From assembly GCA_945878865.1 (NCBI GenBank), contig CAMCUD010000005.1, positions 62,001-126,000 on the forward strand: DNA of 64,000 bases, written 5' to 3'. Below the pieces are notes generated by a model. The model saw nothing but the letters and a program-made list of their open reading frames with translations, was not told the origin of the DNA and did no database searches. This document shows positions 1 to 64,000 of the stretch, piece by piece (within the stretch, counting starts at the first letter, position 1; the number at the start of each line of letters is the position of its first letter). Source of the stretch: Bifidobacterium breve (GTDB lineage Bacteria > Actinomycetota > Thermoleophilia > Solirubrobacterales > Solirubrobacteraceae). A program made the translations under genes and the position numbers.

Positions 1-573
1 GCGCACGAGGTGTCGAGCTACGCCGCCGAGTTGGCCGCGCTGCAGGCGCGGGAGTTCGAGGGGCTGCTGGCCTACCTCGACCTCGAGCCCGCGCTGCCGT
101 TCCACGACCTCTCCGTCCACGCGCCCACGAAGGGGCTGCGCGACGCTGCGCATCTCGCCGAGCTGCTGCATCGCCTGCCGCTGGGCATCGAGACGATCGT
201 CGTGCACCCCGACACGCTCGGGGACTTCTCGGCGTTCGCCTCCCTCGGCTCACGGGTCGTCGTGGAGAACATGGATGCCCGCAAGGCGTTCGGCCAGCGC
301 GCAGACGACCTCGCCGAGGTCTTCGCCGCCCTCCCGGACGCGGGCTTCTGCTTCGACATCGCGCACGCGTGGGCGATCGACCCCACGATGGGCCTCGCCG
401 AGGAGCTGATCGACCGGTTCGCCTCGCGCCTGCGCGAGGTGCACCTCAGCTCGCTGAGCGAGGACAACCGGCACATCCCGCTCACGGACGAGCACGCGGC
501 GCTGTTCGCGCCGCTGCTGGGCCGCTGCGTCGACGTGCCGTGGATCCTCGAAGCACCCGTCTCGACGAGCTGA
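1..573 (+). CDS. Sugar-phosphate isomerase/epimerase-like TIM-barrel protein (5' partial)
   Basis: The frame is open at the first base, so the true start lies upstream; a GTG at 10 is only the first internal start-like codon. The visible 190 or so residues show the C-terminal half of a xylose-isomerase-like TIM barrel: VVHPD, VVENMD, FCFDIAHA and EVHLSSL lie at the ends of successive beta strands and carry the His, Glu, Asp and His that usually bind a divalent metal. Such enzymes isomerise or epimerise sugar phosphates or inositols in the cytoplasm; the substrate cannot be read here. The next gene follows on the same strand, so the two may be co-transcribed. An endonuclease IV-like role is a less likely alternative. 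Confidence 0.7.
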   Translation, partial: AHEVSSYAAELAALQAREFEGLLAYLDLEPALPFHDLSVHAPTKGLRDAAHLAELLHRLPLGIETIVVHPDTLGDFSAFASLGSRVVVENMDARKAFGQRADDLAEVFAALPDAGFCFDIAHAWAIDPTMGLAEELIDRFASRLREVHLSSLSEDNRHIPLTDEHAALFAPLLGRCVDVPWILEAPVSTS

Positions 574-632
574 GCTCGGGCGGCGGCCTCGCCGCCCTGG
601 CCGCCCGCGGCGGCGAGTCGCTGCCGCACCTC

Positions 633-1556
633 ATGACGGCGCGCGCCCGCTCGCTGCGCGAACGCGACGCCGCGTCCGCGCGCCTGGCCGACCTGCCGCG
701 CGATCCCGACGTCTCCGTGGTCGTGATGGGCTCGTGGGGCCGCCTGGAGCTCACGAGCGGCAGCGATCACGACTTCGTCGTGCTCGTCGGCGGCGCCGAG
801 CGCGGCGCCGTCCTGCCCACCCCTGCGCAGGTCGGCGACGTCCTCGACAAGCCACCGAGCGCGTCCGGCGCGTTCGACGACATCGCCTTCGTCGAGCATC
901 TGACGACGCGCATCGGCCTGCGCGACGACGACAACGACAACCTCACGCGCCGGATGCTCCTCGTGCTCGAGTCGATCGCCATCGCCGGGAGCGACGCGCA
1001 CGAGCGCGCACGCCGGTCGGTCATCGAGACGTACATCGACACGCGCGTGAAGGACTACCGCCCGCCGCGGTTCCTGCTCAACGACCTCATGCGCTACTGG
1101 CGCACGATCTGCGTGGACTTCGAAGGCAAGCAGCGCGACCACACCGACAAGTGGGCACTGCGCGCAGCGAAGCTCCGCACGTCGCGCAAGCTGCTCTACG
1201 CCAGTGGCCTGCTCCCCGTCCTGGAGTGCCACGACCTGCGGGCCGACGAGATGCGCACCTGGCTGGCCGAGACGTTCGCCGCGCCGCCGGTGGATCGCGT
1301 CGCCGACGCGTTCCTGCGCCACCAGGCCTACGACACCGGGATCCGCACGCTCACCGCGTACGACCGGTTTCTCGGCCGCCTCGACGACGGCGCCTTCCGC
1401 GACGAGCTGCGCCAGCTCGCGCGCGGAGAGGAGCACCGGTCGCCCGCGTGGACGGAGGCACGCCGGCTGGGACGCCAGATCGAAGAGGGCCTGCTCGCCC
1501 TGCTCTTCGACCGCGATGCGCTCGCCCGCCTGGTCCGCCAGTACGGGCTGTTCTGA
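633..1556 (+). CDS. Nucleotidyltransferase-domain protein (DUF294/GlnD-like)
   Basis: About 307 residues from the ATG at 633. GSWGR at residues 33-37 followed by SDHDF at 44-48 is the nucleotidyltransferase fold signature (GS-G-R then D-x-D metal ligands) seen in GlnD N-terminal domains and DUF294 signal proteins. The remainder is helical and charged, like the DUF294 C-terminal helical part. No CBS or cNMP domain is present, so it is a minimal version. The frame looks protein-like back to about 573 and would overlap the preceding stop, so the start may be further upstream, for example a CTG at 570; no good ribosome site decides it. Target and nucleotide are unknown. Confidence 0.65.
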   Translation: MTARARSLRERDAASARLADLPRDPDVSVVVMGSWGRLELTSGSDHDFVVLVGGAERGAVLPTPAQVGDVLDKPPSASGAFDDIAFVEHLTTRIGLRDDDNDNLTRRMLLVLESIAIAGSDAHERARRSVIETYIDTRVKDYRPPRFLLNDLMRYWRTICVDFEGKQRDHTDKWALRAAKLRTSRKLLYASGLLPVLECHDLRADEMRTWLAETFAAPPVDRVADAFLRHQAYDTGIRTLTAYDRFLGRLDDGAFRDELRQLARGEEHRSPAWTEARRLGRQIEEGLLALLFDRDALARLVRQYGLF

Positions 1557-1571
1557 CCCGACAGCGGACGT

Positions 1572-4500
1572 TCAGCCGCGGAACACCGTCAGCCCGGGAC
1601 GCAGCGCCGGCCCGCCCGCCGCCGGGGTCAGCCGCGGCTGCAGACGCAGGATGCCGACAGCCGGCCGGGCCGGAAGCGGCAAGGTGACCCGCCGTGCCTT
1701 CGGGCCGACCTTCACGGCGACCCCGCCGAGCCGCAGCACCGCCGGGACGTTCGTCGCCACGGTGACGACGACGCGCCGCGCCTTCGGCTTCACCCGAGCA
1801 GCGCGCAGCGTGCGCAGCTCGAGGGCGACCGGGTCGACACGGGTCGTGCGCTTCACGGTGGTCTCGCGGCCGAGCGTGTCGCGGGCGACGAGCCGGAGCG
1901 TCGTCCGTCCGCCCGGCAGGCGAACGCGAACGCGCTCACCGGTCCCGAGACGCTCCCGGCCGGCGAACCACGTCAGTGCGCGGCCGCGCAGCCGGCGGCC
2001 GTTCTCGTCGGCGGCCTGACCGAGCAGCACGACCTTCGCGGCGGCGGTCCCGCGGTCGCGCGGTCCGGGCAGGACGATCCGGGCGGTCGGCGGCCGTCCG
2101 TCGATACGCAGGGCCGGCGAGGTCGCCGTGGCGGTGGCGAACCCGTCGCTGACCTTGACGCGGATCCTCGCCTTCGTGCCCGCCTTCAACAGCCCCGGCG
2201 AAAGCGTCGCCGTCCCACTCGCGGCCCCGCGCAGGACGGTCCGCCACTTCGAGCGACCATCGGGGGAGAACTCGATCGAGGCCGTCAGCGGACCTCCGTC
2301 GGGATCGCCGGCGCGGTAGCGGACCTTCAGCGCGCCGCGCACCCGCGTCCCCGCCTTCGACGGCGCGAGGATCTTCACGGTGGGCGGACGGCCCTGCGCT
2401 CGCCGGTCGACGACCTCCCCGCCGGAGACGAGCTCCACGGCGGCGCTGCCCTTGGGCACCGGCGCGATGAAGGTCGTCGCACCCGAGTCGGTGCTCGTCT
2501 CCACCCGGGCGCCGGCCTCGCCGATCGTCTGTCCGGCGGCGCCCAGTCCCCGTACGCGCAGCCCGGAGCCGGGGTCGCCTGCGGGCACGACGTGCTCGGC
2601 GTCGGCGGGCTCGAGCCCGGTGATCCGCGCCCGGCCGTCGACGACCGTCCCGACGACGAATCCCGCGCCGAAGACGGTCGGCACCGTTCCCGGTGCCTGG
2701 GCGACCTTCGCGCTGCGCCGGATCGGAACCTGGAACGTGGTCGGCACCACGCTCTCGGCCTCGATCATGAAGGCGAACGCGCGGTTCCAGTTGCGCGGGG
2801 ATAGCCAGGCCGTCGGGTCACCGGTGCAGTACGACATGAAGTCCCACAGCGGCTGCGAGACGTTCGCGACGACCGTGTCGCTGTCGACGGTCCGGGCGCC
2901 GGTCGCGGGATCGAACTTCACGCCTTGCAGCCGGCCGGCCTGATCGCCCGGCCACGGCTCGCCGACCTGCCCGTTGGCGTCGCCGCCGCACGAGAGATCG
3001 CCGACGAGCCCGCCCAGGTTCTTGCCCGCGTGCGGCGCACCCAGCGTGTGGACGAGCTCGTGCGTCGCCGACGTCATCAGGCGGTTCACGGACCCGTCGT
3101 TGAGCTCCATGTAGGGCTGATTGTTCGAGCGTCCCCACTTCCCGACACCGTCGCCGTTGAAGCTCGACCCCGGCTCGGTCACGCCAGCGGTGAACTGGTA
3201 GTTGTGCAGCGCGGCGAGGACGTGGAAGCCGTCGGTCGGCGACGCCTCGACCGTTCGTGCGGGGCCGCTGGCGACCCAGGCCCGGATCGCGTTCGTCACG
3301 TTCGCGCTCGCGCAGCGGCGCAGCCGGGCCGGTGTGGCGGTTGCGGTCTCACCGCCCTCAGGAACGGGGCAGTTCGTCGCGTTGGTCGCGGTCACCGGGT
3401 CGATCTGGACCTGCGCGACGTACGGCGAGATCTGGAAGTGCTCCCCGGCGGGAAGCAGGGTGCGGGCGGACGCGAACGCGGATTCAGGCGTGCGCAGGGA
3501 CGTCAGCGTCTGCGACGGCGTCGTCACCCCGATGGTCCGGATGATCCCCGAGAACGGAAGGAACCGGGCCGGCACGTCGGTGACCTTGAACGTGTCGTTC
3601 GTGCTGCACCCGCCGGTTGCGGCCGTGAGCACCACGGCGCGTCCCTGGTCGCACTGCACGACGTTGGACGCATCGACGACCGTCACCGTGGCCTGCAGGT
3701 CGAACGTGCCGTTGGCGGCCGCCGCGATCCACGCCGCCGGGATGTCGAAGCGCACCCCGAACCGCTCGTCCCCCCGCTCGGCTTCGGTGACGGCGTCGCT
3801 CGGTGAGCTCTCCACGTTGATCGCCCGGACGGACTGGGTGAGCGCCGCGTTCACCCGCGGGCCGGCGGTCATGCGCAACCGCACCTGCAGCTGCGCGTCG
3901 ATGTGCGCGGGCAGCGCGTCGGGCGCGCGGTCGAGGTAGACGACGGCGCTCGTCGGCTTGTCAGCGTCGAGCATGACGCCCTGGTAGCGCGCCTGCTGGG
4001 TGGCGTCCCCGTTCGCCGCGCAGCCGGGAAGCACGAGGGCGGTGGGCGTGCCACCCCCGCACAGGGTCGGGAAGCCGAGGTCGCGCTGCGGGAACCCGTC
4101 GAACGCGTACTGCTTGGCGCCGCTGGAGGGCTGCACGATCTGGAAGACGTCGATCCCCCGGATGCGCATGTCGCCGACGATGCGCTGGTTCTCGACGATC
4201 GGCACCCTCGTGCTGGTGAGCGGCGCCGACTGCGGGACGATCCGGGTGGGGCCGCTCGCACCGATCGTGGCGCCTGAGCGCGTCGTCGCCGTCACGATGC
4301 AGAAGAAGCGGCGGATCGGGCTCGTCGCACTGAGGATGATGGCCGACTTGCCGGTGACGAGCTTGGCGACGCTGGGCTTGCCGCTGAGCAGGCCGCCCTC
4401 GTATTCGTAGATCTTGCGCACGAACTTCGGGTCGGCGGCCAGCCCCTCCCACGTGCCGTTGGAGCACGAGTACCGAAAGCGGCCGTCGCGCTGCGTCGTG

Positions 4501-5414
4501 CTCTCGATCTCGGGTGGGGTGACGTTGCGCGCGGGCGGATCCGGCGTGACGACGGGAGGCGCTGGAGGCGTCGGCTCGGGCGTGGGAGTCGGCGTCACCG
4601 GCGGATCGGTGGACGGGGCAGGCAGCACCCGGGGCTCGGGCCCGGGTGAGTTCTGCAGCCACGCCATCTCGACAGCCGTGAGCGCGCGCGGGTAGACGCG
4701 CACCTCGTCGAGCGTGCCCGTGTACTGGAAGCCCGGAAGTGAGCACCCGCCGTCCGGGTACCGGCCGACGCCGAGGCGCTTCTCGCCGGTGTACCGGAAG
4801 TGATCGATGCTCCCGCTCGGCGCGGGCACCTCGGAGACCGGCTGCCCGTCGAGGTACAGCGTCAGGCGACGAGTGACCTCGTCGAACGTCATACCCACGG
4901 CGTGCCACTGGCCGTCCCACACCTGTGCTGCGGGAAGCTGCGTGGTGCTGGCCGACGAGCGGGTGCCGGCGACATCCAGCGTCACGTACGCCTGCAGGCC
5001 TCCGGACGAGCCGGTGTAGATCGCGTACGCGCTGTCCGAGCACCCCAGCGCGCCCTTGCCGACGATCGTCCGGAACGGACCGGGTGTCCCGCTGCGACGC
5101 ACCCAGGCCAGCGTGGAGACCGACGTGGGGCGCAGCAGGTCCTCACGAGCGCCGACGAGGAACCCGTGGCCCGCCGCGGAGAGCTGGAGGCCGTCGCCGA
5201 ATCGCCCCGTCGTGACCGCGCCCGCGACGTCGGTCCCGGTGTTCCCCACCCCGGACGCGTCGGGCGTGGTCCCCGCCGTGACGGCGTCCAGGTGCCAGGT
5301 TCCCACCGAGGCCGTGTCCGCGCGTGCGGCGGCGGGCACCACGAGCGCCAGTCCCAGCGCAAGCACCGCACCCGTCGTCGCGCGGCGGGACATGAGACGA
5401 CAGCGGGGGCGCAT
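1572..5414 (-). CDS. Secreted LamG-domain zinc metalloprotease
   Basis: About 1280 residues, secreted. I chose the ATG at 5414 because a GGAG lies about 10 bases upstream; an ATG at 5393 has none. A signal peptide (hydrophobic core, likely cut after ARA at residue 32) leads into a LamG/concanavalin-like domain (about 38-245), then a Pro/Thr-rich linker. HELVHTLGAPH at about residue 785 is a complete HExxHxxGxxH zincin zinc site, so this is probably an active endoprotease. The C-terminal 350 or so residues look like Ig-like beta domains with the basic strands common in secreted proteins of this group. It is divergent from the kinase at 5521. Substrate and exact peptidase family are not evident. 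Confidence 0.85.
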   Translation of the reverse strand: MRPRCRLMSRRATTGAVLALGLALVVPAAARADTASVGTWHLDAVTAGTTPDASGVGNTGTDVAGAVTTGRFGDGLQLSAAGHGFLVGAREDLLRPTSVSTLAWVRRSGTPGPFRTIVGKGALGCSDSAYAIYTGSSGGLQAYVTLDVAGTRSSASTTQLPAAQVWDGQWHAVGMTFDEVTRRLTLYLDGQPVSEVPAPSGSIDHFRYTGEKRLGVGRYPDGGCSLPGFQYTGTLDEVRVYPRALTAVEMAWLQNSPGPEPRVLPAPSTDPPVTPTPTPEPTPPAPPVVTPDPPARNVTPPEIESTTQRDGRFRYSCSNGTWEGLAADPKFVRKIYEYEGGLLSGKPSVAKLVTGKSAIILSATSPIRRFFCIVTATTRSGATIGASGPTRIVPQSAPLTSTRVPIVENQRIVGDMRIRGIDVFQIVQPSSGAKQYAFDGFPQRDLGFPTLCGGGTPTALVLPGCAANGDATQQARYQGVMLDADKPTSAVVYLDRAPDALPAHIDAQLQVRLRMTAGPRVNAALTQSVRAINVESSPSDAVTEAERGDERFGVRFDIPAAWIAAAANGTFDLQATVTVVDASNVVQCDQGRAVVLTAATGGCSTNDTFKVTDVPARFLPFSGIIRTIGVTTPSQTLTSLRTPESAFASARTLLPAGEHFQISPYVAQVQIDPVTATNATNCPVPEGGETATATPARLRRCASANVTNAIRAWVASGPARTVEASPTDGFHVLAALHNYQFTAGVTEPGSSFNGDGVGKWGRSNNQPYMELNDGSVNRLMTSATHELVHTLGAPHAGKNLGGLVGDLSCGGDANGQVGEPWPGDQAGRLQGVKFDPATGARTVDSDTVVANVSQPLWDFMSYCTGDPTAWLSPRNWNRAFAFMIEAESVVPTTFQVPIRRSAKVAQAPGTVPTVFGAGFVVGTVVDGRARITGLEPADAEHVVPAGDPGSGLRVRGLGAAGQTIGEAGARVETSTDSGATTFIAPVPKGSAAVELVSGGEVVDRRAQGRPPTVKILAPSKAGTRVRGALKVRYRAGDPDGGPLTASIEFSPDGRSKWRTVLRGAASGTATLSPGLLKAGTKARIRVKVSDGFATATATSPALRIDGRPPTARIVLPGPRDRGTAAAKVVLLGQAADENGRRLRGRALTWFAGRERLGTGERVRVRLPGGRTTLRLVARDTLGRETTVKRTTRVDPVALELRTLRAARVKPKARRVVVTVATNVPAVLRLGGVAVKVGPKARRVTLPLPARPAVGILRLQPRLTPAAGGPALRPGLTVFRG

Positions 5415-5458
5415 GCCGCCGATTCTCCGCCGAGCGCCGTAGCGCCACGACCCACGAG

Positions 5459-5480
5459 AGGGGTGGTATCCACCACCCCT
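5459..5480. promoter_or_regulatory. Perfect 9-bp dyad between metalloprotease and kinase genes
   Basis: Arms AGGGGTGGT and ACCACCCCT are separated by ATCC. The dyad sits 45 bases before the metalloprotease start and 41 before the kinase start. It could be an operator acting on both divergent promoters or a hairpin in one leader. No clear -35/-10 pair was seen next to it. Confidence 0.5.
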
Positions 5481-5520
5481 TCCCGCCCACGACCACCATC
5501 TTTTCCGGTGTACTACCTGC

Positions 5521-7374
5521 ATGGTGGCGGCGGGCACAGTGGTCGGCGACTACGTCGTCGAGGCGCCTCTCGGCCGGGGCGGCATGGGCGAGGTCGTCCG
5601 CGCCCAGCACGTCGACTCCGGTCGGGTCGTCGCGTTGAAGCTCCTGTCGGACCGCGCGGACACGGGAGCGAGGCTGGAGCGTGAAGGGCGGGTGCAGGCG
5701 TCACTCGACCATCCGCACATCGTCACGGTCTACGAGGCCGGCGACTCCGAGCGAGGGCCGTGGCTGGCGATGCGCCTCGTCGACGGACCGTCACTCGCGC
5801 AGCTGCTCGAGTCTCGTGAGGTCGACGTCGCGCGCGCGCTGCGACTGCTCGCCCAGGTCGCAGAGGCCCTGGACGCCGCGCACGCGGCGGGACTCGTGCA
5901 CCGCGACGTCAAGCCGTCGAACGTCCTCGTCGGCCCCGGGGACCACGCGTACCTCGCGGACTTCGGGCTGACCCGCGCCGGCGGATCGACCGCACTGACG
6001 GCGACCGGCGCGATCGCGGGGACGGTCGCCTATCTCGCGCCGGAGGTCGCCCAGGGCCAGGAGGCGACCCCGGCGTCAGATCGCTACGCGCTGGCCGCCG
6101 TGGCGTTCGAATGCCTCTCCGGCGGCACGGTCTTCCCCCGGCCCACGGACGCCGCGGTGCTCCTGTCGCACGCCGCGGACCCTCCGCCGGCGATCAGCCG
6201 GCGGCGCCCCGAGCTGGGGACGGCGGTCGACGGCGTCTTCGAGCGCGGGCTTGCGAAGAACCCACGCGAGCGCCCCGGGAGCGCCGAGGGGTTGATCGGC
6301 GACCTGCGCCGAGCCCTCGAACGCGACGGCGCGGCGACGCTTCCGGCTCCACCGCCGGTCGGCGTCGCAGCGCTCGGGCCCGCGCTCGAGACGGCCGAGC
6401 ACGCGGTCGTCGCGCGCGCGCCGGCCTCGCGCCGTGGCGCCACCGTCCTGACGGCCATGGCCGCCGCGCTCGGGGGCGCCGCGATCGTCGCAGCGGCCTG
6501 GGCGCTGACGTCGGCGGGGGATCCGGCCGAGACGCCAGTAGCCGCCGCCGAGCCCGCAGCGATGACGTTCGTCGGCAGCGATCTGGCGGACGGGCCCGCG
6601 CGGGCGGTGGACTGCCGCGGGCTGCCGCCGACCAGTGCGTCGCCCGAGTGCACGATCGCCCAGGCGCAGCTGCCGGACGCGACGCTCGTGGTCCGCCGCA
6701 ACGGGGTGATCCGCCGGTGGAGCGTCCGCGGCGCAACCGGCGAGCTCACACTCGTTGTCCTCCGGCCGCGCGCGGACGGCGCCTTTCAGATCGCGACGTC
6801 CGCCACCGAGTCGGTGGGCAGCGCGAACCTGCAGACGTTCGCGACGGACGTCGACGTGGAGCGCGGCGATCGCGTCGGGCTCAGGGTCGCGCCCGGCTCG
6901 GCCGTCGGCGTGCGCGAGACCCCGGGTGCGACCACCGACCGCTGGCTGCCGGCGCTCAAGGGCGTCGTCGCCACCCCCGACGCTGGTGTCGAAGGCGAGG
7001 TGCTCCTGCGGGTCGGCATCGTCCCCGGCGCCCGCAGCCGCGCGCCGCGTCAGGTGACCGGCTCCGCGGCGGCCTCCCTGCCCGCCGGGAAGATCCTCGC
7101 CCGCAGGCAGACGGAGGTCGGCGCCCGCGACGTCGAGCTGCGAGCCGTCGAGGTGGGCGGCGGGCTCGTGCTCGACCTAGTCTCGGGTGGCCGCCGCCTG
7201 GCGCGCGTCGAGGTCCCCGGCGCGCGGGCCGGCGCGCAGATCGTCCAGTTTCTTGCGGCCGTCTGGACGCCGGAGCAGGCCGGCGTTGATCTCGACGTCG
7301 TCAATGCAGGCAGCGCCCGGGTGGTGCAGCACACCTATGTCGTCCAGGACCGCGGGTTCATCCTCGTCCGTTGA
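5521..7374 (+). CDS. Transmembrane Hanks-type Ser/Thr protein kinase with extracellular sensor domain
   Basis: 617 residues. The kinase domain (about 10-270) is complete: glycine loop GRGGMGEV (18-25), catalytic Lys40 in VALK, HRDVKPSN (127-134), DFG (147-149) and APE (173-175). A single membrane helix (about 307-331) is followed by about 285 extracellular residues containing a VDCRGLPP...CTIAQAQL cysteine pair and a beta-rich region. It lacks PASTA repeats, so it is not a classical PknB; the ectodomain is of a type I do not recognise. The same ectodomain recurs in the next gene, which starts 16 bases downstream and is surely co-transcribed. The FHA protein encoded just beyond is a plausible phospho-partner. 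Confidence 0.92.
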   Translation: MVAAGTVVGDYVVEAPLGRGGMGEVVRAQHVDSGRVVALKLLSDRADTGARLEREGRVQASLDHPHIVTVYEAGDSERGPWLAMRLVDGPSLAQLLESREVDVARALRLLAQVAEALDAAHAAGLVHRDVKPSNVLVGPGDHAYLADFGLTRAGGSTALTATGAIAGTVAYLAPEVAQGQEATPASDRYALAAVAFECLSGGTVFPRPTDAAVLLSHAADPPPAISRRRPELGTAVDGVFERGLAKNPRERPGSAEGLIGDLRRALERDGAATLPAPPPVGVAALGPALETAEHAVVARAPASRRGATVLTAMAAALGGAAIVAAAWALTSAGDPAETPVAAAEPAAMTFVGSDLADGPARAVDCRGLPPTSASPECTIAQAQLPDATLVVRRNGVIRRWSVRGATGELTLVVLRPRADGAFQIATSATESVGSANLQTFATDVDVERGDRVGLRVAPGSAVGVRETPGATTDRWLPALKGVVATPDAGVEGEVLLRVGIVPGARSRAPRQVTGSAAASLPAGKILARRQTEVGARDVELRAVEVGGGLVLDLVSGGRRLARVEVPGARAGAQIVQFLAAVWTPEQAGVDLDVVNAGSARVVQHTYVVQDRGFILVR

Positions 7375-7390
7375 GCGCACGCGCGTCGCG

Positions 7391-8773
7391 GTGCCCGAGG
7401 GCTTCCGCGTGGAGCGGGTGATCGCGCGAGGGTCACGCGCGACCGTGTACGAGGCGACGCAGCTGCGCCTCGGTCGGCGTGTCGCGCTGAAGGTCTACCC
7501 GGACCCCTCTCCCGATCTCGCTGACCGGGTTCGCCGAGCGGCATGGCCGGAGCATCCGGGGGCCGTCACGCTCTACGGCTCCGGCGTGGGTCCCGGCGGG
7601 GCGTGGCTCGCCATGCAGCTCGTCGGCGACGGCGCCACGCTCGACGCGCACCCGGCGCGGCTCGACGACGTGGCGGCGGCGCTCGAGTGCGCCCATGCCG
7701 CCGGGACGGCGCACGGCGCCGTACGCGCCGACAACGTGCTCGTCTCCGGCTCGCGCGCGCTCTTGACGAACTGGGGCCTGATCCCTGGAACGGCCGCCGA
7801 GGACCATCTCGCACTCGCGCGGCTTCGACAGACGCATCAGCCCCCGCGCCGCCACCGGGCGCTCGCCGCCGCCGTCGGGATCGGCGCCCTGGTGGTCGCC
7901 GCCGGCGCCGCGGTCGCGATCACCCGCGACGACTCCCGGGCTCTGACGAGCCCGGCGGGGATCGTCCTGGGCAGCGACCCGCCCGGCGCGGCGATCACGA
8001 GCGTCGACTGCACCGGCCGGCCGCCCCGCGGCAGCTCCCCGGCCTGCACGCTGATGCCTGAGCGCTTGCGCGGGCGTGCCCTGGTCGTCCCACGCGACGG
8101 CACCGTCATCTCGTGGGCGGTGCGCGGCGCGCGCGGCCCGCTCGCCCTGCAGGTGCTGCGCCGCCAGCGCGGAGGGTACGTCGCCGTCGCGCGGTCGCGC
8201 GACGTCACGATCCCCGGCCCGAGCCGTGCGGTCCTCCCGGCGAACCTCGCGGTGGCCGCAGGTGACCGGATTGCGCTGGAGGTCGCCCCGGACGCCGCGG
8301 TGGGAATCCGCCGCGTGGCCGGCGCTGCGACCGCGCGCTGGATCGGGCCGCTGAGCTGGGAGCCCCGGCCGCCGGACCTCCCGGCCGGAACCGGGCTGGA
8401 CGTCGAAGTCGCGCTCCAAGTCGTCCTGCGACCCGGCGCGCGGCGCACGAGGATCACGCCGGTCCGTGGCGCTCGTGCGACGCGCGTTCCCGCGGGACTC
8501 GTCCTCGCCACACGGGACGTGCGCACTGCCGGAGGCGCACGGACCGTGACGGTCGTCGCGCTCGGGGGCGCCGTCGCGCTCGACCTGTACGACGGGACGA
8601 CCCGGCGCGCGCGTGTCGGGCTGCCCGGGGCGGACGGCCGCGGCAGGCTCATCGCTGCGGAGCGAGCGGGCGCCGGCCGGCTCGTCGTGCGCTGGCGCAA
8701 CCCGGGCGGGGCGGTGCTGACCCGCACGGCCCGGGCCGGACCGGACGTGATCAGCGCAGATCCGCGCGGGTGA
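7391..8773 (+). CDS. Membrane pseudokinase with ectodomain related to the upstream kinase
   Basis: About 460 residues from GTG 7391, the first in-frame start after the upstream stop. The N-terminal 150 residues are a worn kinase domain: VALK keeps Lys34, but the catalytic loop reads HGAVRADN (108-115), where HRD-K is lost, and DFG is NWG (127-129). No APE and almost no C-lobe follow, so catalysis is very unlikely. A membrane helix (about 157-177) leads to an extracellular part that aligns by eye with the upstream ectodomain, including IVLGSDPPG...VDCTGRPP...CTL and the stretch around AVGIR. It probably arose by tandem duplication and may act as co-receptor or inhibitor. Its last 23 bases overlap the convergent FHA gene. 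Confidence 0.85.
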   Translation: MPEGFRVERVIARGSRATVYEATQLRLGRRVALKVYPDPSPDLADRVRRAAWPEHPGAVTLYGSGVGPGGAWLAMQLVGDGATLDAHPARLDDVAAALECAHAAGTAHGAVRADNVLVSGSRALLTNWGLIPGTAAEDHLALARLRQTHQPPRRHRALAAAVGIGALVVAAGAAVAITRDDSRALTSPAGIVLGSDPPGAAITSVDCTGRPPRGSSPACTLMPERLRGRALVVPRDGTVISWAVRGARGPLALQVLRRQRGGYVAVARSRDVTIPGPSRAVLPANLAVAAGDRIALEVAPDAAVGIRRVAGAATARWIGPLSWEPRPPDLPAGTGLDVEVALQVVLRPGARRTRITPVRGARATRVPAGLVLATRDVRTAGGARTVTVVALGGAVALDLYDGTTRRARVGLPGADGRGRLIAAERAGAGRLVVRWRNPGGAVLTRTARAGPDVISADPRG

Positions 8774-9422
8774 CGATGCCCTGCTCGAGCGCCACCCGTG
8801 CGAGCTCGGTGCGCTTGCGGTACTGCGGCAGGTCGCCGACGCCGAGCTTGGTGAACAGCGACCGCACGTGCGTCTTGACCCCGTCGACGGAGAGATGCAG
8901 CGCGTCGGCGATCTCCCGGTTCGTCGCCGGGACCAGCCCGGCGACGCCGTCGTCGGCCAGCGGCCGGCACAGGGCGACGAGCACGCGGCGCTCAGCGTCG
9001 GTCAGGCGTACCGGCTGGTTCGAGGCGGCGGCGACCGTACTCGGCGCCGCCGTGCCTGGCGCGCGGAAGACCAGCGTGGTCTCGCCCAGACGCAGCACGT
9101 CCCCGTCGACGAGGCGACGGCGCGCAGCCACGCGTTCGCCGTTGACCTGCGAGCCGTTGCGTGACAGCCCATCGTCCAGCAGGGTCCAGTCGTGGCCGAC
9201 CCGCTCAAGCTGGGCGTGCGATCGGGAGACGAGCGGGTCCCAGTCGACCACGAGATCGTTGCCCGGAACCCGCCCGATCGACAGCCGCTGAAGCCCGGCG
9301 AGTTCGGTGAAGCGCAGGTCGCCGTGCCGGTCGCGGTAGATCAGGAACGGCATACCGCGACGCTCGACGTCCAGCGTGGCCTTCATCTCGGCCGGCGACA
9401 GGATGTGCGTTGCGACACGCAT
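8751..9422 (-). CDS. FHA-domain transcription factor with LuxR-like HTH
   Basis: 223 residues from ATG 9422. The FHA domain (about 25-120) has its hallmarks: GR (50-51), SRSH (66-69) and SRNGSQVNG (87-95), the residues that read phosphothreonine peptides. The C-terminal part (about 135-223) carries TNREIADALHLSVDGVKTHV, a helix-turn-helix resembling LuxR/winged-helix DNA-binding domains, followed by a region resembling LuxR C-terminal helices. It should be cytoplasmic and bind DNA in response to Thr phosphorylation. Its neighbours are a Ser/Thr kinase and a pseudokinase, so a direct kinase-to-transcription-factor route is a reasonable inference. The 3' end overlaps the pseudokinase gene convergently. 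Confidence 0.88.
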   Translation of the reverse strand: MRVATHILSPAEMKATLDVERRGMPFLIYRDRHGDLRFTELAGLQRLSIGRVPGNDLVVDWDPLVSRSHAQLERVGHDWTLLDDGLSRNGSQVNGERVAARRRLVDGDVLRLGETTLVFRAPGTAAPSTVAAASNQPVRLTDAERRVLVALCRPLADDGVAGLVPATNREIADALHLSVDGVKTHVRSLFTKLGVGDLPQYRKRTELARVALEQGIVTRADLR

Positions 9423-9450
9423 CGTCCCGATTGTCCTGCATCGCGCTGCG

Positions 9451-9485
9451 GCGCGGAGGGCGTCCCCGGGGGACGCCCTCCGCGC
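9451..9485 (-). terminator. Perfect 17-bp inverted repeat after subtilase gene
   Basis: Positions 9451-9467 and 9469-9485 are exact reverse complements, forming a long GC-only stem beginning 8 bases past the subtilase stop. There is no U-run, so it is a stem-only terminator candidate or a block between the subtilase and FHA genes. Confidence 0.6.
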
Positions 9486-9493
9486 CGGCTGGC

Positions 9494-10666
9494 TCAGCTG
9501 GCAGCCGCCAGGTTCAGCAGCCGGTTCTGCGTCGTCGTGCACCCGAAGAAGATGTACGTGCAGTACGTCCGGATGCTGGTGACCTTGCCCTTGACGGACC
9601 GGTCGACGATCGCCTGCTGGACCTGTGCCGGCGTCAATGCCGGGGTGGCCGACAGCAGCCGCGCTGCCACGCCCGCGGCGTGCGGCGTGGCCATCGACGT
9701 GCCGTTGTAGCTCGCCGTCGCGGTGTCCGACGAGCTGACCGCCGACACGACGCCGACGCCCGGCGCGATGACGTCGACACAGGAGCCGGTGTTCGAGAAC
9801 GACGCGAACTTGTCGGTCTGGTCGCTGGCCGCCACGGTGATCGCGTTCGCGACACGAGCCGGCGAGCTCGTGCAAGCCGTGGTGCTGCTGTTGCCGGCGG
9901 CGACGGAGACGGACACGCCGTCGTTGACGAGGTTGTTCACCGCCGTGTCGACGGCCGAGCTGGCGCCACCGCCCAGGCTCATGTTCGCCACGGCCGGCTG
10001 CCCCGCCTGGTGGTTAGCGATTGCCCAATCGATGCCGGCGATGACGTTCGTGTTCGTGCCGCTGCCGTCGCAGCCCAGCACCCGGACGGCGATGAGCCGC
10101 GTCGCCTTCGCGACGCCGTAGGTCTTGCCGCCGATCGTGCCCGCGACGTGCGTGCCGTGGCCGTTGCAGTCCTGGCCGTTGCCGCCGGTCGCGTCCTTGC
10201 CGATGACCGCGCGGCCCTCGAACTCGGTGTGCGTCGTGCGGATCCCGGTGTCGATCACGTAGGCGTCGACCCCGGCGCCCGCCGACGTGTACGAGTAGCT
10301 GCTGCTCAGCGGCAGCGCGGCTTGATCGATGCGGTCCAGGCCCCACGGCGGCGCGGCCTGCGTCGCCGAGATGGACATCCGCTGCTCCGGCTCGATGCTG
10401 ATCTGCCCCGGCAGCCGGACCTTGCCCGGCAGCTTGACGGGCAGCGTGATGACGACGCCGTTGATGGCCCGCTGGTAAGCCGCCACGACATCGCCGCCGA
10501 GCGGCGCGAGCCGCTGATCGATCTCCGCCGCGCGGGCGGGCGCGGCCCCGTCCGCGCGGTCGAGCTGCACGATGTACCGGTAGTTCTGCGCCTGGGCGAC
10601 GCCCGGCGCCGCGATGGCTCCCGCCAGTGCGCACGCCGCGACCGCGACCAGATGACGACCCTGCAT
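9494..10666 (-). CDS. Secreted subtilisin-like serine protease (S8, proteinase K type)
   Basis: 390 residues. The start at 10666 has a strong GGAGGAG site 6 bases upstream. A signal peptide (about 1-26, VAQA) is followed by an inhibitor I9-type propeptide (about 28-103) and the S8 catalytic domain. The triad is intact: Asp139 ([10 protein letters not shown]), His170 ([13 protein letters not shown]) and Ser324 ([12 protein letters not shown]). Six cysteines suggest extracellular disulfides. It should mature outside the cell as an endopeptidase. It belongs spatially to the kinase/FHA island and could be an output or a processing enzyme for the ectodomains; that link is inference. It ends in a strong hairpin. 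Confidence 0.93.
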
Positions 10667-10755
10667 AGGTGACTCCTCCCCCTGCGCGGACGCCCCTGCG
10701 CCCGCCGTGTGACCGGGCCATCCTCTCACCCGACGCAAGCCCGCGCCCGAGAACG

Positions 10756-10861
10756 ACGAAGGGCGCCCCACAGGACGCCCTTCGTACGACGCTGGTCACG
10801 GATGATTCGGCTCTGCCGAATCATCCAATGAAGTAGCGAGCCCCCTGGGCGAGCTACTTCA
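10756..10861 (-). terminator. Three stacked hairpins after rplL
   Basis: In transcription order: a 9-bp stem 10829-10837/10853-10861 that includes the rplL stop codon, a perfect 12-bp stem 10800-10811/10815-10826 with a 3-base loop, and a 10-bp stem 10756-10765/10776-10785. None has a U-run. Together they probably stop the ribosomal operon and could also block reverse transcription. Confidence 0.65.
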
Positions 10862-11237
10862 CCTCGACAGAGGCGCCAGCCTCCTCGAGCTCCGCCTTCA
10901 GCTTGTCGGCCTCGTCGCGCTCGATGCCCTCCTTGACGGGCTTCGGAGCCTCGTCGACGAGCGCCTTGGCCTCCTTCAGGCCCAGGCCGGTCGCCGCGCG
11001 GACGACCTTGATGACCTGGATCTTCTTGTCGCCGGCGCCGGTCAGGATGACGTCGACGGTCGAGGACTCCTCCGCGGCGGCCTCGCCGCCACCGCCACCG
11101 CCCGCGGCGGCCGGGGCCGCAGCGGCGACGGCCGTCGCCGACACGCCGAACTCCTCCTCGAGCGCCTTGATGCGCTCGGCCAGCTCGAGCACCGAAATGC
11201 TCTTGAGCTCGTCAATCCACTCTGCAGTCGTCGCCAT
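10854..11237 (-). CDS. rplL: 50S ribosomal protein L7/L12
   Basis: 127 residues. The N-terminal dimerisation helices (about 1-35), an Ala/Gly hinge (about 36-55) and the C-terminal factor-binding domain with [20 protein letters not shown] and a closing GASVEVK are all standard. L7/L12 forms the ribosomal stalk with L10 and recruits translation GTPases. It starts 2 bases after the rplJ stop. Usually rpoB follows this gene; here a hairpin array and a protease gene follow instead. Confidence 0.98.
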
Positions 11238-11239
11238 GG

Positions 11240-11926
11240 TTACTCCTCGTTGTTCTCAGTGGGGGTGTCCTCAGCCGGGGCCGCATCGGCCTCGGCCTCG
11301 GGGGCGGACTCAGCCTCGGCCTCAGCGGCCGGGGCCTCCTCGGCGGGCGCCTCGGCGTCAGCCGCGGGAGCGGCCTCAGCAGCAGGAGCCTCGCCTGCGG
11401 GCAGTTCGCCCGAAGCCTTCTTGTCGTTGACCGCGGCGAGCGCGATCGCCAAGCCGCCGAGCAGCCCGTTGAGGCTGCGGGCGAGACCCGTGATCGGGGA
11501 CGCGACGATGCCGACGAGCTGCCCGTACAGGACCTCGCGCGACGGCAGCTTGCTGATCGCCGTGATGTCGTCGGCGCTCAGGGCGTTGCCGTCCATGAGG
11601 CCGCCCTTGAAGGGCAGCAGCTCGGTCTCCTTCGCGGCGTCGCTCAGGGTCTTCGCCGCCGCAGCGGCGTCGCCCTTGACGAACGCGAGGGCCGTCGGGC
11701 CCTCCAGGAGGGCCTTCAGCGCGTCGGCGCCGGCCTGGTCGGCGGCACGCTCGGTGAGCGTGTTCTTGACCACGCGGAAGGTCGTGTCCGACTCGCGCAG
11801 CTTCGCGCGGACGTCGGCGACCTGCGCCACCGTGATCCCGCGGTAGTCCACGGCGAACACGGCCTGGCTCTCGTTGATCTCAGCGGTGATCTCATCGATC
11901 ACCGCAGCTTTTTCTGCTCGGTTCAC
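11240..11926 (-). CDS. rplJ: 50S ribosomal protein L10 with acidic Ala/Glu tail
   Basis: 228 residues from a GTG at 11926 with GAGGAGG 5 bases upstream. The first 168 or so residues are ordinary L10, including the C-terminal helix that binds L7/L12 dimers. The last 60 residues are a low-complexity Ala/Glu/Pro tail with no counterpart in short L10 proteins of about 165-180 residues. Such tails occur in some actinobacteria, and their role is unknown. It is co-transcribed with rplL (2-base gap) and separated from rplA by a structured 75-base leader. Confidence 0.97.
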
Positions 11927-12001
11927 AAGCCTCCTCGGCCGGGCTTCCGGCGGGGTGCGACAGACCCCGCCCGCCGGCGGTCTTCGGTGGCCTCGTGGGG
12001 G
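11927..12001 (-). promoter_or_regulatory. Candidate L10 leader upstream of rplJ
   Basis: The gap between rplA and rplJ folds into a hairpin (arms 11949-11956 and 11964-11971, GGCGGGGT/ACCCCGCC in plus-strand order) ahead of the rplJ ribosome site. Many bacteria bind L10(L12)4 to such a leader to repress rplJL translation. Whether a kink-turn is present could not be judged. Confidence 0.4.
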
Positions 12002-12724
12002 CTACGCAGCGGCGGGCGTAGCCTCCCCGAGGATGTCGCGGGTACGGGTGGGGTCGACCTTGATGCCGGGGCCCTGGGTCGACGTGAGGGTGATCGTCTT
12101 GAGGTACTTGCCCTTGGCGGCGGACGGCTTGGCCCGCTGGAGCTCCTCGATCACCGCGGCGTAGTTCTCGAGCAGCTGCTGCTCGGGGAACGACTTCTTG
12201 CCGATGACGAGATGGACGATCGCCGTGCGGTCCGTGCGGTACTCGACCTTGCCGGCCTTGGACTCGCTGACGGCCTTCGTGACGTCCATCGTGACCGTGC
12301 CGACCTTCGGGTTCGGCATCTTGCCCGACGGGCCGAGGATGCGGCCGAGGCGGCCGACCACCGGCATGAGGTCGGGCGTCGCGATCGCGACGTCGAAGTC
12401 GCTGAAGCCCTCTTCGATCTTCTTGGCGAGGTCCTCGGCGCCCACGATGTCGGCGCCGGCCTCCTCGGCCTCGCGCGCCTTGTCGCCCTGGGCGAAGACG
12501 GCGATCTTGACCTCCTTGCCGAGGCCGTGGGGCATCGCGATCGTCCCGCGGAGCTGCTCGTCGGCGTGGCGGACGTTCAGCCCGGTGCGGACGTGGATCT
12601 CGACCGACTCGTCGAACTTCTCGCTGCCGGGCAGCGACTTGAGCAGGGAGATCGCCTCGTTGGGCTCGTACTCGCGGTTGCGATCCACCTGCGCGAGCGC
12701 GGACGTGTGCGTCTTGCCGGCCAT
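12002..12724 (-). CDS. rplA: 50S ribosomal protein L1
   Basis: 240 residues, normal length for L1. The RNA-binding domain I and the inserted domain II are clear, with conserved GRLGRILGPSGKMPNPKVGT in the middle and the usual YRTDRTAIVHLVIGK stretch. It lies at the ribosomal L1 stalk and moves E-site tRNA. The start overlaps the rplK stop by one base (TGATG), indicating translational coupling. Confidence 0.98.
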   Translation of the reverse strand: MAGKTHTSALAQVDRNREYEPNEAISLLKSLPGSEKFDESVEIHVRTGLNVRHADEQLRGTIAMPHGLGKEVKIAVFAQGDKAREAEEAGADIVGAEDLAKKIEEGFSDFDVAIATPDLMPVVGRLGRILGPSGKMPNPKVGTVTMDVTKAVSESKAGKVEYRTDRTAIVHLVIGKKSFPEQQLLENYAAVIEELQRAKPSAAKGKYLKTITLTSTQGPGIKVDPTRTRDILGEATPAAA

Positions 12725-13149
12725 CAGTCGACCACCTCCACGCCCATGGAGCGGGCGGTGCCGGCGATGATCGGGATCGCCTGCTCGACCGTGTGGGCGT
12801 TCAGATCGTTGAGCTTCTTCTCGGCGATCGCGCGCAGCTGGTCGGTCGTGATCTTGCCGACCTTGTCGCGGTGGGGCTCGCCGGAGCCCTTGTCCAGCCC
12901 GATCGCCTGCTTGATGAGCACCGCGGCGGGCGGCGTCTTCGTGACGAACGTAAACGAACGGTCCTCGTAGACCGTGATGACCACGGGGATGATCGTCCCG
13001 TTGTCCTGAGCCGTCTGGGCGTTGAACGCCTTGACGAACTCCATGATGTTGATGCCGTGCTGGCCCAGCGCCGGGCCGACCGGCGGTGCCGGGCTGGCCT
13101 GGCCGCCGGGGGCCTGCAGGCGGATCGTTGTCAGAACCTTCTTCGCCAT
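12724..13149 (-). CDS. rplK: 50S ribosomal protein L11
   Basis: 141 residues, typical length. [21 protein letters not shown] is the conserved N-terminal motif, and the C-terminal rRNA-binding domain is complete ([19 protein letters not shown]). L11 binds 23S rRNA at the GTPase centre. It follows nusG with a one-base gap and precedes rplA with overlapping stop and start. Confidence 0.98.
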
Positions 13150-13150
13150 C

Positions 13151-13672
13151 TCAGATCTTCTTCACTTGGTCGAAACCGACTTCGACCGGGGTCTCACGGC
13201 CGAAGATGGACACTAGGACCTTCAGCTTGGACTGGTCCTCGTTGATCTCGGAGATCTCGCCGGAGAAGTCCGAGAGCGGGCCGGAGATCACCTTCACCGC
13301 CTCGCCCACGCTGAACTGCGTGCGCGTGCGCGGGCGCTCGGCGGTCTCGCGATGCAGCAGGCGATCCACCTCAGCCTGGGTGAGCGGAACCGGCTCGTTG
13401 CTCGCCCCGACGAAGCCCGTGATCCCCGGGGTGTTCTTCACCACGCTCCACGAGTCCTCGTTGAGGTCCATGTTCACCAGCACGTAGCCGGGCATCGTGC
13501 GCTTCTCGGTGGTGACCTTCTGGTTGTCCTTCATCTCGGACACCGTCTCGGTCGGCACCACGACCTGGCGCACGTTGCGCTTCTGCCCCATGGACATGAC
13601 GCGGTGCTCAAGGTTGTGCTTGACCTTGTTCTCGTGCCCGGAATAGGTGTTGACGACGTACCAGCGGAACAT
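13151..13672 (-). CDS. nusG: Transcription termination/antitermination factor NusG
   Basis: 173 residues from ATG 13672 ([17 protein letters not shown]), chosen because this is the conserved NusG N-terminus; longer frames add non-conserved residues. The NGN domain (about 3-105) and KOW domain (about 118-173, with [19 protein letters not shown]) are both complete. It binds RNA polymerase and couples it to Rho or the ribosome. Unlike many actinobacterial NusGs it has no long acidic N-terminal extension; here SecE carries one instead. It lies 23 bases after secE. Confidence 0.97.
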
Positions 13673-13695
13673 GACTGAGCTCGGTTCTGGGGTGA

Positions 13696-14220
13696 CTAGA
13701 GGATGAGGTCGACGATTTCCTGGGCGACCTTGTCGGCCGCGCCGAGGTAGAGGCCCGCCACGACGACGAACCCGAGCGTCACCGCGGTGCCCTGGCCGAC
13801 CTGACGGCGGTCCGGCCACTGGACGCGCTGGAGCTCGGCCCAGGACGCCCGGAGGAACTGCACGAAGCGCGGCCCGCCCTTGCCCGTGGTGGGCTGACCC
13901 GGGGCGGTCGCGATGTGCGCGCCCTCCCGCTCGTCGGCCGGGATCTCCTCGAGGTGCTCGGGATGCGCGGCCTCGTCGGCCTGCTCGGCCGCGACGAGCT
14001 CGGCCTCGGAGAAGCCGTTCTCCTCGGCCGTCTCCCCGTCGGCGCCCTCGACGATGGCGGCTTCCGCCTCGTCGACCTCGTAGGAGGCGTGGTCGAGCTG
14101 GCCGGGCACGTTCTCGCGATGCAGGTGCTGCTGGCCGCCGCTGTCAGCGGTGCCTTCCTGCTCCTGCTTCTTGCGCAGACGCTCTTTGCGTTCCTGCGCG
14201 CGCTCGCGGTTACGGGACAC
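13696..14220 (-). CDS. secE: Preprotein translocase subunit SecE with long acidic N-terminus
   Basis: 174 residues, against 60-130 for most SecE proteins. The conserved core is at the end: [24 protein letters not shown], an amphipathic helix then one membrane helix (about 145-162). The first 110 residues are charged: a basic start ([18 protein letters not shown]) then an acidic Ala/Glu/Asp stretch, probably disordered. SecE clamps SecY in the membrane. Its position between rpmG and nusG is the standard arrangement. Confidence 0.95.
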
Positions 14221-14241
14221 GACTCAACCCTCCACTGACGC

Positions 14242-14406
14242 CTACCGGGTCTCCCGGTGGGGCGTGTGGGTCTTGCACCACTTGCAGTACTTGCGCAGCG
14301 TGATGCGATCGGGGTTGTTGCGCTTGGACTTGTTGGTCTGGTAGTTGCGCCGCTTGCACTCCTCGCAGGCGAGGGTTACAGCGATGCGCACGTCTCCGCG
14401 GGCCAT
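14242..14406 (-). CDS. rpmG: 50S ribosomal protein L33 (zinc-binding form)
   Basis: 54 residues: [20 protein letters not shown], then a [16 protein letters not shown] end. Two CxxC pairs (Cys14/Cys17 and Cys41/Cys44) make this the C-plus, zinc-binding type. It is a small 50S protein near the E site. It leads the rpmG-secE-nusG-rplKAJL run; secE begins 21 bases further on. The tRNA-Trp gene that often sits here in bacteria is absent. Confidence 0.95.
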
Positions 14407-14436
14407 TGGCGAGCTCCGGGGGCGAGGATGGGGCAG

Positions 14437-14462
14437 AAAAACGACCTGCGCCGGGCAGGTCG
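14437..14462 (-). terminator. Rho-independent terminator upstream of rpmG
   Basis: Stem CGACCTGC (14442-14449) with GCAGGTCG (14455-14462), a 5-base loop, and on the minus strand an immediate run of five T (14437-14441). This is the only clear U-tract terminator noticed in the window. It ends about 30 bases before the rpmG start, so it either blocks minus-strand read-through into the ribosomal operon or acts as an attenuator. Confidence 0.7.
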
Positions 14463-14472
14463 GAACGACAAT

Positions 14473-14485
14473 GGTAGCGGCTACC
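14473..14485. promoter_or_regulatory. GGTAGC-G-GCTACC dyad between rpmG and tetR
   Basis: A perfect 13-bp dyad lies 10 bases upstream of the TetR start at 14496. Its minus-strand reading contains TACCAT, a fair -10 for the rpmG operon. It is likely the TetR operator and would also overlap a minus-strand promoter. Confidence 0.45.
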
Positions 14486-14495
14486 GTTCGGATCG

Positions 14496-15197
14496 GTGAC
14501 GTCGCCCCCGAACGACACGCAGGCCGACTTCCTCGCCGCGCTCCGCGGTGACCTCGGTCCGCTGCCCCCAGGGCCGCAGACGCGCCCGCGCGAGGAGATC
14601 GCCGAGGTGCACCGCCGGCGCATCATCGCGGGCATGGCGCAGGCCCTGGCGACCAACGGGATCGCCCGCACGACGATCGCCGATGTGGTCCGCGAGGCGC
14701 AGGTCTCGCGCCGCACGTTCTACGAGCTCTTCGCGGACAAGACGACCTGCCTGATGGCCACGTACGACGCGTGCACGGACCTGCAGATGCGCTTCATCGA
14801 GGAGGCCGTCGAGGCCCGTGCGGGGCAGCCCTGGCAGGAGCGCATCACCGCCGGGATCCGCGCCTACCTGGAGATCATGCGCGCGCTGCCCGACCTTGCT
14901 CGGGTGCTCATCGTCGAGCTGCCGTCGGCCGGCCCGGAGGCGCTCGCGCGGGTGCGCGCCGGCCACGCGCGGTTCGCCGCCCTCGTGGTCCGCCTCGCCG
15001 AGCTGCACCGCGAGGACCTTCCCGCGGAGGCCGAGATGGACCAGCTCACCGCCGTGGCGATCGTCGGCGGGATCAACGAGCTGGTGCTCCAGGCCCTCGC
15101 GGCCGGCGAGGACCCGCACACCCCGATGATCGAGCGCACCGCGATGCGGCTCGTCGTCGGCGCCCTGATCGGCGCGCGCGACACCGCCGCGACCTGA
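14496..15197 (+). CDS. TetR/AcrR family transcriptional regulator
   Basis: 233 residues from GTG 14496. After a 40-residue leader, the TetR DNA-binding domain (about 40-100) reads [19 protein letters not shown] then [20 protein letters not shown], the standard helix-turn-helix plus tyrosine/phenylalanine anchor. The C-terminal ligand domain is helical and not specific enough to name an effector. It is divergent from rpmG and separated by a dyad operator; the downstream cassette is on the opposite strand and convergent. Confidence 0.9.
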
Positions 15198-15205
15198 GCG
15201 GCCGC

Positions 15206-16081
15206 CTACGCGCGGGCGCTCGCCTGCGGGTCCAAGCGCGTCATCTGCACGCTCGCCTTGAGCTCCGCGCCGGCCGTCCCCTGGTACACGCCCCGGATCG
15301 GCGGGACGTCCTGGTAGAAGCGGCCGTGGCCGATCTTGACGTGCGTCTCGCCCGCGAGCCGCCGGTTCGTCGGGTCGGCGCCGACCCACACTGGCTCGCC
15401 CCGACCGCCCGCGCCGGGCATGAGCGCCTCGATCCACGCGTGCGTCTCGACCTCCACCGAATCGTCGCCACCGTCCTCCTGCGCGTCCCAGAGGTAGCCG
15501 CTGACGTAGCGCGCCGCGATGCCCTGGCGCCGGAGCAGGATGAGCGCGAGGTGCGCGAAGTCCTGGCAGACGCCGGCGCCGCCGTCGAGCAGGTCGCTGA
15601 CCGTCGAGCCGACGTACGTGACGCCCGGCTGGTAGCGGAAGCGGTCGGGGATGAGCTCGGTGACCCAGTGCAGGGTCTTCAGCGGACTGTTCGCGCGGGC
15701 GACGCCCACGAGCTCCTCGAGCATCGCGTGGTCGGGCTCGTCTGGCGCGGGCAGCAGGAACTCGCCGCCGGCCAGCTCGTACGCGGGATGCCCCAGGCTC
15801 TCCCACGGCGCGTCGGGCGGGTCGACGGCCTCACCCGTCACCACACGCGCGCGGACGTCGATCGTCAGATGGTCGTGCGGACGGCTGATGCCGAACTCCA
15901 GGACGTCGGTGCCGAAGTAGTCCTGGTGGCGGCCGATGCGCGCCTCGGGGTCGACGCGCAGCTGGAAGTCGTCGAGGCGCTGATTGCTCGTAGTCGCCGG
16001 CCGGACGCGCAGGGCATTGAGGTTGTCGGTGACCTCGTGGTCGTACCGGTACTCGGTGAGGTAGCGGATGGAGAAGTGCAT
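15206..16081 (-). CDS. Transglutaminase-like cysteine protease/transferase
   Basis: 291 residues. The N-terminal beta domain (about 1-85, MHFSIRYLTEYRYDHEVTDN) is the bacterial transglutaminase N-domain, followed by a transglutaminase core. The triad is complete: Cys172 (GAGVCQDFAH), His214 (ETHAWIE) and Asp236 (GADPTN). No signal peptide is seen, so it should act in the cytoplasm. It overlaps the alpha-E gene by one base and closes a three-gene operon (ATP-grasp, alpha-E, transglutaminase) conserved in many bacteria. The shared substrate of this trio is unknown; peptide ligation and cleavage are the usual proposals. Confidence 0.92.
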   Translation of the reverse strand: MHFSIRYLTEYRYDHEVTDNLNALRVRPATTSNQRLDDFQLRVDPEARIGRHQDYFGTDVLEFGISRPHDHLTIDVRARVVTGEAVDPPDAPWESLGHPAYELAGGEFLLPAPDEPDHAMLEELVGVARANSPLKTLHWVTELIPDRFRYQPGVTYVGSTVSDLLDGGAGVCQDFAHLALILLRRQGIAARYVSGYLWDAQEDGGDDSVEVETHAWIEALMPGAGGRGEPVWVGADPTNRRLAGETHVKIGHGRFYQDVPPIRGVYQGTAGAELKASVQMTRLDPQASARA

Positions 16082-17019
16082 CAGGCGGCGGCCGGCGCGC
16101 CGGCGAAGTAGCGGTCGTGGACGTCGCGGTCGACCTTGCCCAGCTCGGCCTGGACCTGCTCGCAGATCTCGGCCAGGCGCGGCGCGGTGGCGGTGTCCTC
16201 CTCCGCGCGGCGGCGGAACTCCAGGTCAGCGGAGAGGCGGAGCAGCCGCAGCACCGGCTCGGCGTTGCGGGGGTTGTCGTCGGCGCGATTGAGCGACTGC
16301 TCGAGCAGATCGACCGACGCCGCGACGGAGTCGGGATACGCGCGCTCGAAGAGCAGGAAGCGCACGACCGGCCCGGCGTTCGGAGGTCCGGGGACCGCGC
16401 GGCGGTAGGCCTGCATCCCGCCCACGGCCTGCAGGAGGCTCAGCGCGTGCCCGTCGTCGCGCCCGCCGCCGCTGGCCGCCAGGGCGACGCGCAGCATCCG
16501 CAGCATCATGTCGGCGGACTCCAGCCGGCCTCCCGCCTGCAGAAACGAGTACGCCTCGTCGCGCAGCATCGTGCGGCGGGTCAGGCCCCAGAACAGCGCG
16601 GAGCGCTCCTTGACGTACTGGTAGACGGAGTAGGGGCCGACCCGCAGCCGCTCGGACAGGTCGCCCTCGCGCAGCTCGAGGTTCGTCGTGTTGATCGACT
16701 CCCACATCTCCTGGGAGATCACGTCGCGGACCGTGCGCGCGCCCTCCCGGGCCCGCCCGATGCACGCGACGACCGACGCCGGGTTGTCGGCGTCGAGGGT
16801 GAGGCTGCGCAGCACCTGGTCGCGGTGCGGCACCCCGCTGTCGTCGGTCTCGCCGCCCATCATCGCCAGGAGCGAGCCCCAGCTCAGCGTGACGCCGGCC
16901 TCCTCGGAGCGCGCCTGGACATCGGCCTGGAAGACGCCGTCGAGCATGCGCGCCGTGTGCTCGGCGCGGGAGAGGTTGCGGCCGAGCCAGTAGAGCTCGT
17001 GAGCGATCCGGGCGAGCAT
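16081..17019 (-). CDS. Alpha-E domain protein (DUF403)
   Basis: 312 residues, all-alpha, full length for the family. The hallmark start MLARIAHELYWLGRNLSRAE and internal MWESINTTNLELREG match the alpha-E superfamily, which nearly always sits beside circularly permuted ATP-grasp and transglutaminase genes. No catalytic residues are known. It follows the ATP-grasp gene by 3 bases and overlaps the transglutaminase start, so the three are made in step. Confidence 0.92.
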   Translation of the reverse strand: MLARIAHELYWLGRNLSRAEHTARMLDGVFQADVQARSEEAGVTLSWGSLLAMMGGETDDSGVPHRDQVLRSLTLDADNPASVVACIGRAREGARTVRDVISQEMWESINTTNLELREGDLSERLRVGPYSVYQYVKERSALFWGLTRRTMLRDEAYSFLQAGGRLESADMMLRMLRVALAASGGGRDDGHALSLLQAVGGMQAYRRAVPGPPNAGPVVRFLLFERAYPDSVAASVDLLEQSLNRADDNPRNAEPVLRLLRLSADLEFRRRAEEDTATAPRLAEICEQVQAELGKVDRDVHDRYFAGAPAAA

Positions 17020-17022
17020 GGG

Positions 17023-18615
17023 CTACTCCCCCGCCCTGGTCTGCTGCTGCTGCTGCGCCTGGCCGGTCCACGACGCGTAGCGGAGCCCCGGCAGCGACTG
17101 TGGGACGTTGACGACCTCGTCCGGGCTGGCCTGATCGCCGTCGGTGCCCGCGCCATCGTCGAGGACCCACGTGTCCTTGCTGCCGCCCCCGCGCGAGGAG
17201 TTGACGATCATCGAGCCCTCGTTCATCGCCACGCGCGTCAGCCCGCCCGGGACGATCTTGATCTTCTCGCCGAACACCGCGAACGGGCGCAGGTCGACGT
17301 GCCGCGGTGCGAGGGTCCCGTCGAGCCCCGCGGTGGGGACGGTCGAGAGCTTGACGACCTCCTGGGCGATCCACTTCTCCGGCTGGCGCAGGATCACGTC
17401 GCGCAGTCCTTCGAGCTCGTCGGCCGGCGTGGACGGCCCGATGAAGACACCCTTGCCGCCGGACTCCCCCGTCGGCTTGAACACGAGCTGGTCCATCCGC
17501 TCGAGCGCGTACCGGCACTGCTCGGGGTCGCCGAGCAGGAACGTCTTGACGTTCTGCAGAATCGGCTCCTCGCCGAGGTAGAAGCGGATCATCTCCGGGA
17601 CGTAGTGGTAGATCGCCTTGTCGTCGGCCACGCCGGTGCCGACCGCGTTGGCGAGCGCCACCGACCCGGAGCGGTAGGCGCGCATGAGCCCGGGGACGCC
17701 GAGCAGCGAGTCGGGCCGGAACTCGAGCGGATCGATGAAGTCGTCGTCGAGGCGGCGGTAGACCGCGTGCACGCGCTTCAGGCCGCTTGTCGTGCGCATG
17801 TACAGGACGTCGTCGCGCACGACGAGGTCGGAGGCCTCGACGAGCTCGACGCCCATCTGGCGCGCGAGGAACGAGTGCTCGAAGTACGCGCTGTTCATCG
17901 AGCCGGGTGTCCACACGACGACCGTCGCCTCGCCCTCGGCGGCGGGCGCCACCGCGCGCAGCGCGGCGAGCAGGAGCTGCGGGTAGTGGTCGACGCGGCG
18001 CACCCGGTAGCGGTTGAACAGCTGCGGGACGAGCCGCGTCATCGCGGTGCGGTTCTCCAGCACGTAGCTGATGCCCGACGGCGTGCGGACGTTGTCCTCG
18101 AGCACCCGCCACGAGCCGTCCGCGTCGCGCACGAGGTCGCAGCCGGCGACGTGGCAGTACACCCCGCCCGGCGGGCGGATGCCGTGCATCTGCCGGGCGA
18201 AGTTCGGGCGGCTGACGATCAGCTGCCACGGGACGATGCCCTCGTGGACGATCTCGCGCGCGTGGTAGACGTCGTCGACGAAGTGGTTGAGCGCGCGGAT
18301 GCGCTGCGCCAGGCCGCGCTTGATGTGGTCCCACTCGTGCGAGGGCAGGATGCGGGGGACGAGGTCGAGCGGGAACGGCCGGTCCTTGACCGGGCCGTCC
18401 TCACCCGTGGCGTCGAACGTGATCCCCTGCTGGACGAAGATGGCGTCCCGCCGACGACCGGCGCCCGCGAGTTCGGCGGGGCCGAGCTTGGTGAGCTCGG
18501 CGACCAGCGCCTCCGCGTATTCGCGCGGGACGCCGCCCGGGGCGAAGACCTCGTCGAAGACCCCCGGCTGCGGGCGGTACACGTGCGGCTCGCGGAGGAT
18601 CATCGGCTCGTTCAC
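17023..18615 (-). CDS. Circularly permuted ATP-grasp type 2 protein
   Basis: 530 residues. Features include LVSRPNFARQMHGIRPPGG, WRVLEDNVRTPSGISYV, VGTGVADDKAIYHYVPEMI and FKPTGESGGKGVFIGP, the DUF404/DUF407 ATP-grasp signature with a glycine-rich ATP loop. Family members are thought to ligate amines to carboxylates at ATP cost. The C-terminus ends in five glutamines coded by repeated CAG (17041-17055), a possible slippage site. It is the first gene of the three-gene operon; the start could also be the Met at residue 5. Confidence 0.92.
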   Translation of the reverse strand: MNEPMILREPHVYRPQPGVFDEVFAPGGVPREYAEALVAELTKLGPAELAGAGRRRDAIFVQQGITFDATGEDGPVKDRPFPLDLVPRILPSHEWDHIKRGLAQRIRALNHFVDDVYHAREIVHEGIVPWQLIVSRPNFARQMHGIRPPGGVYCHVAGCDLVRDADGSWRVLEDNVRTPSGISYVLENRTAMTRLVPQLFNRYRVRRVDHYPQLLLAALRAVAPAAEGEATVVVWTPGSMNSAYFEHSFLARQMGVELVEASDLVVRDDVLYMRTTSGLKRVHAVYRRLDDDFIDPLEFRPDSLLGVPGLMRAYRSGSVALANAVGTGVADDKAIYHYVPEMIRFYLGEEPILQNVKTFLLGDPEQCRYALERMDQLVFKPTGESGGKGVFIGPSTPADELEGLRDVILRQPEKWIAQEVVKLSTVPTAGLDGTLAPRHVDLRPFAVFGEKIKIVPGGLTRVAMNEGSMIVNSSRGGGSKDTWVLDDGAGTDGDQASPDEVVNVPQSLPGLRYASWTGQAQQQQQTRAGE

Positions 18616-18705
18616 GGTGCCCGATTCTCCCGTGCGCCGAACGTGGACGCCACCGCCAGTTGGTCGAGACTCGACGCCTCGGGCTTGTCCATCGGGAGGG
18701 GAGGC

Positions 18706-19383
18706 TCAGTCCGGGGCGATGACCCCGATGAGGTACGACATCCGCGCGCAGACCGGCGCGAGCTCCTCGGGGATCGCCGCGATGCGGTCCTGCTGGACGT
18801 ACTGCAGGACGAGCTCGTGCTCGCCGGCGATGATCGCGAGCGCCAGCTCGGGCGTGATCGGGCGTGACGGGATGTCGGGATGGCGCCGGCGCCCCTCCTC
18901 GTGGATCTGGATCAGCACGTCGGCGAGCCGTGTCAGCCCGCGGGTGCGCGCCTCGAGGGCCCGCGGCCCGAGCGACGTCATCTCCGCGATGCCGGCCCGC
19001 GCCAGTGCGGGCGACACGACGAGCCCGTAGAGGTACGTGCGCGACGCGATGACGAACTCGTCGTACCAGACCTCCTGGGGCACGACGCTGTTCTCGAACA
19101 GCCACACGAGGCGGTCGATGATGATCTCGTAGAGCTCCAGGAAGCAGTCGTCGCGATCGCTGAAGTGCTCATAGAACGTCCGGCGTGATGCACGGGCGTG
19201 CCGGACGACGTCGGCCACGGTCGATGCCGCGAGCCCGCGCTCCTGCACGGCGGCCGCCATCCCCATGAGCAGGCGCTCGCGCGGGGTCTTCGGTTCCTCG
19301 GTGGTGAGGAGTTGCCAGAGCGCTGTCGCCTCCTCGGGCGAGATCGCCGCAGGAGGCTGGCGCTCCTCCCGTGCGCTGGCCAT
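18706..19383 (-). CDS. TetR/AcrR family transcriptional regulator
   Basis: 225 residues from ATG 19383, preferred to an upstream ATG at 19425 that adds a basic, unlikely N-terminus. The DNA-binding domain (about 30-85) shows LAASTVADVVRHARASRRTFYEHF. The effector domain is helical and carries LVVSPALARAGIAEM. It lies upstream of, and parallel with, the ATP-grasp operon (90-base gap), so it may regulate it. Two 16-bp dyads at 19440-19480 precede the gene and are likely operators. Confidence 0.88.
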   Translation of the reverse strand: MASAREERQPPAAISPEEATALWQLLTTEEPKTPRERLLMGMAAAVQERGLAASTVADVVRHARASRRTFYEHFSDRDDCFLELYEIIIDRLVWLFENSVVPQEVWYDEFVIASRTYLYGLVVSPALARAGIAEMTSLGPRALEARTRGLTRLADVLIQIHEEGRRRHPDIPSRPITPELALAIIAGEHELVLQYVQQDRIAAIPEELAPVCARMSYLIGVIAPD

Positions 19384-19418
19384 GGGCTGGAAGGTAGCGC
19401 GTGGTCTAGTGAGACGCC

Positions 19419-19447
19419 TTGACACAGTGTTCAGACGCGGGTACGTT
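19419..19447 (+). promoter_or_regulatory. Strong sigma70-like promoter pointing into a gene-free strand
   Basis: TTGACA (19419-19424), a 17-base spacer, and TACGTT (19442-19447) on the plus strand. No convincing plus-strand gene starts downstream before the antisense of the TetR gene at 19577. It may make a short RNA or antisense transcript, or be coincidental. Confidence 0.4.
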
Positions 19448-19480
19448 CCCGTACCGTCGACGTGGGTACAACCCCGTACC
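19440..19480. promoter_or_regulatory. Two tandem 16-bp dyad operators
   Basis: GGTACG-TTCC-CGTACC (19440-19455) and GGTACA-ACCC-CGTACC (19465-19480) are near-identical dyads whose centres are 25 bp apart. The first overlaps the plus-strand -10. They are good candidates for binding by one of the adjacent TetR proteins, more likely the one encoded at 18706-19383. Confidence 0.55.
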
Positions 19481-19494
19481 TCGATGACATGGAC

Positions 19495-19519
19495 CTGTGC
19501 GCCAGGCTCGGGCGCACAG
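19495..19519. other. Hairpin in the inter-TetR gap
   Basis: A 9-bp perfect stem (CTGTGCGCC/GGCGCACAG) with a 7-base loop lies downstream of the plus-strand promoter at 19419. It could end or fold a short transcript from it; there is no U-run. Confidence 0.35.
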
Positions 19520-19534
19520 CAAGGACAGGGCGCT

Positions 19535-19568
19535 GGCCGGCGGCTTCCCCCTCATGAATCCGCCGGCC
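19535..19568 (-). terminator. Hairpin after TetR gene at 19577
   Basis: Arms GGCCGGCGG (19535-19543) and CCGCCGGCC (19560-19568) lie 8 bases beyond the TetR stop on the minus strand. No U-run follows. Confidence 0.45.
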
Positions 19569-19576
19569 GCCCGTCC

Positions 19577-20182
19577 CTACCGGCGGTCCAGGACCATCGA
19601 GCGCAGCAGGTCCTCGATGGTCGGCGCCAGCGCCACGAGCTCATCGGCCCGGCCGGCGTCGAATGCGCGCAGGACGAGTTCGTTGATCGCGCCCACCAGC
19701 GCGGCCGCGCTCTCCAGCGAGAGGCTGCGGATACCGGCGTCGGGCTGCTCGCGACGCGCGTGCTCGAAGTACAGCCGCATCGCGTCGGCGTAGCGCTCGT
19801 GCTCGCGCCGGCGCGCCACGAGGCACGCGTCCCCGCCGCCGATGATGTCGCTGAGGATCGCCCGGGAGACCGCAGGCGAGGCCGAGAGCGTCTCGAGGTA
19901 CACCTCGGTGAGGGTGCGGATCTGGTCGCGCATCGGCGAGGAGGGATCGACCCGGGCGGCCTGGGCGGTGTACAGCCCGTCGCAGACGCGCGCGTAGAGC
20001 TCGAGGAAGCACTCTTCCTTGTCGGCGAAGTGCTCGTAGAACGTGCGCTTCGACGTCCGCGCGTGCCGGACGATGTCGTTCATCGTCACGTCCACGTAGC
20101 GGCGCTCGGCCAGCGCGGCGGCCAGCCCCCGCACCAGACGTTCCCGCGTGGTGACGGACGGAGGGGCGGGCGTGGCGGACAT
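19577..20182 (-). CDS. TetR/AcrR family regulator, divergent from MFS exporter
   Basis: 201 residues. The HTH (about 12-60) reads YVDVTMNDIVRHARTSKRTFYEHFADKEEC. The effector domain contains a Gly-rich IGGGDACLVARRREH turn. It is divergent from the MFS transporter at 20242, with only 59 bases between the starts, the classic repressor/efflux pump arrangement, so it probably represses the transporter until a transported ligand binds. Confidence 0.9.
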   Translation of the reverse strand: MSATPAPPSVTTRERLVRGLAAALAERRYVDVTMNDIVRHARTSKRTFYEHFADKEECFLELYARVCDGLYTAQAARVDPSSPMRDQIRTLTEVYLETLSASPAVSRAILSDIIGGGDACLVARRREHERYADAMRLYFEHARREQPDAGIRSLSLESAAALVGAINELVLRAFDAGRADELVALAPTIEDLLRSMVLDRR

Positions 20183-20241
20183 GAACGGAACCGTACACGC
20201 CGGTCCGCCCGTCTTCGTGCCCGTACTAGCCTCTCGCAGCG

Positions 20242-21459
20242 ATGGAGGCCGGCGCCCGCAGCGGACGCATCGCCACCGCGCTGCGCGACGGCCCGATCCC
20301 GGGCGCCGCGTTCGGGGTGTGGTTCGCCACCCTGCTCGGCTTCCTGGCGATCGGGGCAGTGCTCCCGGTCCTGCCGCGATACGTCAAGGGCCCGATCGGC
20401 GGCAGCGATCTCGCCGTCGGCGTCGTCATCGGGGCGTTCGCGATCTCCGCGGTCGTCGGGCGGCCGATTGCCGGCCGCCTCGCCGACCTGCACGGCCGCA
20501 AGCCCGTGGTCCTCGCCGGCCTGCTGCTGATGTCCGTCTCGTCCGCGCTGCTGCTGGTTCCCGGCGGGGTGCCGTGGCTCGTCTTCTGCCGGCTCGTGGT
20601 CGGCGTCGGCGACGGCTGGCTCTTCACCGCCGCGGTGACCTGGGTCATCGACCTCGCGCCCGCCGACCGCCGCGGCCAGACGATCGGGCTGTTCGGCATC
20701 GCCGTCTGGGGCGGCCTGTCGGGCGGCAGCGTGCTCGGGCAGGCGGTCTTCGACGCCGCCTCCTACGAGGCCGTCTGGCTCATGGCGGCCGGCCTGCCGC
20801 TGGCCGGCGCCGCGATGGCCGCGACGCTGCGCGACCCGCACGTGCCGGTGCCCGCCGCGAGCCGCCCCAAGTTCGCGCTGCCACGCGAGGCGGTCGCGCC
20901 GGGTGCCGCGCTCGCGCTGGCCAACATCGGCTTCGGGACGATGTCGGGCTTCGTCGTCCTGCACCTCGACGCGCGGGGAATCACGCACGCCGCGACGGCG
21001 TTCACCGCCTTCGCGCTGGCCGTGGTCGTCTCGCGCCTGTTCGCCGGGCGGGCGCCCGACCGCTTCGGCGCGGGCCCGACGGCGGCCGCGGCGTTCGCGG
21101 GCGAGGCGGTCGGGATGGCGATGCTCGCCGCGGCGCAGAGCTTCGCGGTCGCGCTGGCCGGCGCGCTCGTCATGGGCGTGGGCTTCGCGATGCTCTTCCC
21201 CGCGCTAGCGCTCGCGGTCGTCAGCCGGGTGGATGAGCGCGAGCGCGGGATGGCGCTGGGCGCGTTCACGGCGTTCTTCGACATCGGCGTCGGGCTCGGC
21301 GGCCCGCTCGCCGGGGCGGTCGCGGCCGTCTCCGGCTACCCCGAGGCGTTCTGGATGGGCGCGGCGTGCGCAGCGGCGGGCGGCGTCATCGCCGTCCGGA
21401 TCGCCCGCGGCGTCGAGCCGCCCGGGCCGGGCGCCGCGCCTGAACCGACACCCGGCTGA
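20242..21459 (+). CDS. Major facilitator superfamily exporter
   Basis: 405 residues with about 12 membrane helices. The loop 2-3 motif GRPIAGRLADLHGRKPVV is the MFS motif A (GxLaDrxGrkxxl). Helix 5 has GLSGGSVLGQA, close to the antiporter motif C. Drug:proton antiport across the inner membrane is likely; the substrate is unknown. The TetR gene at 19577 is divergent and the HxlR gene follows 32 bases later. Confidence 0.9.
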   Translation: MEAGARSGRIATALRDGPIPGAAFGVWFATLLGFLAIGAVLPVLPRYVKGPIGGSDLAVGVVIGAFAISAVVGRPIAGRLADLHGRKPVVLAGLLLMSVSSALLLVPGGVPWLVFCRLVVGVGDGWLFTAAVTWVIDLAPADRRGQTIGLFGIAVWGGLSGGSVLGQAVFDAASYEAVWLMAAGLPLAGAAMAATLRDPHVPVPAASRPKFALPREAVAPGAALALANIGFGTMSGFVVLHLDARGITHAATAFTAFALAVVVSRLFAGRAPDRFGAGPTAAAAFAGEAVGMAMLAAAQSFAVALAGALVMGVGFAMLFPALALAVVSRVDERERGMALGAFTAFFDIGVGLGGPLAGAVAAVSGYPEAFWMGAACAAAGGVIAVRIARGVEPPGPGAAPEPTPG

Positions 21460-21463
21460 CCCG

Positions 21464-21480
21464 CGTTGCGTGACGCAACG
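21464..21480. promoter_or_regulatory. CGTTGCG-TGA-CGCAACG dyad before hxlR-type gene
   Basis: A perfect 7-bp dyad with a 3-base centre ends 11 bases before the HxlR-type start codon. The position fits autoregulation by the encoded regulator. Confidence 0.5.
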
Positions 21481-21491
21481 GGGCGGGTAGC

Positions 21492-21977
21492 ATGGAGGTG
21501 ATGCTGCCGAACACCTACGAGGGGCAGAACTGCTCGATCGCCCGGGCGCTGGAGCTCGTCGGCGAGCGGTGGACGCTGCTCATCCTCCGCGAGAGCTTCC
21601 TCGGCGTCCGGCGCTTCGACCGCTTCCAGGCGCGGCTCGGCATCGCGCGCAACATCCTGCGCGACCGGCTCGGGCGCCTCGTCGAGGAGGGCGTCCTCGA
21701 GCGGCGGCAGTACCAGGAGCGGCCGGTCCGCTACGAGTACCGGCTGACCCAGAAGGGCCGCGACCTGTGGCCGATCATCATGGCCCTTGCGCAGTACGGC
21801 GATCGGTACTACGCGCCGGACGGCCCGCCGAAGATCTTCCGCCACCGCGACTGCGGCGGCGAGCTCGACGATCGCCGCCGCTGCACGCGCTGCGGCGCCG
21901 ATGTCGGCCTGCGCGAGACCGAGGGCGTGCCCGGCCCAGGCGTGACGGCCGAGACGCCGCTCGCCGTCAGCTCGTAG
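21492..21977 (+). CDS. HxlR family winged-helix regulator with Cys-rich tail
   Basis: 161 residues. CSIARALELVGERWTLLILRESFLGVRRF is the conserved HxlR start, where the N-terminal Cys13 can sense redox or electrophiles in some relatives. The winged helix runs to about residue 105. The tail has HRDC...CTRC, an HxxC/CxxC set that could bind zinc. The last 11 bases overlap the convergent MarR gene. Targets are not evident; the adjacent dyad suggests self-control. Confidence 0.9.
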   Translation: MEVMLPNTYEGQNCSIARALELVGERWTLLILRESFLGVRRFDRFQARLGIARNILRDRLGRLVEEGVLERRQYQERPVRYEYRLTQKGRDLWPIIMALAQYGDRYYAPDGPPKIFRHRDCGGELDDRRRCTRCGADVGLRETEGVPGPGVTAETPLAVSS

Positions 21978-22479
21978 CCGCCGCGGCTTCGGGCACGCCG
22001 GCCTCCGCGGCCATCTCGAGCCAGTTGCACTGCTCGCCGGTCGCGCACAGCAGCTTCGCCGAGATCCGGGCCAGCGCGTCGAGGTCGGCCTGGTCGAGGT
22101 GGCGGCCGAACTCCTCCTCGACGAGCTCGAGCAGGGCGGGCGAGGCGTCGACCTCGGCCTTGCGGCCCTTCGTGGTCAGGCGCGCGTAGGTCGCCCGGCG
22201 ATCCTCAGGCGGGGTGATCCGCTCGACGAGGCCGGCCTCCTCCATGCGCGCGACGAGGCGGGTCGCGCCGCCGCGGGAGACGAGCAGCTCGTCGGCAAGC
22301 TCGTTCATGCGCTTGCCCTCGGGCTCACCTCCCGAGAGGCAGGCGAGCACCTCGTACCAGCTCATCGGCAGGCCCGTGCGGGCCTCGAGCTGGGGGGCGA
22401 GGCGGTCGATCGTCCGCGCCTCGACCTGGAGCAGGCCGTAGAACGCGAGGAAGGCCGGGGTCTTCAGGTGGTCACCCAT
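21967..22479 (-). CDS. MarR family transcriptional regulator
   Basis: 170 residues from ATG 22479. The winged helix (about 30-125) includes MNELADELLVSRGGATRLVARM and the wing ITPPEDRRATYARLTTKGR with its conserved Asp-Arg-Arg. The dimer helices flank it. It is divergent from the MMPL exporter at 22607, so it probably represses that gene and itself. A promoter with a -10 ending 8 bases before the ATG suggests a nearly leaderless mRNA. Confidence 0.9.
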   Translation of the reverse strand: MGDHLKTPAFLAFYGLLQVEARTIDRLAPQLEARTGLPMSWYEVLACLSGGEPEGKRMNELADELLVSRGGATRLVARMEEAGLVERITPPEDRRATYARLTTKGRKAEVDASPALLELVEEEFGRHLDQADLDALARISAKLLCATGEQCNWLEMAAEAGVPEAAAATS

Positions 22480-22487
22480 CGCGATGG

Positions 22488-22515
22488 ATTGTAGACGAAA
22501 CGGTTGACATTGCAA
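22488..22515 (-). promoter_or_regulatory. Promoter of the MarR gene
   Basis: On the minus strand TTGCAA (22515-22510), 16 bases, then TACAAT (22493-22488). The predicted start of transcription is within a few bases of the ATG at 22479. GGATTG (22486-22491) and CAATCC (22513-22518) form a wide dyad around the promoter. Confidence 0.5.
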
Positions 22516-22550
22516 TCCTCCTGTGGTTGCCTTTCCGCCGCAACAGTTGA

Positions 22551-22569
22551 CGCGGTAATCGTTACCGCG
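22551..22569. promoter_or_regulatory. CGCGGTAA-TCG-TTACCGCG operator before MMPL gene
   Basis: A perfect 8-bp dyad with a 3-base centre, 37 bases upstream of the MMPL start and overlapping the tail of a TTGACG -35-like box. It is a likely repressor site, presumably for the divergent MarR protein. Confidence 0.55.
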
Positions 22570-22606
22570 GAAAACCTCTCCTCCCCAGGAAGGCCGACCA
22601 CCCGCC

Positions 22607-24736
22607 ATGACCTCCTCACCTCCCACCTCCTTGCTCGGCCGGATGTCGGCCGCGATCGTGCGCCGCCGCGCCGTCGCCGTCGGCGTCTGGGTGGCCGCCC
22701 TCGTGGCCGTCATCGCGTTCGCCCCGAAGCTCGCCGGTGAATGGAGCGCGAACTACGCGACCCCGGGCTCGGACTCGCATGCCGCCGAAGAGCTGCTCGA
22801 CGCGCGCTTCCCCGAACGCTCCGTCAACACCCTCGACGTCGTCTGGCGCACCGCGCCGGGTGTCTCGGCATCCACCGCCGACGCCCGCGTGGACCGCGTG
22901 CTCGCCGCGGTCCAGCGTCTCGACCGCGTCGGCGACGGCGTCACCGCCGCCGAGGCCCAGCGTTCCGCCGACGGACGGACCTCCGTCGTGCGGATCCCGC
23001 TCGAGGACCGCCCGGCGAACGTCGCCGAAGCCAGCGGCGACCGGCTCGTCGAGCTCGCCAAGGCCGGCGCCGGCCCGGGCGTGACCCTCGCGATGGGCGG
23101 CGCGGTCATGGAGGACAGCGAGCAGGGCGCGATCTCCTCGGAGGGGATCGGCCTCATGCTCGCGCTGGTCATCCTGCTCGTGACGTTCGGCTCCGTCGTC
23201 GCGGCGGGGCTGCCCATGCTCACCGCGCTCTTCGGCCTGGGCATCGCCAGCGGCCTCATCACCGTCCTCGCGGCGGTCGTCGACACGCCCGACTGGGCCG
23301 AGCAGGTCGCCGCGATGGTCGGGATCGGCGTGGGCATCGACTACGCCCTGCTGATCGTCACCCGCTACCGCGCCTCCCTGCAGGCGGGTCGCGCCCCCGG
23401 GGACGCCGTCGTCGAGTCGATCTCCACCGCGGGCCGCTCCGTGCTCATCGCCGGAACCACCGTCGTCGTGTCGATGCTCGGCCTGTTCCTCATGGGCCTG
23501 CCGTACCTCTACGGCGTCGCGCTGGCCACGAGCCTGGCCGTCCTCGTCGTCATGCTCGCGTCGATCACGCTCCTGCCCGCCCTGCTCGCGCTCGCCGGCA
23601 CGCGGATCGAGCGGTTGCGGATCCCCGGCGTGCGCCGCGGCGGGGGCGACGGCGCCGTCGCCGCGCGGTTCAGCCGGATGGTGCAGGCCCGGCCGTGGGC
23701 CGCGGCGCTCGCCGGCGTGCTGCTCGTCGGCGCGCTCGCCCTGCCGGTCACCGGGTTGCGGCTCGGCTTCCCCGACGCGGGCAACGACGCATCCGGCCGC
23801 CAGACCCGCACCGCGTACGACATGCTCGCCCAGGGCTTCGGGCCCGGCGCGAACGGCCCGCTCATGGTCGTCGCCGACCTCGAGGGTGCCGAGCCCGGCG
23901 CGGCCGCGCGCCTGCGGGCCGCGCTGGCGCAGGCCGACGGCGTCGCCGGCGTCGCCACCCCGGTGCTGAACCGCGCCAGGGACACGGCGCTCATCACCGT
24001 GCAGCCCGCGGCCTCACCGCAGTCGGCCGCGACGGAGGACCTCGTCACCGCGCTGCGCGACGGGCCGGTCCGCGCGTCGGGCATGACCGCGCACGTCGGC
24101 GGGTTCACCGCCAGCACGGTCGACCAGTCCGAGGTGACGGCCCAGCGCCTGCCGCTCTTCATCGGCGGCGTCGTCGGGCTCTCCTCGCTGCTGCTGCTCC
24201 TGGCGTTCCGGTCGGTCGTCGTCCCGATCAAGGCCGCGGCAATGAACCTGCTGAGCGTCGGCGCCGCGTACGGCGTGGTCTCGCTCGTGGCCGACGGCGG
24301 CGCGCTCGGGCAGCTTGTGGGCATCGACACCGCCACGCCCGTCCCGCCGTTCATCCCCGTGATGATGTTCGCGATCCTCTTCGGCCTCTCGATGGACTAC
24401 GAGGTGTTCCTCCTGTCGAGGATCCGCGAGGCGTTCCTGCGTGACGGCGACGCGCGCGGCGCCATCACCGAGGGGATGGCGAGCACCGCCCGGGTGATCA
24501 CCGCCGCGGCGGCGATCATGGTCGCGGTGTTCGGGGCGTTTGTCCTGAGCGACGAGGTGTTCCTCAAGCTCATCGGGGTGGGCATGGCGACGGCGATCCT
24601 CGTCGACGCGACGATCATCCGGATGCTGCTCGTCCCGGCGGTCATGCAGCTGCTCGGCCGCTGGACGTGGTGGATGCCCGCGTGGCTGGATCGCGTGGTG
24701 CCCAACGCCGAGCTCGAGCCTGCGCCGGCACGCTGA
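22607..24736 (+). CDS. MMPL family RND-type membrane transporter
   Basis: 709 residues, full MMPL length, with two halves each carrying one helix, a large extracytoplasmic loop and a five-helix block. Typical motifs are GIGVGIDYALLIVTRYR in the first half and FGLSMDYEVFLLSRIREAF in the second; the paired Asp-Tyr residues belong to the proton relay. Relatives export lipids or drugs in actinobacteria. The upstream dyad and divergent MarR gene suggest inducible efflux. A strong hairpin follows it at 24752-24830. Confidence 0.93.
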   Translation: MTSSPPTSLLGRMSAAIVRRRAVAVGVWVAALVAVIAFAPKLAGEWSANYATPGSDSHAAEELLDARFPERSVNTLDVVWRTAPGVSASTADARVDRVLAAVQRLDRVGDGVTAAEAQRSADGRTSVVRIPLEDRPANVAEASGDRLVELAKAGAGPGVTLAMGGAVMEDSEQGAISSEGIGLMLALVILLVTFGSVVAAGLPMLTALFGLGIASGLITVLAAVVDTPDWAEQVAAMVGIGVGIDYALLIVTRYRASLQAGRAPGDAVVESISTAGRSVLIAGTTVVVSMLGLFLMGLPYLYGVALATSLAVLVVMLASITLLPALLALAGTRIERLRIPGVRRGGGDGAVAARFSRMVQARPWAAALAGVLLVGALALPVTGLRLGFPDAGNDASGRQTRTAYDMLAQGFGPGANGPLMVVADLEGAEPGAAARLRAALAQADGVAGVATPVLNRARDTALITVQPAASPQSAATEDLVTALRDGPVRASGMTAHVGGFTASTVDQSEVTAQRLPLFIGGVVGLSSLLLLLAFRSVVVPIKAAAMNLLSVGAAYGVVSLVADGGALGQLVGIDTATPVPPFIPVMMFAILFGLSMDYEVFLLSRIREAFLRDGDARGAITEGMASTARVITAAAAIMVAVFGAFVLSDEVFLKLIGVGMATAILVDATIIRMLLVPAVMQLLGRWTWWMPAWLDRVVPNAELEPAPAR

Positions 24737-24751
24737 CTGAAGGCTCCGTAG

Positions 24752-24830
24752 CCCGCCGCGCGGACGTGCGGCGGGTTGCGGTTGCCCGCCGTCGGGGCCG
24801 GTCGCCAGGATGCTGGCGACCGCCCCCGAC
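24752..24830 (+). terminator. Double hairpin between MMPL and DUF4389 genes
   Basis: First stem CCCGCCGC/GCGGCGGG (24752-24759, 24768-24775). Second stem pairs 24791-24808 with 24813-24830: 17 bp with a single C-C mismatch and a GATG loop, one of the most stable folds in the window. It ends 19 bases before the next start. Termination after the MMPL gene is most likely; attenuation of the next gene is possible. Confidence 0.6.
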
Positions 24831-24849
24831 CTCCGTCTGGAGGAAGCGC

Positions 24850-25479
24850 ATGCCGCCCGACCCGTACCCGATCGCGTACGACGTCGCCTACCCCGACCGG
24901 GACCTCAACCGGCTCACGACGTTCTTCCGCATCTTCACCGTCATCCCCATCGCGATCGTGCTCGGCGCGGTCAGCGGCGGATCGTGGTCCTCGACCTACG
25001 AGGGCACGACGACCTACGGCGCCGCCGCGGGCGGGATCCTCTTCGCCGGCCCGCTGCTCATGATCCTGTTCCGCGAGAAGTTCCCGCTGTGGTGGCAGGA
25101 GTGGAACCGGCAGCTCCTGGCGTTCGGGCTGCGCGTCGGCGTGTACATGGCGCTGCAGGACGACCGCTACCCGTCGACCGACGAGGCGCAGGCCGTGACG
25201 GTCGTCGTCCCGGACGTCGACGCGAAGGCCGACCTCAACCGCTGGCTGCCGCTCGTCAAGTGGTTCCTGGCGATCCCGCACTACATCGTGCTGTTCTTCT
25301 TGTGGATCGCCGCGTTCTTCGTGGTGGTCTTCGCGTGGTTCGCGATCCTCTTCACCGGCCGCTATCCGCGCGGGGCCTTCGACTTCATCGTCGGCGTGTC
25401 GCGGTGGCACGTGCGCGTGATCGCCTACGCGCTCCTACTCGTCACCGACCGCTACCCGCCGTTCAGCCTGGAACCCTGA
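24850..25479 (+). CDS. DUF4389 integral membrane protein
   Basis: 209 residues from ATG 24850, which has GGAGGAA five bases upstream; longer frames lack this. Several membrane helices alternate with short charged segments: FFRIFTVIPIAIVLGAV, GGILFAGPLLMILF, HYIVLFFLWIAAFFVVVFAW and a final WHVRVIAYALLLVTDRYPPF, the recurring DUF4389 signature. The family is common in actinobacteria and has no known function. The last 17 bases overlap the convergent GGDEF-EAL gene. Confidence 0.85.
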   Translation: MPPDPYPIAYDVAYPDRDLNRLTTFFRIFTVIPIAIVLGAVSGGSWSSTYEGTTTYGAAAGGILFAGPLLMILFREKFPLWWQEWNRQLLAFGLRVGVYMALQDDRYPSTDEAQAVTVVVPDVDAKADLNRWLPLVKWFLAIPHYIVLFFLWIAAFFVVVFAWFAILFTGRYPRGAFDFIVGVSRWHVRVIAYALLLVTDRYPPFSLEP

Positions 25480-28003
25480 GGCGCGATTCCAGCTCGTCGG
25501 GCGGCAGGGGCCGGTCGAGCAGGAAGCCCTGAGCGTACCGGCAGCCCAGCTCGCGCAGCCGCGCGAGCTGGGCGTCGGTCTCCACGCCCTCGGGGATGAC
25601 GTCGACCCCGAGCGCGCTCGCCATCCGGACGATCGCGGTGACGATCGCCAGGTCGCCGCTCTCGTCGTCGGCGATGCCGTCGATGAAGGACCGATCGATC
25701 TTCAGCACCTCGATCGGGTAGCGCTTGAGGTAGCTCAGCGACGAGTAGCCCGTCCCGAAGTCGTCGATGACGAGGCGGACGCCGAGCCGCTGCAGCCGGC
25801 GGAGCGTGTCGGCCGTCGTCTGCGCGTCCTCGATGAGCACGTGCTCGGTGATCTCCAGGCCGATGTCCTGCGGGTCGAGCCCCGCCTCCTCGATCGCCTC
25901 GGCGACGATGTCGACGACGTCGGGCTGGGTGACCTGCTGCGCCGAGAGGTTCACCGTCATGCGCAGCGACTCGGCGCCGGGGACCGAGCGGCGCCAGCGC
26001 GCGAGCTGGCGGCAGGCGCGCTGGAGCACCCACGCGCCGAGCTGCACGATGAGCCCGCTCTCCTCCGCGATCGGGATGAACTGGTCGGGGCCGACGAGGC
26101 CACGGTCGGGGTGGTTCCAGCGCACGAGCGCCTCGCATCCCATGACGCGGTCGTCGCGCAGGTCGTGGATCGGCTGGAAGAAGAGCTGCAGCTCCTCGCG
26201 GTCCAGGCCGCGGCGCAGCTCGTTCTCGACCTGCAGACGGGCGACCGCCCGCGCGCGCATCCCCTCATCGAAGACCTCGTAGCGCCCGCGGCCGGCCTCC
26301 TTGGCGCGGTACATCGCCGCGTCGGCGTCGCGCAGGAGCTCGTCGGCGTCGACGTGGCGGCTGGCGACGACCAGGCCGATGCTCGCCGTGGCGAACTGCT
26401 GCTCGCCGCCGAGCGCGAACGGGCGCAGGAAGCAGGCGCCGAGGCGCTCTGCCATCTCCTGCGCCTCGCGCTCGTCCTCGAGGTCCTCGCACAGCACGGC
26501 GAACTCGTCGCCGCCAAGCCGCGCGACCGTGTCGCTGGCGCGTACCGCGCCGGAGAGCCGCGGCGCGACCTCGCGGATGAGCTCGTCCCCGGCGAGGTGG
26601 CCCAGCGAGTCGTTGATGAGCTTGAAGCGGTCGATGTCCAGCAGGAGCACCGCCAGCGGCGAGCGATCGCGTTCGCTGCGTGCGAGCGCCTGCGTGAGGC
26701 GGTCGCTGAAGAGCACCCGATTCGGCAGCCCCGTGAGCGGGTCGTGCATCGCGTCGTGGCGCGCCTGATCCTCGGCCTGCCGCGCGTTGATCGCCGTGGC
26801 GAGGACGTGGGAGACCGCCTGGAGCAGGTTCGTGTCGTCGGTGGTGAACACCCGCTTCTCGCGCGCGTAGGCGCAGAGCTGGCCCATCGGGCGCTCGCGG
26901 TCGCCGAGCGTGACCGCGGCCCCGCTGACGACGCCCTGCTCGAGGAGCGGCTCGACCATCACGCCGACCGGGCGCTCGGACAGGTCGTAGAACGTGATCG
27001 GGCCCCGCTGCATCATCTGAAAGACGACGCGCGAGACCTCCCTGGACGGCGTCAGGCGCCGGCCGACCATGTTCTTCGTGTCCCCGACCGCGGCGGCGAC
27101 GAGCAGGTCCTTCTTGCCGCGCTCGAACTCGAGGACCGCCGCGAGCGGGACGTCGAGGGTGCGGGCGACCGCCTCACACGCCTCGCGCATGAGGTCGGGG
27201 ATCGGCATGCCGCTCAGCGCGCGCTCGCCGAGCTCCGCGACCGCGGACTGCTGGGCCAGGCGTCGCTCGAGCTCCTCGGCGTCGCGCCGGCGCTTGGTGA
27301 TGTCCTGCGTCGAGCAGCGGACCTCCGTGACCCGGCCGTCGTCGGCGGCGATCCCGGTCGCGGTCGTCTCCAGCCAGCGCAGGTCGCCCTCGTTCTGCAG
27401 CCGAAACGCCATCGTGACGGTCCGCCCCTCGGTGACCGCGGGGCGCACCTCGCCGCGAATGCGGTCGCGGTCCTCAGCGTGGACGAGGTCGTAGATGCTG
27501 CGGCCCATCAGCCAGGTCGGCTCGATGCCCAGCTCGGCCACCGACGGCGAGACGTAGAGCACCGTCCCGTCGGGCGCGTGGCGCGTGACGATGTCCGTCG
27601 CATGTTCGGCGAGTGAGCGGAACGCGGTCTCGCGCTCGCGCAGCTCGAGCTCGGCCTGCTGGCGCTGCGAGGCGTCGAAGGTCACGAGGACGCCGCCGGT
27701 GACGTGGCCGCCGGCCTCCACGGGGCTGGCCACCGCGAGGTGCAGCGTGCGCTCGTCGGGTGAGGAGAGCTCGAAGCGACGGACCTCGCCGCCGAGGACG
27801 GCCTTCCAGACGGCGTCCGCGGGTGCGACCACGCCGGCGGGCAGACCGTCGGTCAGCGGCCGCCCCTGCAGCGGGCCGTCGAGGATCGTCAGCCGGGCGT
27901 CAAAGCGCACGGCTGTGACGCCGGGAACCCCGGCGAGCTCGACCCCAGTCGCCGGGCGACCGGTTTCGGGGACAGGGGAGTCGCGCCGGGTCGGCACCGT
28001 CAC
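25463..28003 (-). CDS. PAS-GAF-GGDEF-EAL cyclic-di-GMP enzyme
   Basis: 846 residues from GTG 28003; a start at 28087 would overlap the divergent gene. Order: small N-terminal sensor (1-111), PAS (about 125-245), GAF (about 255-410), GGDEF (about 420-590), EAL (about 600-840). Both catalytic centres look intact: RLGGDEF at 495-501 with an RxxD inhibitory site just before (RASD), and EAL at 624-626 with NLSAQQ, EITEH, DDFGTGYSSL and KIDRSF. It could make and break c-di-GMP, with PAS/GAF ligands setting the balance. There is no membrane segment, so it is cytoplasmic. Confidence 0.93.
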   Translation of the reverse strand: MTVPTRRDSPVPETGRPATGVELAGVPGVTAVRFDARLTILDGPLQGRPLTDGLPAGVVAPADAVWKAVLGGEVRRFELSSPDERTLHLAVASPVEAGGHVTGGVLVTFDASQRQQAELELRERETAFRSLAEHATDIVTRHAPDGTVLYVSPSVAELGIEPTWLMGRSIYDLVHAEDRDRIRGEVRPAVTEGRTVTMAFRLQNEGDLRWLETTATGIAADDGRVTEVRCSTQDITKRRRDAEELERRLAQQSAVAELGERALSGMPIPDLMREACEAVARTLDVPLAAVLEFERGKKDLLVAAAVGDTKNMVGRRLTPSREVSRVVFQMMQRGPITFYDLSERPVGVMVEPLLEQGVVSGAAVTLGDRERPMGQLCAYAREKRVFTTDDTNLLQAVSHVLATAINARQAEDQARHDAMHDPLTGLPNRVLFSDRLTQALARSERDRSPLAVLLLDIDRFKLINDSLGHLAGDELIREVAPRLSGAVRASDTVARLGGDEFAVLCEDLEDEREAQEMAERLGACFLRPFALGGEQQFATASIGLVVASRHVDADELLRDADAAMYRAKEAGRGRYEVFDEGMRARAVARLQVENELRRGLDREELQLFFQPIHDLRDDRVMGCEALVRWNHPDRGLVGPDQFIPIAEESGLIVQLGAWVLQRACRQLARWRRSVPGAESLRMTVNLSAQQVTQPDVVDIVAEAIEEAGLDPQDIGLEITEHVLIEDAQTTADTLRRLQRLGVRLVIDDFGTGYSSLSYLKRYPIEVLKIDRSFIDGIADDESGDLAIVTAIVRMASALGVDVIPEGVETDAQLARLRELGCRYAQGFLLDRPLPPDELESRLRVPG

Positions 28004-28077
28004 GAGCCCACTATCGGCAATTTCGCCTGCTAACTCAAGGTGGCACGTCAGACCGGTCCGGGGGTTACGGTTCGCGC

Positions 28078-28878
28078 ATGACGCCAAAACTGGACACCGC
28101 CGGCACGCTCGAGCGGATCTTCGAGATGTACTCCCGACAGTTCGGCGTGCTGCTGCCCGCCGCGCTGATCATCTATCTGCCCGTCGCGGTGCTGCAGATC
28201 GTGGCTGGGTCAAGCATCATCCTCGCGCTGCTCGCCGTCATCGTCGCCCTCGTCGCCGGCACCCTGTTCCAGGGCGCCGTCGTCCAGGCCGTGCGAGACA
28301 TGCAGGACGGCCGCCGTGATCTCAGCGTCGGCGAGGTCATCGCCTCGGCCGTGCCGTTCATCCTCCCGCTGATCGGCGCCGGCATCCTCGCCGGCATCGG
28401 GATCGGGGTCGGCCTCGTGCTGTGCCTCGTGCCTGGCCTGTTCCTCCTGACGATCTGGGCGGTGATCGCTCCGGTGATCGTCGTCGAGAAGTCCGGCGTG
28501 ATGAACGCCTTCTCGCGCAGTCAGAAGCTCGTCAAGGACAACGGCTGGCGGACGTTCGGGGTGCTCATCGTGATGTTCCTCATCACGTTCCTCGCCCAGC
28601 AGATCCTCATCGTCATCGGCGCCGGGGTCGGCGGGGAGATCGGCCGCGGCATCGGCTACCTCATCGCCGCGACGATCACCGCGCCGCTCGCCGCGCTCAC
28701 CGCGGCCACGTTGTACTTCACGCTCGTGGGCCTGAAGGAGGGTGGACAGGTCATGGCACCGGCAGCCGCGCCGGCCGACCCGCCGTACCCGCCCGTCCCG
28801 CCGGCCGGCGGGCCTCCCGCCGGCGGGCCGCCGCAGGCGCCGCCGCCCCCGGAGGGCCCGTCGCCGTTCGGCCAGTAG
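28078..28878 (+). CDS. Integral membrane protein with Pro/Gly-rich tail
   Basis: 266 residues. Five or six hydrophobic segments (for example LLPAALIIYLPVAVLQIV, SSIILALLAVIVALVAGTL and the VGLVLCLVPGLFLLTIWAVI block) resemble the membrane domain found with glycerophosphodiester phosphodiesterases and YciC-like proteins, including VEKSGVMNAFSRSQKLVKDN. The last 35 residues are a proline/glycine-rich cytoplasmic tail. Function unknown. The stop overlaps the GTG of the thioesterase gene (TAGTG), so the two are coupled. Confidence 0.8.
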   Translation: MTPKLDTAGTLERIFEMYSRQFGVLLPAALIIYLPVAVLQIVAGSSIILALLAVIVALVAGTLFQGAVVQAVRDMQDGRRDLSVGEVIASAVPFILPLIGAGILAGIGIGVGLVLCLVPGLFLLTIWAVIAPVIVVEKSGVMNAFSRSQKLVKDNGWRTFGVLIVMFLITFLAQQILIVIGAGVGGEIGRGIGYLIAATITAPLAALTAATLYFTLVGLKEGGQVMAPAAAPADPPYPPVPPAGGPPAGGPPQAPPPPEGPSPFGQ

Positions 28879-29609
28879 TGGACGACGCGCTCGTCGCGCC
28901 GCGGCCCGGCGGGCGCACCTTCTCGGCAGAGGTCATCGCCGGGCTCGGGGACACCGGGCCCGGCGGGCGTGTCCGGTTCGACGCGCTCGCCCGCTGGCTG
29001 CAGGACGTCGCCTATCGCGACGTGGGCGACGCCGGCCTGCTGGACGACGGCACGTGGATCGTCCGGCGCCTGCGTCTGCGGGTGGAGCGCTTCCCCCGCT
29101 TCGACGAGCGCTGCACGCTGACGACCTTCTGCAGCGGCGTGGGCCAGGTCGTCGCCGAGCGCCGGACCACGGTGCGCGGCGACGCGGGCGCCCACGTCGA
29201 GGCGGTCGCGCTGTGGGTGCATCTCGAGTCCGGCGGGGAGGGCCTGCGCGCCCCGTCGGATGCCTACCGCGCCGTGTACGGCACGAGCGCGGGGGACCGG
29301 CGGGTCCGCGCCCGCCTCTTCCACGATCCCGCGCCGCCCGAGGGCGCCGCCGAGCGACCGTTCACCTTCCGCGCGGCCGATCTCGACCTCGCCGACCACG
29401 TCAACAACGCGGCGTACTGGACGGCGCTCGAAGAGCTCCTCGGCCGCGACGAGGTCCCCGAGCCGTGCGACGTCGAGCTCGAGCACCGCGCGCCGTCGGA
29501 CGCGGGAGCCGTCCGCCTGGCCGGCGACGCCTCGCGCGCGTGGGTGCTCGATCCGGGCGGCGCACCGCTCGCGACGCTGCTGGCCCGACCGGTCGGCACC
29601 GGGGAGTAG
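28878..29609 (+). CDS. Acyl-ACP thioesterase-like hot-dog protein
   Basis: 243 residues from a GTG overlapping the previous stop. The first half has a hot-dog fold start (VRFDALARWLQDVAYRDVGD) and TWIVRRLRLRVERFPRF as in plant/bacterial FatA/FatB-type thioesterases. The second hot-dog repeat holds DLDLADHVNNAAYWTALEE, where the D-x-x-x-HVNN is the active-site region. It likely releases fatty acids from ACP or CoA. Two same-strand genes flank it closely (GH15 follows by 12 bases). Confidence 0.85.
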   Translation: MDDALVAPRPGGRTFSAEVIAGLGDTGPGGRVRFDALARWLQDVAYRDVGDAGLLDDGTWIVRRLRLRVERFPRFDERCTLTTFCSGVGQVVAERRTTVRGDAGAHVEAVALWVHLESGGEGLRAPSDAYRAVYGTSAGDRRVRARLFHDPAPPEGAAERPFTFRAADLDLADHVNNAAYWTALEELLGRDEVPEPCDVELEHRAPSDAGAVRLAGDASRAWVLDPGGAPLATLLARPVGTGE

Positions 29610-29621
29610 GGTCCGCGCGCG

Positions 29622-31454
29622 ATGGCCACCGCCCCTGCCTACATGCCCATCGCCGAGCACGGACTGATCGGCGACCTCCAGACCGCGGCGCTCGTCGACA
29701 CCCGCGGCTGCATCTCCTGGTTCTGCTGCCCGCGCTTCGACTCCCCGAGCGTCTTCGGCAAGCTCCTCGACGCCGAGAACGGCGGGTGCTTCTCGGTCAC
29801 CGTCCCGGGCGACGACGTCGTCGTCAAGCAGCTGTACCTGCCCGACACCGCGATTCTCGTCACGCGGTTCCTCACCCCGGGCGGCGTCGGAGAGGTCGTC
29901 GACTTCATGCCCGTCAGCGACCCGACGGTCGCAACCGATCACCACCGGATCGTCCGGACCATCCGGGTGGTGCGCGGCGAGGTGCCGTTCGAGATGGTCT
30001 GCCGGCCGCGCTTTGACTACGGCCGCCGCGATCACGGCCTGCGGCTCACCGACCACCACGCGATGTTCACCACGCCGGAGCTGGAGATCACGCTGCAGAG
30101 CAGCGCGATGCTCGAGCGCGACGGCGAGAACGACGTGCGCGCGAACTTCACCCTGAAGGCCGGTGAGGAGGGCGGCGTCGTCCTCGCCGCCGGCGCCCCC
30201 GGACTCTCCCCCGGCGCGCTGCCCGTCAGCGAGCTGCACCGCCTCGGAGACGAGACCGCCGCGTACTGGCGCGACTGGCTGGACCGCTGCACCTACCAGG
30301 GCCGCTGGCGCGAGACCGTCCGCCGCTCGGCGATGACGCTGAAGCTCCTGACCTACGCGCCGAGCGGCGCGCTCGTCGCCGCGCCGACGACGAGCCTGCC
30401 CGAGCAGATGGGCGGCGAGCGCAACTGGGACTACCGCTACACGTGGATCCGCGACGCGTCCTTCAGCCTGCAGGCACTGCTGCAGATCGGGTTCACCGAC
30501 GAGGCCGAGGCGTTCGCGCACTGGCTCGACGAACGGGTCCGCGAGCAGGCGGGAGACGGCTCGGGGCCGCTGAAGATCATGTACCGCGTCGACGGCTCGA
30601 GCGACCTCGACGAGTTCGAGCTCGCCCACTGGGAGGGCTACGGCGGATCGGCCCCCGTGCGGGTCGGCAACGGCGCGGCCGACCAGCTCCAGCTCGACAT
30701 CTACGGCGAGGCGATGGACTCGATCTACCACGCCACGCTGCACGGCCGGCCGGTCACGCACCACGGCTGGCGCAAGCTCGCGCACATCGTCGACTGGCTG
30801 TGCGACCACTGGGACCAGGTCGACGAGGGGATCTGGGAGACGCGCGGCGGGCGCAAGTCGTTCACGTACAGCCGGCTGATGTCGTGGGTGGCGCTGGACC
30901 GGGCGATCCGGATCTCCAACCACCGCGGCCTACCCGGCGACATCCGACGGTGGCGCACGACCCGCGACGAGATCTACGAGCAGATCATCGAGCGCGGCTG
31001 GAGCGCGGAGAAGCAAGCATTCGTCCAGCACTACGACGATCCGGACAGCGTGATCGACGCATCGCTGCTGAAGATGCCGCTCGTCGGCTTCCTCGCGCCG
31101 CCCGACCCGCTGTGGCTGCACACGCTCAGCGCGATGCGCGAGGACCTCGTCTCGGACAGCCTGGTCTACCGGTACGACCCGCGCGCCTCACCGGACGGCC
31201 TACGCGGCCACGAGGGCACGTTCTCGCTGTGCACCTTCTGGTACGTCGACGCGCTCGCGCGCACCGGCGTGCTGGACGAGGCCCGCCTGACGTTCGAGAA
31301 GATGCTCACGTACGCCAATCACCTCGGGCTGTTCAGCGAGGAGATCGGGCCGACGGGCGAGCAGCTGGGCAACTTCCCGCAGGCCTTCACCCACCTCGCG
31401 CTCATCAGCGCGGCGGTGAACCTCGACGCGGCGCTGAACGAGCGCCGCGCCTGA
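29622..31454 (+). CDS. Glycoside hydrolase family 15 (trehalase/glucoamylase type)
   Basis: 610 residues, the usual length of cytoplasmic actinobacterial GH15 enzymes. Domain 1 starts [19 protein letters not shown] with [18 protein letters not shown], and the alpha/alpha barrel contains [19 protein letters not shown] and [17 protein letters not shown]. Closest recognisable relatives hydrolyse trehalose or alpha-glucans by inversion. No signal peptide is seen. The assignment to trehalase rather than glucoamylase is a guess from length and lack of starch-binding domains. Confidence 0.9.
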
Positions 31455-31462
31455 CCGGCGGC

Positions 31463-31843
31463 ATGGCCGCCGGCGAGTGGATCGTCGACGGCAACAACGT
31501 CATGGGCACGCGCCCGGACGGCTGGTGGCGCGACCGGCGCGCAGCGATGCGCCGGCTCGTCGGCGAGCTCGAGGCGTTCGCCGCGCGGGACGGACGGCCG
31601 GTGACCGTGCTGTTCGACGGCACGCCGTTCGAGGCCGGCGGCGGCGAGCGGGTCGCGGTGCGGTTCGCCAGCCGGAAGGGGCGCGACGCGGCCGACGACG
31701 ACATCGCCGCGCTCGTCGCCCGCCATCCCGAGCCGGGGACGCTCACGGTGGTCACATCGGACCGCGGTCTCACAGCGCGCGTGGCCTCCGCGGGGGCGAC
31801 GGTCGAGGGCGCGCAGACGTTCCTCGCGCGCCTCGCCGGCTAA
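31463..31843 (+). CDS. NYN-domain (PIN-like) RNase, YacP type
   Basis: 126 residues. [17 protein letters not shown] is the NYN/PIN start with its first metal-binding Asp, [12 protein letters not shown] contributes further acidic residues, and [19 protein letters not shown] completes the fold. It resembles the YacP/Rae1 single-domain endoribonuclease family, which cuts mRNA on ribosomes in Bacillus. It follows the GH15 stop by 8 bases and overlaps the convergent hydrolase gene by 4. Confidence 0.85.
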
Positions 31844-33606
31844 CCCTCGCGCTGGAGTGCCGCGATGCGGCGGGCCACCGTCGCATCGCTCGCCGCGCCA
31901 CTGCGGTCCGCCGCCGTCGCGGTCGACTCGCTGCCGGCCAGGCCGAGCATGAAGTCGACGACCGCCTTGGCCACCTTCTCCGGCTGGCCGTCGTTCTGCT
32001 TCGGCGACGCGGTGACGACGTCGAGGTGGTCGTACCCGGGCACGGTGAGCGCCACGTCGGCGCCCCGCAGCGGCGGCGGCGTCCCGTCGGTCACGCCGTC
32101 TTCGGCGAGCACCGTCAGCCGCGGCCGTGCGGCCGGGCCGCCGAGATACTGCACGCGGCGCAGGTCGCCCGCGCGGGTGCCCGCCTGCGAGAAGTTGATG
32201 TCGGTCACGAGCCGCGTCGGGAAGTACTCCTCGGCGAACTCGAGCGGCCCGTCGCCGAGCACCCGGGCGAGGTCCTGGATGTCCGTGACCTCGCTCTGCG
32301 GCGTGCTGTAGACCCCGCCGTTGGGCTTCGGGAACGCGGGCAGCGGATCGTCGAAGTTCGCCCAGCGGTAGAGCGCGGACGTCGAGGTCGGGAAGACCAG
32401 CGGGCCGTCCTGGGAGATCGTCTTGCGCCCGACGGGGCCGTTGGCGTAGACGCCGACGCTTGTACGGATGAAGCCCAGCGGCTGGGTGTCATCGTCGAGG
32501 AACGCGCCGAGCAGCGCCTCGCCGGTGAGGTGCTGGCGGCGCAGCGTCGCGACCGGCGCGATCGTGTCGGCCAGGGTCCGTGAGTGGAAGAGCCGCAGCC
32601 CCTGCTCGGCGGCGCCGCGGGTCGGGATCCGCGCCACGAGGTCGGCGGTGTCCTCGTCGGGACGCAGCTGCGCGACGACGCCGACACCGAGCAGCGTGCC
32701 GATGGTCTCCGGGCCGATGACCCCCACGTCGAGCACGCGCAGCGAGCGGTCAACGAACGCCGTGACGGTGTCGTACGTCGTGGCCCCCGCGGCCGCCGCG
32801 GCCTCGCTCTGCAGCGGCGTCTCGCCCAGGCCGCTCGGGTCCGCGGTCACCGCGCTGTCGAGCGCGACCGACGCGCGGCACAGCTTGTAGCCCGCGTCGT
32901 CGGTGGTCGCCGGGTCGCCGTCGAAGTCCCAGGCCATGAGCTGGCCGGTGATCGAGCCGCCGAGGCTGTGGCCGCCGCAGAACACCTTGCGCGCCCGGAC
33001 GTCCGGGTCCGGCACGCCCTCGACGATGACCGCCCGGTAGTCCTCGACGGTCTGCCGCAGGTCAAAGCTCTTGGCGACCGCGACCTGCCCGTTCTTCAGG
33101 AAGCCGCCGAACCGCCGGCCCGCGACCTCCTTGCGTCCGAAGTAGTAGTCCAGTGCCAGCGCAGGGTCCTTCGCGGCGAGGGCCGCGTCGAGCCCGAAGC
33201 GGTCCTCGAGGCAGTTCGAGCGGCGGTCGAGCGCCCAGACCTCGACGCTGCGGCCGCGCTCGGCGGCCTGCTGCACCACGCCGAGCGCGTTCATCCGCAT
33301 CGACCCGGCCCCGCCGAGGATCCCGGGCATCGCGACGAAGATCGCGTCGGCCTGTTGCGGATCGGTCGGCCCGCCGGCACGGCGGAAGCGCTCGTAGCGC
33401 AGCTGGTCACACGCCGCGGGGTGCGCCGGCGCGCCGCTGGGCAGCGGCGCGTCGATCGTCACGAGGGACCGGGCGACGTCGGCGAACGGGCCGGGCGGCG
33501 TCGTCAGCGGCGCCTCTGTCCGCGCGAGCGCGGCGGGTGCCGTGGCTCCCAGCACCGCCATGCCGACGAGCGCGGCACGACGCATTCGACCCATGACTCG
33601 CTGCAC
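31840..33606 (-). CDS. Secreted alpha/beta-hydrolase-like protein
   Basis: 588 residues from GTG 33606, selected because GGGGGGAG lies 6 bases before it. A signal peptide (GMAVLGATAPAALA) precedes an alpha/beta-hydrolase core: VFCGGHSLGGSITGQLMAWD holds the Ser nucleophile elbow, and GYDHLDVVTAS near the end may hold the catalytic His. The long middle with ranked helices is not typical of a known esterase or lipase family. It is probably exported and acts on esters or lipids. The stop overlaps the NYN gene. Confidence 0.8.
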   Translation of the reverse strand: MQRVMGRMRRAALVGMAVLGATAPAALARTEAPLTTPPGPFADVARSLVTIDAPLPSGAPAHPAACDQLRYERFRRAGGPTDPQQADAIFVAMPGILGGAGSMRMNALGVVQQAAERGRSVEVWALDRRSNCLEDRFGLDAALAAKDPALALDYYFGRKEVAGRRFGGFLKNGQVAVAKSFDLRQTVEDYRAVIVEGVPDPDVRARKVFCGGHSLGGSITGQLMAWDFDGDPATTDDAGYKLCRASVALDSAVTADPSGLGETPLQSEAAAAAGATTYDTVTAFVDRSLRVLDVGVIGPETIGTLLGVGVVAQLRPDEDTADLVARIPTRGAAEQGLRLFHSRTLADTIAPVATLRRQHLTGEALLGAFLDDDTQPLGFIRTSVGVYANGPVGRKTISQDGPLVFPTSTSALYRWANFDDPLPAFPKPNGGVYSTPQSEVTDIQDLARVLGDGPLEFAEEYFPTRLVTDINFSQAGTRAGDLRRVQYLGGPAARPRLTVLAEDGVTDGTPPPLRGADVALTVPGYDHLDVVTASPKQNDGQPEKVAKAVVDFMLGLAGSESTATAADRSGAASDATVARRIAALQREG

Positions 33607-33647
33607 CGTCGTCTCCCCCCGGAAACCCTTGGACGTGTGTCCGAACC

Positions 33648-34631
33648 CTACATCTCGAGGACCACCTTGCCCACAGCCTGGCGCGTCTCCAGGATCTTCA
33701 GCGCCTCCGCGGCGTCCTCCAGGGCGAAGCGCGGGCCGACGATCGGGCGGATGAACCCGCCCGCGATGAGCCCGTCGAGCGCGTCGGCGACCTCCGCGGC
33801 GTAGCTCGGCGTGCTGAACAGGTACTCGCCCCACCCGGCGCCGATGACCTCGGTGTTCTTCAGCAGCAGCCGGTTGACCTTCACCTCCGGGATCGAGCCG
33901 CCCGTGAAGCCGACGACGACGACGCGCCCCGTGCGCGCCAGCGACCGCAGGCTGTCGGTGAAGCGGTCGCCGCCGACGGGGTCGAGCACGAGGTCGACGC
34001 CGCCGCTGGTGAACTCCAGCGCCTCGTCTTTCCACGGGCCGGTGCTGCGGATGACGTGGTCGGCGCCCGCCTGCTCAGCGATCTGCGCCTTCTCGTCGGT
34101 GGAGACGACGGCAATCGTGGTCGCGCCGAGCCCCTTCGCGACCTGGATCGACGCGGTGCCGACGCCACCGGCCGCGCCGTGGATGAGCACCGTCTCGCCG
34201 CTGCGCAGGCGCCCGCGCGTCACGAGCGCGAAGTAGGCCGTGTGGTAGTTGAGGATGAGCCCGGCGCCCTGCGCGAAGTCGAGCTCGTCGTGCAGCGGGA
34301 ACGTGAGGTGCGCCGGCGCCACGGCCTGCTCGGCGAAGCCGCCCAGCACGCAGAACGCCGCAACACGGTCACCCGGCTTGAGCGTCGTGTCGCCCGCGAC
34401 GGCGGTGACCGTCCCGGCGACCTCGCTGCCCGGGACGAACGGCAGCTCCGGCTTCATCTGGTACTCGCCCCGGGTCTGCAGCAGCTCGGGGAACGAGACG
34501 CCCGCCGCCTCGACGTCGACGACGATCCCCGCACCGGGCGTCATGAAGTGCGAAGGCTCGGGGTCGGGAAGGTCGACGAGCCGCAGGGCGGAGTCGGGAC
34601 CGGTCAGCTCGGCGATCTGAATGGCGCGCAT
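33648..34631 (-). CDS. NADPH:quinone oxidoreductase family protein (MDR)
   Basis: 327 residues. GroES-like N-domain with AAGVSFPELLQTRGEYQMKP and PGSEVAGTV, then a Rossmann domain with LIHGAAGGVGTASIQVAKGLGA, the AAGGVG NADPH signature. No structural or catalytic zinc cysteines are present, which fits the quinone oxidoreductase/acryloyl reductase branch of medium-chain dehydrogenases. It lies 43 bases from a divergent LLM oxidoreductase, possibly sharing a promoter region. Confidence 0.9.
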   Translation of the reverse strand: MRAIQIAELTGPDSALRLVDLPDPEPSHFMTPGAGIVVDVEAAGVSFPELLQTRGEYQMKPELPFVPGSEVAGTVTAVAGDTTLKPGDRVAAFCVLGGFAEQAVAPAHLTFPLHDELDFAQGAGLILNYHTAYFALVTRGRLRSGETVLIHGAAGGVGTASIQVAKGLGATTIAVVSTDEKAQIAEQAGADHVIRSTGPWKDEALEFTSGGVDLVLDPVGGDRFTDSLRSLARTGRVVVVGFTGGSIPEVKVNRLLLKNTEVIGAGWGEYLFSTPSYAAEVADALDGLIAGGFIRPIVGPRFALEDAAEALKILETRQAVGKVVLEM

Positions 34632-34674
34632 GGCGCGGACGCTATCGCCCGGGCCACATGGGAAGGTGTGCTGC

Positions 34675-35664
34675 ATGGAGGTCGATTTCGGGCTGCGCGG
34701 TGCCGCGATCACAGCCGTCGGCGAGGAGGCCGCAGCCATCGAGGCGCTGGGCTTCGGCGGGGTCGGGGTGACCGAGACGAACGGCAATCCGTTCCTCGCG
34801 GCCGCCCAAGCCGCCCAGGCCACCTCGCGCGTGCGGGTGTCGACGTCGATCGCGCTCGCGTTCCCGCGGACGCCGATGGACGTCGCGTACACCGCGTGGG
34901 ATCTCCAAGCGCTGGCGGCCGGGCGCTTCGCCCTCGGGCTCGGCACGCAGGTGCGCGCGCACGTCGAGCGCCGCTACGGCGCGGTCTGGTCGAAGCCCGC
35001 GGCGCGCATGCGCGAGTACGTGCTCGCGCTGCACGCGATCTGGGACGCGTGGGAGACCGGCGGCGAGCTGCGCTTCGAGGGCGAGTTCTTCCGCCACACC
35101 CTGATGCCGCCGAACTTCCGCCCGCCGCCGGCGGCGCATCCCCGCCCGCCGGTGCTGCTGGCGGCGGTGCGCGAGCGGATGACCGAGGTCGTGGGCGAGG
35201 TCGCCGACGGGCTGCTCGGCCACGCGTTCTGCACCCCCGACGTGCTGCGCGACGTGACGCTGCCCGCGCTCGAACGCGGCATCCAGCGAGGCGGCCGAGC
35301 CCGCGAGGACGTCGAGGTCGTCGCGGGCGTCTTCGTGGCGCTCGACGACGCCGGGTGGGAGGCCAACCGCCGCCGCGTCGCGTTCTACGGCTCGACCCCC
35401 GGCTACCGCCACGTGCTCGACCACCACGACCTCGGGTCGCTCTTCGACGCGCTGCATGCCGCCTCACGGGCGGGCGCCTGGAAGGACATGCCGGCGCTCG
35501 TCGACGACGACGTCCTCGCGCTCTTCTGCGTGCGCGGCGACGATCCGGCGGCCGTCGCTGCGGAGGTGCGCGCCAGGGTCGGCGGGCTCGCCGACCGGGT
35601 CGCGCTCGTGGCCGAGGACACGCCTGCGAGCGCTATCGCGCCAGTCGCCGCGGCGCTGCGCTGA
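34675..35664 (+). CDS. LLM-class F420-dependent oxidoreductase
   Basis: 329 residues from ATG 34675, with GGAAGG 8 bases upstream. A luciferase-like TIM barrel: GFGGVGVTETNGNPFLAAAQAA, VRVSTSIALAFPRTPMDVAY, AGRFALGLGTQVRAHVERRYG and ARMREYVLALHAIWDAW match the TIGR03617-type F420 subfamily of actinobacteria. It should use reduced F420 or FMN; the substrate is unknown. It is followed by a pair of REP-like repeats. Confidence 0.9.
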   Translation: MEVDFGLRGAAITAVGEEAAAIEALGFGGVGVTETNGNPFLAAAQAAQATSRVRVSTSIALAFPRTPMDVAYTAWDLQALAAGRFALGLGTQVRAHVERRYGAVWSKPAARMREYVLALHAIWDAWETGGELRFEGEFFRHTLMPPNFRPPPAAHPRPPVLLAAVRERMTEVVGEVADGLLGHAFCTPDVLRDVTLPALERGIQRGGRAREDVEVVAGVFVALDDAGWEANRRRVAFYGSTPGYRHVLDHHDLGSLFDALHAASRAGAWKDMPALVDDDVLALFCVRGDDPAAVAAEVRARVGGLADRVALVAEDTPASAIAPVAAALR

Positions 35665-35682
35665 CCGCCGTCCCGTCCCGGG

Positions 35683-35740
35683 CCTCCCGCCGGACGTACG
35701 TCGTGCGGGGCTCTGACCCCGCATGACAGACGCTCACTCC
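35683..35740. repeat. REP-like repeat, copy A
   Basis: A diverged copy of a unit of about 55 bases that also occurs at 35754, 54001 and 54060. It keeps CCTCCCGCCG, GTACGTC, TGCGGGGCTCTGACCCCG and GCTCACTCC, but has lost the second palindrome. It pairs with copy B 71 bases away, between convergent genes. Confidence 0.6.
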
Positions 35741-35753
35741 AGATCCCGCCGGG

Positions 35754-35810
35754 TCTCCCGCCGAGCGTACGTCATGCGGGCCCCTGACCCCGGTGAACCA
35801 ACGTTCACCC
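35754..35810. repeat. REP-like repeat, copy B
   Basis: Complete unit: GCCGAGCGTACGTC, a GC-rich CGGGCCCCTGACCCCGG segment and the dyad GGTGAAC-CAAC-GTTCACC (35792-35809). The stop codon of the membrane protein gene (35805-35807) lies inside the dyad, so the repeat supplies that gene's end. It may serve as a bidirectional terminator. Confidence 0.65.
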
Positions 35811-36464
35811 GGTCGTGATGGACCAGCCGGCCACGTCGAGGAGGAAGTGCGAGACGACGAGCGCGCCGGTGTAGAACGTCGACACCGCGGCCGCCAGCCC
35901 GATCCGCCGCGACCACGACGACCCGGCCGCCCCGTAGGCGACCGCCGCCGCCCAGCCCAGCGCCGCCTCGGCGGGAAGGACGTAGAGCGCGACGCCCGCC
36001 AGCTCGGACGGGTCTCCCGCCGGCTCCCACAGCTTCAGCGTCGGCGCCAGCACCTCCGAGCCGAGGAAGATCACGAACGCCGCGGCGGCCGCGCGGCCCG
36101 GCCGCGCGCCCGTCAGCGCCAGGGCCAGGAACAGCGGCGCGACCCACATCCCGCCCATCGCGAGGCTGATCGCGTCGTCCACGCGCGGGCCGCCGATGTC
36201 GGGGAAGCGCAGCGTCCCGATGAGGTCCGCGAGGATCCAGTCGGGCACGATCTGGAAGACCGAGACCGGCAGCAGCAGCGCCCACATCGCAAACCAGTCG
36301 TCGCGGCCCACCGCGCGGGCGGTCACCGGCAGCGCGACGTTGAACGCCACGACCAGCCCGAGGACGAACCAGCCTTTCGCGGGCGGGTCGAGCAGCAGCG
36401 TCGCGGCGGCCCCGGCGAACAGGCCGGCGAAGACCGCCGCGACAGCACGGACGTCGCGCGTCAC
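35805..36464 (-). CDS. Six-helix membrane protein of unknown function
   Basis: 219 residues from GTG 36464, which overlaps the preceding MBL stop (GTGA). Strongly hydrophobic with about six membrane segments: VAAVFAGLFAGAAATLLL, WFVLGLVVAFNVALPVT, WFAMWALLLPVSVFQIV, MWVAPLFLALAL, AAAAFVIFLGSEVLAP and a C-terminal pair. I do not recognise the family. It closes a four-gene operon with an MBL-fold enzyme, an epimerase and an SDR, so it may transport or anchor something in that pathway. Its stop codon falls inside REP copy B. Confidence 0.75.
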   Translation of the reverse strand: MTRDVRAVAAVFAGLFAGAAATLLLDPPAKGWFVLGLVVAFNVALPVTARAVGRDDWFAMWALLLPVSVFQIVPDWILADLIGTLRFPDIGGPRVDDAISLAMGGMWVAPLFLALALTGARPGRAAAAAFVIFLGSEVLAPTLKLWEPAGDPSELAGVALYVLPAEAALGWAAAVAYGAAGSSWSRRIGLAAAVSTFYTGALVVSHFLLDVAGWSITTG

Positions 36465-37588
36465 CGGCGCGGCGCGATCGTCCCGTAGTTCATCCCACCG
36501 TGGCGGTACGTCGCGCGGATCGGCCACTGCATCCGGATGTCGGCCAGCTCGGACGACGGGATGACCTGGCGCCAGCGCGGGTCCTTCGGTGACGGGTCGG
36601 CGAGCGTCTTCTCGAGGACCATCGAGTCGTACTGGTCCTGCGGGTCCTCGAGGGTGTTCGCGTTGGGCACGACCTCCCGCCCGTAGAACTCGACGTACTT
36701 GCGCAGCCCGGGGATCTTCGACTGGTCCGGCTGCCAGTTGTCCAGCGACACCCCGTTCTCCGAGCTGACCCACACGCCGTCGGGCGTGTTGACCACGAGC
36801 GAATGGTTGCCGTCGGTGTGACCCGGCGTCCACACGATCGCCACGCCGACGCCGAGCTCCACCGAGCCCTGCAGCCGGCCGAACCGCTCGACCTGCGCGT
36901 CGTCGAGGCCACCCGGGACGTACCACGCCCACTGCATCGGGTGGATGTCCTCCATCGTCGCGATCTCCTTGTCCTGCGCGAGGACGAGCGCGTTGGGGAA
37001 GAGCGGTGCCCGCGCCGCGGTCTCCCCCGGGATCGGCGCGGTGGTGCCGAGGATCATCCGCGCGTCCTGGACGTGCAGGTGGTCGAAGCTCACGAAGTCG
37101 ACGTCCTCAGCGGCGAGGCCGCAGATGCGCAGCACGTCGTCGGTGTCGTTGAGGTACCGCGCGAAGACGTTCTCGGCGAACCAGCTGCCGCCCGGCACCC
37201 GGTCGAGCAGCGCCTGGGTCTGCGCGTAGAACGGCGACTTGGCCGACCCCTCCGGGATCGTCGGCTCCCACACCAGCGTGCGCGGCGCGCCGTGGAAGTC
37301 CTCGTACTGGACGACGACCATCCGGTTCGTGATGAAGATGTAAGGCACCGGCAGCGGCACCGCGTTGTGGAACGCGAAGCCGGTCGGGTACGGCGCGGTG
37401 ACGAGGTCGACGCTGCGGACGCCGAGCACCTCGCCCTGGGCCTTGAAGCGCGCCTTGAACGCCTCGGCGCCCTCACGCAGCGCCGCCAGCCGCTTGCCGC
37501 GCGGCCAGACCGAGCGCGCCTCGTCGAGCTCGGGGATCGGCCGCATCCCGGCGGCTTCGAGACCCGGGGCTCCGGTCGTGACTGCCAT
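36461..37588 (-). CDS. MBL-fold metallohydrolase-like protein
   Basis: 375 residues. DHLHVQDARM (an HxHxxD variant of the metallo-beta-lactamase metal site) and TPGHTDGNHSLVV (later metal-site His) indicate an MBL fold in the middle of the protein; the 120-residue N-terminus and the tail around WPIRATYRHGGMNYG are extra and unrecognised. It is probably cytoplasmic. The gene is coupled to the epimerase (one-base overlap) and the membrane protein (four-base overlap). A hydrolase for a lactone or thioester in an uncharacterised catabolic route is a reasonable inference. Confidence 0.75.
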   Translation of the reverse strand: MAVTTGAPGLEAAGMRPIPELDEARSVWPRGKRLAALREGAEAFKARFKAQGEVLGVRSVDLVTAPYPTGFAFHNAVPLPVPYIFITNRMVVVQYEDFHGAPRTLVWEPTIPEGSAKSPFYAQTQALLDRVPGGSWFAENVFARYLNDTDDVLRICGLAAEDVDFVSFDHLHVQDARMILGTTAPIPGETAARAPLFPNALVLAQDKEIATMEDIHPMQWAWYVPGGLDDAQVERFGRLQGSVELGVGVAIVWTPGHTDGNHSLVVNTPDGVWVSSENGVSLDNWQPDQSKIPGLRKYVEFYGREVVPNANTLEDPQDQYDSMVLEKTLADPSPKDPRWRQVIPSSELADIRMQWPIRATYRHGGMNYGTIAPRR

Positions 37589-38553
37589 CAGAGATGTCCT
37601 CCCTCGCGCAGCCACGCCTCGGTGCGGCGCATCCCCTCGTCGAGGTCGACGGCGGGCTCGTAGCCGAGCACCGTCCGCGCCTTCTCGATCGAGTAGGTGC
37701 CGCGCCGGGCGAGGTAGCGCATGCTGATCGCGTTGACGTCGCTGCGCGCGCCGCGCAGCCGGTTGAGCCGGTCGGCGGCGTGCGCGAGCGCGACCGCCGG
37801 GCCGGTGGGGATGCCGAGCGGCCCGCGGCGGCCCAGCATCCGGTAGAGGTGGCCGAAGTACTCGTCGCTGCGCACGCCGCGCGGGCCGGCGATCGTGAAG
37901 ACCTGCCCGGCGGCCTCGGGTGCCCGCAGGGCGAGCACGACGCCGCTGACGAGGTCGTCGACGTAGACCGGGCTGTGGATCCCGCCGCCCATCGCGGGCA
38001 GGAGGAACTGGCCGGAGCGGATCGCGTCGAGCGGCTTGAGGATCCACGGGACCGAGCCGGGGCCGTAGACGTCGCCGGGCCGGATGACGACCGCGTCGAC
38101 CTCACCGGCGGCGTGCGCCTGCAGGACGACGTGCTCAGACGCGATCTTCGTGTCGACGTACGGGTTGCCGTCGGGGCGGACCGGGTGGTCCTCGGTCACG
38201 CCGTCGGGGAAGCCGGTGTCGCTGAACGCGCGCACGCTGGAAAGGTGGACGACGCGCCGCACACCGGCGTCACGCGCGGCCTCCGCCACCCGGCGCGTGC
38301 CCAGGACGTTGATCCGCCACTGCTCGTCGAGATCCACGGCGTTGGAGACCACGGCGGCGGTGTGGATGACCGCGTCGCACCCGTCGAGCAGCGCGCGCCA
38401 GGGCGCCGGGTCGGTCGTGTCCCCCGCGTGGACGCCGCGCGCCGGGTCGGCCACGCGGTCCACCCCGACCACCTCGTCGCCCTCGGACGTCAGCCGGTCG
38501 CGCAGCGCCGCCCCGAGGAACCCCGCGGCGCCGGTGATGAGGACGCGGCTCAC
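37588..38553 (-). CDS. NAD(P)-dependent epimerase/dehydratase (extended SDR)
   Basis: 321 residues. GAAGFLGAAL is the extended-SDR dinucleotide motif, HTAAVVSNAVD the central strand, and YVDTK with LSSVRAFS upstream supplies the Tyr-Lys-Ser triad. RPGDVYGPGSVPWI is the usual substrate-domain start. It resembles 3-beta-hydroxysteroid dehydrogenase-like and nucleotide-sugar epimerase proteins; the former is favoured by the neighbouring oxidoreductases. It lies between the SDR gene (ATGA overlap) and the MBL gene. Confidence 0.9.
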   Translation of the reverse strand: MSRVLITGAAGFLGAALRDRLTSEGDEVVGVDRVADPARGVHAGDTTDPAPWRALLDGCDAVIHTAAVVSNAVDLDEQWRINVLGTRRVAEAARDAGVRRVVHLSSVRAFSDTGFPDGVTEDHPVRPDGNPYVDTKIASEHVVLQAHAAGEVDAVVIRPGDVYGPGSVPWILKPLDAIRSGQFLLPAMGGGIHSPVYVDDLVSGVVLALRAPEAAGQVFTIAGPRGVRSDEYFGHLYRMLGRRGPLGIPTGPAVALAHAADRLNRLRGARSDVNAISMRYLARRGTYSIEKARTVLGYEPAVDLDEGMRRTEAWLREGGHL

Positions 38554-39341
38554 AGCCCCTCGCGCTCAGCGAACTTCCGCTGCTTGCGCTTGGCGTCCTT
38601 GACGATCGCCGGCAGGAGCGGCGCGATCGCTCCGGGGAACGCGCCGCCGACGCGCAGGATCGAACGCCAGCGCGGATGGACCTTCACGATCCGCGGCCGG
38701 TCGATGACCTTCATCGCGACGTCGGCGACCTCGCCGGGCAGCATCATGCCGCCCGACCATGAGGGCCAGGCGTCCGGGTCGCGGGCGAGCTCGAAGAGCA
38801 TCGGCGTCCACATGCCGTCGGGGCACAGCGCCGACACGCGCACGCCCTTGTGCCCGCGGATGAAGAGGTCCATCTGCGTGCCGACGGAATACGCGAGCGC
38901 CGCGTGCTTCGTCGCCCCGTACACCGTCTCGTGCGGCGCCGGGACGATGCCCGCCGTCGAGACGATGTTCAGCACGTGGCCGCGTCCCGCCGGGATGAAC
39001 CGCGAGAGCGCCGCGGCCGTGCCGTTCATCGTGCCGTGGACGTTGACGTCGAAGAGCAGGCGACGGCGATCGGGGTCGGTCTCCCAGCTCGGGCCGACGG
39101 CGAGCAGGCCGGCGTTGTTGACCCACAGCGCGAGGTCGGGCAATCCGTCGACAAGGGCCTGGCACGCCTTCGCGTCGGCGACGTCGAGGAGCTGTGCGGC
39201 ACCGTCGATCTCGCCCGCGAGGCCCTCCGCGGCGTCGAGGTCGACGTCGGCGACGACGACATCGTGGCCGCGCGCGGCCAGCCGCCGGCACAGCTCGGCG
39301 CCCAGGCCCTTCGCCCCTCCCGTGACGACGGCGGTACTCAT
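38550..39341 (-). CDS. Short-chain dehydrogenase/reductase
   Basis: 263 residues from ATG 39341. VVTGGAKGLGAELCRRLAAR is a textbook TGxxxGxG cofactor motif; WVNNAG, NIVSTAGIVPAPHETVYGATK supply the N-S-Y-K catalytic set. The C-terminus is a longer basic segment that may associate with membranes. It is the first gene of the four-gene operon and divergent from the PucR regulator at 39419, with a perfect dyad between them. Confidence 0.92.
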   Translation of the reverse strand: MSTAVVTGGAKGLGAELCRRLAARGHDVVVADVDLDAAEGLAGEIDGAAQLLDVADAKACQALVDGLPDLALWVNNAGLLAVGPSWETDPDRRRLLFDVNVHGTMNGTAAALSRFIPAGRGHVLNIVSTAGIVPAPHETVYGATKHAALAYSVGTQMDLFIRGHKGVRVSALCPDGMWTPMLFELARDPDAWPSWSGGMMLPGEVADVAMKVIDRPRIVKVHPRWRSILRVGGAFPGAIAPLLPAIVKDAKRKQRKFAEREGL

Positions 39342-39375
39342 GCCTGGATGGTGGCGGGCGCCTGCGCGCACCGGT

Positions 39376-39390
39376 TGTGAACCGTTCACA
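39376..39390. promoter_or_regulatory. TGTGAAC-C-GTTCACA dyad between SDR operon and PucR gene
   Basis: A perfect 15-bp dyad, 34 bases from the SDR start and 28 from the PucR start. It resembles CRP-type half sites (TGTGA/TCACA) but with a five-base instead of six-base spacer. The PucR protein itself is another candidate binder. Confidence 0.55.
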
Positions 39391-39418
39391 GCGGACGAGC
39401 GTCCTGCTGTGACGTACT

Positions 39419-40702
39419 GTGAGGGAGATGCGTGACGCCCCGCCCGCCACCCTCGCCGCCGCCGACCGCGCGCTGCAGGCCGTCGCCGAGCAGATCCTCG
39501 CCGACGCCGACACCGTCGCCGCGCGCATCGCCGACATGCTCCTGCGCGACATCCCCGAGGTGAACGTCGATCCGCTCAGCGCCGAGGAGACCCGGCGGTC
39601 CGCCCGCGCCACGCTCGTGACGCTCCTCAGCGGCTGGCGCCGAGGCGCACCGTTGCAGCAACTCGCACCACCGCCTGAGCTGCTCTTCCAGGTCGGGCTC
39701 ATGGCCCGCGACGGGATCCCGCTCGGGCCGCTCCTGCGCATCTGCCACCTCTCGCACGGCGAGTTCGCCGACGAGTGGGACGCGCGACTCGCCGCCGCCG
39801 GCCTGTCCCCCGAGGTGCTCGCCGTCGCGATGCGCCGCGGCCACCAGCTGACGTTCGCATGGTTCGACGGGCTCACCGAGCGACTGACGGAGGCCTACGA
39901 GGCCGAGCTCGAGCGCGTCGCGCGCACGCCCGAGCGGGTTCGCCGCGAGGCCGTCGAGGCGGCGCTCAGCGGCAAGACGGTCGACCTCGACGCGCTGAGC
40001 CGCACCGCCGGCTACGAGTTCCGCCGTCGCCACATCGGCCTCGTCCTCTGGCAGGGCGCGCCCGTCTCCGACGGCGTGCCGGCCGTCACCGACCCGCAGC
40101 CGGCGTTCGCCGGGCTCGCGCGTGCCGTCGCGGACGCGCTCGTCGCCGCGCCGCCACTCGTCGTCTCCGCCGCCAGCGGCGTGGCGTGGGGCTGGATCGC
40201 GGTGCGCGAAGCGCCCTCGGCGGACGCTCTGCGCGACGCGATCGAGGCCGCGCGGCCGGGCGGCGTCTCCGTGGCCTACGGCGATCCGGCGCCCGGCCTG
40301 CCGGGCTTCCGCGCGACCCACGACGACGCGCTGGCAGCCTCCCGCGTCGCCATGCTTCAGCCCGGCGCGGCCGCCGGCGCCGTCGTCGGGTTCGACGCCG
40401 TCGAGCTCACCGCGCTCGTCGCCGGCGACCTCGTCCGGGCGAGGCGGTTCGTCCTGCGCCAGCTCGGCGCGCTGGCCGCCGAGGACGAGGAGACCGCCCG
40501 CCTGCGCACGACGCTGCGCGTGTTCCTCGAAGAGCACGCCAACCGCACCGCGACGGCGAAGCGCCTGGGCGTGCATCCCAACACCGTCACGAACCGGGCG
40601 CAGGCGTGCGAGGCGCTCATCGGCCGGCCGATGCGCGTGCGGCCGGTGGAGCTGCAGGTCGCGCTGGCGCTGCGCGAGCAGCTCGGCGAGCAGGTGGCCT
40701 AG
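39419..40702 (+). CDS. PucR family transcriptional regulator
   Basis: 427 residues. The C-terminal PucR HTH is clear: LRTTLRVFLEEHANRTATAKRLGVHPNTVTNRAQACEALIGRP in pieces, where VHPNTV is the recognition helix. A GGDEF-like CdaR middle domain (about 200-350) precedes it, and the N-terminal region is a helical sensor domain. Family members activate purine, glycolate or other catabolic genes on a metabolite cue. The start is GTG 39419; ATG 39428 is possible. Its likely target is the divergent four-gene operon. Confidence 0.88.
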   Translation: MREMRDAPPATLAAADRALQAVAEQILADADTVAARIADMLLRDIPEVNVDPLSAEETRRSARATLVTLLSGWRRGAPLQQLAPPPELLFQVGLMARDGIPLGPLLRICHLSHGEFADEWDARLAAAGLSPEVLAVAMRRGHQLTFAWFDGLTERLTEAYEAELERVARTPERVRREAVEAALSGKTVDLDALSRTAGYEFRRRHIGLVLWQGAPVSDGVPAVTDPQPAFAGLARAVADALVAAPPLVVSAASGVAWGWIAVREAPSADALRDAIEAARPGGVSVAYGDPAPGLPGFRATHDDALAASRVAMLQPGAAAGAVVGFDAVELTALVAGDLVRARRFVLRQLGALAAEDEETARLRTTLRVFLEEHANRTATAKRLGVHPNTVTNRAQACEALIGRPMRVRPVELQVALALREQLGEQVA

Positions 40703-40771
40703 CCGCACGTCCGAGCCGAACGCACGGTGGGCGCCCTTGAGGCACTCGGGCGAGCGGGCGCCGAGCCCCGG

Positions 40772-40788
40772 CTATAGCGACGATATAC
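40772..40788. promoter_or_regulatory. CTATA-type operator overlapping the tetR -10
   Basis: CTATAGCGACGATATAC is an imperfect 17-bp dyad matching the site at 41544. It overlaps TATACT (40784-40789), which lies six bases before the GTG at 40796 and implies a leaderless mRNA. The arrangement predicts autorepression. Confidence 0.55.
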
Positions 40789-40795
40789 TGGGATC

Positions 40796-41518
40796 GTGCC
40801 GACGTCGCGGACTCCAGTCGTTGATGCCGTCCAGACGCGAGATCGACTCCTGGCCGCTGCCGCCGAGCTGCTGGAGGAAGCGGCCGGCGAGGACGTGTCG
40901 ACCCGGGCGATCTGCGACCGGGCCGGGGTGAGTGCGCCAACGCTCTACCACCACTTCGGCAGCAAGGAGCAGCTCATCGACGCAGTCGTCAGCCACGGGC
41001 TGCGCGAGTTCCTGGACTCCGTCGACGAGCCGCCGGCCGACGACCCGGTCGCGCACGTCCGTGAAGCCTGGGACCTGCACGTCCAGTTCGGCCTGGAGAA
41101 CCCCAGCTTCTACGCGCTTGTCTACGGGCGCACCCGGCCCGGACGCCCATGCGCCGTGGTCGCCGATCTGCGGGCGATGGTGCTCAAGGCGCTCGAGCCC
41201 GCCGCGCGGCACGGACGGTTGCGGGTGACGCCCGAGGACGCGGCGGCGCAGATCGTGGCGGCCGGCAGCGGCGTCGCCTTGGCGCTCATCGCCCAACCGC
41301 CCGAGAGCCGCGACCTCTCGCTCTCGACGCAGGTCCGTGACGCGATCCTCGAGTCCTTGACCACGAGCCCCGATAGCCGGCGGTCGAAACGCCCGCCGAC
41401 GATGGCGACGGCGGCCGTCGGGCTGGCCGCAGCGTTGTCCGGGACGCCTGAGGGCTTCAGTGACACGGAGGCCGCGCTGCTGCGCGACTGGCTTCAGCGG
41501 CTGGCCGACCCCGGCTGA
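40796..41518 (+). CDS. TetR/AcrR family regulator of the downstream SDR locus
   Basis: 240 residues from GTG 40796. HTH: STRAICDRAGVSAPTLYHHFGSKEQLI. The C-terminal half matches the TetR_C_33-like ligand domain with HVREAWDLHVQFGLENPSFYALVYG. Operator-like sequences containing GCTATAG occur before this gene and again between it and the SDR pseudogene, so one protein probably controls both transcripts. A TATACT -10 six bases before the start codon suggests that translation starts at the mRNA's first bases. Confidence 0.9.
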   Translation: MPTSRTPVVDAVQTRDRLLAAAAELLEEAAGEDVSTRAICDRAGVSAPTLYHHFGSKEQLIDAVVSHGLREFLDSVDEPPADDPVAHVREAWDLHVQFGLENPSFYALVYGRTRPGRPCAVVADLRAMVLKALEPAARHGRLRVTPEDAAAQIVAAGSGVALALIAQPPESRDLSLSTQVRDAILESLTTSPDSRRSKRPPTMATAAVGLAAALSGTPEGFSDTEAALLRDWLQRLADPG

Positions 41519-41543
41519 AGGTTCTCCCCGACCGACACCGTCG

Positions 41544-41560
41544 CTATAGCTGCGTTATAG
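41544..41560. promoter_or_regulatory. CTATA-type operator before the SDR locus
   Basis: CTATAGCTGCGTTATAG: arms CTATA/TATAG, matching the tetR upstream site at 40772 in length and layout. A further half-site GCTATAG lies at 41566-41572. The region 41561-41714 otherwise shows nothing but a leader for the SDR. Confidence 0.55.
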
Positions 41561-41714
41561 ACGTTGCTATAGTGCTGCTACGAGTTCGACGGTCCTCGGG
41601 TCCTCGTCAGCGGTGGCGCCAAGGGCACGGGACGTAGGCGACCGTCGATCGCCTGCAGGCAGACGCGTCCGCCGACACCACAACGAGGGGCCGACGGCCT
41701 CGGGGAGGACACGC

Positions 41715-42499
41715 ATGACTGTCAGGGATCGTGACCGGCTGGACGGCCGCCGCGCGTTGGTCACCGGCGGATCAAAGGGCACGGGCAAGGCGGTGGTCGA
41801 CCGGCTCCGGGAGCTTGGCGCCGACGTCTACGCTACCGCCAGAACGATGCCCGACGGGTACGCGTTCCCGGACCGGTTCATCGAAGCCGACACGGCGACC
41901 GCTGAGGGCTCCCAAACAGTCGGCGACGTCTGCTCGAGGCCGGCGGCGCGGACATCCTCGTGCACGTCCTCGGCGGCTCGTCGGCGCCCGCCGGCGGCTT
42001 CGCGGCGCTCACCGACGAGCGCTGGATAGGAGAGCTCCAGCTCAACCTCCTCGGCGCCGTGAGGCTCGACCGCGCGCTTGTGCCGTCGATGATCCGGTCG
42101 GGCTCGGGCGCGGTGCTGCACGTCACCTCCATCCAGAACCGGATGCCGCTGCACGACGCCACACTGGCGTACGCCGCGGCCAAGGCCGCCCTGCGCACCT
42201 ACAGCAAGGGCCTGGCGAACGAGCTGGCGCCGCGAGGCGTCCGCGTCAACGCGGTCAGCCCGGGCGGGATCCACACCGAGGCCGCCGAAGCGTTCATCGG
42301 TCGGATCGCCGAAGGCCACGGCCTTCCCCGCGAGGGCGCAGAGCAGCTGGTCTTCGACTCGCTGGGCGGCGTGCCGCTCGGCCGGTTCGCCACCCCGGAG
42401 GAGGTCGCCGACCTCGTCGCGTTCCTGGCGACCGACCGGGCCTCTTCGATCGTCGGCGCCGAGTACGTCATCGACGGCGGGACCCTCCCGACGACCTGA
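41715..42499 (+). pseudogene. Short-chain dehydrogenase split by a one-base deletion
   Basis: The first part (from ATG 41715) reads LDGRRALVTGGSKGTGKAVV to VGDV and then leaves frame near 41926-41932; the second part resumes one base out of frame as LLEAGGADILVHVLGGSSAP and continues to 42499 with TSIQNRMPLHDATLAYAAAK (catalytic Ser, Tyr, Lys) and VNAVSPGGIHTE. Adding one C at GACGT-CTG would restore a full SDR of about 261 residues. Both halves keep normal codon use, so the damage is recent or a sequencing error. The neighbouring TetR operators and the SnoaL-like gene suggest a formerly coherent locus. Confidence 0.8.
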
Positions 42500-42555
42500 C
42501 CACCCCCGGGCACCACCGGGACGCACCACCAACCCGAGACAGAAGGAGCAACCCC

Positions 42556-42879
42556 ATGACCGTCACCAACCTGCCCGTGGTCATCGAGAAGTTCATCGCG
42601 GCCAACAATGCCCACGATGCCGACGCGCTCGCTGCGCTCTTCGGTCCCGGGGCGACCGTCGCCGACGACGGCAAGACCCACAGCACCGAGGCCGAGATCC
42701 GCGCGTGGATCCAGAGCCACCTGATCGACCCGAACATCACCGTGACGCCCAAGTCCTACGACGCCGGCCGCCTCGTGGCCGCCAGCGATGGCGACTTCCC
42801 GGGCAGCCCGTTCGACTTCGCGTTCGACTTCGAGACCCAGGACGACGCCATCACGAGCCTCTCCATCGAACTTGCGTGA
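42556..42879 (+). CDS. SnoaL/NTF2-like small protein
   Basis: 107 residues, with AAGGAG eight bases before ATG 42556. VIEKFIAANNAHDADALAALFGPGATVADDGKTH, read in pieces, is the cone-shaped alpha+beta barrel start of the SnoaL-like/NTF2 superfamily. Relatives are isomerases, hydrolases or ligand-binding proteins acting on small hydrophobic molecules. It follows the frameshifted SDR and is probably in the same transcript. The region 42880-43022 after it shows no gene. Confidence 0.8.
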   Translation: MTVTNLPVVIEKFIAANNAHDADALAALFGPGATVADDGKTHSTEAEIRAWIQSHLIDPNITVTPKSYDAGRLVAASDGDFPGSPFDFAFDFETQDDAITSLSIELA

Positions 42880-43022
42880 GCCGAGGACCCAGCGGACCGA
42901 GAGACACGCCGGCGCGCACGACCAGGACGAACGCACGCCCCTGACGATGCGCAACGACGGCACCCACGCCGCCGACATCGCGTCGTTCGGCTCGGCCTCG
43001 ACGTCTTGCCCTACGCCTTGAG

Positions 43023-43739
43023 CTACACGTCGCCGGCGACGGCGTGCCGCGGCAGTAGCTCGCCGGCCAGCGCCTCGGTCGCCTCGTCAAGCTGCCACAG
43101 CGCCGTGCCGCCGAGTCCGCCGACGATCGCGCCCTCCACATCGTCGATCGTCAGCTCGGGGTGATGCTCGTCGAGCGAGCCCGCAGTCTCCGGGCGCCAG
43201 TCGCGGCCCAGCGCGGCGTACACGTCGACGAGCACGTCGCGAATGGCGGCGCCGTGGCCGACGACGACCACCGCGCTGACCATCGCCGCCCCGCGGACGA
43301 TGCGCTGCGCCGCACCGGCGACCTTCAGCGTGCCGCGCGAGTTCACGCTGTGCTCGCCCGGGCAGTACTCGCCCGGCAGCTCGCCGACCCGGGCGTCGAC
43401 GCCGAGCTCGCTCAGCGCGTCGGCCAGCAGCGTCGTCATGTCGGCGAAGCGCTCGTGCAGGTCGGTCCCCGCGTCGTCGGGCCCGAGGAACTGCTCGACG
43501 ACGAGTGACGTCTCGTCGTAGGCGGCCGCCTGCCCGCCGGCGAGGCGCATGACGGGCGTGAACGCGCGGGCGCGCGCGGCCGCGACGGCCGCACCGAACC
43601 CCGGCAGCTGGGCGTCGAGACGACCGAACGCCAGCGCGGGCGCCGGCCGGTAGACGCGCGGCAGCGGCGCCAGCTCACCGCGCGCGACGCGCAGGAGCGT
43701 CGCGTGTGAGCGGGCGATGTCGAGCGCGGGGTCGCTGAT
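43023..43739 (-). CDS. Lipoate/biotin-protein ligase-like enzyme without a standard start
   Basis: The frame reads from ISDPALDIARSHATLLRVAR through YRPAPALAFGR, MRLAGGQAAAYDETSLVV and CPGEHSVNSRGTLKVAGAAQ; the Lys (codon 43325-43323) in GTLKVAG is the ligase's lysine. This is the LplA/BirA catalytic fold. The only ATG, at 43550, would remove the conserved first 63 residues, and no ATG, GTG or TTG exists in frame between it and the stop at 43775. An ATC at 43739 or CTG at 43694 must serve, or the 5' end is damaged. It would attach lipoate or octanoate to carrier domains in the cytoplasm. Confidence 0.75.
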   Translation of the reverse strand: MSDPALDIARSHATLLRVARGELAPLPRVYRPAPALAFGRLDAQLPGFGAAVAAARARAFTPVMRLAGGQAAAYDETSLVVEQFLGPDDAGTDLHERFADMTTLLADALSELGVDARVGELPGEYCPGEHSVNSRGTLKVAGAAQRIVRGAAMVSAVVVVGHGAAIRDVLVDVYAALGRDWRPETAGSLDEHHPELTIDDVEGAIVGGLGGTALWQLDEATEALAGELLPRHAVAGDV

Positions 43740-43772
43740 GGCGGGCGAGGCTAGCCCACTCCCGTGCGCAGG

Positions 43773-44408
43773 TCACGCACCGGATCGCGCGCGAGGAGGC
43801 GCGGCCGGAGTGAAGGCCCGCAGGAGGTGGGTCTTCGCCTCCTCGAAGCGGCGATCGAGCTCGGGCCGGGGCACGGTGATCGCGAGCATCGCCAGCCCGC
43901 GGATCGTCGCGAGCGTCATGTCGAGGAGGCCGAGCAGCTCGCGCTCGCGCGGGCGGCCGCCCAGCAGCTGGGAGAACGCCGCGTCGATCGTCCGCGTGAC
44001 GTCGCGCTCGAGCGCCCGGACGTGGGGGCGCAGCTCAGTGTCCGTGCGCGCCGCGGCCCAGACCTCCAGCGCGGCGGTGAACGCCGTGGAGGTATGGACG
44101 CGCCACAGCTCGTCGAGCGCGGCCTCCTGGCGGGCCGGGTCGTGCAGGTCGGCGAGGTCGAGCCGGCGCACGACGTCGGCGGCGATCTGCGTGTTGGCGT
44201 GGCGCAGCGCCTCGACCACGAGCTCCGACCGCGTGGAGAAGTGGTGCTGGAGCGTGCCCTGCGAGACCCCCGCCCGCTCGGCGACGCCGCGCGTCGTCAG
44301 GTGCGCGTAGCCGTCCTGCTCGAGCGCGGCGACCGCGGCATCGAGCAGCGCCGCGCGGGTCGCGGCGGTCCGTTCGGCCTGCGTGCGGCGCGGCGTGGAC
44401 ACGTCCAC
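43773..44408 (-). CDS. TetR/AcrR family regulator divergent from SDR gene
   Basis: 211 residues from GTG 44408 (a second GTG at 44402 is possible). HTH: HLTTRGVAERAGVSQGTLQHHFSTRSELV. The effector domain includes a conserved hydrophobic helix (LLDMTLATIRGLAMLAI). It is divergent from the SDR gene at 44452 with a dyad operator between them. The lipoate-ligase-like frame follows directly after its stop in the same frame. Confidence 0.9.
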   Translation of the reverse strand: MDVSTPRRTQAERTAATRAALLDAAVAALEQDGYAHLTTRGVAERAGVSQGTLQHHFSTRSELVVEALRHANTQIAADVVRRLDLADLHDPARQEAALDELWRVHTSTAFTAALEVWAAARTDTELRPHVRALERDVTRTIDAAFSQLLGGRPRERELLGLLDMTLATIRGLAMLAITVPRPELDRRFEEAKTHLLRAFTPAAPPRARSGA

Positions 44409-44411
44409 AGG

Positions 44412-44433
44412 TTACCAGTCGCATGACTGGCAA
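44412..44433. promoter_or_regulatory. TetR operator inside the SDR promoter
   Basis: CCAGTC-GCAT-GACTGG with TT/AA flanks. On the plus strand TTACCA (44412-44417), 17 bases and TATGTA (44435-44440) form a promoter whose spacer is filled by the dyad, so a bound repressor would block the polymerase. The SDR start codon is 12 bases past the -10. Confidence 0.6.
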
Positions 44434-44451
44434 CTATGTATCCTTCGTCGC

Positions 44452-45399
44452 ATGAGCGACTCCAAGGACGTGGTGGCCGGCGGCGCGGGCGAGGGTCCGT
44501 GGGCGTGGGGCGCCGAGCTGGACCCGATGCTCCAGGTGCGCCGGGCGCGCGGCCTGCTGACCGGCCGGCGTGGCGAGCGGGTGCTGCGTGACGCGGTCGC
44601 CGAGCGCAAGGTCCTGCTCACCGGCGCGTCGTCGGGCATCGGCCGCGAGACCGCCCGCCGTCTCGGCCACGCGGGCGCCGAGGTGCTGCTGGTCGCCCGC
44701 CGCCGCGACCGCCTCGAGGAGCTCGCCGACGAGGTGCGCGAGCAGGGCGGCACCGCACACGTCCTGCCCTGCGACCTCAGCGACGCCGACGACATCGCCG
44801 ACCTCGTCGCTCGCGTGCAGGCCGACCACGGCACGCCCGACGTGCTCGTCAACAACGCCGGGCACTCGATCCGCCGATCGCTGGCGCGGTCGACCGACAG
44901 GCTGCACGACTTCGAGCGGGTCATGGAGCTCAACTACTTCGGCGCGATCCGGCTGACGGTGCCGCTGGTGGCCGACATGCGCGAGGCCAAGCGCGGCCAC
45001 GTCGTCAATGTCTCCACGATGGGCGTGCAGTTCGGCTACGAGCCGCGCTTCGCCGCGTACCTCGCCTCGAAGGCGGCGGTCGACGCGTTCACCCAGTCGG
45101 TGTCGCCGGAGACCCTGCGCGACAACGTGCGCTGGACCACCGTGTACATGCCGCTCGTCCGCACCGACATGATCTCGCCGACGAAGGCCTTCCACCGCGC
45201 GCCGGCGATGTCGGTGGAGCGAGGCGCCGGCATGGTCCTCGACGCCATCGTGCGACGCCCGGTGCGGGTGGCGCACCCGTTCGGCACGATCTCGCACGCC
45301 GCCCAGCTCGTCATCCCCAAGCGGGTGGAGCGGGCGATGTCGCGCACGGTCAACCGCCGCCGACCGGCCGAGTCGGCCGAATCAGCGCGCGCGATCTGA
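44452..45399 (+). CDS. Short-chain dehydrogenase/reductase
   Basis: 315 residues. A 50-residue N-terminal extension precedes KVLLTGASSGIGRETARRLG (cofactor motif), VLVNNAG, VSTMGVQFGYEPRFAAYLASK (Ser, Tyr, Lys) and the SDR C-terminus with a basic end. The layout, including the leading RGLLTGRRGERVL, resembles actinobacterial SDRs fused to or derived from ketoreductases in lipid metabolism. Expression is probably controlled by the divergent TetR through the dyad at 44412. Confidence 0.9.
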   Translation: MSDSKDVVAGGAGEGPWAWGAELDPMLQVRRARGLLTGRRGERVLRDAVAERKVLLTGASSGIGRETARRLGHAGAEVLLVARRRDRLEELADEVREQGGTAHVLPCDLSDADDIADLVARVQADHGTPDVLVNNAGHSIRRSLARSTDRLHDFERVMELNYFGAIRLTVPLVADMREAKRGHVVNVSTMGVQFGYEPRFAAYLASKAAVDAFTQSVSPETLRDNVRWTTVYMPLVRTDMISPTKAFHRAPAMSVERGAGMVLDAIVRRPVRVAHPFGTISHAAQLVIPKRVERAMSRTVNRRRPAESAESARAI

Positions 45400-45510
45400 G
45401 ACGCGGCGGCCAGACTCTCAGCGTTCGTTCTGCCGTTTTCCGGTCGGACGTATGAATCGCGAAGGTGCGTTCAACCCGAGCGGCTGCGCGCCGATACGTT
45501 CGGCAGACCG

Positions 45511-45891
45511 ATGCCTGAATTCCACGAAGAGAACATCGTCATGTGGCGCGGGTACGCCCACGTCGTGAGCCTCATGGACCTCCTGCGCCTGCGCACCGCC
45601 GGCTGGGTCGCCGAGGACCTCGAGCAGGCCGACCTGCACCTCGGCGTCCTGCACGCCATGGAGCAGTACCCCACGCCGGCCGACGCCGTGCGCTACCTCG
45701 ACATCCAGGCTGCCCTCGCGCGGCAGGAGCGCGAGGCCACGCGGGCGCGCCGCGACGGCAACGTGTGGGTGCACGCCGAGCCGCGCCGCGCGGGCACGGG
45801 CGACGAGAAGCCCGTGCGAGTCGTCACGGCGCGCGCCCGCAATGCCGCGATGCGCCAGCGGCGGTCGCGGGCCAACAAGCACGCCGCCTGA
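45511..45891 (+). CDS. Small hypothetical protein
   Basis: 126 residues. No recognisable domain: an N-terminal helical part (MWRGYAHVVSLMDLLRLRTA, then LEQADLHLGVLHAMEQ) and a strongly basic C-terminus (ATRARRDGN, ARARNAAMRQRRSRANKHAA) that could bind nucleic acid. The start is uncertain, with no ribosome site evident; the reading frame keeps the GC bias of a real gene. It ends 6 bases before the convergent secreted protein. Confidence 0.55.
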   Translation: MPEFHEENIVMWRGYAHVVSLMDLLRLRTAGWVAEDLEQADLHLGVLHAMEQYPTPADAVRYLDIQAALARQEREATRARRDGNVWVHAEPRRAGTGDEKPVRVVTARARNAAMRQRRSRANKHAA

Positions 45892-45897
45892 GCGCGT

Positions 45898-47343
45898 TCA
45901 GCGCCGCAGCGCGATGCGCTTCGTCGACGTCGCGGTGTTGCCCGTGGCGTCGCGCGTGCGCAGCGTCAGGACCGCGGTCGCCTTCGCGCGGCGCGCCCAC
46001 GCGCGGCGGATGGCGCGCAGCGCCTTCTTCGACAGCGTGATCCGCACGACGACGGTCTTGCCGGCGGGAAGCGCGGTCGTCACGGTCGTGAGCTTCGGGT
46101 CGGTGCCGGGCACGACGATCCTTCCGGACACCGTCAGTGTCGCGGCCTCGTTGGCCCGCACCTTGAGGATAATGCGGTTGCGCTGGCGCAGGATCCGCTG
46201 CGTGCTGCTGAAGGTCACGGCGGTCACGGGCGCGGTGGTGTCACGTGCGGGAGCCGGCGTCGTGCCGGCGCCGGACGTCCCGCTCACGCCGGAGCCTGTG
46301 CCCGTGCCCGGGGTAGTGCCGGAGCTCGCGGGGATCCCGGCGGGCAGCGCCGCGGACGTCCACGCGGGTGCGTGGTTGTCCCCGCCGCTCGTCAGCTGCG
46401 TCGCCCCGCTGGGGAACGCGCACGTCGTGCAGCTCGCCGGGACGCTCCAGATCTCGCCCTGCGCCTCGAAGAGGATCCGGCTGCCGGTGTGCCGGGGGCT
46501 CGCAAACGTGACACCCGACGGCGCGACCACCGCGTGGCGCGATGTCCCGGCGCAGCTGGTGTTCGACGCCGCGTAGACCCAGATGCCGGGCTCGAGCCCA
46601 CCCTCCGCATCGACGACCTCACCGCCCGAGGGCGACCATGACGCGTCCTCCTGAGGTGCGTCGTCGCAGCCGACGACGTGCTCGCCCGCATGGTTCGGAC
46701 CGGTGACGATGATCGCGGAGTTCCCGCCCGACGTGCACCCCGTGTACGCCAGCTGTGAGGCGTTCGCGGGATTCGGGCTCGGATCGTCCGGCAGATCGCT
46801 GCACGCCGGATAGGCCTGCCCCGACGTGCTCTTGATCGCCCCGGTGCAGCTGTACGTCCCGTCGTCGAGCCAGCCCTGGCAGTGCTGGAAGGCGTAGTCG
46901 ATGGCGGCGTCGGCACGCGGCTCGGGAGCCTGATCGCCATCCGTGCAGTTCCAGCAGTACGCAGGAGCGCCCGTGAGCCGCTCGACCGTCGCGCCGCCGG
47001 TCCACCGGTACACCCCGGTGGCGTTGAAGCCGTAGTGCCAGGTGAAGCACGAGTACTGCGTCGGGAAGGTGCCGCACAGGCCGAGGCGATGGACCTCGTT
47101 GACCTTCGTGCTTCCCTCGAACGTCACCGTCGTGCCGGCCGGCGCGACCGCCGGCTGCTGGATGGACGACATGCCTGCCGCTGCGCCCACCGGGATGAGC
47201 AGCCGCGGGTTCGACCCGTCGTCCTGCATCGCCCAGATGTCCGTGCCCTTCGTGAAGATCACCGTCCCAGCAGAGGCGCCGGGCGCCGCAGCGACGAGGC
47301 ACACCAACGCGGCGAGGACGGAGAAGACGACACGGCGGGACAT
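45898..47343 (-). CDS. Secreted TolB-like propeller protein with Ig-like C-terminus
   Basis: 481 residues. Signal peptide (VFSVLAALVCLVAAAPGASA), then GTVIFTKGTDIWAMQDDGSNPRLL and ASWSPSGGEVVDAEGG, WD/PD40-type blades as in TolB-like proteins, with several cysteines (CWNC, SCTTC) for disulfides. A Thr/Gly/Ser-rich linker (about 330-370) leads to a basic Ig-like C-terminal domain also seen in the metalloprotease at 1572. It should be extracellular; the binding partner is unknown. Confidence 0.75.
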   Translation of the reverse strand: MSRRVVFSVLAALVCLVAAAPGASAGTVIFTKGTDIWAMQDDGSNPRLLIPVGAAAGMSSIQQPAVAPAGTTVTFEGSTKVNEVHRLGLCGTFPTQYSCFTWHYGFNATGVYRWTGGATVERLTGAPAYCWNCTDGDQAPEPRADAAIDYAFQHCQGWLDDGTYSCTGAIKSTSGQAYPACSDLPDDPSPNPANASQLAYTGCTSGGNSAIIVTGPNHAGEHVVGCDDAPQEDASWSPSGGEVVDAEGGLEPGIWVYAASNTSCAGTSRHAVVAPSGVTFASPRHTGSRILFEAQGEIWSVPASCTTCAFPSGATQLTSGGDNHAPAWTSAALPAGIPASSGTTPGTGTGSGVSGTSGAGTTPAPARDTTAPVTAVTFSSTQRILRQRNRIILKVRANEAATLTVSGRIVVPGTDPKLTTVTTALPAGKTVVVRITLSKKALRAIRRAWARRAKATAVLTLRTRDATGNTATSTKRIALRR

Positions 47344-47430
47344 ACACCGAAGCTACGCCTGCCCCGCCGCGCCGGCGACCGCACGGAGCCGCCTCGTGGC
47401 TACGGCGTTTCCACACGCTGTGTCCGGGAC

Positions 47431-47808
47431 CTACACCTCGGCTTCGACCAGCATCCGGATCGCATCGAGCGTGGCCGAGACGTCGTGCTCACGCTCCCCG
47501 GAGTGCTGCGTCTCGAGGAACAGCGTGAGCCGGGAGCCGTCACCGTCGGGGTCGACCTTCATCCAGCCGTGGTAGCCGCCGCCCGGCGCGCCCCAGGAGA
47601 TCTTGCGTTCCGCGGCGTCCGAGGTGAAGGTCGCCTCGCCGTGCTGCTCACGTCCCTCGTACCGCGCGTCGACCGCGACTTTCCCGTCACCGGCAGCCCG
47701 CGCGCCGGTCAGCTGCGGGACGAACTTCGGCAGGTTCGACACGTCGGAGATCGCGGCGTACACGGCGTCGGCAGAGGCGGCGACGTGCTCGGTGTGCTCG
47801 TGCTGCAT
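47431..47808 (-). CDS. SRPBCC (START-like) domain protein
   Basis: 125 residues from ATG 47808, with GAGGAG 8 bases upstream. HVAASADAVYAAISDVSNLPKFVPQLTGA is the SRPBCC/polyketide cyclase-type start, and ISWGAPGGGYHGWMKVDPDG the central hairpin. Such proteins bind hydrophobic ligands in a deep cavity. It lies 46 bases beyond the leucine operon's last gene and may be read with it. Confidence 0.85.
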   Translation of the reverse strand: MQHEHTEHVAASADAVYAAISDVSNLPKFVPQLTGARAAGDGKVAVDARYEGREQHGEATFTSDAAERKISWGAPGGGYHGWMKVDPDGDGSRLTLFLETQHSGEREHDVSATLDAIRMLVEAEV

Positions 47809-47854
47809 CACGGCTCCTCGGGATGGGGGGCGTCGTGGCGCGAGCCTACCCGTC

Positions 47855-49372
47855 CTACATCCGGAACACGCCGTACTTCACCGGCTCAAGCGGCGCCTTC
47901 GCGCACGCGGCGAGGGCGAGCGCGAGCGTGCGGCGGGTGTCGCGCGGGTCGATGATCCCGTCGTCCCACAGGCGCGCCGTCGCGTAGACCGGCTTGCCCT
48001 GCTCCTCGTACTGGTCCTTGAGCTTCGCCCCGACCTCGGGCTGGCCGACCTGTGTCATGACCGCCGCGGCCTGCTCGCCGCCCATCACGCTGATACGGGC
48101 GTTCGGCCACGTGAACAGGAACCGCGGCGAGTACGCGCGCCCGCACATGCCGTAGTTGCCGGCGCCGTGCGAGCCGCCGACGATGAGCGTGAGCTTGGGC
48201 ACCCGCGCGCACGACACGGCGGTCACCATCTTCGCCCCGTCCTTGGCGATGCCGCCCGCCTCGTACTCGCGGCCGACCATGAAGCCCGTGATGTTCTGGA
48301 CGAACAGGAGCGGGATGCCGCGCTGGTCGCAGAGCTCGATGAAGTGCGCGGCCTTCAGCGCGCTCTCGCTGAAGAGGATGCCGTTGTTCGCGACGATGCC
48401 GACGGGGTGGCCGTCGAGATGCGCGAACGCGCAGACGATGGTCTCGCCGTAGAGCGCCTTGAACTCCCGCAGCTCGCCGGCGTCGACGACGGCGCGCAGC
48501 AGCTGGCGGATGTCGTACGGGGTGCGCGCGTCGAGCGGGACGAGGTCGAGCAGCGTCTCGGGGTCCTCGGCCGGCGGGCGGGGCGCGATGCGCTCCCACG
48601 GCGGCGCGGGTTCCGCGGGCAGGGTCGCGACGATGCCGCGCAGGATCTCCAGCGCGTGGTGGTCGTCGTCGGCGAGGTGGTCGACGACGCCCGACGTGCG
48701 GGCGTGCACGTCGCCGCCGCCCAGCTCCTCGGCGGTGACCTCCTCCCCCGTGGCGGCCTTCACCAGCGGTGGGCCGCCGAGGAAGATCGTGCCCTGCTCG
48801 CGGACGATGACGGTCTCGTCGCTCATCGCCGGGACGTACGCGCCGCCCGCGGTGCACGAGCCCATGACCGCCGCCAGCTGCGGGATGCCCCGGGCCGACA
48901 TCGTCGCCTGGTTGAAGAAGATGCGGCCGAAGTGCTCGCGGTCGGGGAAGACCTCGTCCTGCATCGGCAGGAACGCGCCGCCGGAGTCGACGAGGTAGAT
49001 GCACGGCAGCCGGTTCTCCAGCGCCACCTCCTGCGCGCGCAGGTGCTTCTTGACCGTCATCGGGTAGTAGGTGCCGCCCTTCACCGTCGCGTCGTTGGCG
49101 ATGACCAGGCAGCGGCGGCCCTCGACGACGGCGACGCCCGCGACGACCCCGGCGGCGGGGGCGTCGCCGCCGTACATCTCCTCAGCGGCGAGCGGCGCGA
49201 CCTCGAGGAACGGGGCGCCTGGGTCGGCGAGCCGCTCGATGCGCTCGCGGGCCGGCAGCTTGCCGCGCTCGACGTGGCGCTGCATGGAGCGCTCACCGCC
49301 TCCCGCGCGGGCGCGCGCGACGCGCTGCTCGAGATCGTCGATGAGGGCGAGGTGACCGTCGCGGAAGCTCAT
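47855..49372 (-). CDS. liuB: Methylcrotonyl-CoA carboxylase, carboxyltransferase (beta) subunit
   Basis: 505 residues, full length. Carboxyltransferase N- and C-domains with [80 protein letters not shown] and [18 protein letters not shown], characteristic of the methylcrotonyl-CoA branch rather than propionyl-CoA. It transfers carboxyl from biotin to 3-methylcrotonyl-CoA in leucine breakdown. It overlaps liuD by 4 bases (ATGA) and is the last gene of the operon. Confidence 0.93.
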
Positions 49373-51312
49373 GCGTCCTCCCCGGCGAGCGCGGCGAGGG
49401 CGACGAGCTCCTGCCGCTGGACGACCCGGTCGCCCGGGGCGAGATCGAGGGTCTCGACGACGCCGGCGTGCGGCGCGGTGATCTGCAGCTCCATCTTCAT
49501 CGACTCCAGGACGAGGAGGACGTCGCCCTCGGCGACCGTGTCCCCGGGCTTGGCGTGCACGAGCAGGACCGTGCCGGGCATCGGCGCCTCGAGGTGCGCG
49601 CCGCCGAAGGCGTGGGCGGCGCGGGGTCGCGCCTCACGGCGCAGGTGCAGCTGGTGCCCGTCGCGGGCGATCCACAGGCCGTCGGCATCGAACGCGACGG
49701 CGTAGCGGCGGACGTGACCGTCGAGCTCGACCGCCCACCCCGCCGAACGTCGAAATGTTGTTGCTCCAGCGACATCTCCTCGACGTTCGGCGGTGACGCG
49801 GACCGAGTGGGTGGTGTCGCCGTGGCGCAGCCGGCCGTCGCGGATCTCGACCTCGCCGTGGTCGGCGAAGCGCGCGCGCCAGGGCCCCGGCGCGACGGTG
49901 AGGGCGGCGGTCTCCTGGTGCCACGCGACGGCGGCGCCCGCGAGGACGAGATCCTCCGGCGACGCGTGATCGACATCGGCGAGCCGCCGCTCGAGCAGGC
50001 CGGTGTCCATGGCCCCCTCGCGGACGTCGGGATCGGCCAGCAGCGTCCGCGAGAACCCGACGCTCGTGGAGACGCCGAGCACGACCAGGTCGGCCAGGCC
50101 ACGGTCGAGCCGGTCGAGCGCCTGCAGACGGTCGTCACCGTGCGCGATGACCTTCGCGAGCATCGGGTCGTAGTCGCTCGTCACGACGCTGCCCGAGCGC
50201 ACGCCCGCGTCGACGCGGACGCCCGGTCCGTCCGGGGCCGTCCACTCGGCGACCTCACCGGTGCTCGGGAGGAAGCCGGACGCGGGGTCTTCCGCGTAGA
50301 TGCGCGCTTCGATCGCCCAGCCGCGAGGCTGGAGGTCGCCCTGTGCGAGGTCGAGGTGCGCGCCCTGAGCCACCCGCAGCTGCTGGGCGACGAGATCGAT
50401 GTCGTACACGAGCTCGGTCACGGGATGCTCGACCTGCAGCCGCGTGTTCATCTCCAGGAAGAAGAACCCGTCGCCGTCGGCGGGGACGATGAACTCCACC
50501 GTGCCGGCCCCGACGTAGCCGGCGGCCTGTGCGAGCGCGACGGCCGCATCGCCCATCGCCGCGCGCATCGCCGTGGTGACCAGCGGCGACGGCGCCTCCT
50601 CGATGACCTTCTGGTGGCGGCGCTGCAGCGAGCACTCGCGCTCGCCGAGGTGCACGCAGGCCCCGTGCGTGTCGGCCAGCACCTGGACCTCGATGTGGCG
50701 CGGACGTTCGAGGTAGCGCTCGACGAGCACGCGGTCGTCCCCGAACGCGGCGGTCGCCTCGCGCCGCGCCGCGGCGAACGCGGCCTCCAGCTCGCCCGCC
50801 TCACGCACGACGCGCATGCCCTTCCCGCCGCCGCCCGCCAGGGCCTTGATGACGATCGGGTACCCGTGCTCGGCGGCGAGCTGCCGCGCGGCGTCGACCT
50901 CGATGTCGTCGCCGTCGATCCCCGGGACCACGGGCACGCCGGCCTCACGGGCCAGCGCCTTCGCGCGCGCCTTGTCGCCCAGCAGCTCGATCGCGGCGGG
51001 CGGCGGGCCGACCCACGTCAGGCCCGCGTCGGCGACCGCCTGCGCGAACGCGGCGCTCTCGGCGAGGAATCCGTAGCCGGGGTGCACCGCGTCGGCGCCG
51101 GTGCGCGCGGCGGCCGCGAGCAGCTTGTCGATCGCCAGATAGGACTCGCGCGCCGGCGCTGGGCCGAGTCGGACGGCTTCGTCGCAGGCTTCGACGTGCA
51201 GTGCGCCCTCGTCGGCATCACTGAACACCGCGACCGTGCGGATCCCCAGGTCGCGCGCAGTCCGCGCGACGCGCACCGCGATCTCCCCGCGGTTGGCGAT
51301 CAGAAGCTTCAT
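49369..51312 (-). CDS. liuD: Methylcrotonyl-CoA carboxylase, biotin-carboxylase/BCCP (alpha) subunit
   Basis: 647 residues from ATG 51312. Biotin carboxylase: [74 protein letters not shown]. The C-terminal BCCP has Lys606 in [10 protein letters not shown] for biotin. It hydrolyses ATP to carboxylate biotin. A 52-bp palindrome (49741-49792) lies in the linker and adds about 17 residues ([17 protein letters not shown]) in frame with unusually AT-rich codons. Overlaps link it to liuE (51309-51312) and liuB. Confidence 0.94.
49741..49792. mobile_element. 52-bp palindromic insert inside liuD
   Basis: Perfect 13-bp arms (49741-49753 and 49780-49792) around a 26-base core with about 50 percent GC, against more than 70 percent around it. 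The frame is preserved. It resembles small palindromic elements that insert into coding regions in some bacteria. No second copy was seen in this window. Confidence 0.55.
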
Positions 51313-52229
51313 CCGCGCTGCCAGTCGATCGGACCCGCAACGAGCGTGTGGCTGCCCAGCGGCCGCCCGAGCACCTCGCGCACGTCGCGCGCGCACTCCA
51401 GCAGCTGATCGAGGTCGACCCCCGTCTGCACGCCCATCTCGTGGAGCATCGAGACGAGGTCCTCGGTGGCGATGTTCCCCGTCGCGCCCGCGGGGACCGG
51501 GCAGCCGCCCAGCTCGCCGAAGCTCGACTCGAAGCTCTCGCACCCGGCCTCCAGCGCGGCGAGGACGTTCGCCAGCCCCTGGCCGCGCGTGTTGTGGAAG
51601 TGCGCGGTGAGCTCCACGCCCGGCAGCGCCTCGCGCGCGCGGGTGAAGACGTCGCGGACCTGGAGCGGATTCGCCATGCCGGTGGTGTCGCCGAACGCGA
51701 TCTCCGGCGCGCCGGCGGCGGCCAGCCGCTGCGCGATCTCGAGCACCCGGTCGAGCGCGACCTCTCCCTCGTAGGGGCAGCCGAACGACGTCGCGATCAC
51801 CGCCTCGACGTGCAGTCCGGCGGCGTTCGCGGTCGCGATGACCTGCTCCAGGCCGGCGAGCGATTCGTCGGTGGAGCGGTTGACGTTCTTGCGGTTGTGC
51901 GTGTCCGAGGCCGACAGGAAGACGCCGATGTCGTCGAAGCGGTCACGCAGCAGCAGCGCGCGCTCGAGCCCGCGGGCGTTGGGGATGAGCACCGACACCT
52001 CGACGTCCTCCGGGATGTCGATCCCGCGCAGCACCTGGTCGGCGTCGGAGAGCTGCGGGATCACGTCCGGCCGCACGAAGCTCGTCACCTCGATGCGGCG
52101 CAGGCCCGTGCGCATGAGCCCGTCGATGAGGCGGATCTTGTCTTCGGTCGGGATCGTCTCCGGCTCGTTCTGAAAGCCGTCGCGCGGCCCGACCTCGCGG
52201 ATGCGGACCGCCGCCGGCAGCGCGGTCAT
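51309..52229 (-). CDS. liuE: Hydroxymethylglutaryl-CoA lyase
   Basis: 306 residues. REVGPRDGFQNE, ATSFGCPYEGEV, ELTAHFHNTRGQGLANVLAA and GELGGCPVPAGATGNIATED include the HMG-CoA lyase signature and the metal-binding and catalytic cysteine region. It splits HMG-CoA into acetyl-CoA and acetoacetate, the final leucine step. Overlaps by 4 bases with both neighbours make the cluster tightly coupled. Confidence 0.94.
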   Translation of the reverse strand: MTALPAAVRIREVGPRDGFQNEPETIPTEDKIRLIDGLMRTGLRRIEVTSFVRPDVIPQLSDADQVLRGIDIPEDVEVSVLIPNARGLERALLLRDRFDDIGVFLSASDTHNRKNVNRSTDESLAGLEQVIATANAAGLHVEAVIATSFGCPYEGEVALDRVLEIAQRLAAAGAPEIAFGDTTGMANPLQVRDVFTRAREALPGVELTAHFHNTRGQGLANVLAALEAGCESFESSFGELGGCPVPAGATGNIATEDLVSMLHEMGVQTGVDLDQLLECARDVREVLGRPLGSHTLVAGPIDWQRG

Positions 52230-53359
52230 GCGCCGAGCGCCCTCGCGATGACCATCTGCTGAACCTCGTCGGTGCCCTCGCCGATCGTGAGGATCTTCGC
52301 GTCGCGGTAGAAGCGGCAGACCGGGTACTCCTCGATGAAGCCGTAGCCGCCGTGGATCTGCACGGCCTCCTCCGAGCACTTCACCGCGAGGCGGCCGGTC
52401 TTCAGCTTCGCCTGCGCCGCCGTCAGGGAGAAGTCCTCGCCCTGGTCCTTCAGCCACGCGGCCTTGTAGACGAGCAGCCGCGCGGCCTCGATCTCCGTCG
52501 CCATGTCCGCGAGCTTCGCCTGGATGGCCTGGAACTTCGAGATGGACTGCCCGAAGGCCTGGCGCTCCTTGGCGTAGGCCAGCGCCTCGTCGAGCGCGCC
52601 CTGCGCGAGGCCGACGCCCATCGCCGCGACGCCGATGCGGCCGATGTCGAGGATCTTCAGGAACTGCTTGAAGCCGCTTCCGCGCGGGCCGAGGAGGTGG
52701 TCCTCGGGGACCTCGCAGTCGGTGAACGTCAACGGCCGGGTGTCCGACGCGTTCCAGCCCATCTTGCGGTACGGCTCGCCCTGGTCGTAGCCCGGCGTGC
52801 CGTTGGGGACCAGGAGATTGGAGATCTCGCGCTCGCCCGTCTTCGCGGTGATGGCGACGACGCCGCTGATGTCCGTCCCGGCGTTCGTGATGAACTGCTT
52901 GGCGCCGTTGATGACCCACGTGCCGTCACGCAGCTCGGCGCGGGTCTTCGTGTTCCCCGCGTCGCTGCCGGCATCGGGCTCGGTCAGGCCGAACGCGCCG
53001 AGCACCTCGCCGCTGGTGAGCTTCGGCAGCCACTCGGCCTTCTGCTGCTCGGAGCCGAAGAGGTAGATCGGCTGGGTGCCGAGGCTCGTGTGCGCGCAGA
53101 GCGTGATCGCCACGGAGCTGTCGACGCGCGTGAGCTCCTCGACGGCCAGCGCGTAGGCGAGTGTGTCGCCGCCCGCGCCGCCGACCTCCTCGGGGAACGG
53201 GATGCCCATGAGCCCGAGCTCGCCGAGCTTCCTGACGATCTCGTACGGGAACGACTTCGTGCGATCGAGCTCCTCGGCGACGGGCGCCACCTCGCCGGTG
53301 GCGAAGTCGCGCACCGTCCGCTGGATGGCCTGGTGCTGGTCGGAGAGGGCGAAGAGCAT
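52226..53359 (-). CDS. liuA: Isovaleryl-CoA dehydrogenase-type acyl-CoA dehydrogenase
   Basis: 377 residues from ATG 53359. FGLTEPDAGSDAGNTKTRAE, KQFITNAGTDISGVVAITAK and QIHGGYGFIEEYPVCRFYRD are acyl-CoA dehydrogenase signatures; the C-terminal EGTDEVQQMVIARALG end is typical. Context with HMG-CoA lyase and methylcrotonyl-CoA carboxylase supports isovaleryl-CoA as substrate, with electrons passed to ETF. TACAGT (53371-53366 on the minus strand) lies six bases before the start, implying a leaderless operon mRNA. It is the first gene of the operon. Confidence 0.9.
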   Translation of the reverse strand: MLFALSDQHQAIQRTVRDFATGEVAPVAEELDRTKSFPYEIVRKLGELGLMGIPFPEEVGGAGGDTLAYALAVEELTRVDSSVAITLCAHTSLGTQPIYLFGSEQQKAEWLPKLTSGEVLGAFGLTEPDAGSDAGNTKTRAELRDGTWVINGAKQFITNAGTDISGVVAITAKTGEREISNLLVPNGTPGYDQGEPYRKMGWNASDTRPLTFTDCEVPEDHLLGPRGSGFKQFLKILDIGRIGVAAMGVGLAQGALDEALAYAKERQAFGQSISKFQAIQAKLADMATEIEAARLLVYKAAWLKDQGEDFSLTAAQAKLKTGRLAVKCSEEAVQIHGGYGFIEEYPVCRFYRDAKILTIGEGTDEVQQMVIARALGA

Positions 53360-53372
53360 GGCGGCACTGTAC

Positions 53373-53405
53373 CGAATGGTCGTTCGAACTTCGAATGACC
53401 ATTCG
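53373..53405. promoter_or_regulatory. Operator between liu operon and its TetR gene
   Basis: Arms of 15 bases (53373-53387 and 53391-53405) are reverse complements with one mismatch around ACT. Each arm itself contains a GAATGGTC/GACCATTC-like half-dyad, so two TetR dimers could bind side by side. The site covers the spacer and -35 area of the liu promoter. Confidence 0.65.
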
Positions 53406-53423
53406 ATACGGTGAACGGCGAGC

Positions 53424-54029
53424 ATGGCCACCCGCCCGACCCGACCCGCCCAGCGCGCCCGCTACGACGCGCGCCGCGACGACCTCGTCCGCGGCGCCGC
53501 CCGGGTCTTCGCCGAGCGCGGGTACGACCAGACGTCGATCCCCGAGCTCGCCGAGGCGCTCGGCCTGGGCACCGGCAGCCTCTACCACTACGTCCCGGGC
53601 AAGGAACAGCTGCTCATCGCCATCTGCGACCAGCTCATGGAGCCGCTGCTCGCACGCGTGGCCGAGCTGGACCAGCCCGACCCGGCGGCGCGACTGCGCG
53701 CGCTCGTCCGGCTGTGGGTCGCCCACGTCGTCGAGCACCGCGACCACATGCTCGTCTTCCAGCAGGAGCGCCACGTCATCGAGCACGGCGCGCAGTGGAA
53801 GTCCGTGCGGACGAGCCGCAAGCGGTTCGACCGGCTGCTCGAGGATCTGCTCGGCGAGGCCGGCGTGGCCGATCCGCAGCTCGCGCACTGGGCGCTGCTC
53901 GGGATGGTCAACCACACCGCGCAGTGGTTTCGCCCGCGCGGGTCGCGCACACCGCAGGAGATCGCCGACGGCTACGTCGACCTCGTCCTGCCCCCCACCC
54001 CGCCGAGCGTACGTCCTGCGGGGCCATAG
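53424..54029 (+). CDS. TetR family regulator of the leucine catabolism operon
   Basis: 201 residues. HTH: YDQTSIPELAEALGLGTGSLYHYVPGKEQLL; the effector domain has VWVAHVVEHRDHMLVF-like residues and LGMVNHTAQWFRPRGSRTPQEIADGYVDLVL, as in TetR regulators of acyl-CoA catabolism (KstR2/LiuR-like branch). It is divergent from liuA across the dyad at 53373 and probably represses the operon until an acyl-CoA binds. The last residues (SVRPAGP) and the stop are coded by REP copy C. Confidence 0.9.
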   Translation: MATRPTRPAQRARYDARRDDLVRGAARVFAERGYDQTSIPELAEALGLGTGSLYHYVPGKEQLLIAICDQLMEPLLARVAELDQPDPAARLRALVRLWVAHVVEHRDHMLVFQQERHVIEHGAQWKSVRTSRKRFDRLLEDLLGEAGVADPQLAHWALLGMVNHTAQWFRPRGSRTPQEIADGYVDLVLPPTPPSVRPAGP

Positions 54030-54052
54030 GCCCGGTGAACCAACGTTCACCC
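54001..54052. repeat. REP-like repeat, copy C
   Basis: Matches copy B closely: CGCCGAGCGTACGTC, TGCGGGGCC and the dyad GGTGAAC-CAAC-GTTCACC (54034-54051). CATAGG replaces CTGACC and creates the TAG stop of the TetR gene. Confidence 0.65.
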
Positions 54053-54059
54053 GGGCGCC

Positions 54060-54112
54060 GCCGGCGAGCGTATGTCCTGCGGGGCCCTGACCCCGGTGAA
54101 CCACCGTTCACC
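54060..54112. repeat. REP-like repeat, copy D
   Basis: GCGAGCGTATGTCCTGCGG, CCCTGACCCCGG and GGTGAAC-CACC-GTTCACC. It follows copy C by 7 bases and sits between convergent genes, 19 bases before the hydrolase stop. Confidence 0.65.
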
Positions 54113-54131
54113 GCGGTGGACGGGGCCGCGG

Positions 54132-55013
54132 TCAGCGCGGGGTGAGGCCGGTGCCGATCCAGTCGCTGATCAGCGCGTTGACGCGGCCGGGGTCCTCGAG
54201 CTGGAGGAAGTGCCCCACGCCCGGGACCTTTGCGAACCGGCTGCCGTCGGGCAGCGCCCCGATCGCGCGCTCGCCGAGCGCGGGATGGATGCAGCCGTCG
54301 TGCTCGCCGTGCAGATACAGCGCGGCGGCGCCCGCCCGGGTGCGCGCCAGGCGGCCGAACTCGCCCTGCAGCGTGTTGCGGTAGTAGCGCAGCGCGGCGC
54401 GGCGGTGCGCGCGGTCGGGCAGCGCGGCGAACAGATGGCGCAGGTCCTCCGACGCGTCGTAGCCCGGAGACCAGTCGCGCCACAGCTGGGGGATGACCCG
54501 GCCGAGCAGCCGCTCGCTGCCGGGGATCTGGTTGAAGCCCATGTACCAGCTCATCCGCAACTGGCGGAGGGTCAGGCGCGGCGGCGAGGGCTCGGCCAGC
54601 CCGGCGGGCGGCGGCACGGCCATCGCGACGTAGCGGGCGAAGCGCCCCGGCGCCGCCGCGGTCACCGCCCACGTCGCCACGGCGCCCCAGTCGTGGCCGA
54701 CGAGCACGGAGCGCGCGTCGCCGCCGAGCGCGTCGCGTAGCTCGATCGCGTCGCGGGCGAGGTTCGAGACGGCGTAGCGGTCGTCGGGCGCGAGCTCCGT
54801 CGGCGCGTACCCGCGGGAGAACGGCGCCACCGCGCGCCAGCCCTGCTCGGCCAGATGCGGGCCGAGATGCCGCCAGGTCCACGCGGTGTCCGGGTAGCCG
54901 TGCAGCAGCAGCGCGAGCGGCGCGCCCGGGTCGCCCCACTGCAGCGCTGCGAACGTCAGCCCGTTCGCGCGGACGCGCAGCTCCTGCGGGGCGGCGACCG
55001 CCACGGCGTTCAT
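54132..55013 (-). CDS. Alpha/beta hydrolase, epoxide-hydrolase type
   Basis: 293 residues. LLLHGYPDTAWTWRHLGPHL holds the HGYP oxyanion motif, VGHDWGAVATW the nucleophile Asp108 typical of epoxide hydrolases and haloalkane dehalogenases, and VPGVGHFLQLEDP the catalytic His. The cap domain (about 140-215) has SWYMGFNQIPGSERLL. It likely opens epoxides or cleaves a related ester in the cytoplasm. It overlaps the decapeptide-repeat gene upstream (ATGA), so they are co-translated. Confidence 0.88.
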   Translation of the reverse strand: MNAVAVAAPQELRVRANGLTFAALQWGDPGAPLALLLHGYPDTAWTWRHLGPHLAEQGWRAVAPFSRGYAPTELAPDDRYAVSNLARDAIELRDALGGDARSVLVGHDWGAVATWAVTAAAPGRFARYVAMAVPPPAGLAEPSPPRLTLRQLRMSWYMGFNQIPGSERLLGRVIPQLWRDWSPGYDASEDLRHLFAALPDRAHRRAALRYYRNTLQGEFGRLARTRAGAAALYLHGEHDGCIHPALGERAIGALPDGSRFAKVPGVGHFLQLEDPGRVNALISDWIGTGLTPR

Positions 55014-55843
55014 TCGGGCAGCTCCGGCTGGGTGCGCCGCCGGCCGCCGAGCCGCCCGGCGACGCGGCCGATCGGCAGGACCGCTTCGCGCAGCTCGCCG
55101 AGCGCGGGCTCGAGGCGCGTGAGCTGCTCGCCGATCGCGCCGACCTGCGTCTCGACGGAGTTCACGTGCGCAGGCAGCGCCGGCAGGTCACGCGTGGCGT
55201 CGGCCAGCGCCTGCAGCGCCTCCGTGACGTCGGCGAGCTTGCGCAGCGTCTCGTCGAGGCCACCGAGCTTCGTCAGCGTCTCGTCGAGGTCGGCGAGCCG
55301 CGCGAGCGTGTCGGGCAGCTCGCCGAGGCGCATGACGAGGCTGTCGTCGGCGAGCAGCTGGTCGACCGGGCCGCCGGGCGCGAAGAGCTGATCGAGGACG
55401 CCGCCGTCCTCGAGGATCCGGTCGAGCGTGCCGCCCTCCTCGGTGACGCGGTCCAGCGGCCCACCCTCCCCCGTGAGGCGGTCGACGGCCCCGCCCGGCG
55501 CGAACAGCCGGTCGAGCGGCCCACCGTCGATGAGCAGGCGGTCGACGATCCCGTCACGCTTGAGCAGGCGGTCGACCGGCCCGCCCGGCGCCATCGCGCG
55601 CCCGAGGGGCTTGTTGTCGCTCGTCAGCCGCGCGAGCTGCTCGAGACGGGCGAGCGGCCCGTCCTCGGCGGCGAGCCGGCCGAGCTGATCGATCGGCCCA
55701 CCCTCGGCGAGCACGATGCGAATGCGCTCTCCGTAGCCGCCGGCGCGGCGCCACGGGCCGTCCGGCGATCCGAGCGCGACCACGATCTCCGCGGCCGCGT
55801 ACGAGGCCCGCGCGGGAAGCGTGATGAGACCCAGGACGCCCAC
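55010..55843 (-). CDS. Decapeptide-repeat/coiled-coil protein of unknown function
   Basis: 277 residues from GTG 55843. After a short hydrophobic N-terminus (VLGLITLPARASYAAAEIVVAL, possibly membrane-peripheral), eight consecutive ten-residue units fit GGPLDRLxxx (with V, I, A or T at the third and fourth places, D-R or D-Q at five and six), spanning about residues 90-170. A leucine-heptad region follows (LARLADLDETLTKLGGLDETLRKL, about 180-260), likely a coiled coil. The repeats should form a regular solenoid. No known family fits; it is co-translated with the epoxide-hydrolase-like gene. Confidence 0.8.
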   Translation of the reverse strand: MGVLGLITLPARASYAAAEIVVALGSPDGPWRRAGGYGERIRIVLAEGGPIDQLGRLAAEDGPLARLEQLARLTSDNKPLGRAMAPGGPVDRLLKRDGIVDRLLIDGGPLDRLFAPGGAVDRLTGEGGPLDRVTEEGGTLDRILEDGGVLDQLFAPGGPVDQLLADDSLVMRLGELPDTLARLADLDETLTKLGGLDETLRKLADVTEALQALADATRDLPALPAHVNSVETQVGAIGEQLTRLEPALGELREAVLPIGRVAGRLGGRRRTQPELPE

Positions 55844-55887
55844 GCGCCAACCGTACCGACGACCCGCGCCGCGCGCCGCACCCGGCG

Positions 55888-56466
55888 TCACGCCGGGGCG
55901 CGGATCCCCTCGAGGACGAGCGCGGCAAGCGCGTCGTAGGCGTCGGCGTCGTGCAGTCCCGTCGCGCCGCGGACCGCGCCCGTCTGGATGCGCTGCATCG
56001 TCGACGCGGTGACGTCGGCGACGAACGCGGTGTCGACCTCGCGGAACTCGCCGGCCCGGACGCCCTCGGTGAGGATGTCACGCACGCGCCCGGCGGCCAG
56101 CTCGGTGTTGCGCTCGTAGACCTCGCGCGCCGCCGCGTGGGCCCCGAGGTCCTCCATGAACGCCGCAGAGGCGGGTCGCAGCTCGCGGCCGATCGCGCGC
56201 AGGTAGGCCTCCAGCCGCGCGGTCGCCGACGCCGCCGACGCCGTGCGCGCCTCCACGGCGTCGGTCGAGGTGCGGAAGAAGTGGCGGACGACGTTGACCG
56301 TCACCTGCTCCTTCGTCTGCCCGAGCGCGTAGAGGGTTGTCTTCGAGCAGCGCAGCCGCGCCGCGAGGTCGGCGAGCGTGAACTGGCGGAAGCCCTCGGC
56401 GAGGAACAGCGCGAGCAGGCCGTCGAGCAGCTCCTCGCGGCGGGTCGTCGTGGCACTCGCGGGCAC
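55888..56466 (-). CDS. TetR/AcrR family regulator of the acyl-CoA locus
   Basis: 192 residues from GTG 56466 (ATG 56478 would add four residues). HTH: RQFTLADLAARLRCSKTTLYALGQTKEQV. The effector domain is of the common acyl-CoA-linked type (TASTMQRIQTGAVRG). TATGCT (56479-56474 on the minus strand) lies seven bases before the GTG, suggesting a leaderless transcript. It is divergent from an acyl-CoA dehydrogenase gene across a 26-bp operator. Confidence 0.88.
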   Translation of the reverse strand: MPASATTTRREELLDGLLALFLAEGFRQFTLADLAARLRCSKTTLYALGQTKEQVTVNVVRHFFRTSTDAVEARTASAASATARLEAYLRAIGRELRPASAAFMEDLGAHAAAREVYERNTELAAGRVRDILTEGVRAGEFREVDTAFVADVTASTMQRIQTGAVRGATGLHDADAYDALAALVLEGIRAPA

Positions 56467-56489
56467 GCCGCTCAGCATAGACCCCGAGC

Positions 56490-56515
56490 AGTACCGCAGA
56501 ACGTCCTGTGGTACT
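56490..56515. promoter_or_regulatory. Operator between tetR and acyl-CoA dehydrogenase genes
   Basis: AGTACCGCAG (56490-56499) and CTGTGGTACT (56506-56515) form a dyad with one mismatch around a six-base centre. It begins 12 bases before the ATG of the TetR gene and ends 9 before the dehydrogenase start. Confidence 0.6.
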
Positions 56516-56524
56516 ACTGCCGGT

Positions 56525-57670
56525 ATGCCCGCCGATCGCAGCCTGGTCTCCCCGGACGCCGCGGAGGTCATCGCCCTCGCGCGCGACTTCGCCCGCGACG
56601 AGCTCGCCCCGCGCGCCGCCGAGGCCGAGGAGCACGAGCAGTTCCCGCGCGAACTGGTCCGCCGGCTCGGCGAGCTCGGCTTCCTGGGCATCAGCTATCC
56701 GGAGGAGCTCGGCGGCGGCGGCCAGCCGTTCGAGACGTACCTCCAGGCGCTCGAGGAGCTCGCCGGCGCGTGGGCGAGCGTCGCGCTCGCCGTCAGCGTG
56801 CACGCGATCACGTGCTTCCCGCTGGCGAACTTCGGCACCGTCGAGCAGCAGCGCCGCTGGCTGCCCGACATGCTCGGCGGCCAGCTCCTCGGCGGCTACT
56901 GCCTGTCCGAGCCGCACGCCGGCAGCGACCCCGCCGCCCTGCGCACCACCGCGCGCCGCGACGGCGGCGACTACGTCATCACCGGCACGAAGGCGTGGGT
57001 CACCCACGGCGGCCACGCCGACTACTACACGCTGTTCGCCCGTACCTCGGACGACGGCAGCCGCGGCATCTCCTGCTTCCTCGTCCCCGCCGACGCCGAC
57101 GGCCTGCACGTCCATCCGCCCGAGCGCAAGATGGGCCTCACCGGCTCGACGACCGCGACGATCGACTGCGACGAGGTGCGTGTCGGCGCCGACCGCCTCA
57201 TCGGCGACGAGGGCAAGGGGCTCTCGATCGCGCTCGCCGCGCTGGACTCCGGCCGCCTCGGCATCGCCGCGATCGCGGTCGGCGTCGCGCAGGCCGCGCT
57301 CGACCACGCCGTCGCCTACGCCAAGACGCGCGAGACGTTCGGCAAGCCGATCATCGAGCACCAGGGGCTCGGCTTCCTGCTCGCCGACATGGCCGCCGCG
57401 GTGCTGCCCGCGCGCGCGACGACCCTGGAGGCCGCCCGCCGGCGCGACCGCGGACTGCCCTACGCGCGCGAGGCGTCGATCGCCAAGCTCGTCGCCACCG
57501 ACGCGGCGATGCAGGTGACGACCGACGCCGTGCAGGTCCTCGGCGGCGCCGGCTACACGCGCGACTTCCCCGTCGAGCGGCTCATGCGCGAGGCGAAGGT
57601 CATGCAGATCTTCGAGGGAACGAACCAGATCCAGCGGCTGGTCATCGCCCGCCATCTCGCGGCGGAGTGA
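56525..57670 (+). CDS. Acyl-CoA dehydrogenase
   Basis: 381 residues from ATG 56525. YCLSEPHAGSDPAALRTTAR, KAWVTHGGHADYYTLFAR, VQVLGGAGYTRDFPVERLMR and MQIFEGTNQIQRLVIARHL are classic; the Glu in FEGTNQ is the catalytic base of the short/medium-chain branch. It oxidises an acyl-CoA with FAD. The enoyl-CoA hydratase follows 23 bases downstream and both are probably controlled by the divergent TetR. Confidence 0.93.
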   Translation: MPADRSLVSPDAAEVIALARDFARDELAPRAAEAEEHEQFPRELVRRLGELGFLGISYPEELGGGGQPFETYLQALEELAGAWASVALAVSVHAITCFPLANFGTVEQQRRWLPDMLGGQLLGGYCLSEPHAGSDPAALRTTARRDGGDYVITGTKAWVTHGGHADYYTLFARTSDDGSRGISCFLVPADADGLHVHPPERKMGLTGSTTATIDCDEVRVGADRLIGDEGKGLSIALAALDSGRLGIAAIAVGVAQAALDHAVAYAKTRETFGKPIIEHQGLGFLLADMAAAVLPARATTLEAARRRDRGLPYAREASIAKLVATDAAMQVTTDAVQVLGGAGYTRDFPVERLMREAKVMQIFEGTNQIQRLVIARHLAAE

Positions 57671-57693
57671 CGGCAGCGCATACGGTTGCGCGC

Positions 57694-58440
57694 ATGTCCT
57701 CGGAACTGACGCTCGACCTCCGCGACGGCCTGGCCGTCATGACCCTCCGCGCGCCCGAACGCCGCAACGCCCTGAGCGCGGTGATGGCCGAGGAGATGAT
57801 CGACGCGTGTGAGACCATCGACGCGGACGAGCGCATCGGCGCGGTCGTCGTCACCGGCGAAGGCCCGTACTTCTGCGCCGGCGGCGACCGCGCCCAGCTG
57901 GCGGCCGCGGGCGAGGATCCGGCCGAGCCGTCCCGCTTCCACGGGCTCGGCCGCGTGTACCGCGCGTTCGCCCGGGTCGGCGAGCTCCAGCCGCCGACGA
58001 TCGCCGCGATCCGCGGCGGCGCGGTGGGCGCGGGGATGAACCTCGCGCTGGCGACCGACCTTCGCGTCGTCGCCGAGGACGCCAAGCTGTTCTCCGGGTT
58101 CCTGCCGATCGGCCTGCATCCGGGCGGCGGCCACTCCCATCTGCTCAGCCGCCTCGTCGGCCGCGAGACGGCGAACGCGATGGAGCTCTTCGGCGTGCGC
58201 CTGACCGGGACCGAAGCGGTCGAGCGCGGGCTGGCATGGACGGCGGTGCCCGCCGAGGAGGTCGACGACGTCGCGTTCGAGCTGGCGAAGGTCCCCGCCG
58301 CCGATCCCGAGCTGGCGCGGCTGACGGCGCGGTCCATGCGGACGATCGCCGGCCCGCCCGCGGTGTCGTGGCCCGCGGCGCTGGAGCTCGAGCGGGCGTC
58401 GCAGATGTGGTCGCTGCGCCGGAAGGACCTGGCCGGTTGA
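57694..58440 (+). CDS. Enoyl-CoA hydratase/isomerase family protein
   Basis: 248 residues. FCAGGDRAQLAAAG and RGGAVGAGMNLALATDLRVV form the oxyanion hole of the crotonase fold. In the usual FGQPE...PGAGGT region it reads SGFLPIGLHPGGGHSHLLSR, so the first catalytic Glu appears replaced by Gly, while the Glu of NAMELFG (second position) is kept; hydratase activity may be changed, and an isomerase or hydrolase role is possible. It follows the acyl-CoA dehydrogenase. It might also serve the leucine operon, which lacks its own hydratase. Confidence 0.88.
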   Translation: MSSELTLDLRDGLAVMTLRAPERRNALSAVMAEEMIDACETIDADERIGAVVVTGEGPYFCAGGDRAQLAAAGEDPAEPSRFHGLGRVYRAFARVGELQPPTIAAIRGGAVGAGMNLALATDLRVVAEDAKLFSGFLPIGLHPGGGHSHLLSRLVGRETANAMELFGVRLTGTEAVERGLAWTAVPAEEVDDVAFELAKVPAADPELARLTARSMRTIAGPPAVSWPAALELERASQMWSLRRKDLAG

Positions 58441-58562
58441 CGCTCGCGTTCTGGACGCACGGTCGAGCTTTGGACCCGTTTCTGGGAAGGGCCTGAGCGG
58501 CCGGCTGGGACACCCGTCCGCTGCCCTTGGGCCTCGGGGGTCGCGGGCCGCAGAGTGCACGT

Positions 58563-59213
58563 GTGGTCCGCCGTCTCACCGTCGTCTTCAGCCTGCTCGT
58601 CCTCGCGCTCGCCGCGGCGCCCGTCGCTGCGGCGCACGACGACGCCCGGTGGGACGACTGGCGCCCCTCACACGAGGACGACAGCTACACCGACGAGACC
58701 GAAGGCGACGGCGCCTGGTTCGACGATGTCGAAGACAGCGGCGACGCGCTGCCCGAACCGGACACGCCTGCGCCCGACCCCGACCCGCAGCCGGCCCCGC
58801 CATCATCCGGGCTGAACGGCGTGCCGTACCGCACGCTCATCCTGCGCTACGCCAAGCAACGGGGCCTCGACCCGGCGTTCGTCGCGGCGATCGTGCGCGC
58901 CGAGTCGAGCTTCAACCCGCGTGCGCGCTCCCCCGTCGGCGCGCGCGGGCTCATGCAGCTCATGCCCGCGACGGCCCGCGGGATGGGCGCGTCCGTCGCG
59001 AAGCTCTACGACCCCGAGACGAGCATCCGCTTTGGCACGCTCTACCTCACGCACGTGCGTGCGGTCGTCGGGCGCAGCACCCGCCTGATCGCCGCCGGCT
59101 ACAACGCGGGCCCGGGCGCGGTCAAGCAGTACGGCGGGGTGCCGCCATACGCCGAGACGCAGGCGTACGTCCGCCGGGTCGCCGCCTTCCACGCCGCATA
59201 CCGCACCCGATGA
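58563..59213 (+). CDS. Secreted lytic transglycosylase (SLT type)
   Basis: 216 residues from GTG 58563. A signal peptide (VVFSLLVLALAAAPVAAA) is followed by a long acidic linker (about 25-80, DDARWDDWRPSHEDD and a run of Pro/Asp) and an SLT domain with catalytic Glu114 in VRAESSFNPRARSPVGARGL, MQLMPATA and YNAGPGAV. It cleaves the glycan strand of peptidoglycan. It overlaps the CHAP gene by 4 bases (ATGA), so the two are made together. The 58441-58562 gap before it shows no gene. Confidence 0.9.
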   Translation: MVRRLTVVFSLLVLALAAAPVAAAHDDARWDDWRPSHEDDSYTDETEGDGAWFDDVEDSGDALPEPDTPAPDPDPQPAPPSSGLNGVPYRTLILRYAKQRGLDPAFVAAIVRAESSFNPRARSPVGARGLMQLMPATARGMGASVAKLYDPETSIRFGTLYLTHVRAVVGRSTRLIAAGYNAGPGAVKQYGGVPPYAETQAYVRRVAAFHAAYRTR

Positions 59214-60868
59214 TCCGGCCCCTCGTCATCCTCGCGGCCGCGCTGTCGCTCTCCGCCGTGCTCGCCCCCGCCGCGGACGCCGCCACGACCGCGCAGCGCC
59301 TCGTCCGGATTGCGCGCGCGGAGCTCGCGAAGAACGTCCACGAGGTGCCTGACGGCTCGAATCGCGCGCCCTCGATCACGAAGTACCTCACCGCGACCGT
59401 TCCCTCCTACAAGGGGCAGCCGTGGTGCGCGTACTTCGCGTCCTGGGTGGCGCGTCAGGCCGGGGTGCCGATCGGACCGAGCGGTCGCGGCCTGGGCTAC
59501 GTCCCGACCGTCGTCTCGTGGGCGAAGCAGACGAAGCGCTGGCGCAAGCGCCCGCGGCCCGGCTACCTCGTCACCTGGCCGAACCACATCGGGATCGTCG
59601 AGACCGTGTCCGGCCGCACGATGACGACGATCGAAGGCAACGCCGGCAACGCTGTGCGCCGCCGCTGGCGCAGCACCTCCGACGCCCAGGGGTTCGTCGC
59701 GCTCGCCGCGGGCGGGAAGCTGGCCCCCGACCTGCCCGCGCCGCCGACGACGCCCACCGCGCTTGCCCTGAAGGCCCGGATCACGCTCTACCCGTCCGCG
59801 CGCGTGCGCGTCGGTGACCGCCTCGAGCTGTCGGCCAACGACTCGTCGGGCGACATCGCGAAGGTCCGATGGGACTTCGACGGGGACGGCAAGTACGACG
59901 ACGCCAAGGGCGACACGGCGTCGCTGCGCGTGCGCCGCGCCGGCCGGTTCCCCGTCTCCGTCCGGGTGTACGACGCGGCAGGGAAGTTCGCCACCGCCAC
60001 GACCCGGGTGACGGTGCTCGACGCCGCAGCGGCGCCGCCCGACCGGCCGGACGAGCCGTCACCGGGCACGCCCGCGCCGGCGCCCGCCGTCGCCCTGGCC
60101 TGCGACCGGACGACCGCCGCGACCGGCGACGACATCACGTGCCGCGCCGACACGTCGGGCTCCACGGTGAAGATCGCGGCGATCGCCTGGGACACCAACG
60201 GCGACGGCGTCTATGCCAACGGCCGCGCGAAGCGGACGTTCGCCTACGACCGCCCGGGGCCGCAGACGGTCACCGTTCGCGCGATTGGCCGCGACGGCAG
60301 CCAGGCCACGGCGTCGGTCGGCCTGACCGTGCTCAACCGCCCCCCGACGGTCGCGCTCACGGCCCCAGCCACGGCACGAGCCGGCGCGGTGGTCACCCTC
60401 AACGCGTCCGGGTCGTGGGATCCCGACGGTGGCATCGCGCAGATCAGCTGGGACGTCGGCGGGGACGGGACCGTCGACGGCGACGGCGCGCGCTTCTCGT
60501 TCACCCCGAGCGCCGCCGGCCCGGTGCGGGTCGTCGTCGAGGTCCGCGACGACCAGGGCGCCGCGACGACCCGCGAGGCGACGATCACCGTCGTCGCGCC
60601 ACTCGTCCCCGTCGTCACCGTGCTCACGGCGACCCCGCAGGCCGGCCGCGAGATCCAACTCACCGCCCGCGACACCACCGGCCCCGCCCGGCTGACGCGC
60701 TGTCGATGGGACTTCGATTCCGACGGGCGCACCGACTGGACGTCACGCGACTGCACCGAGACCGCCCGCGTCGTCTACGCGAACGCGGGCACGAAGCTCG
60801 TGACGCTCACCGTCACCGACGAGGACGGCGTCCAAGCCGCCGTCACCACGCAGGTCGAGGTGCGCTAG
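59210..60868 (+). CDS. Secreted CHAP amidase with PKD-like repeats
   Basis: 552 residues. Signal peptide (LVILAAALSLSAVLAPAADA), then a CHAP domain with Cys73 (GQPWCAYFASWVARQAGVP) and His126 (PNHIGIVE), which cleaves peptide or amide bonds of peptidoglycan. From about 185 to the end three or four PKD-like Ig repeats (WDFDGDGKYDDAKGD, AWDTNGDGVYANG, WDVGGDGTVDGDG, WDFDSDGRTDW) probably anchor or position the enzyme. With the upstream transglycosylase it covers both bond types of the wall. Its stop shares CTAG with the convergent gene. Confidence 0.88.
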   Translation: MIRPLVILAAALSLSAVLAPAADAATTAQRLVRIARAELAKNVHEVPDGSNRAPSITKYLTATVPSYKGQPWCAYFASWVARQAGVPIGPSGRGLGYVPTVVSWAKQTKRWRKRPRPGYLVTWPNHIGIVETVSGRTMTTIEGNAGNAVRRRWRSTSDAQGFVALAAGGKLAPDLPAPPTTPTALALKARITLYPSARVRVGDRLELSANDSSGDIAKVRWDFDGDGKYDDAKGDTASLRVRRAGRFPVSVRVYDAAGKFATATTRVTVLDAAAAPPDRPDEPSPGTPAPAPAVALACDRTTAATGDDITCRADTSGSTVKIAAIAWDTNGDGVYANGRAKRTFAYDRPGPQTVTVRAIGRDGSQATASVGLTVLNRPPTVALTAPATARAGAVVTLNASGSWDPDGGIAQISWDVGGDGTVDGDGARFSFTPSAAGPVRVVVEVRDDQGAATTREATITVVAPLVPVVTVLTATPQAGREIQLTARDTTGPARLTRCRWDFDSDGRTDWTSRDCTETARVVYANAGTKLVTLTVTDEDGVQAAVTTQVEVR

Positions 60869-62379
60869 CCCTCGTCGTCGTCGATGCCCGCGAGCAGCCG
60901 CGCGAGCGCCCGCTTCGTCGGCAGGTCCATCCCGCGCAGGATCTGGATGCGCTGCCCCTGCGGCGAGCCCGCGCCGTGCAGCGACTCGGTGAGGTAGCCC
61001 ACCGCGTTGCGCCCGAGCGTCATGTTCTCGATGAGCCGCAGGATCCGCATGCGGTCCTCGGTCGGGATGTCCTCGCGCCCGGCGAGCATCCGCTCGAGCA
61101 TCGGGCCGACCTCCTCCGAGCGGAAATCCGCCTCGGAGGGCATCGTCACGACGATGCCGCCGGCGAGGTCCTGCGCCAGCCGCGCGATCTCGTACGGAAA
61201 GCGCGTGACGTTGTGCTTGCAGACGTTCGCGAGCATCTCGTCGTTCATCCAGATGCCCGAGTCGAGCTTCGTCGCGCGGGCCGCTGACGCGATCGAGGAC
61301 GAGTAGATCGTCTCGTTGAGATGCGTCATCTCGACGAGCTTGTCGCGCACGTGCGCGGCGCCCGCCACGCCGTTCTGGTCGGCGATCTCCGCGGCGGCGC
61401 CGGTCAGCACGTCGCCGAGGCCGGTCTTGCAGACGTAGCTGGCGCGGTGGTACGCGGTGAAGCGGCTGACGAGCAGCTGGGCGTACTCCGTCTCGCCGTC
61501 CATCATCACGTGCTCGTACGGGACGAAGACGTCGTCGAAGTGGACGAGCACCTCCTGGCCGCCGAACTTCGCGTTGCCCTTGTCCAGCGTGCCCGGCTCC
61601 AGCGCGCGGGTGTCCGACGCCTGGCGGCCGTAGACGTACGTGATGCCCTCGGCGTCGGCGGGGATCATCGCGACGACGGCGTAGTCCTTGTCCTCCTCGC
61701 GGAGGTTCATCGTCGGCAGCACGCAGATCCAGTGCTGGTTCCAGCCGCCGGTCATGTGCGCCTTGGCGCCCCGGATGTAGATGCCCTTCTCCGTACGCGC
61801 GGAGACGTGGAGGAAGAGGTCCGGGTCGGCCTGCTGATGCGGCGGCTTGGAGCGGTCGCCCTTGGGGTCGGTCATGCCCGCGGCGATGAGCATGTTCTTG
61901 CGCTGCGCGAGCTTGAGGAACTCGAGGAACCGCTGGTGGTAGGGCGTGCCGTGCTGCTGGTCGATGTCGTAGGTGACCGAGTGCAGGACGCTGATCGTGT
62001 CCAGCCCGGTGCAGCGCTGGAAGCACGTGCCGGTGATCTGCCCCATGCGGCGCTGCATCGCGTGTTTGGCCTGCAGGTCGTCGGGCGACTCGACGATGTG
62101 CAGGAAGCGGTTGACCGGCGCCTCGATGAGCGGCGACCACGCGGTGGCGAGTTCCGGGTTCTCGACGGCCAGGTCGTACGTCGCCTTCAGGGCGTTGATC
62201 GACGGCTGGATGATCGGGTGGTCGGCGGGCTCCTCGATCCGCTCGCCGAACATGTACATCGTCGTGCCGCGGTCGCGAACGGAGGCGAGGTAGTCCTCGC
62301 CCGTGACGATGACGGGCATGCGCTCCCAGCGCTCGTCCGCCGTCTCTTCGCGTCGCAGCGCCACCGGATTCGCGCTCAT
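60865..62379 (-). CDS. 4-hydroxybutyryl-CoA dehydratase-like flavoprotein
   Basis: 504 residues of the 4-hydroxyphenylacetate 3-hydroxylase fold. The cluster ligands of 4-hydroxybutyryl-CoA dehydratase/vinylacetyl-CoA isomerase are matched: Cys119 and Cys123 (GTCFQRCTGLD), and His311 with Cys317 (YHRASYVCKTGLGD), where the last spacing is six rather than seven residues. This argues for FAD plus [4Fe-4S] chemistry on a 4-hydroxyacyl-CoA over a two-component monooxygenase. It is transcribed alone; no partner reductase is adjacent. Confidence 0.8.
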   Translation of the reverse strand: MSANPVALRREETADERWERMPVIVTGEDYLASVRDRGTTMYMFGERIEEPADHPIIQPSINALKATYDLAVENPELATAWSPLIEAPVNRFLHIVESPDDLQAKHAMQRRMGQITGTCFQRCTGLDTISVLHSVTYDIDQQHGTPYHQRFLEFLKLAQRKNMLIAAGMTDPKGDRSKPPHQQADPDLFLHVSARTEKGIYIRGAKAHMTGGWNQHWICVLPTMNLREEDKDYAVVAMIPADAEGITYVYGRQASDTRALEPGTLDKGNAKFGGQEVLVHFDDVFVPYEHVMMDGETEYAQLLVSRFTAYHRASYVCKTGLGDVLTGAAAEIADQNGVAGAAHVRDKLVEMTHLNETIYSSSIASAARATKLDSGIWMNDEMLANVCKHNVTRFPYEIARLAQDLAGGIVVTMPSEADFRSEEVGPMLERMLAGREDIPTEDRMRILRLIENMTLGRNAVGYLTESLHGAGSPQGQRIQILRGMDLPTKRALARLLAGIDDDEG

Positions 62380-62479
62380 CGTGCGATGTTCTCACTCCGA
62401 GCCTCACGACAGGGGTGGTTCGGCCACAACCGCCGGGAGCGCCGTGTCCGTCCGCCCCACGTTGCGGCATGCTTGCGCG

Positions 62480-64000
62480 ATGCCTGTCCGCCTGCTCCTC
62501 GCGAGCGCCTTCGCCCTTGCCGCCATGCTGCTGGCGCCCACCGCCGCGTCCGCGGGGCCCGTGGCGAAGACGCCGGCGTTCACGGGCGGGACGCCGCGCG
62601 TGAAGACGGGCGCCCCAAAGACGGGGGCGGGCGCCAAGCCTCGGACGCCGATCGGGCTCACCGGCGCGCTCTCGCGCCCGGTCCCGCACGTCGCCGTCGA
62701 CGACGCGGGCACCGCGTACATCGCGTGGCTGGAGGCGACCGACCCGACCAGCGGCACCGAGGGCGGCGTCGGGTTCTGCCGCCTGCCGCGCGGAGCCACC
62801 GCGTGCGACAACCCGGCCGCCACGCGGCTGCTGCGCCCGGGCAAGCAGGGCTACGGCCCATCCGACGACCCGGCGTACAACCAGGACGCCGGCGGCGGCG
62901 CGTTTCCGGTGGTCGTCGGCGACCAGCTGTTCATCCTCACGTCGCGCTCGGTGACGACGTACGCGACGCCCGCCGGCGACTCCACCCTGACCACGATCGC
63001 GTTCGTCTCCACCGACGCAGGGTCGACGTTCTCCGCGGGCCAGCCGGTGGCGACCGGCCTGGCGATCACCACGAAGCCCGTCTCGTTCGGGCCGGACGAC
63101 AACCCGCTCATCGGGCTGATGGGCGGCGCGTCAACAGACCTCGCCGGCAGCGGCGGCGGGCGGTTCCTGGCCCTGCAGGGCGGCACCTTCGCCACCGAGG
63201 CCATCGACCTGCCCGACGCGCAGAGCGCCTCCCTCGCCGCGCTGCCCGGAGGCGGGATCGCCCTGGGCTACGACACGCCCGCCGGCGGGGTCGTGCGCCG
63301 CTCGCCTTCCCCCGCCCGGCCCACCGCCGACGGCGCGTTCGGCGCGCCCCAGCGGGTCGCCGGCCGCCTCGCCGGAATCGCCGCCGGACCGAAGGGCCTC
63401 GCCGCCGTCGGGATCGGCGGGGCGAGCACGTCGCTGAACGAGCGCGTCGTCGCCACCCCGCTGGACGGCGGGTCACCGCTGGCGCTTACGAAGGACTCCG
63501 CCGCGTCGCCGGTCGTCGCCGCTTCCGGCGGCCCGCTCGTCGCCGGGTACAAGGACGTCGGCGATCCTGCGAGCGCGAGCGGCCTCTACACGCGCCGGAC
63601 GGCCAACGGCACGACGTACGGCGCCGCCGAGCGCCTGACCACCGCGGCCGAGGGCGTCTTCTCCCCCGACATCGCCGCGGCGCCTGACGGCGGCGGCGTC
63701 GCCGTGTGGCAGACCGAGGACGGCGGCGGCGCCGTGCACGCGACGGCGTTCGGCCCGCAGGGCAAGCTCGCGGCGCCCGGCCTGCCCGGCTCGACGCCCG
63801 GGTCCGGCGCGTCGAACGACAGCGGAATCACGCGGGAATGCAGCCGCATCGCGGTCGGCGCGATCGAGGTCCGCACCGCCGACGGCGTCGGGTGCTTCCT
63901 GCCGGGCATCGGCACGAACAAGGGCAAGTCGGTCAGCAACGGCGCAGTGCTCTACAACGGGCTGCGCATCACGCCGCTGAACGGCTCGCAGATCGTCTTC
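62480..64000 (+). CDS. Secreted beta-propeller-like protein (3' end outside window)
   Basis: At least 507 residues, open at the window end. Signal peptide MPVRLLLASAFALAAMLLA to about residue 26, a Lys/Thr/Gly/Pro linker, then repeating beta segments: VAVDDAGTAYIAWLEATD, GGVGFCRLPRG, IAFVSTDAGSTFSAG and IAAAPDGGGVAVWQTEDGG, like sialidase or BNR propeller blades. Several cysteines suggest an extracellular life. Function and ligand are unknown. Confidence 0.75.
   Translation, partial: MPVRLLLASAFALAAMLLAPTAASAGPVAKTPAFTGGTPRVKTGAPKTGAGAKPRTPIGLTGALSRPVPHVAVDDAGTAYIAWLEATDPTSGTEGGVGFCRLPRGATACDNPAATRLLRPGKQGYGPSDDPAYNQDAGGGAFPVVVGDQLFILTSRSVTTYATPAGDSTLTTIAFVSTDAGSTFSAGQPVATGLAITTKPVSFGPDDNPLIGLMGGASTDLAGSGGGRFLALQGGTFATEAIDLPDAQSASLAALPGGGIALGYDTPAGGVVRRSPSPARPTADGAFGAPQRVAGRLAGIAAGPKGLAAVGIGGASTSLNERVVATPLDGGSPLALTKDSAASPVVAASGGPLVAGYKDVGDPASASGLYTRRTANGTTYGAAERLTTAAEGVFSPDIAAAPDGGGVAVWQTEDGGGAVHATAFGPQGKLAAPGLPGSTPGSGASNDSGITRECSRIAVGAIEVRTADGVGCFLPGIGTNKGKSVSNGAVLYNGLRITPLNGSQIVF

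Follow-up and report, generated by a model that had tools for sequence, protein, structure and literature searches.

Actinobacterial proteins built of ten-residue repeats, with one short helix predicted in each unit

In the 64,000-nt stretch of DNA analysed here (the window), three genes follow one another on the minus strand: a TetR-type regulator gene, probably the first of the local unit, a gene for an unannotated protein built almost wholly of ten-residue units, and an epoxide-hydrolase-like gene. The locus raises the question of what such units (decads) build, whether they belong to a described family of repeats, and whether the hydrolase is the repeat protein's partner. The genes and the parts of the repeat protein are as follows.

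54132..55013, minus strand: gene for a 293-aa alpha/beta hydrolase of epoxide-hydrolase-like type; its start ATG and the stop of the repeat gene overlap (ATGA)
55010..55843, minus strand: gene of the decad-repeat protein (277 aa), from the GTG at 55843 to the stop at 55010-55012
55888..56478, minus strand: TetR-type regulator gene, 44 bp upstream of the repeat gene; TetR_N 4.4e-05, just under the cut-off
55772..55843, minus strand, residues 1-24: N-terminal helix, VGVLGLITLPARASYAAAEIVVAL, moderately hydrophobic, with a conserved P-x-R (alignment and AlphaFold2)
55586..55708, minus strand, residues 46-86: degenerate repeats, AEGGPIDQLGRLAAEDGPLARLEQLARLTSDNKPLGRAMAP, spaced by 13/16 residues, with a conserved PLGRA motif
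55337..55585, minus strand, residues 87-169: eight A-type decads in a row, with the consensus [GD]-G-P-L-D-R-L-[LT]-A-[EP]
55157..55336, minus strand, residues 170-229: B-type decads (LxxLxxLxxx), in the same register as the A-type; hydrophobic peak 3.35
55013..55156, minus strand, residues 230-277: C-terminal helix, ending in a conserved P-[LI]-G-R-V-A-x-R-[LI] and a basic tail, GRRR

An alternative GTG lies upstream at 55891 and would give a product of 293 aa; we take the GTG at 55843 as the start because homologs begin with MGLLxLALLPAR, which in the window protein reads VGVLGLITLPAR. By its pattern of substitutions the repeat ORF is a real coding gene under purifying selection: dN/dS is 0.32 between the window gene and its congeners (0.06-0.28 for other pairs), third codon positions vary most in the same comparison, and ten-residue indels are found among the gaps. 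The N-terminus, predicted by AlphaFold2 to be helical at residues 3-7 and 9-24, is hydrophobic in all aligned family members, with a mean Eisenberg hydrophobicity in the window protein of 0.46, below the transmembrane level.

The regularity of the array is beyond chance expectation. A preliminary description of this DNA had reported eight uninterrupted decapeptides of the form GGPLDRLxxx, and we confirm that the [GD]Gx[LVI][DE][RQK]L motifs stand exactly ten residues apart; none of 20,000 shuffles of the window protein had more than one motif or any ten-residue spacing. With a profile trained on the family, 13 decads are recognized in the window protein, 10 of them uninterrupted, and 709 in 47 members, the window protein included. 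Across these 709 units, positions 1 to 3 are Gly (52%) or Asp (33%), Gly (90%) and Pro (37%); positions 4 to 7 are Leu (59%), Val (23%) or Ile (11%), Asp (54%) or Glu (27%), Arg (66%) or Gln (16%), and Leu (65%); and positions 8 to 10 are Leu (41%) or Thr (26%), Ala (42%), and Glu (27%) or Pro (26%). Position 4 is thus Leu, Val or Ile in 93%.

Members hold a median of 16 units, with a median longest uninterrupted run of 14. An interrupted repeat in most relatives, named in the preliminary description as the outcome that would speak against its reading, is not what we find: six or more decads follow one another without a break in 46 of the 47 members, and the decad recurs uninterrupted 10-20 times in most of them. 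Gap runs between aligned arrays are mostly 10, 20, 30, 40, 50, 60 or 90 residues long; between members the arrays differ by whole units. At the DNA level, Tandem Repeats Finder reports 30-bp units with only 69-80% matches, and the decads inside the window protein are alike at 61% of bases and 45% of residues on average. Because these units are only moderately alike, the array looks old and maintained by selection at the protein level, and a recent DNA repeat is disfavoured.

The second half of the array had been described as a leucine-heptad coil, a reading that its periodicity contradicts. Residues 170-229 divide into decads (VMRLGELPDT LARLADLDET LTKLGGLDET LRKLADVTEA LQALADATRD LPALPAHVNS) in the register of the Gly-rich units, and their hydrophobic spectrum peaks at 3.33-3.35 residues, with a power of 15.2 at 3.33 residues, 1.7 at 3.5 and 0.4 at 7. 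In paralogs, which carry 14 to 29 consecutive decads of this type, the power reaches 38-62 at 3.33 and 0.1-0.2 at 3.5. The 3.33 period is sustained over 60 to 290 residues, and at 11/3 the power is 0 to 0.5. A heptad coiled coil is ruled out for this half by a hydrophobic period of 3.33 and not 3.5. Because the stretch continues the register, and because homologs contain arrays of its kind, the sequences distinguish two types of unit: an A-type, [GD]GPLDRL[LT]A[EP], and a Gly-poor B-type, LxxLxxLxxx. One homolog (L087) has fourteen LRPLETLGDx units. Two related proteins from the window's order consist of LDxLAxATxS decads without the Gly-Gly motif, about 29 in L035 (about 1473-2910, minus strand) and about 19 in L009 (1375-2409), and their 10/3-periodic arrays are even purer than that of the window protein.

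Does this repeat belong to a described family? The preliminary description had held it to be unlike known repeats, and we find no convincing match in Pfam, NCBIfam, PHROGs or the PDB, nor any match in them to an already described repeat family, which would have told against novelty. We scanned 27 members in Pfam and NCBIfam, comparing curated cut-offs for the window protein, and obtained only short or coiled-coil-like matches that were inconsistent between members. The best to Spectrin_Anc-1 was 1.7e-8 in one member (14.6 bits against a cut-off of 33.2 in the window protein), and the best sequence-profile match in the PDB, at 8e-6, was to the designed coiled coil sc-apCC-6 and covered the C-terminal part only. 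TPR and HEAT repeats give no significant Pfam match, and the unit here has ten residues and one short predicted helix; RTX repeats give none either, and the GGxGxDxUx pattern is absent and the period ten; nor do pentapeptide repeats, and AlphaFold2 predicts no strands. A search with a profile of the consensus decad returned no convincing new architecture outside the family except one SRPBCC protein, and the phage collection held no homolog of the repeat protein. In the literature, searched mainly in open journals, we found no paper on decapeptide repeats in actinobacteria or in solenoids or on the motif itself, and no experiment on any family member. Judged by sequence comparison, this ten-residue repeat family matches no described family in these libraries and is new.

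Two matches were set aside as chance, one to baculovirus P10 and one, over a short stretch, to the AAC(3) aminoglycoside acetyltransferase model NF033080 (15.9 bits in the window protein against a cut-off of 480). Short sub-threshold matches of the latter type recur in 14 of the 27 members around residues 58-112, the PLGRA/GGPLDRL stretch, at best with 1.1e-4. The SRPBCC protein (L016:1177-2304, plus strand) carries three A-type decads before its SRPBCC domain (polyketide cyclase/lipid transport, 1.8e-10), and by its sequence the A-type decad also exists as a short module.

Structure prediction gives the decad a simple form. In a full-length AlphaFold2 model computed from 26 aligned family members (pLDDT 81, pTM 0.32), residues 79-154 alternate between six-residue helices and four-residue loops, with pLDDT of about 80-93 by block, followed by long helices at 176-218 and 220-265; a repeat-only model (pLDDT 82.5, pTM 0.42) has the same units, and the models contain helices and no strands. 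Each decad is accordingly predicted to be one six-residue helix and one four-residue loop. The solenoid anticipated in the preliminary description is compatible with this regular local array of helices; the pTM of both models is low, and the helices may or may not pack into a solenoid. Foldseek searches of the PDB returned nothing for the full model (E <= 0.001) or for the repeat-only model (E <= 10), and those of viral structure predictions nothing significant; the absence of a match is no proof of a new fold. The long helices predicted for the B region are partly in conflict with the 10/3 period, because 10/3 is the lower limit of coiled-coil periodicity and is reached in coiled coils only locally, with 3-10 distortion (PMC4786415). 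The B-type helices are either broken at each unit too or packed in a way that has not been described.

The family extends well beyond this locus. In an alignment of 27 members, the window protein carries the hydrophobic N-terminus with P-x-R/K, the PLGRA-type motif and the decad array that mark the family, together with a C-terminal motif, RLP/RIP, in which it has RLGG where most have RLPG. Proteins of the same genus are 76-77% identical to it. Profile searches, which covered genomes within the phylum, gave any match in 51 of 232 genomes of the window's order, full-length members being scattered and C-terminal-type relatives reaching a larger number of genomes, and few members in the sampled phylum outside the mycobacterial family. 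Within that family the decad proteins are present in 113 of the 151 genomes sampled, from 26 of 31 genera, mostly in one to few copies per genome. A scan of named genomes with the window protein found a single Mycolicibacterium MAG, since such a scan detects close relatives only. Two Tsukamurella tyrosinosolvens records contain members annotated as hypothetical protein. Among side observations, in one genome the repeat gene occurs twice, at positions 4659-5423 and 9115-9813 of L160, about 4 kb from each other, and several further genomes hold more than one match. Additionally, a 185-aa protein encoded near another member (L081:3345-3902, minus strand) resembles the repeat protein in its N-terminal helix, MSLIRTVTAPARLALHVGHNVL, but contains no decads and matches nothing in Pfam; the helix may be a targeting element common to this protein and the repeat protein.

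In sampled mycobacteria the repeat gene and a PhoP/PhoR-type pair are usually transcribed divergently, and a HIT gene follows beyond the repeat gene and the pair; we take this position to be that of Rv0756c. We infer from this synteny that the mycobacterial members are its counterpart. A ChIP study in M. tuberculosis placed Rv0756c and phoP under one PhoP-bound region and found the expression of Rv0756c nearly unchanged between the wild type and a phoP mutant (PMC4038636).

Is the hydrolase a partner? The overlapping, hydrolase-like neighbour of the preliminary description is real: the 4-bp ATGA overlap is confirmed, and the product matches Abhydrolase_1 (5e-22) and EphA 5cw2 (1.6e-29), sharing with the latter an identical GHDWG nucleophile motif and a GH near the C-terminus and showing HGYP against HGFP at the HGxP motif. 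By sequence the neighbour is a genuine epoxide-hydrolase relative whose enzymatic activity is putative. The arrangement is, however, special to the window genome. Hydrolases of this alpha/beta subfamily, the only one that our count detects, adjoin the repeat gene in 1 of 47 loci, the window itself. Two congeners keep the repeat gene at a partly syntenic locus, where the downstream gene is small (about 100 residues) and unrelated; the hydrolases that match best in these congeners are only 34-35% identical and lie elsewhere, far away. Another genus shows a weak regional link and no operon: two of its genomes encode a 59-61% identical hydrolase at a distance of 19-24 kb from the repeat gene.

Other lineages have other neighbours (gene calls come from a simple codon model, and some neighbour starts are approximate). 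In seven loci an SMR transporter gene lies 54-75 bp upstream of the repeat gene, in seven an HhH-GPD glycosylase gene lies 21-89 bp upstream, in one a metallo-beta-lactamase-fold gene overlaps it by 4 bp downstream, and in some it has no paired neighbour. The SMR-type small multidrug transporter (L142, L146, L147, L150, L152, L153, L092) and the HhH-GPD base-excision repair gene (L143, L145, L148, L158, L159, L093, L098) are each lineage-specific. Because the hydrolase adjoins 1 of 47 loci and neighbours vary by lineage, there is no fixed partner gene across lineages, and the hydrolase was rejected as a conserved partner on the 47 loci and the ortholog search. In the window, an apparent acyl-CoA/leucine-type catabolic operon at 47855-53359 (minus strand), judged from its sequences to encode an acyl-CoA dehydrogenase, an HMG-CoA-lyase-like protein, a biotin-carboxylase-like protein and one further product, sits between genes that are close together in the congeners G001 and G002; it may mark an insertion that brought the hydrolase in.

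The explanation we favour, to which we give a little less than an even chance, is that the actinobacterial decad family is a structural or scaffold protein of adjustable length, made of one-helix units, possibly attached to a surface and without a fixed partner. Each unit would consist of an amphipathic helix of six residues (PLDRLL) and a Gly-Gly loop of four that closes it, the Gly-poor LxxLxxLxxx type predicted to carry the register on towards the C-terminus. Positions 4, 7 and 8 of successive units would then form one hydrophobic face and the conserved Asp5-Arg6 pairs a charge ladder, giving an elongated rod or solenoid whose length could be adjusted. The N-terminal helix and basic C-terminal tail may anchor the protein on a membrane or on some other surface, hydrophobic or anionic, where it would act as scaffold, spacer or surface coat, the hydrolase of the window being presumably an incidental local operon partner. 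Surface attachment through the N-terminal helix is a guess, because that helix is not hydrophobic enough for a typical transmembrane segment and the highest helical moments fall in part beyond its limits. Tentatively, and with some doubt, we also propose that the decad represents an undescribed structural class, a solenoid or rod with one helix per ten residues, Gly-rich and Gly-poor versions and a sustained 10/3 period.

The main rival, which we consider rather unlikely, is that the decads form no closed solenoid and coat a lipid surface, as short amphipathic helices with flexible Gly-Gly hinges on lipid bodies, polyester granules or a membrane, in a role like that of phasins, perilipins and apolipoproteins. 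The unit is indeed amphipathic, with positions 4, 7 and 8 set against D5 and R6, and a varying number of repeats, the hydrophobic N-terminus, models of low pTM and the frequency of the family in lipid-rich mycolic-acid bacteria would all suit a coat. Yet the 11/3 periodicity of known 11-mer lipid-binding repeats is absent, the strict unit length and near-invariant GG and DR exceed what a loose coat needs, and the models are locally of high confidence. A conventional alpha-helical coiled-coil rod with the Gly-rich half as a spacer strikes us as improbable: the two long AlphaFold2 helices and the weak coiled-coil-like Pfam and PDB matches to the part that these helices cover favour it, but over the whole range of array lengths given above hydrophobic residues recur every 3.33 positions instead of every 3.5 or 3.67, at a limit that coiled coils reach only locally (PMC4786415).

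Far less credible is the proposal of the preliminary description that the repeat protein is co-translated with the hydrolase and assembles with it as a complex or scaffold. The ATGA overlap and the related hydrolase 19-24 kb away in another genus are in its favour, and it is opposed by the adjacency at a single locus, by the two congeners that keep the repeat gene without an orthologous hydrolase, and by the different neighbours in other lineages. We give almost no credence to a calcium-binding RTX-like or pentapeptide-like beta-solenoid: regular Gly-Gly and Asp residues and a period-5 harmonic in the repeat protein recall one, against which stand the ten-residue unit, the lack of the RTX pattern and of any Pfam match, and predicted helices in place of strands.

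Three of every four genomes sampled from the mycobacterial family encode such a protein, often beside phoPR, and the libraries searched contain no domain model for it; if the decad does represent the structural class proposed above, it would be a widespread undescribed structural protein of that family. Because the unit is so short and the hydrophobic period stands at the stated limit of coiled-coil geometry, one structure would test a ten-residue helical solenoid directly. Further, exact units in variable number would offer protein design a natural modular rod.

Tandem helical repeats are of a known kind, and to our knowledge a ten-residue one-helix unit in two flavours has not been described; the decad is shorter than any alpha-solenoid unit we know of. 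The nearest comparison is within the family: the phoP-divergent mycobacterial members share with the window protein their decads, their N-terminal helix and the motif PL(S/G)xxAxR(I/L)P at the C-terminus, and differ from it in their 33-36% identity, their locus (phoPR, HIT-family gene) and the lack of a hydrolase. RTX nonapeptide repeats likewise show recurring Gly-Gly and Asp, whereas their period of nine, beta-roll and calcium ligands have no counterpart in the decad family. Phasins, perilipins and apolipoproteins may share a role, that of amphipathic repeats on hydrophobic surfaces, with lipid binding putative here; the decad family differs in lacking their 11-residue amphipathic periodicity (power 0 to 0.5 at 11/3) and any match to these families. 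TPR, HEAT, ARM and PPR alpha-solenoids resemble it in their tandem helical units and in the elongated array expected, but their units, typically helical hairpins, measure about 31-42 residues (PMC11514114), in contrast to ten residues and one predicted six-residue helix. Finally, the decads, or stammers, of coiled coils share LxxLxxLxxx and a 10/3 period with the B-type array; in known coiled coils the decad is a single local insertion (PMC4786415), whereas in the decad family many follow in succession.
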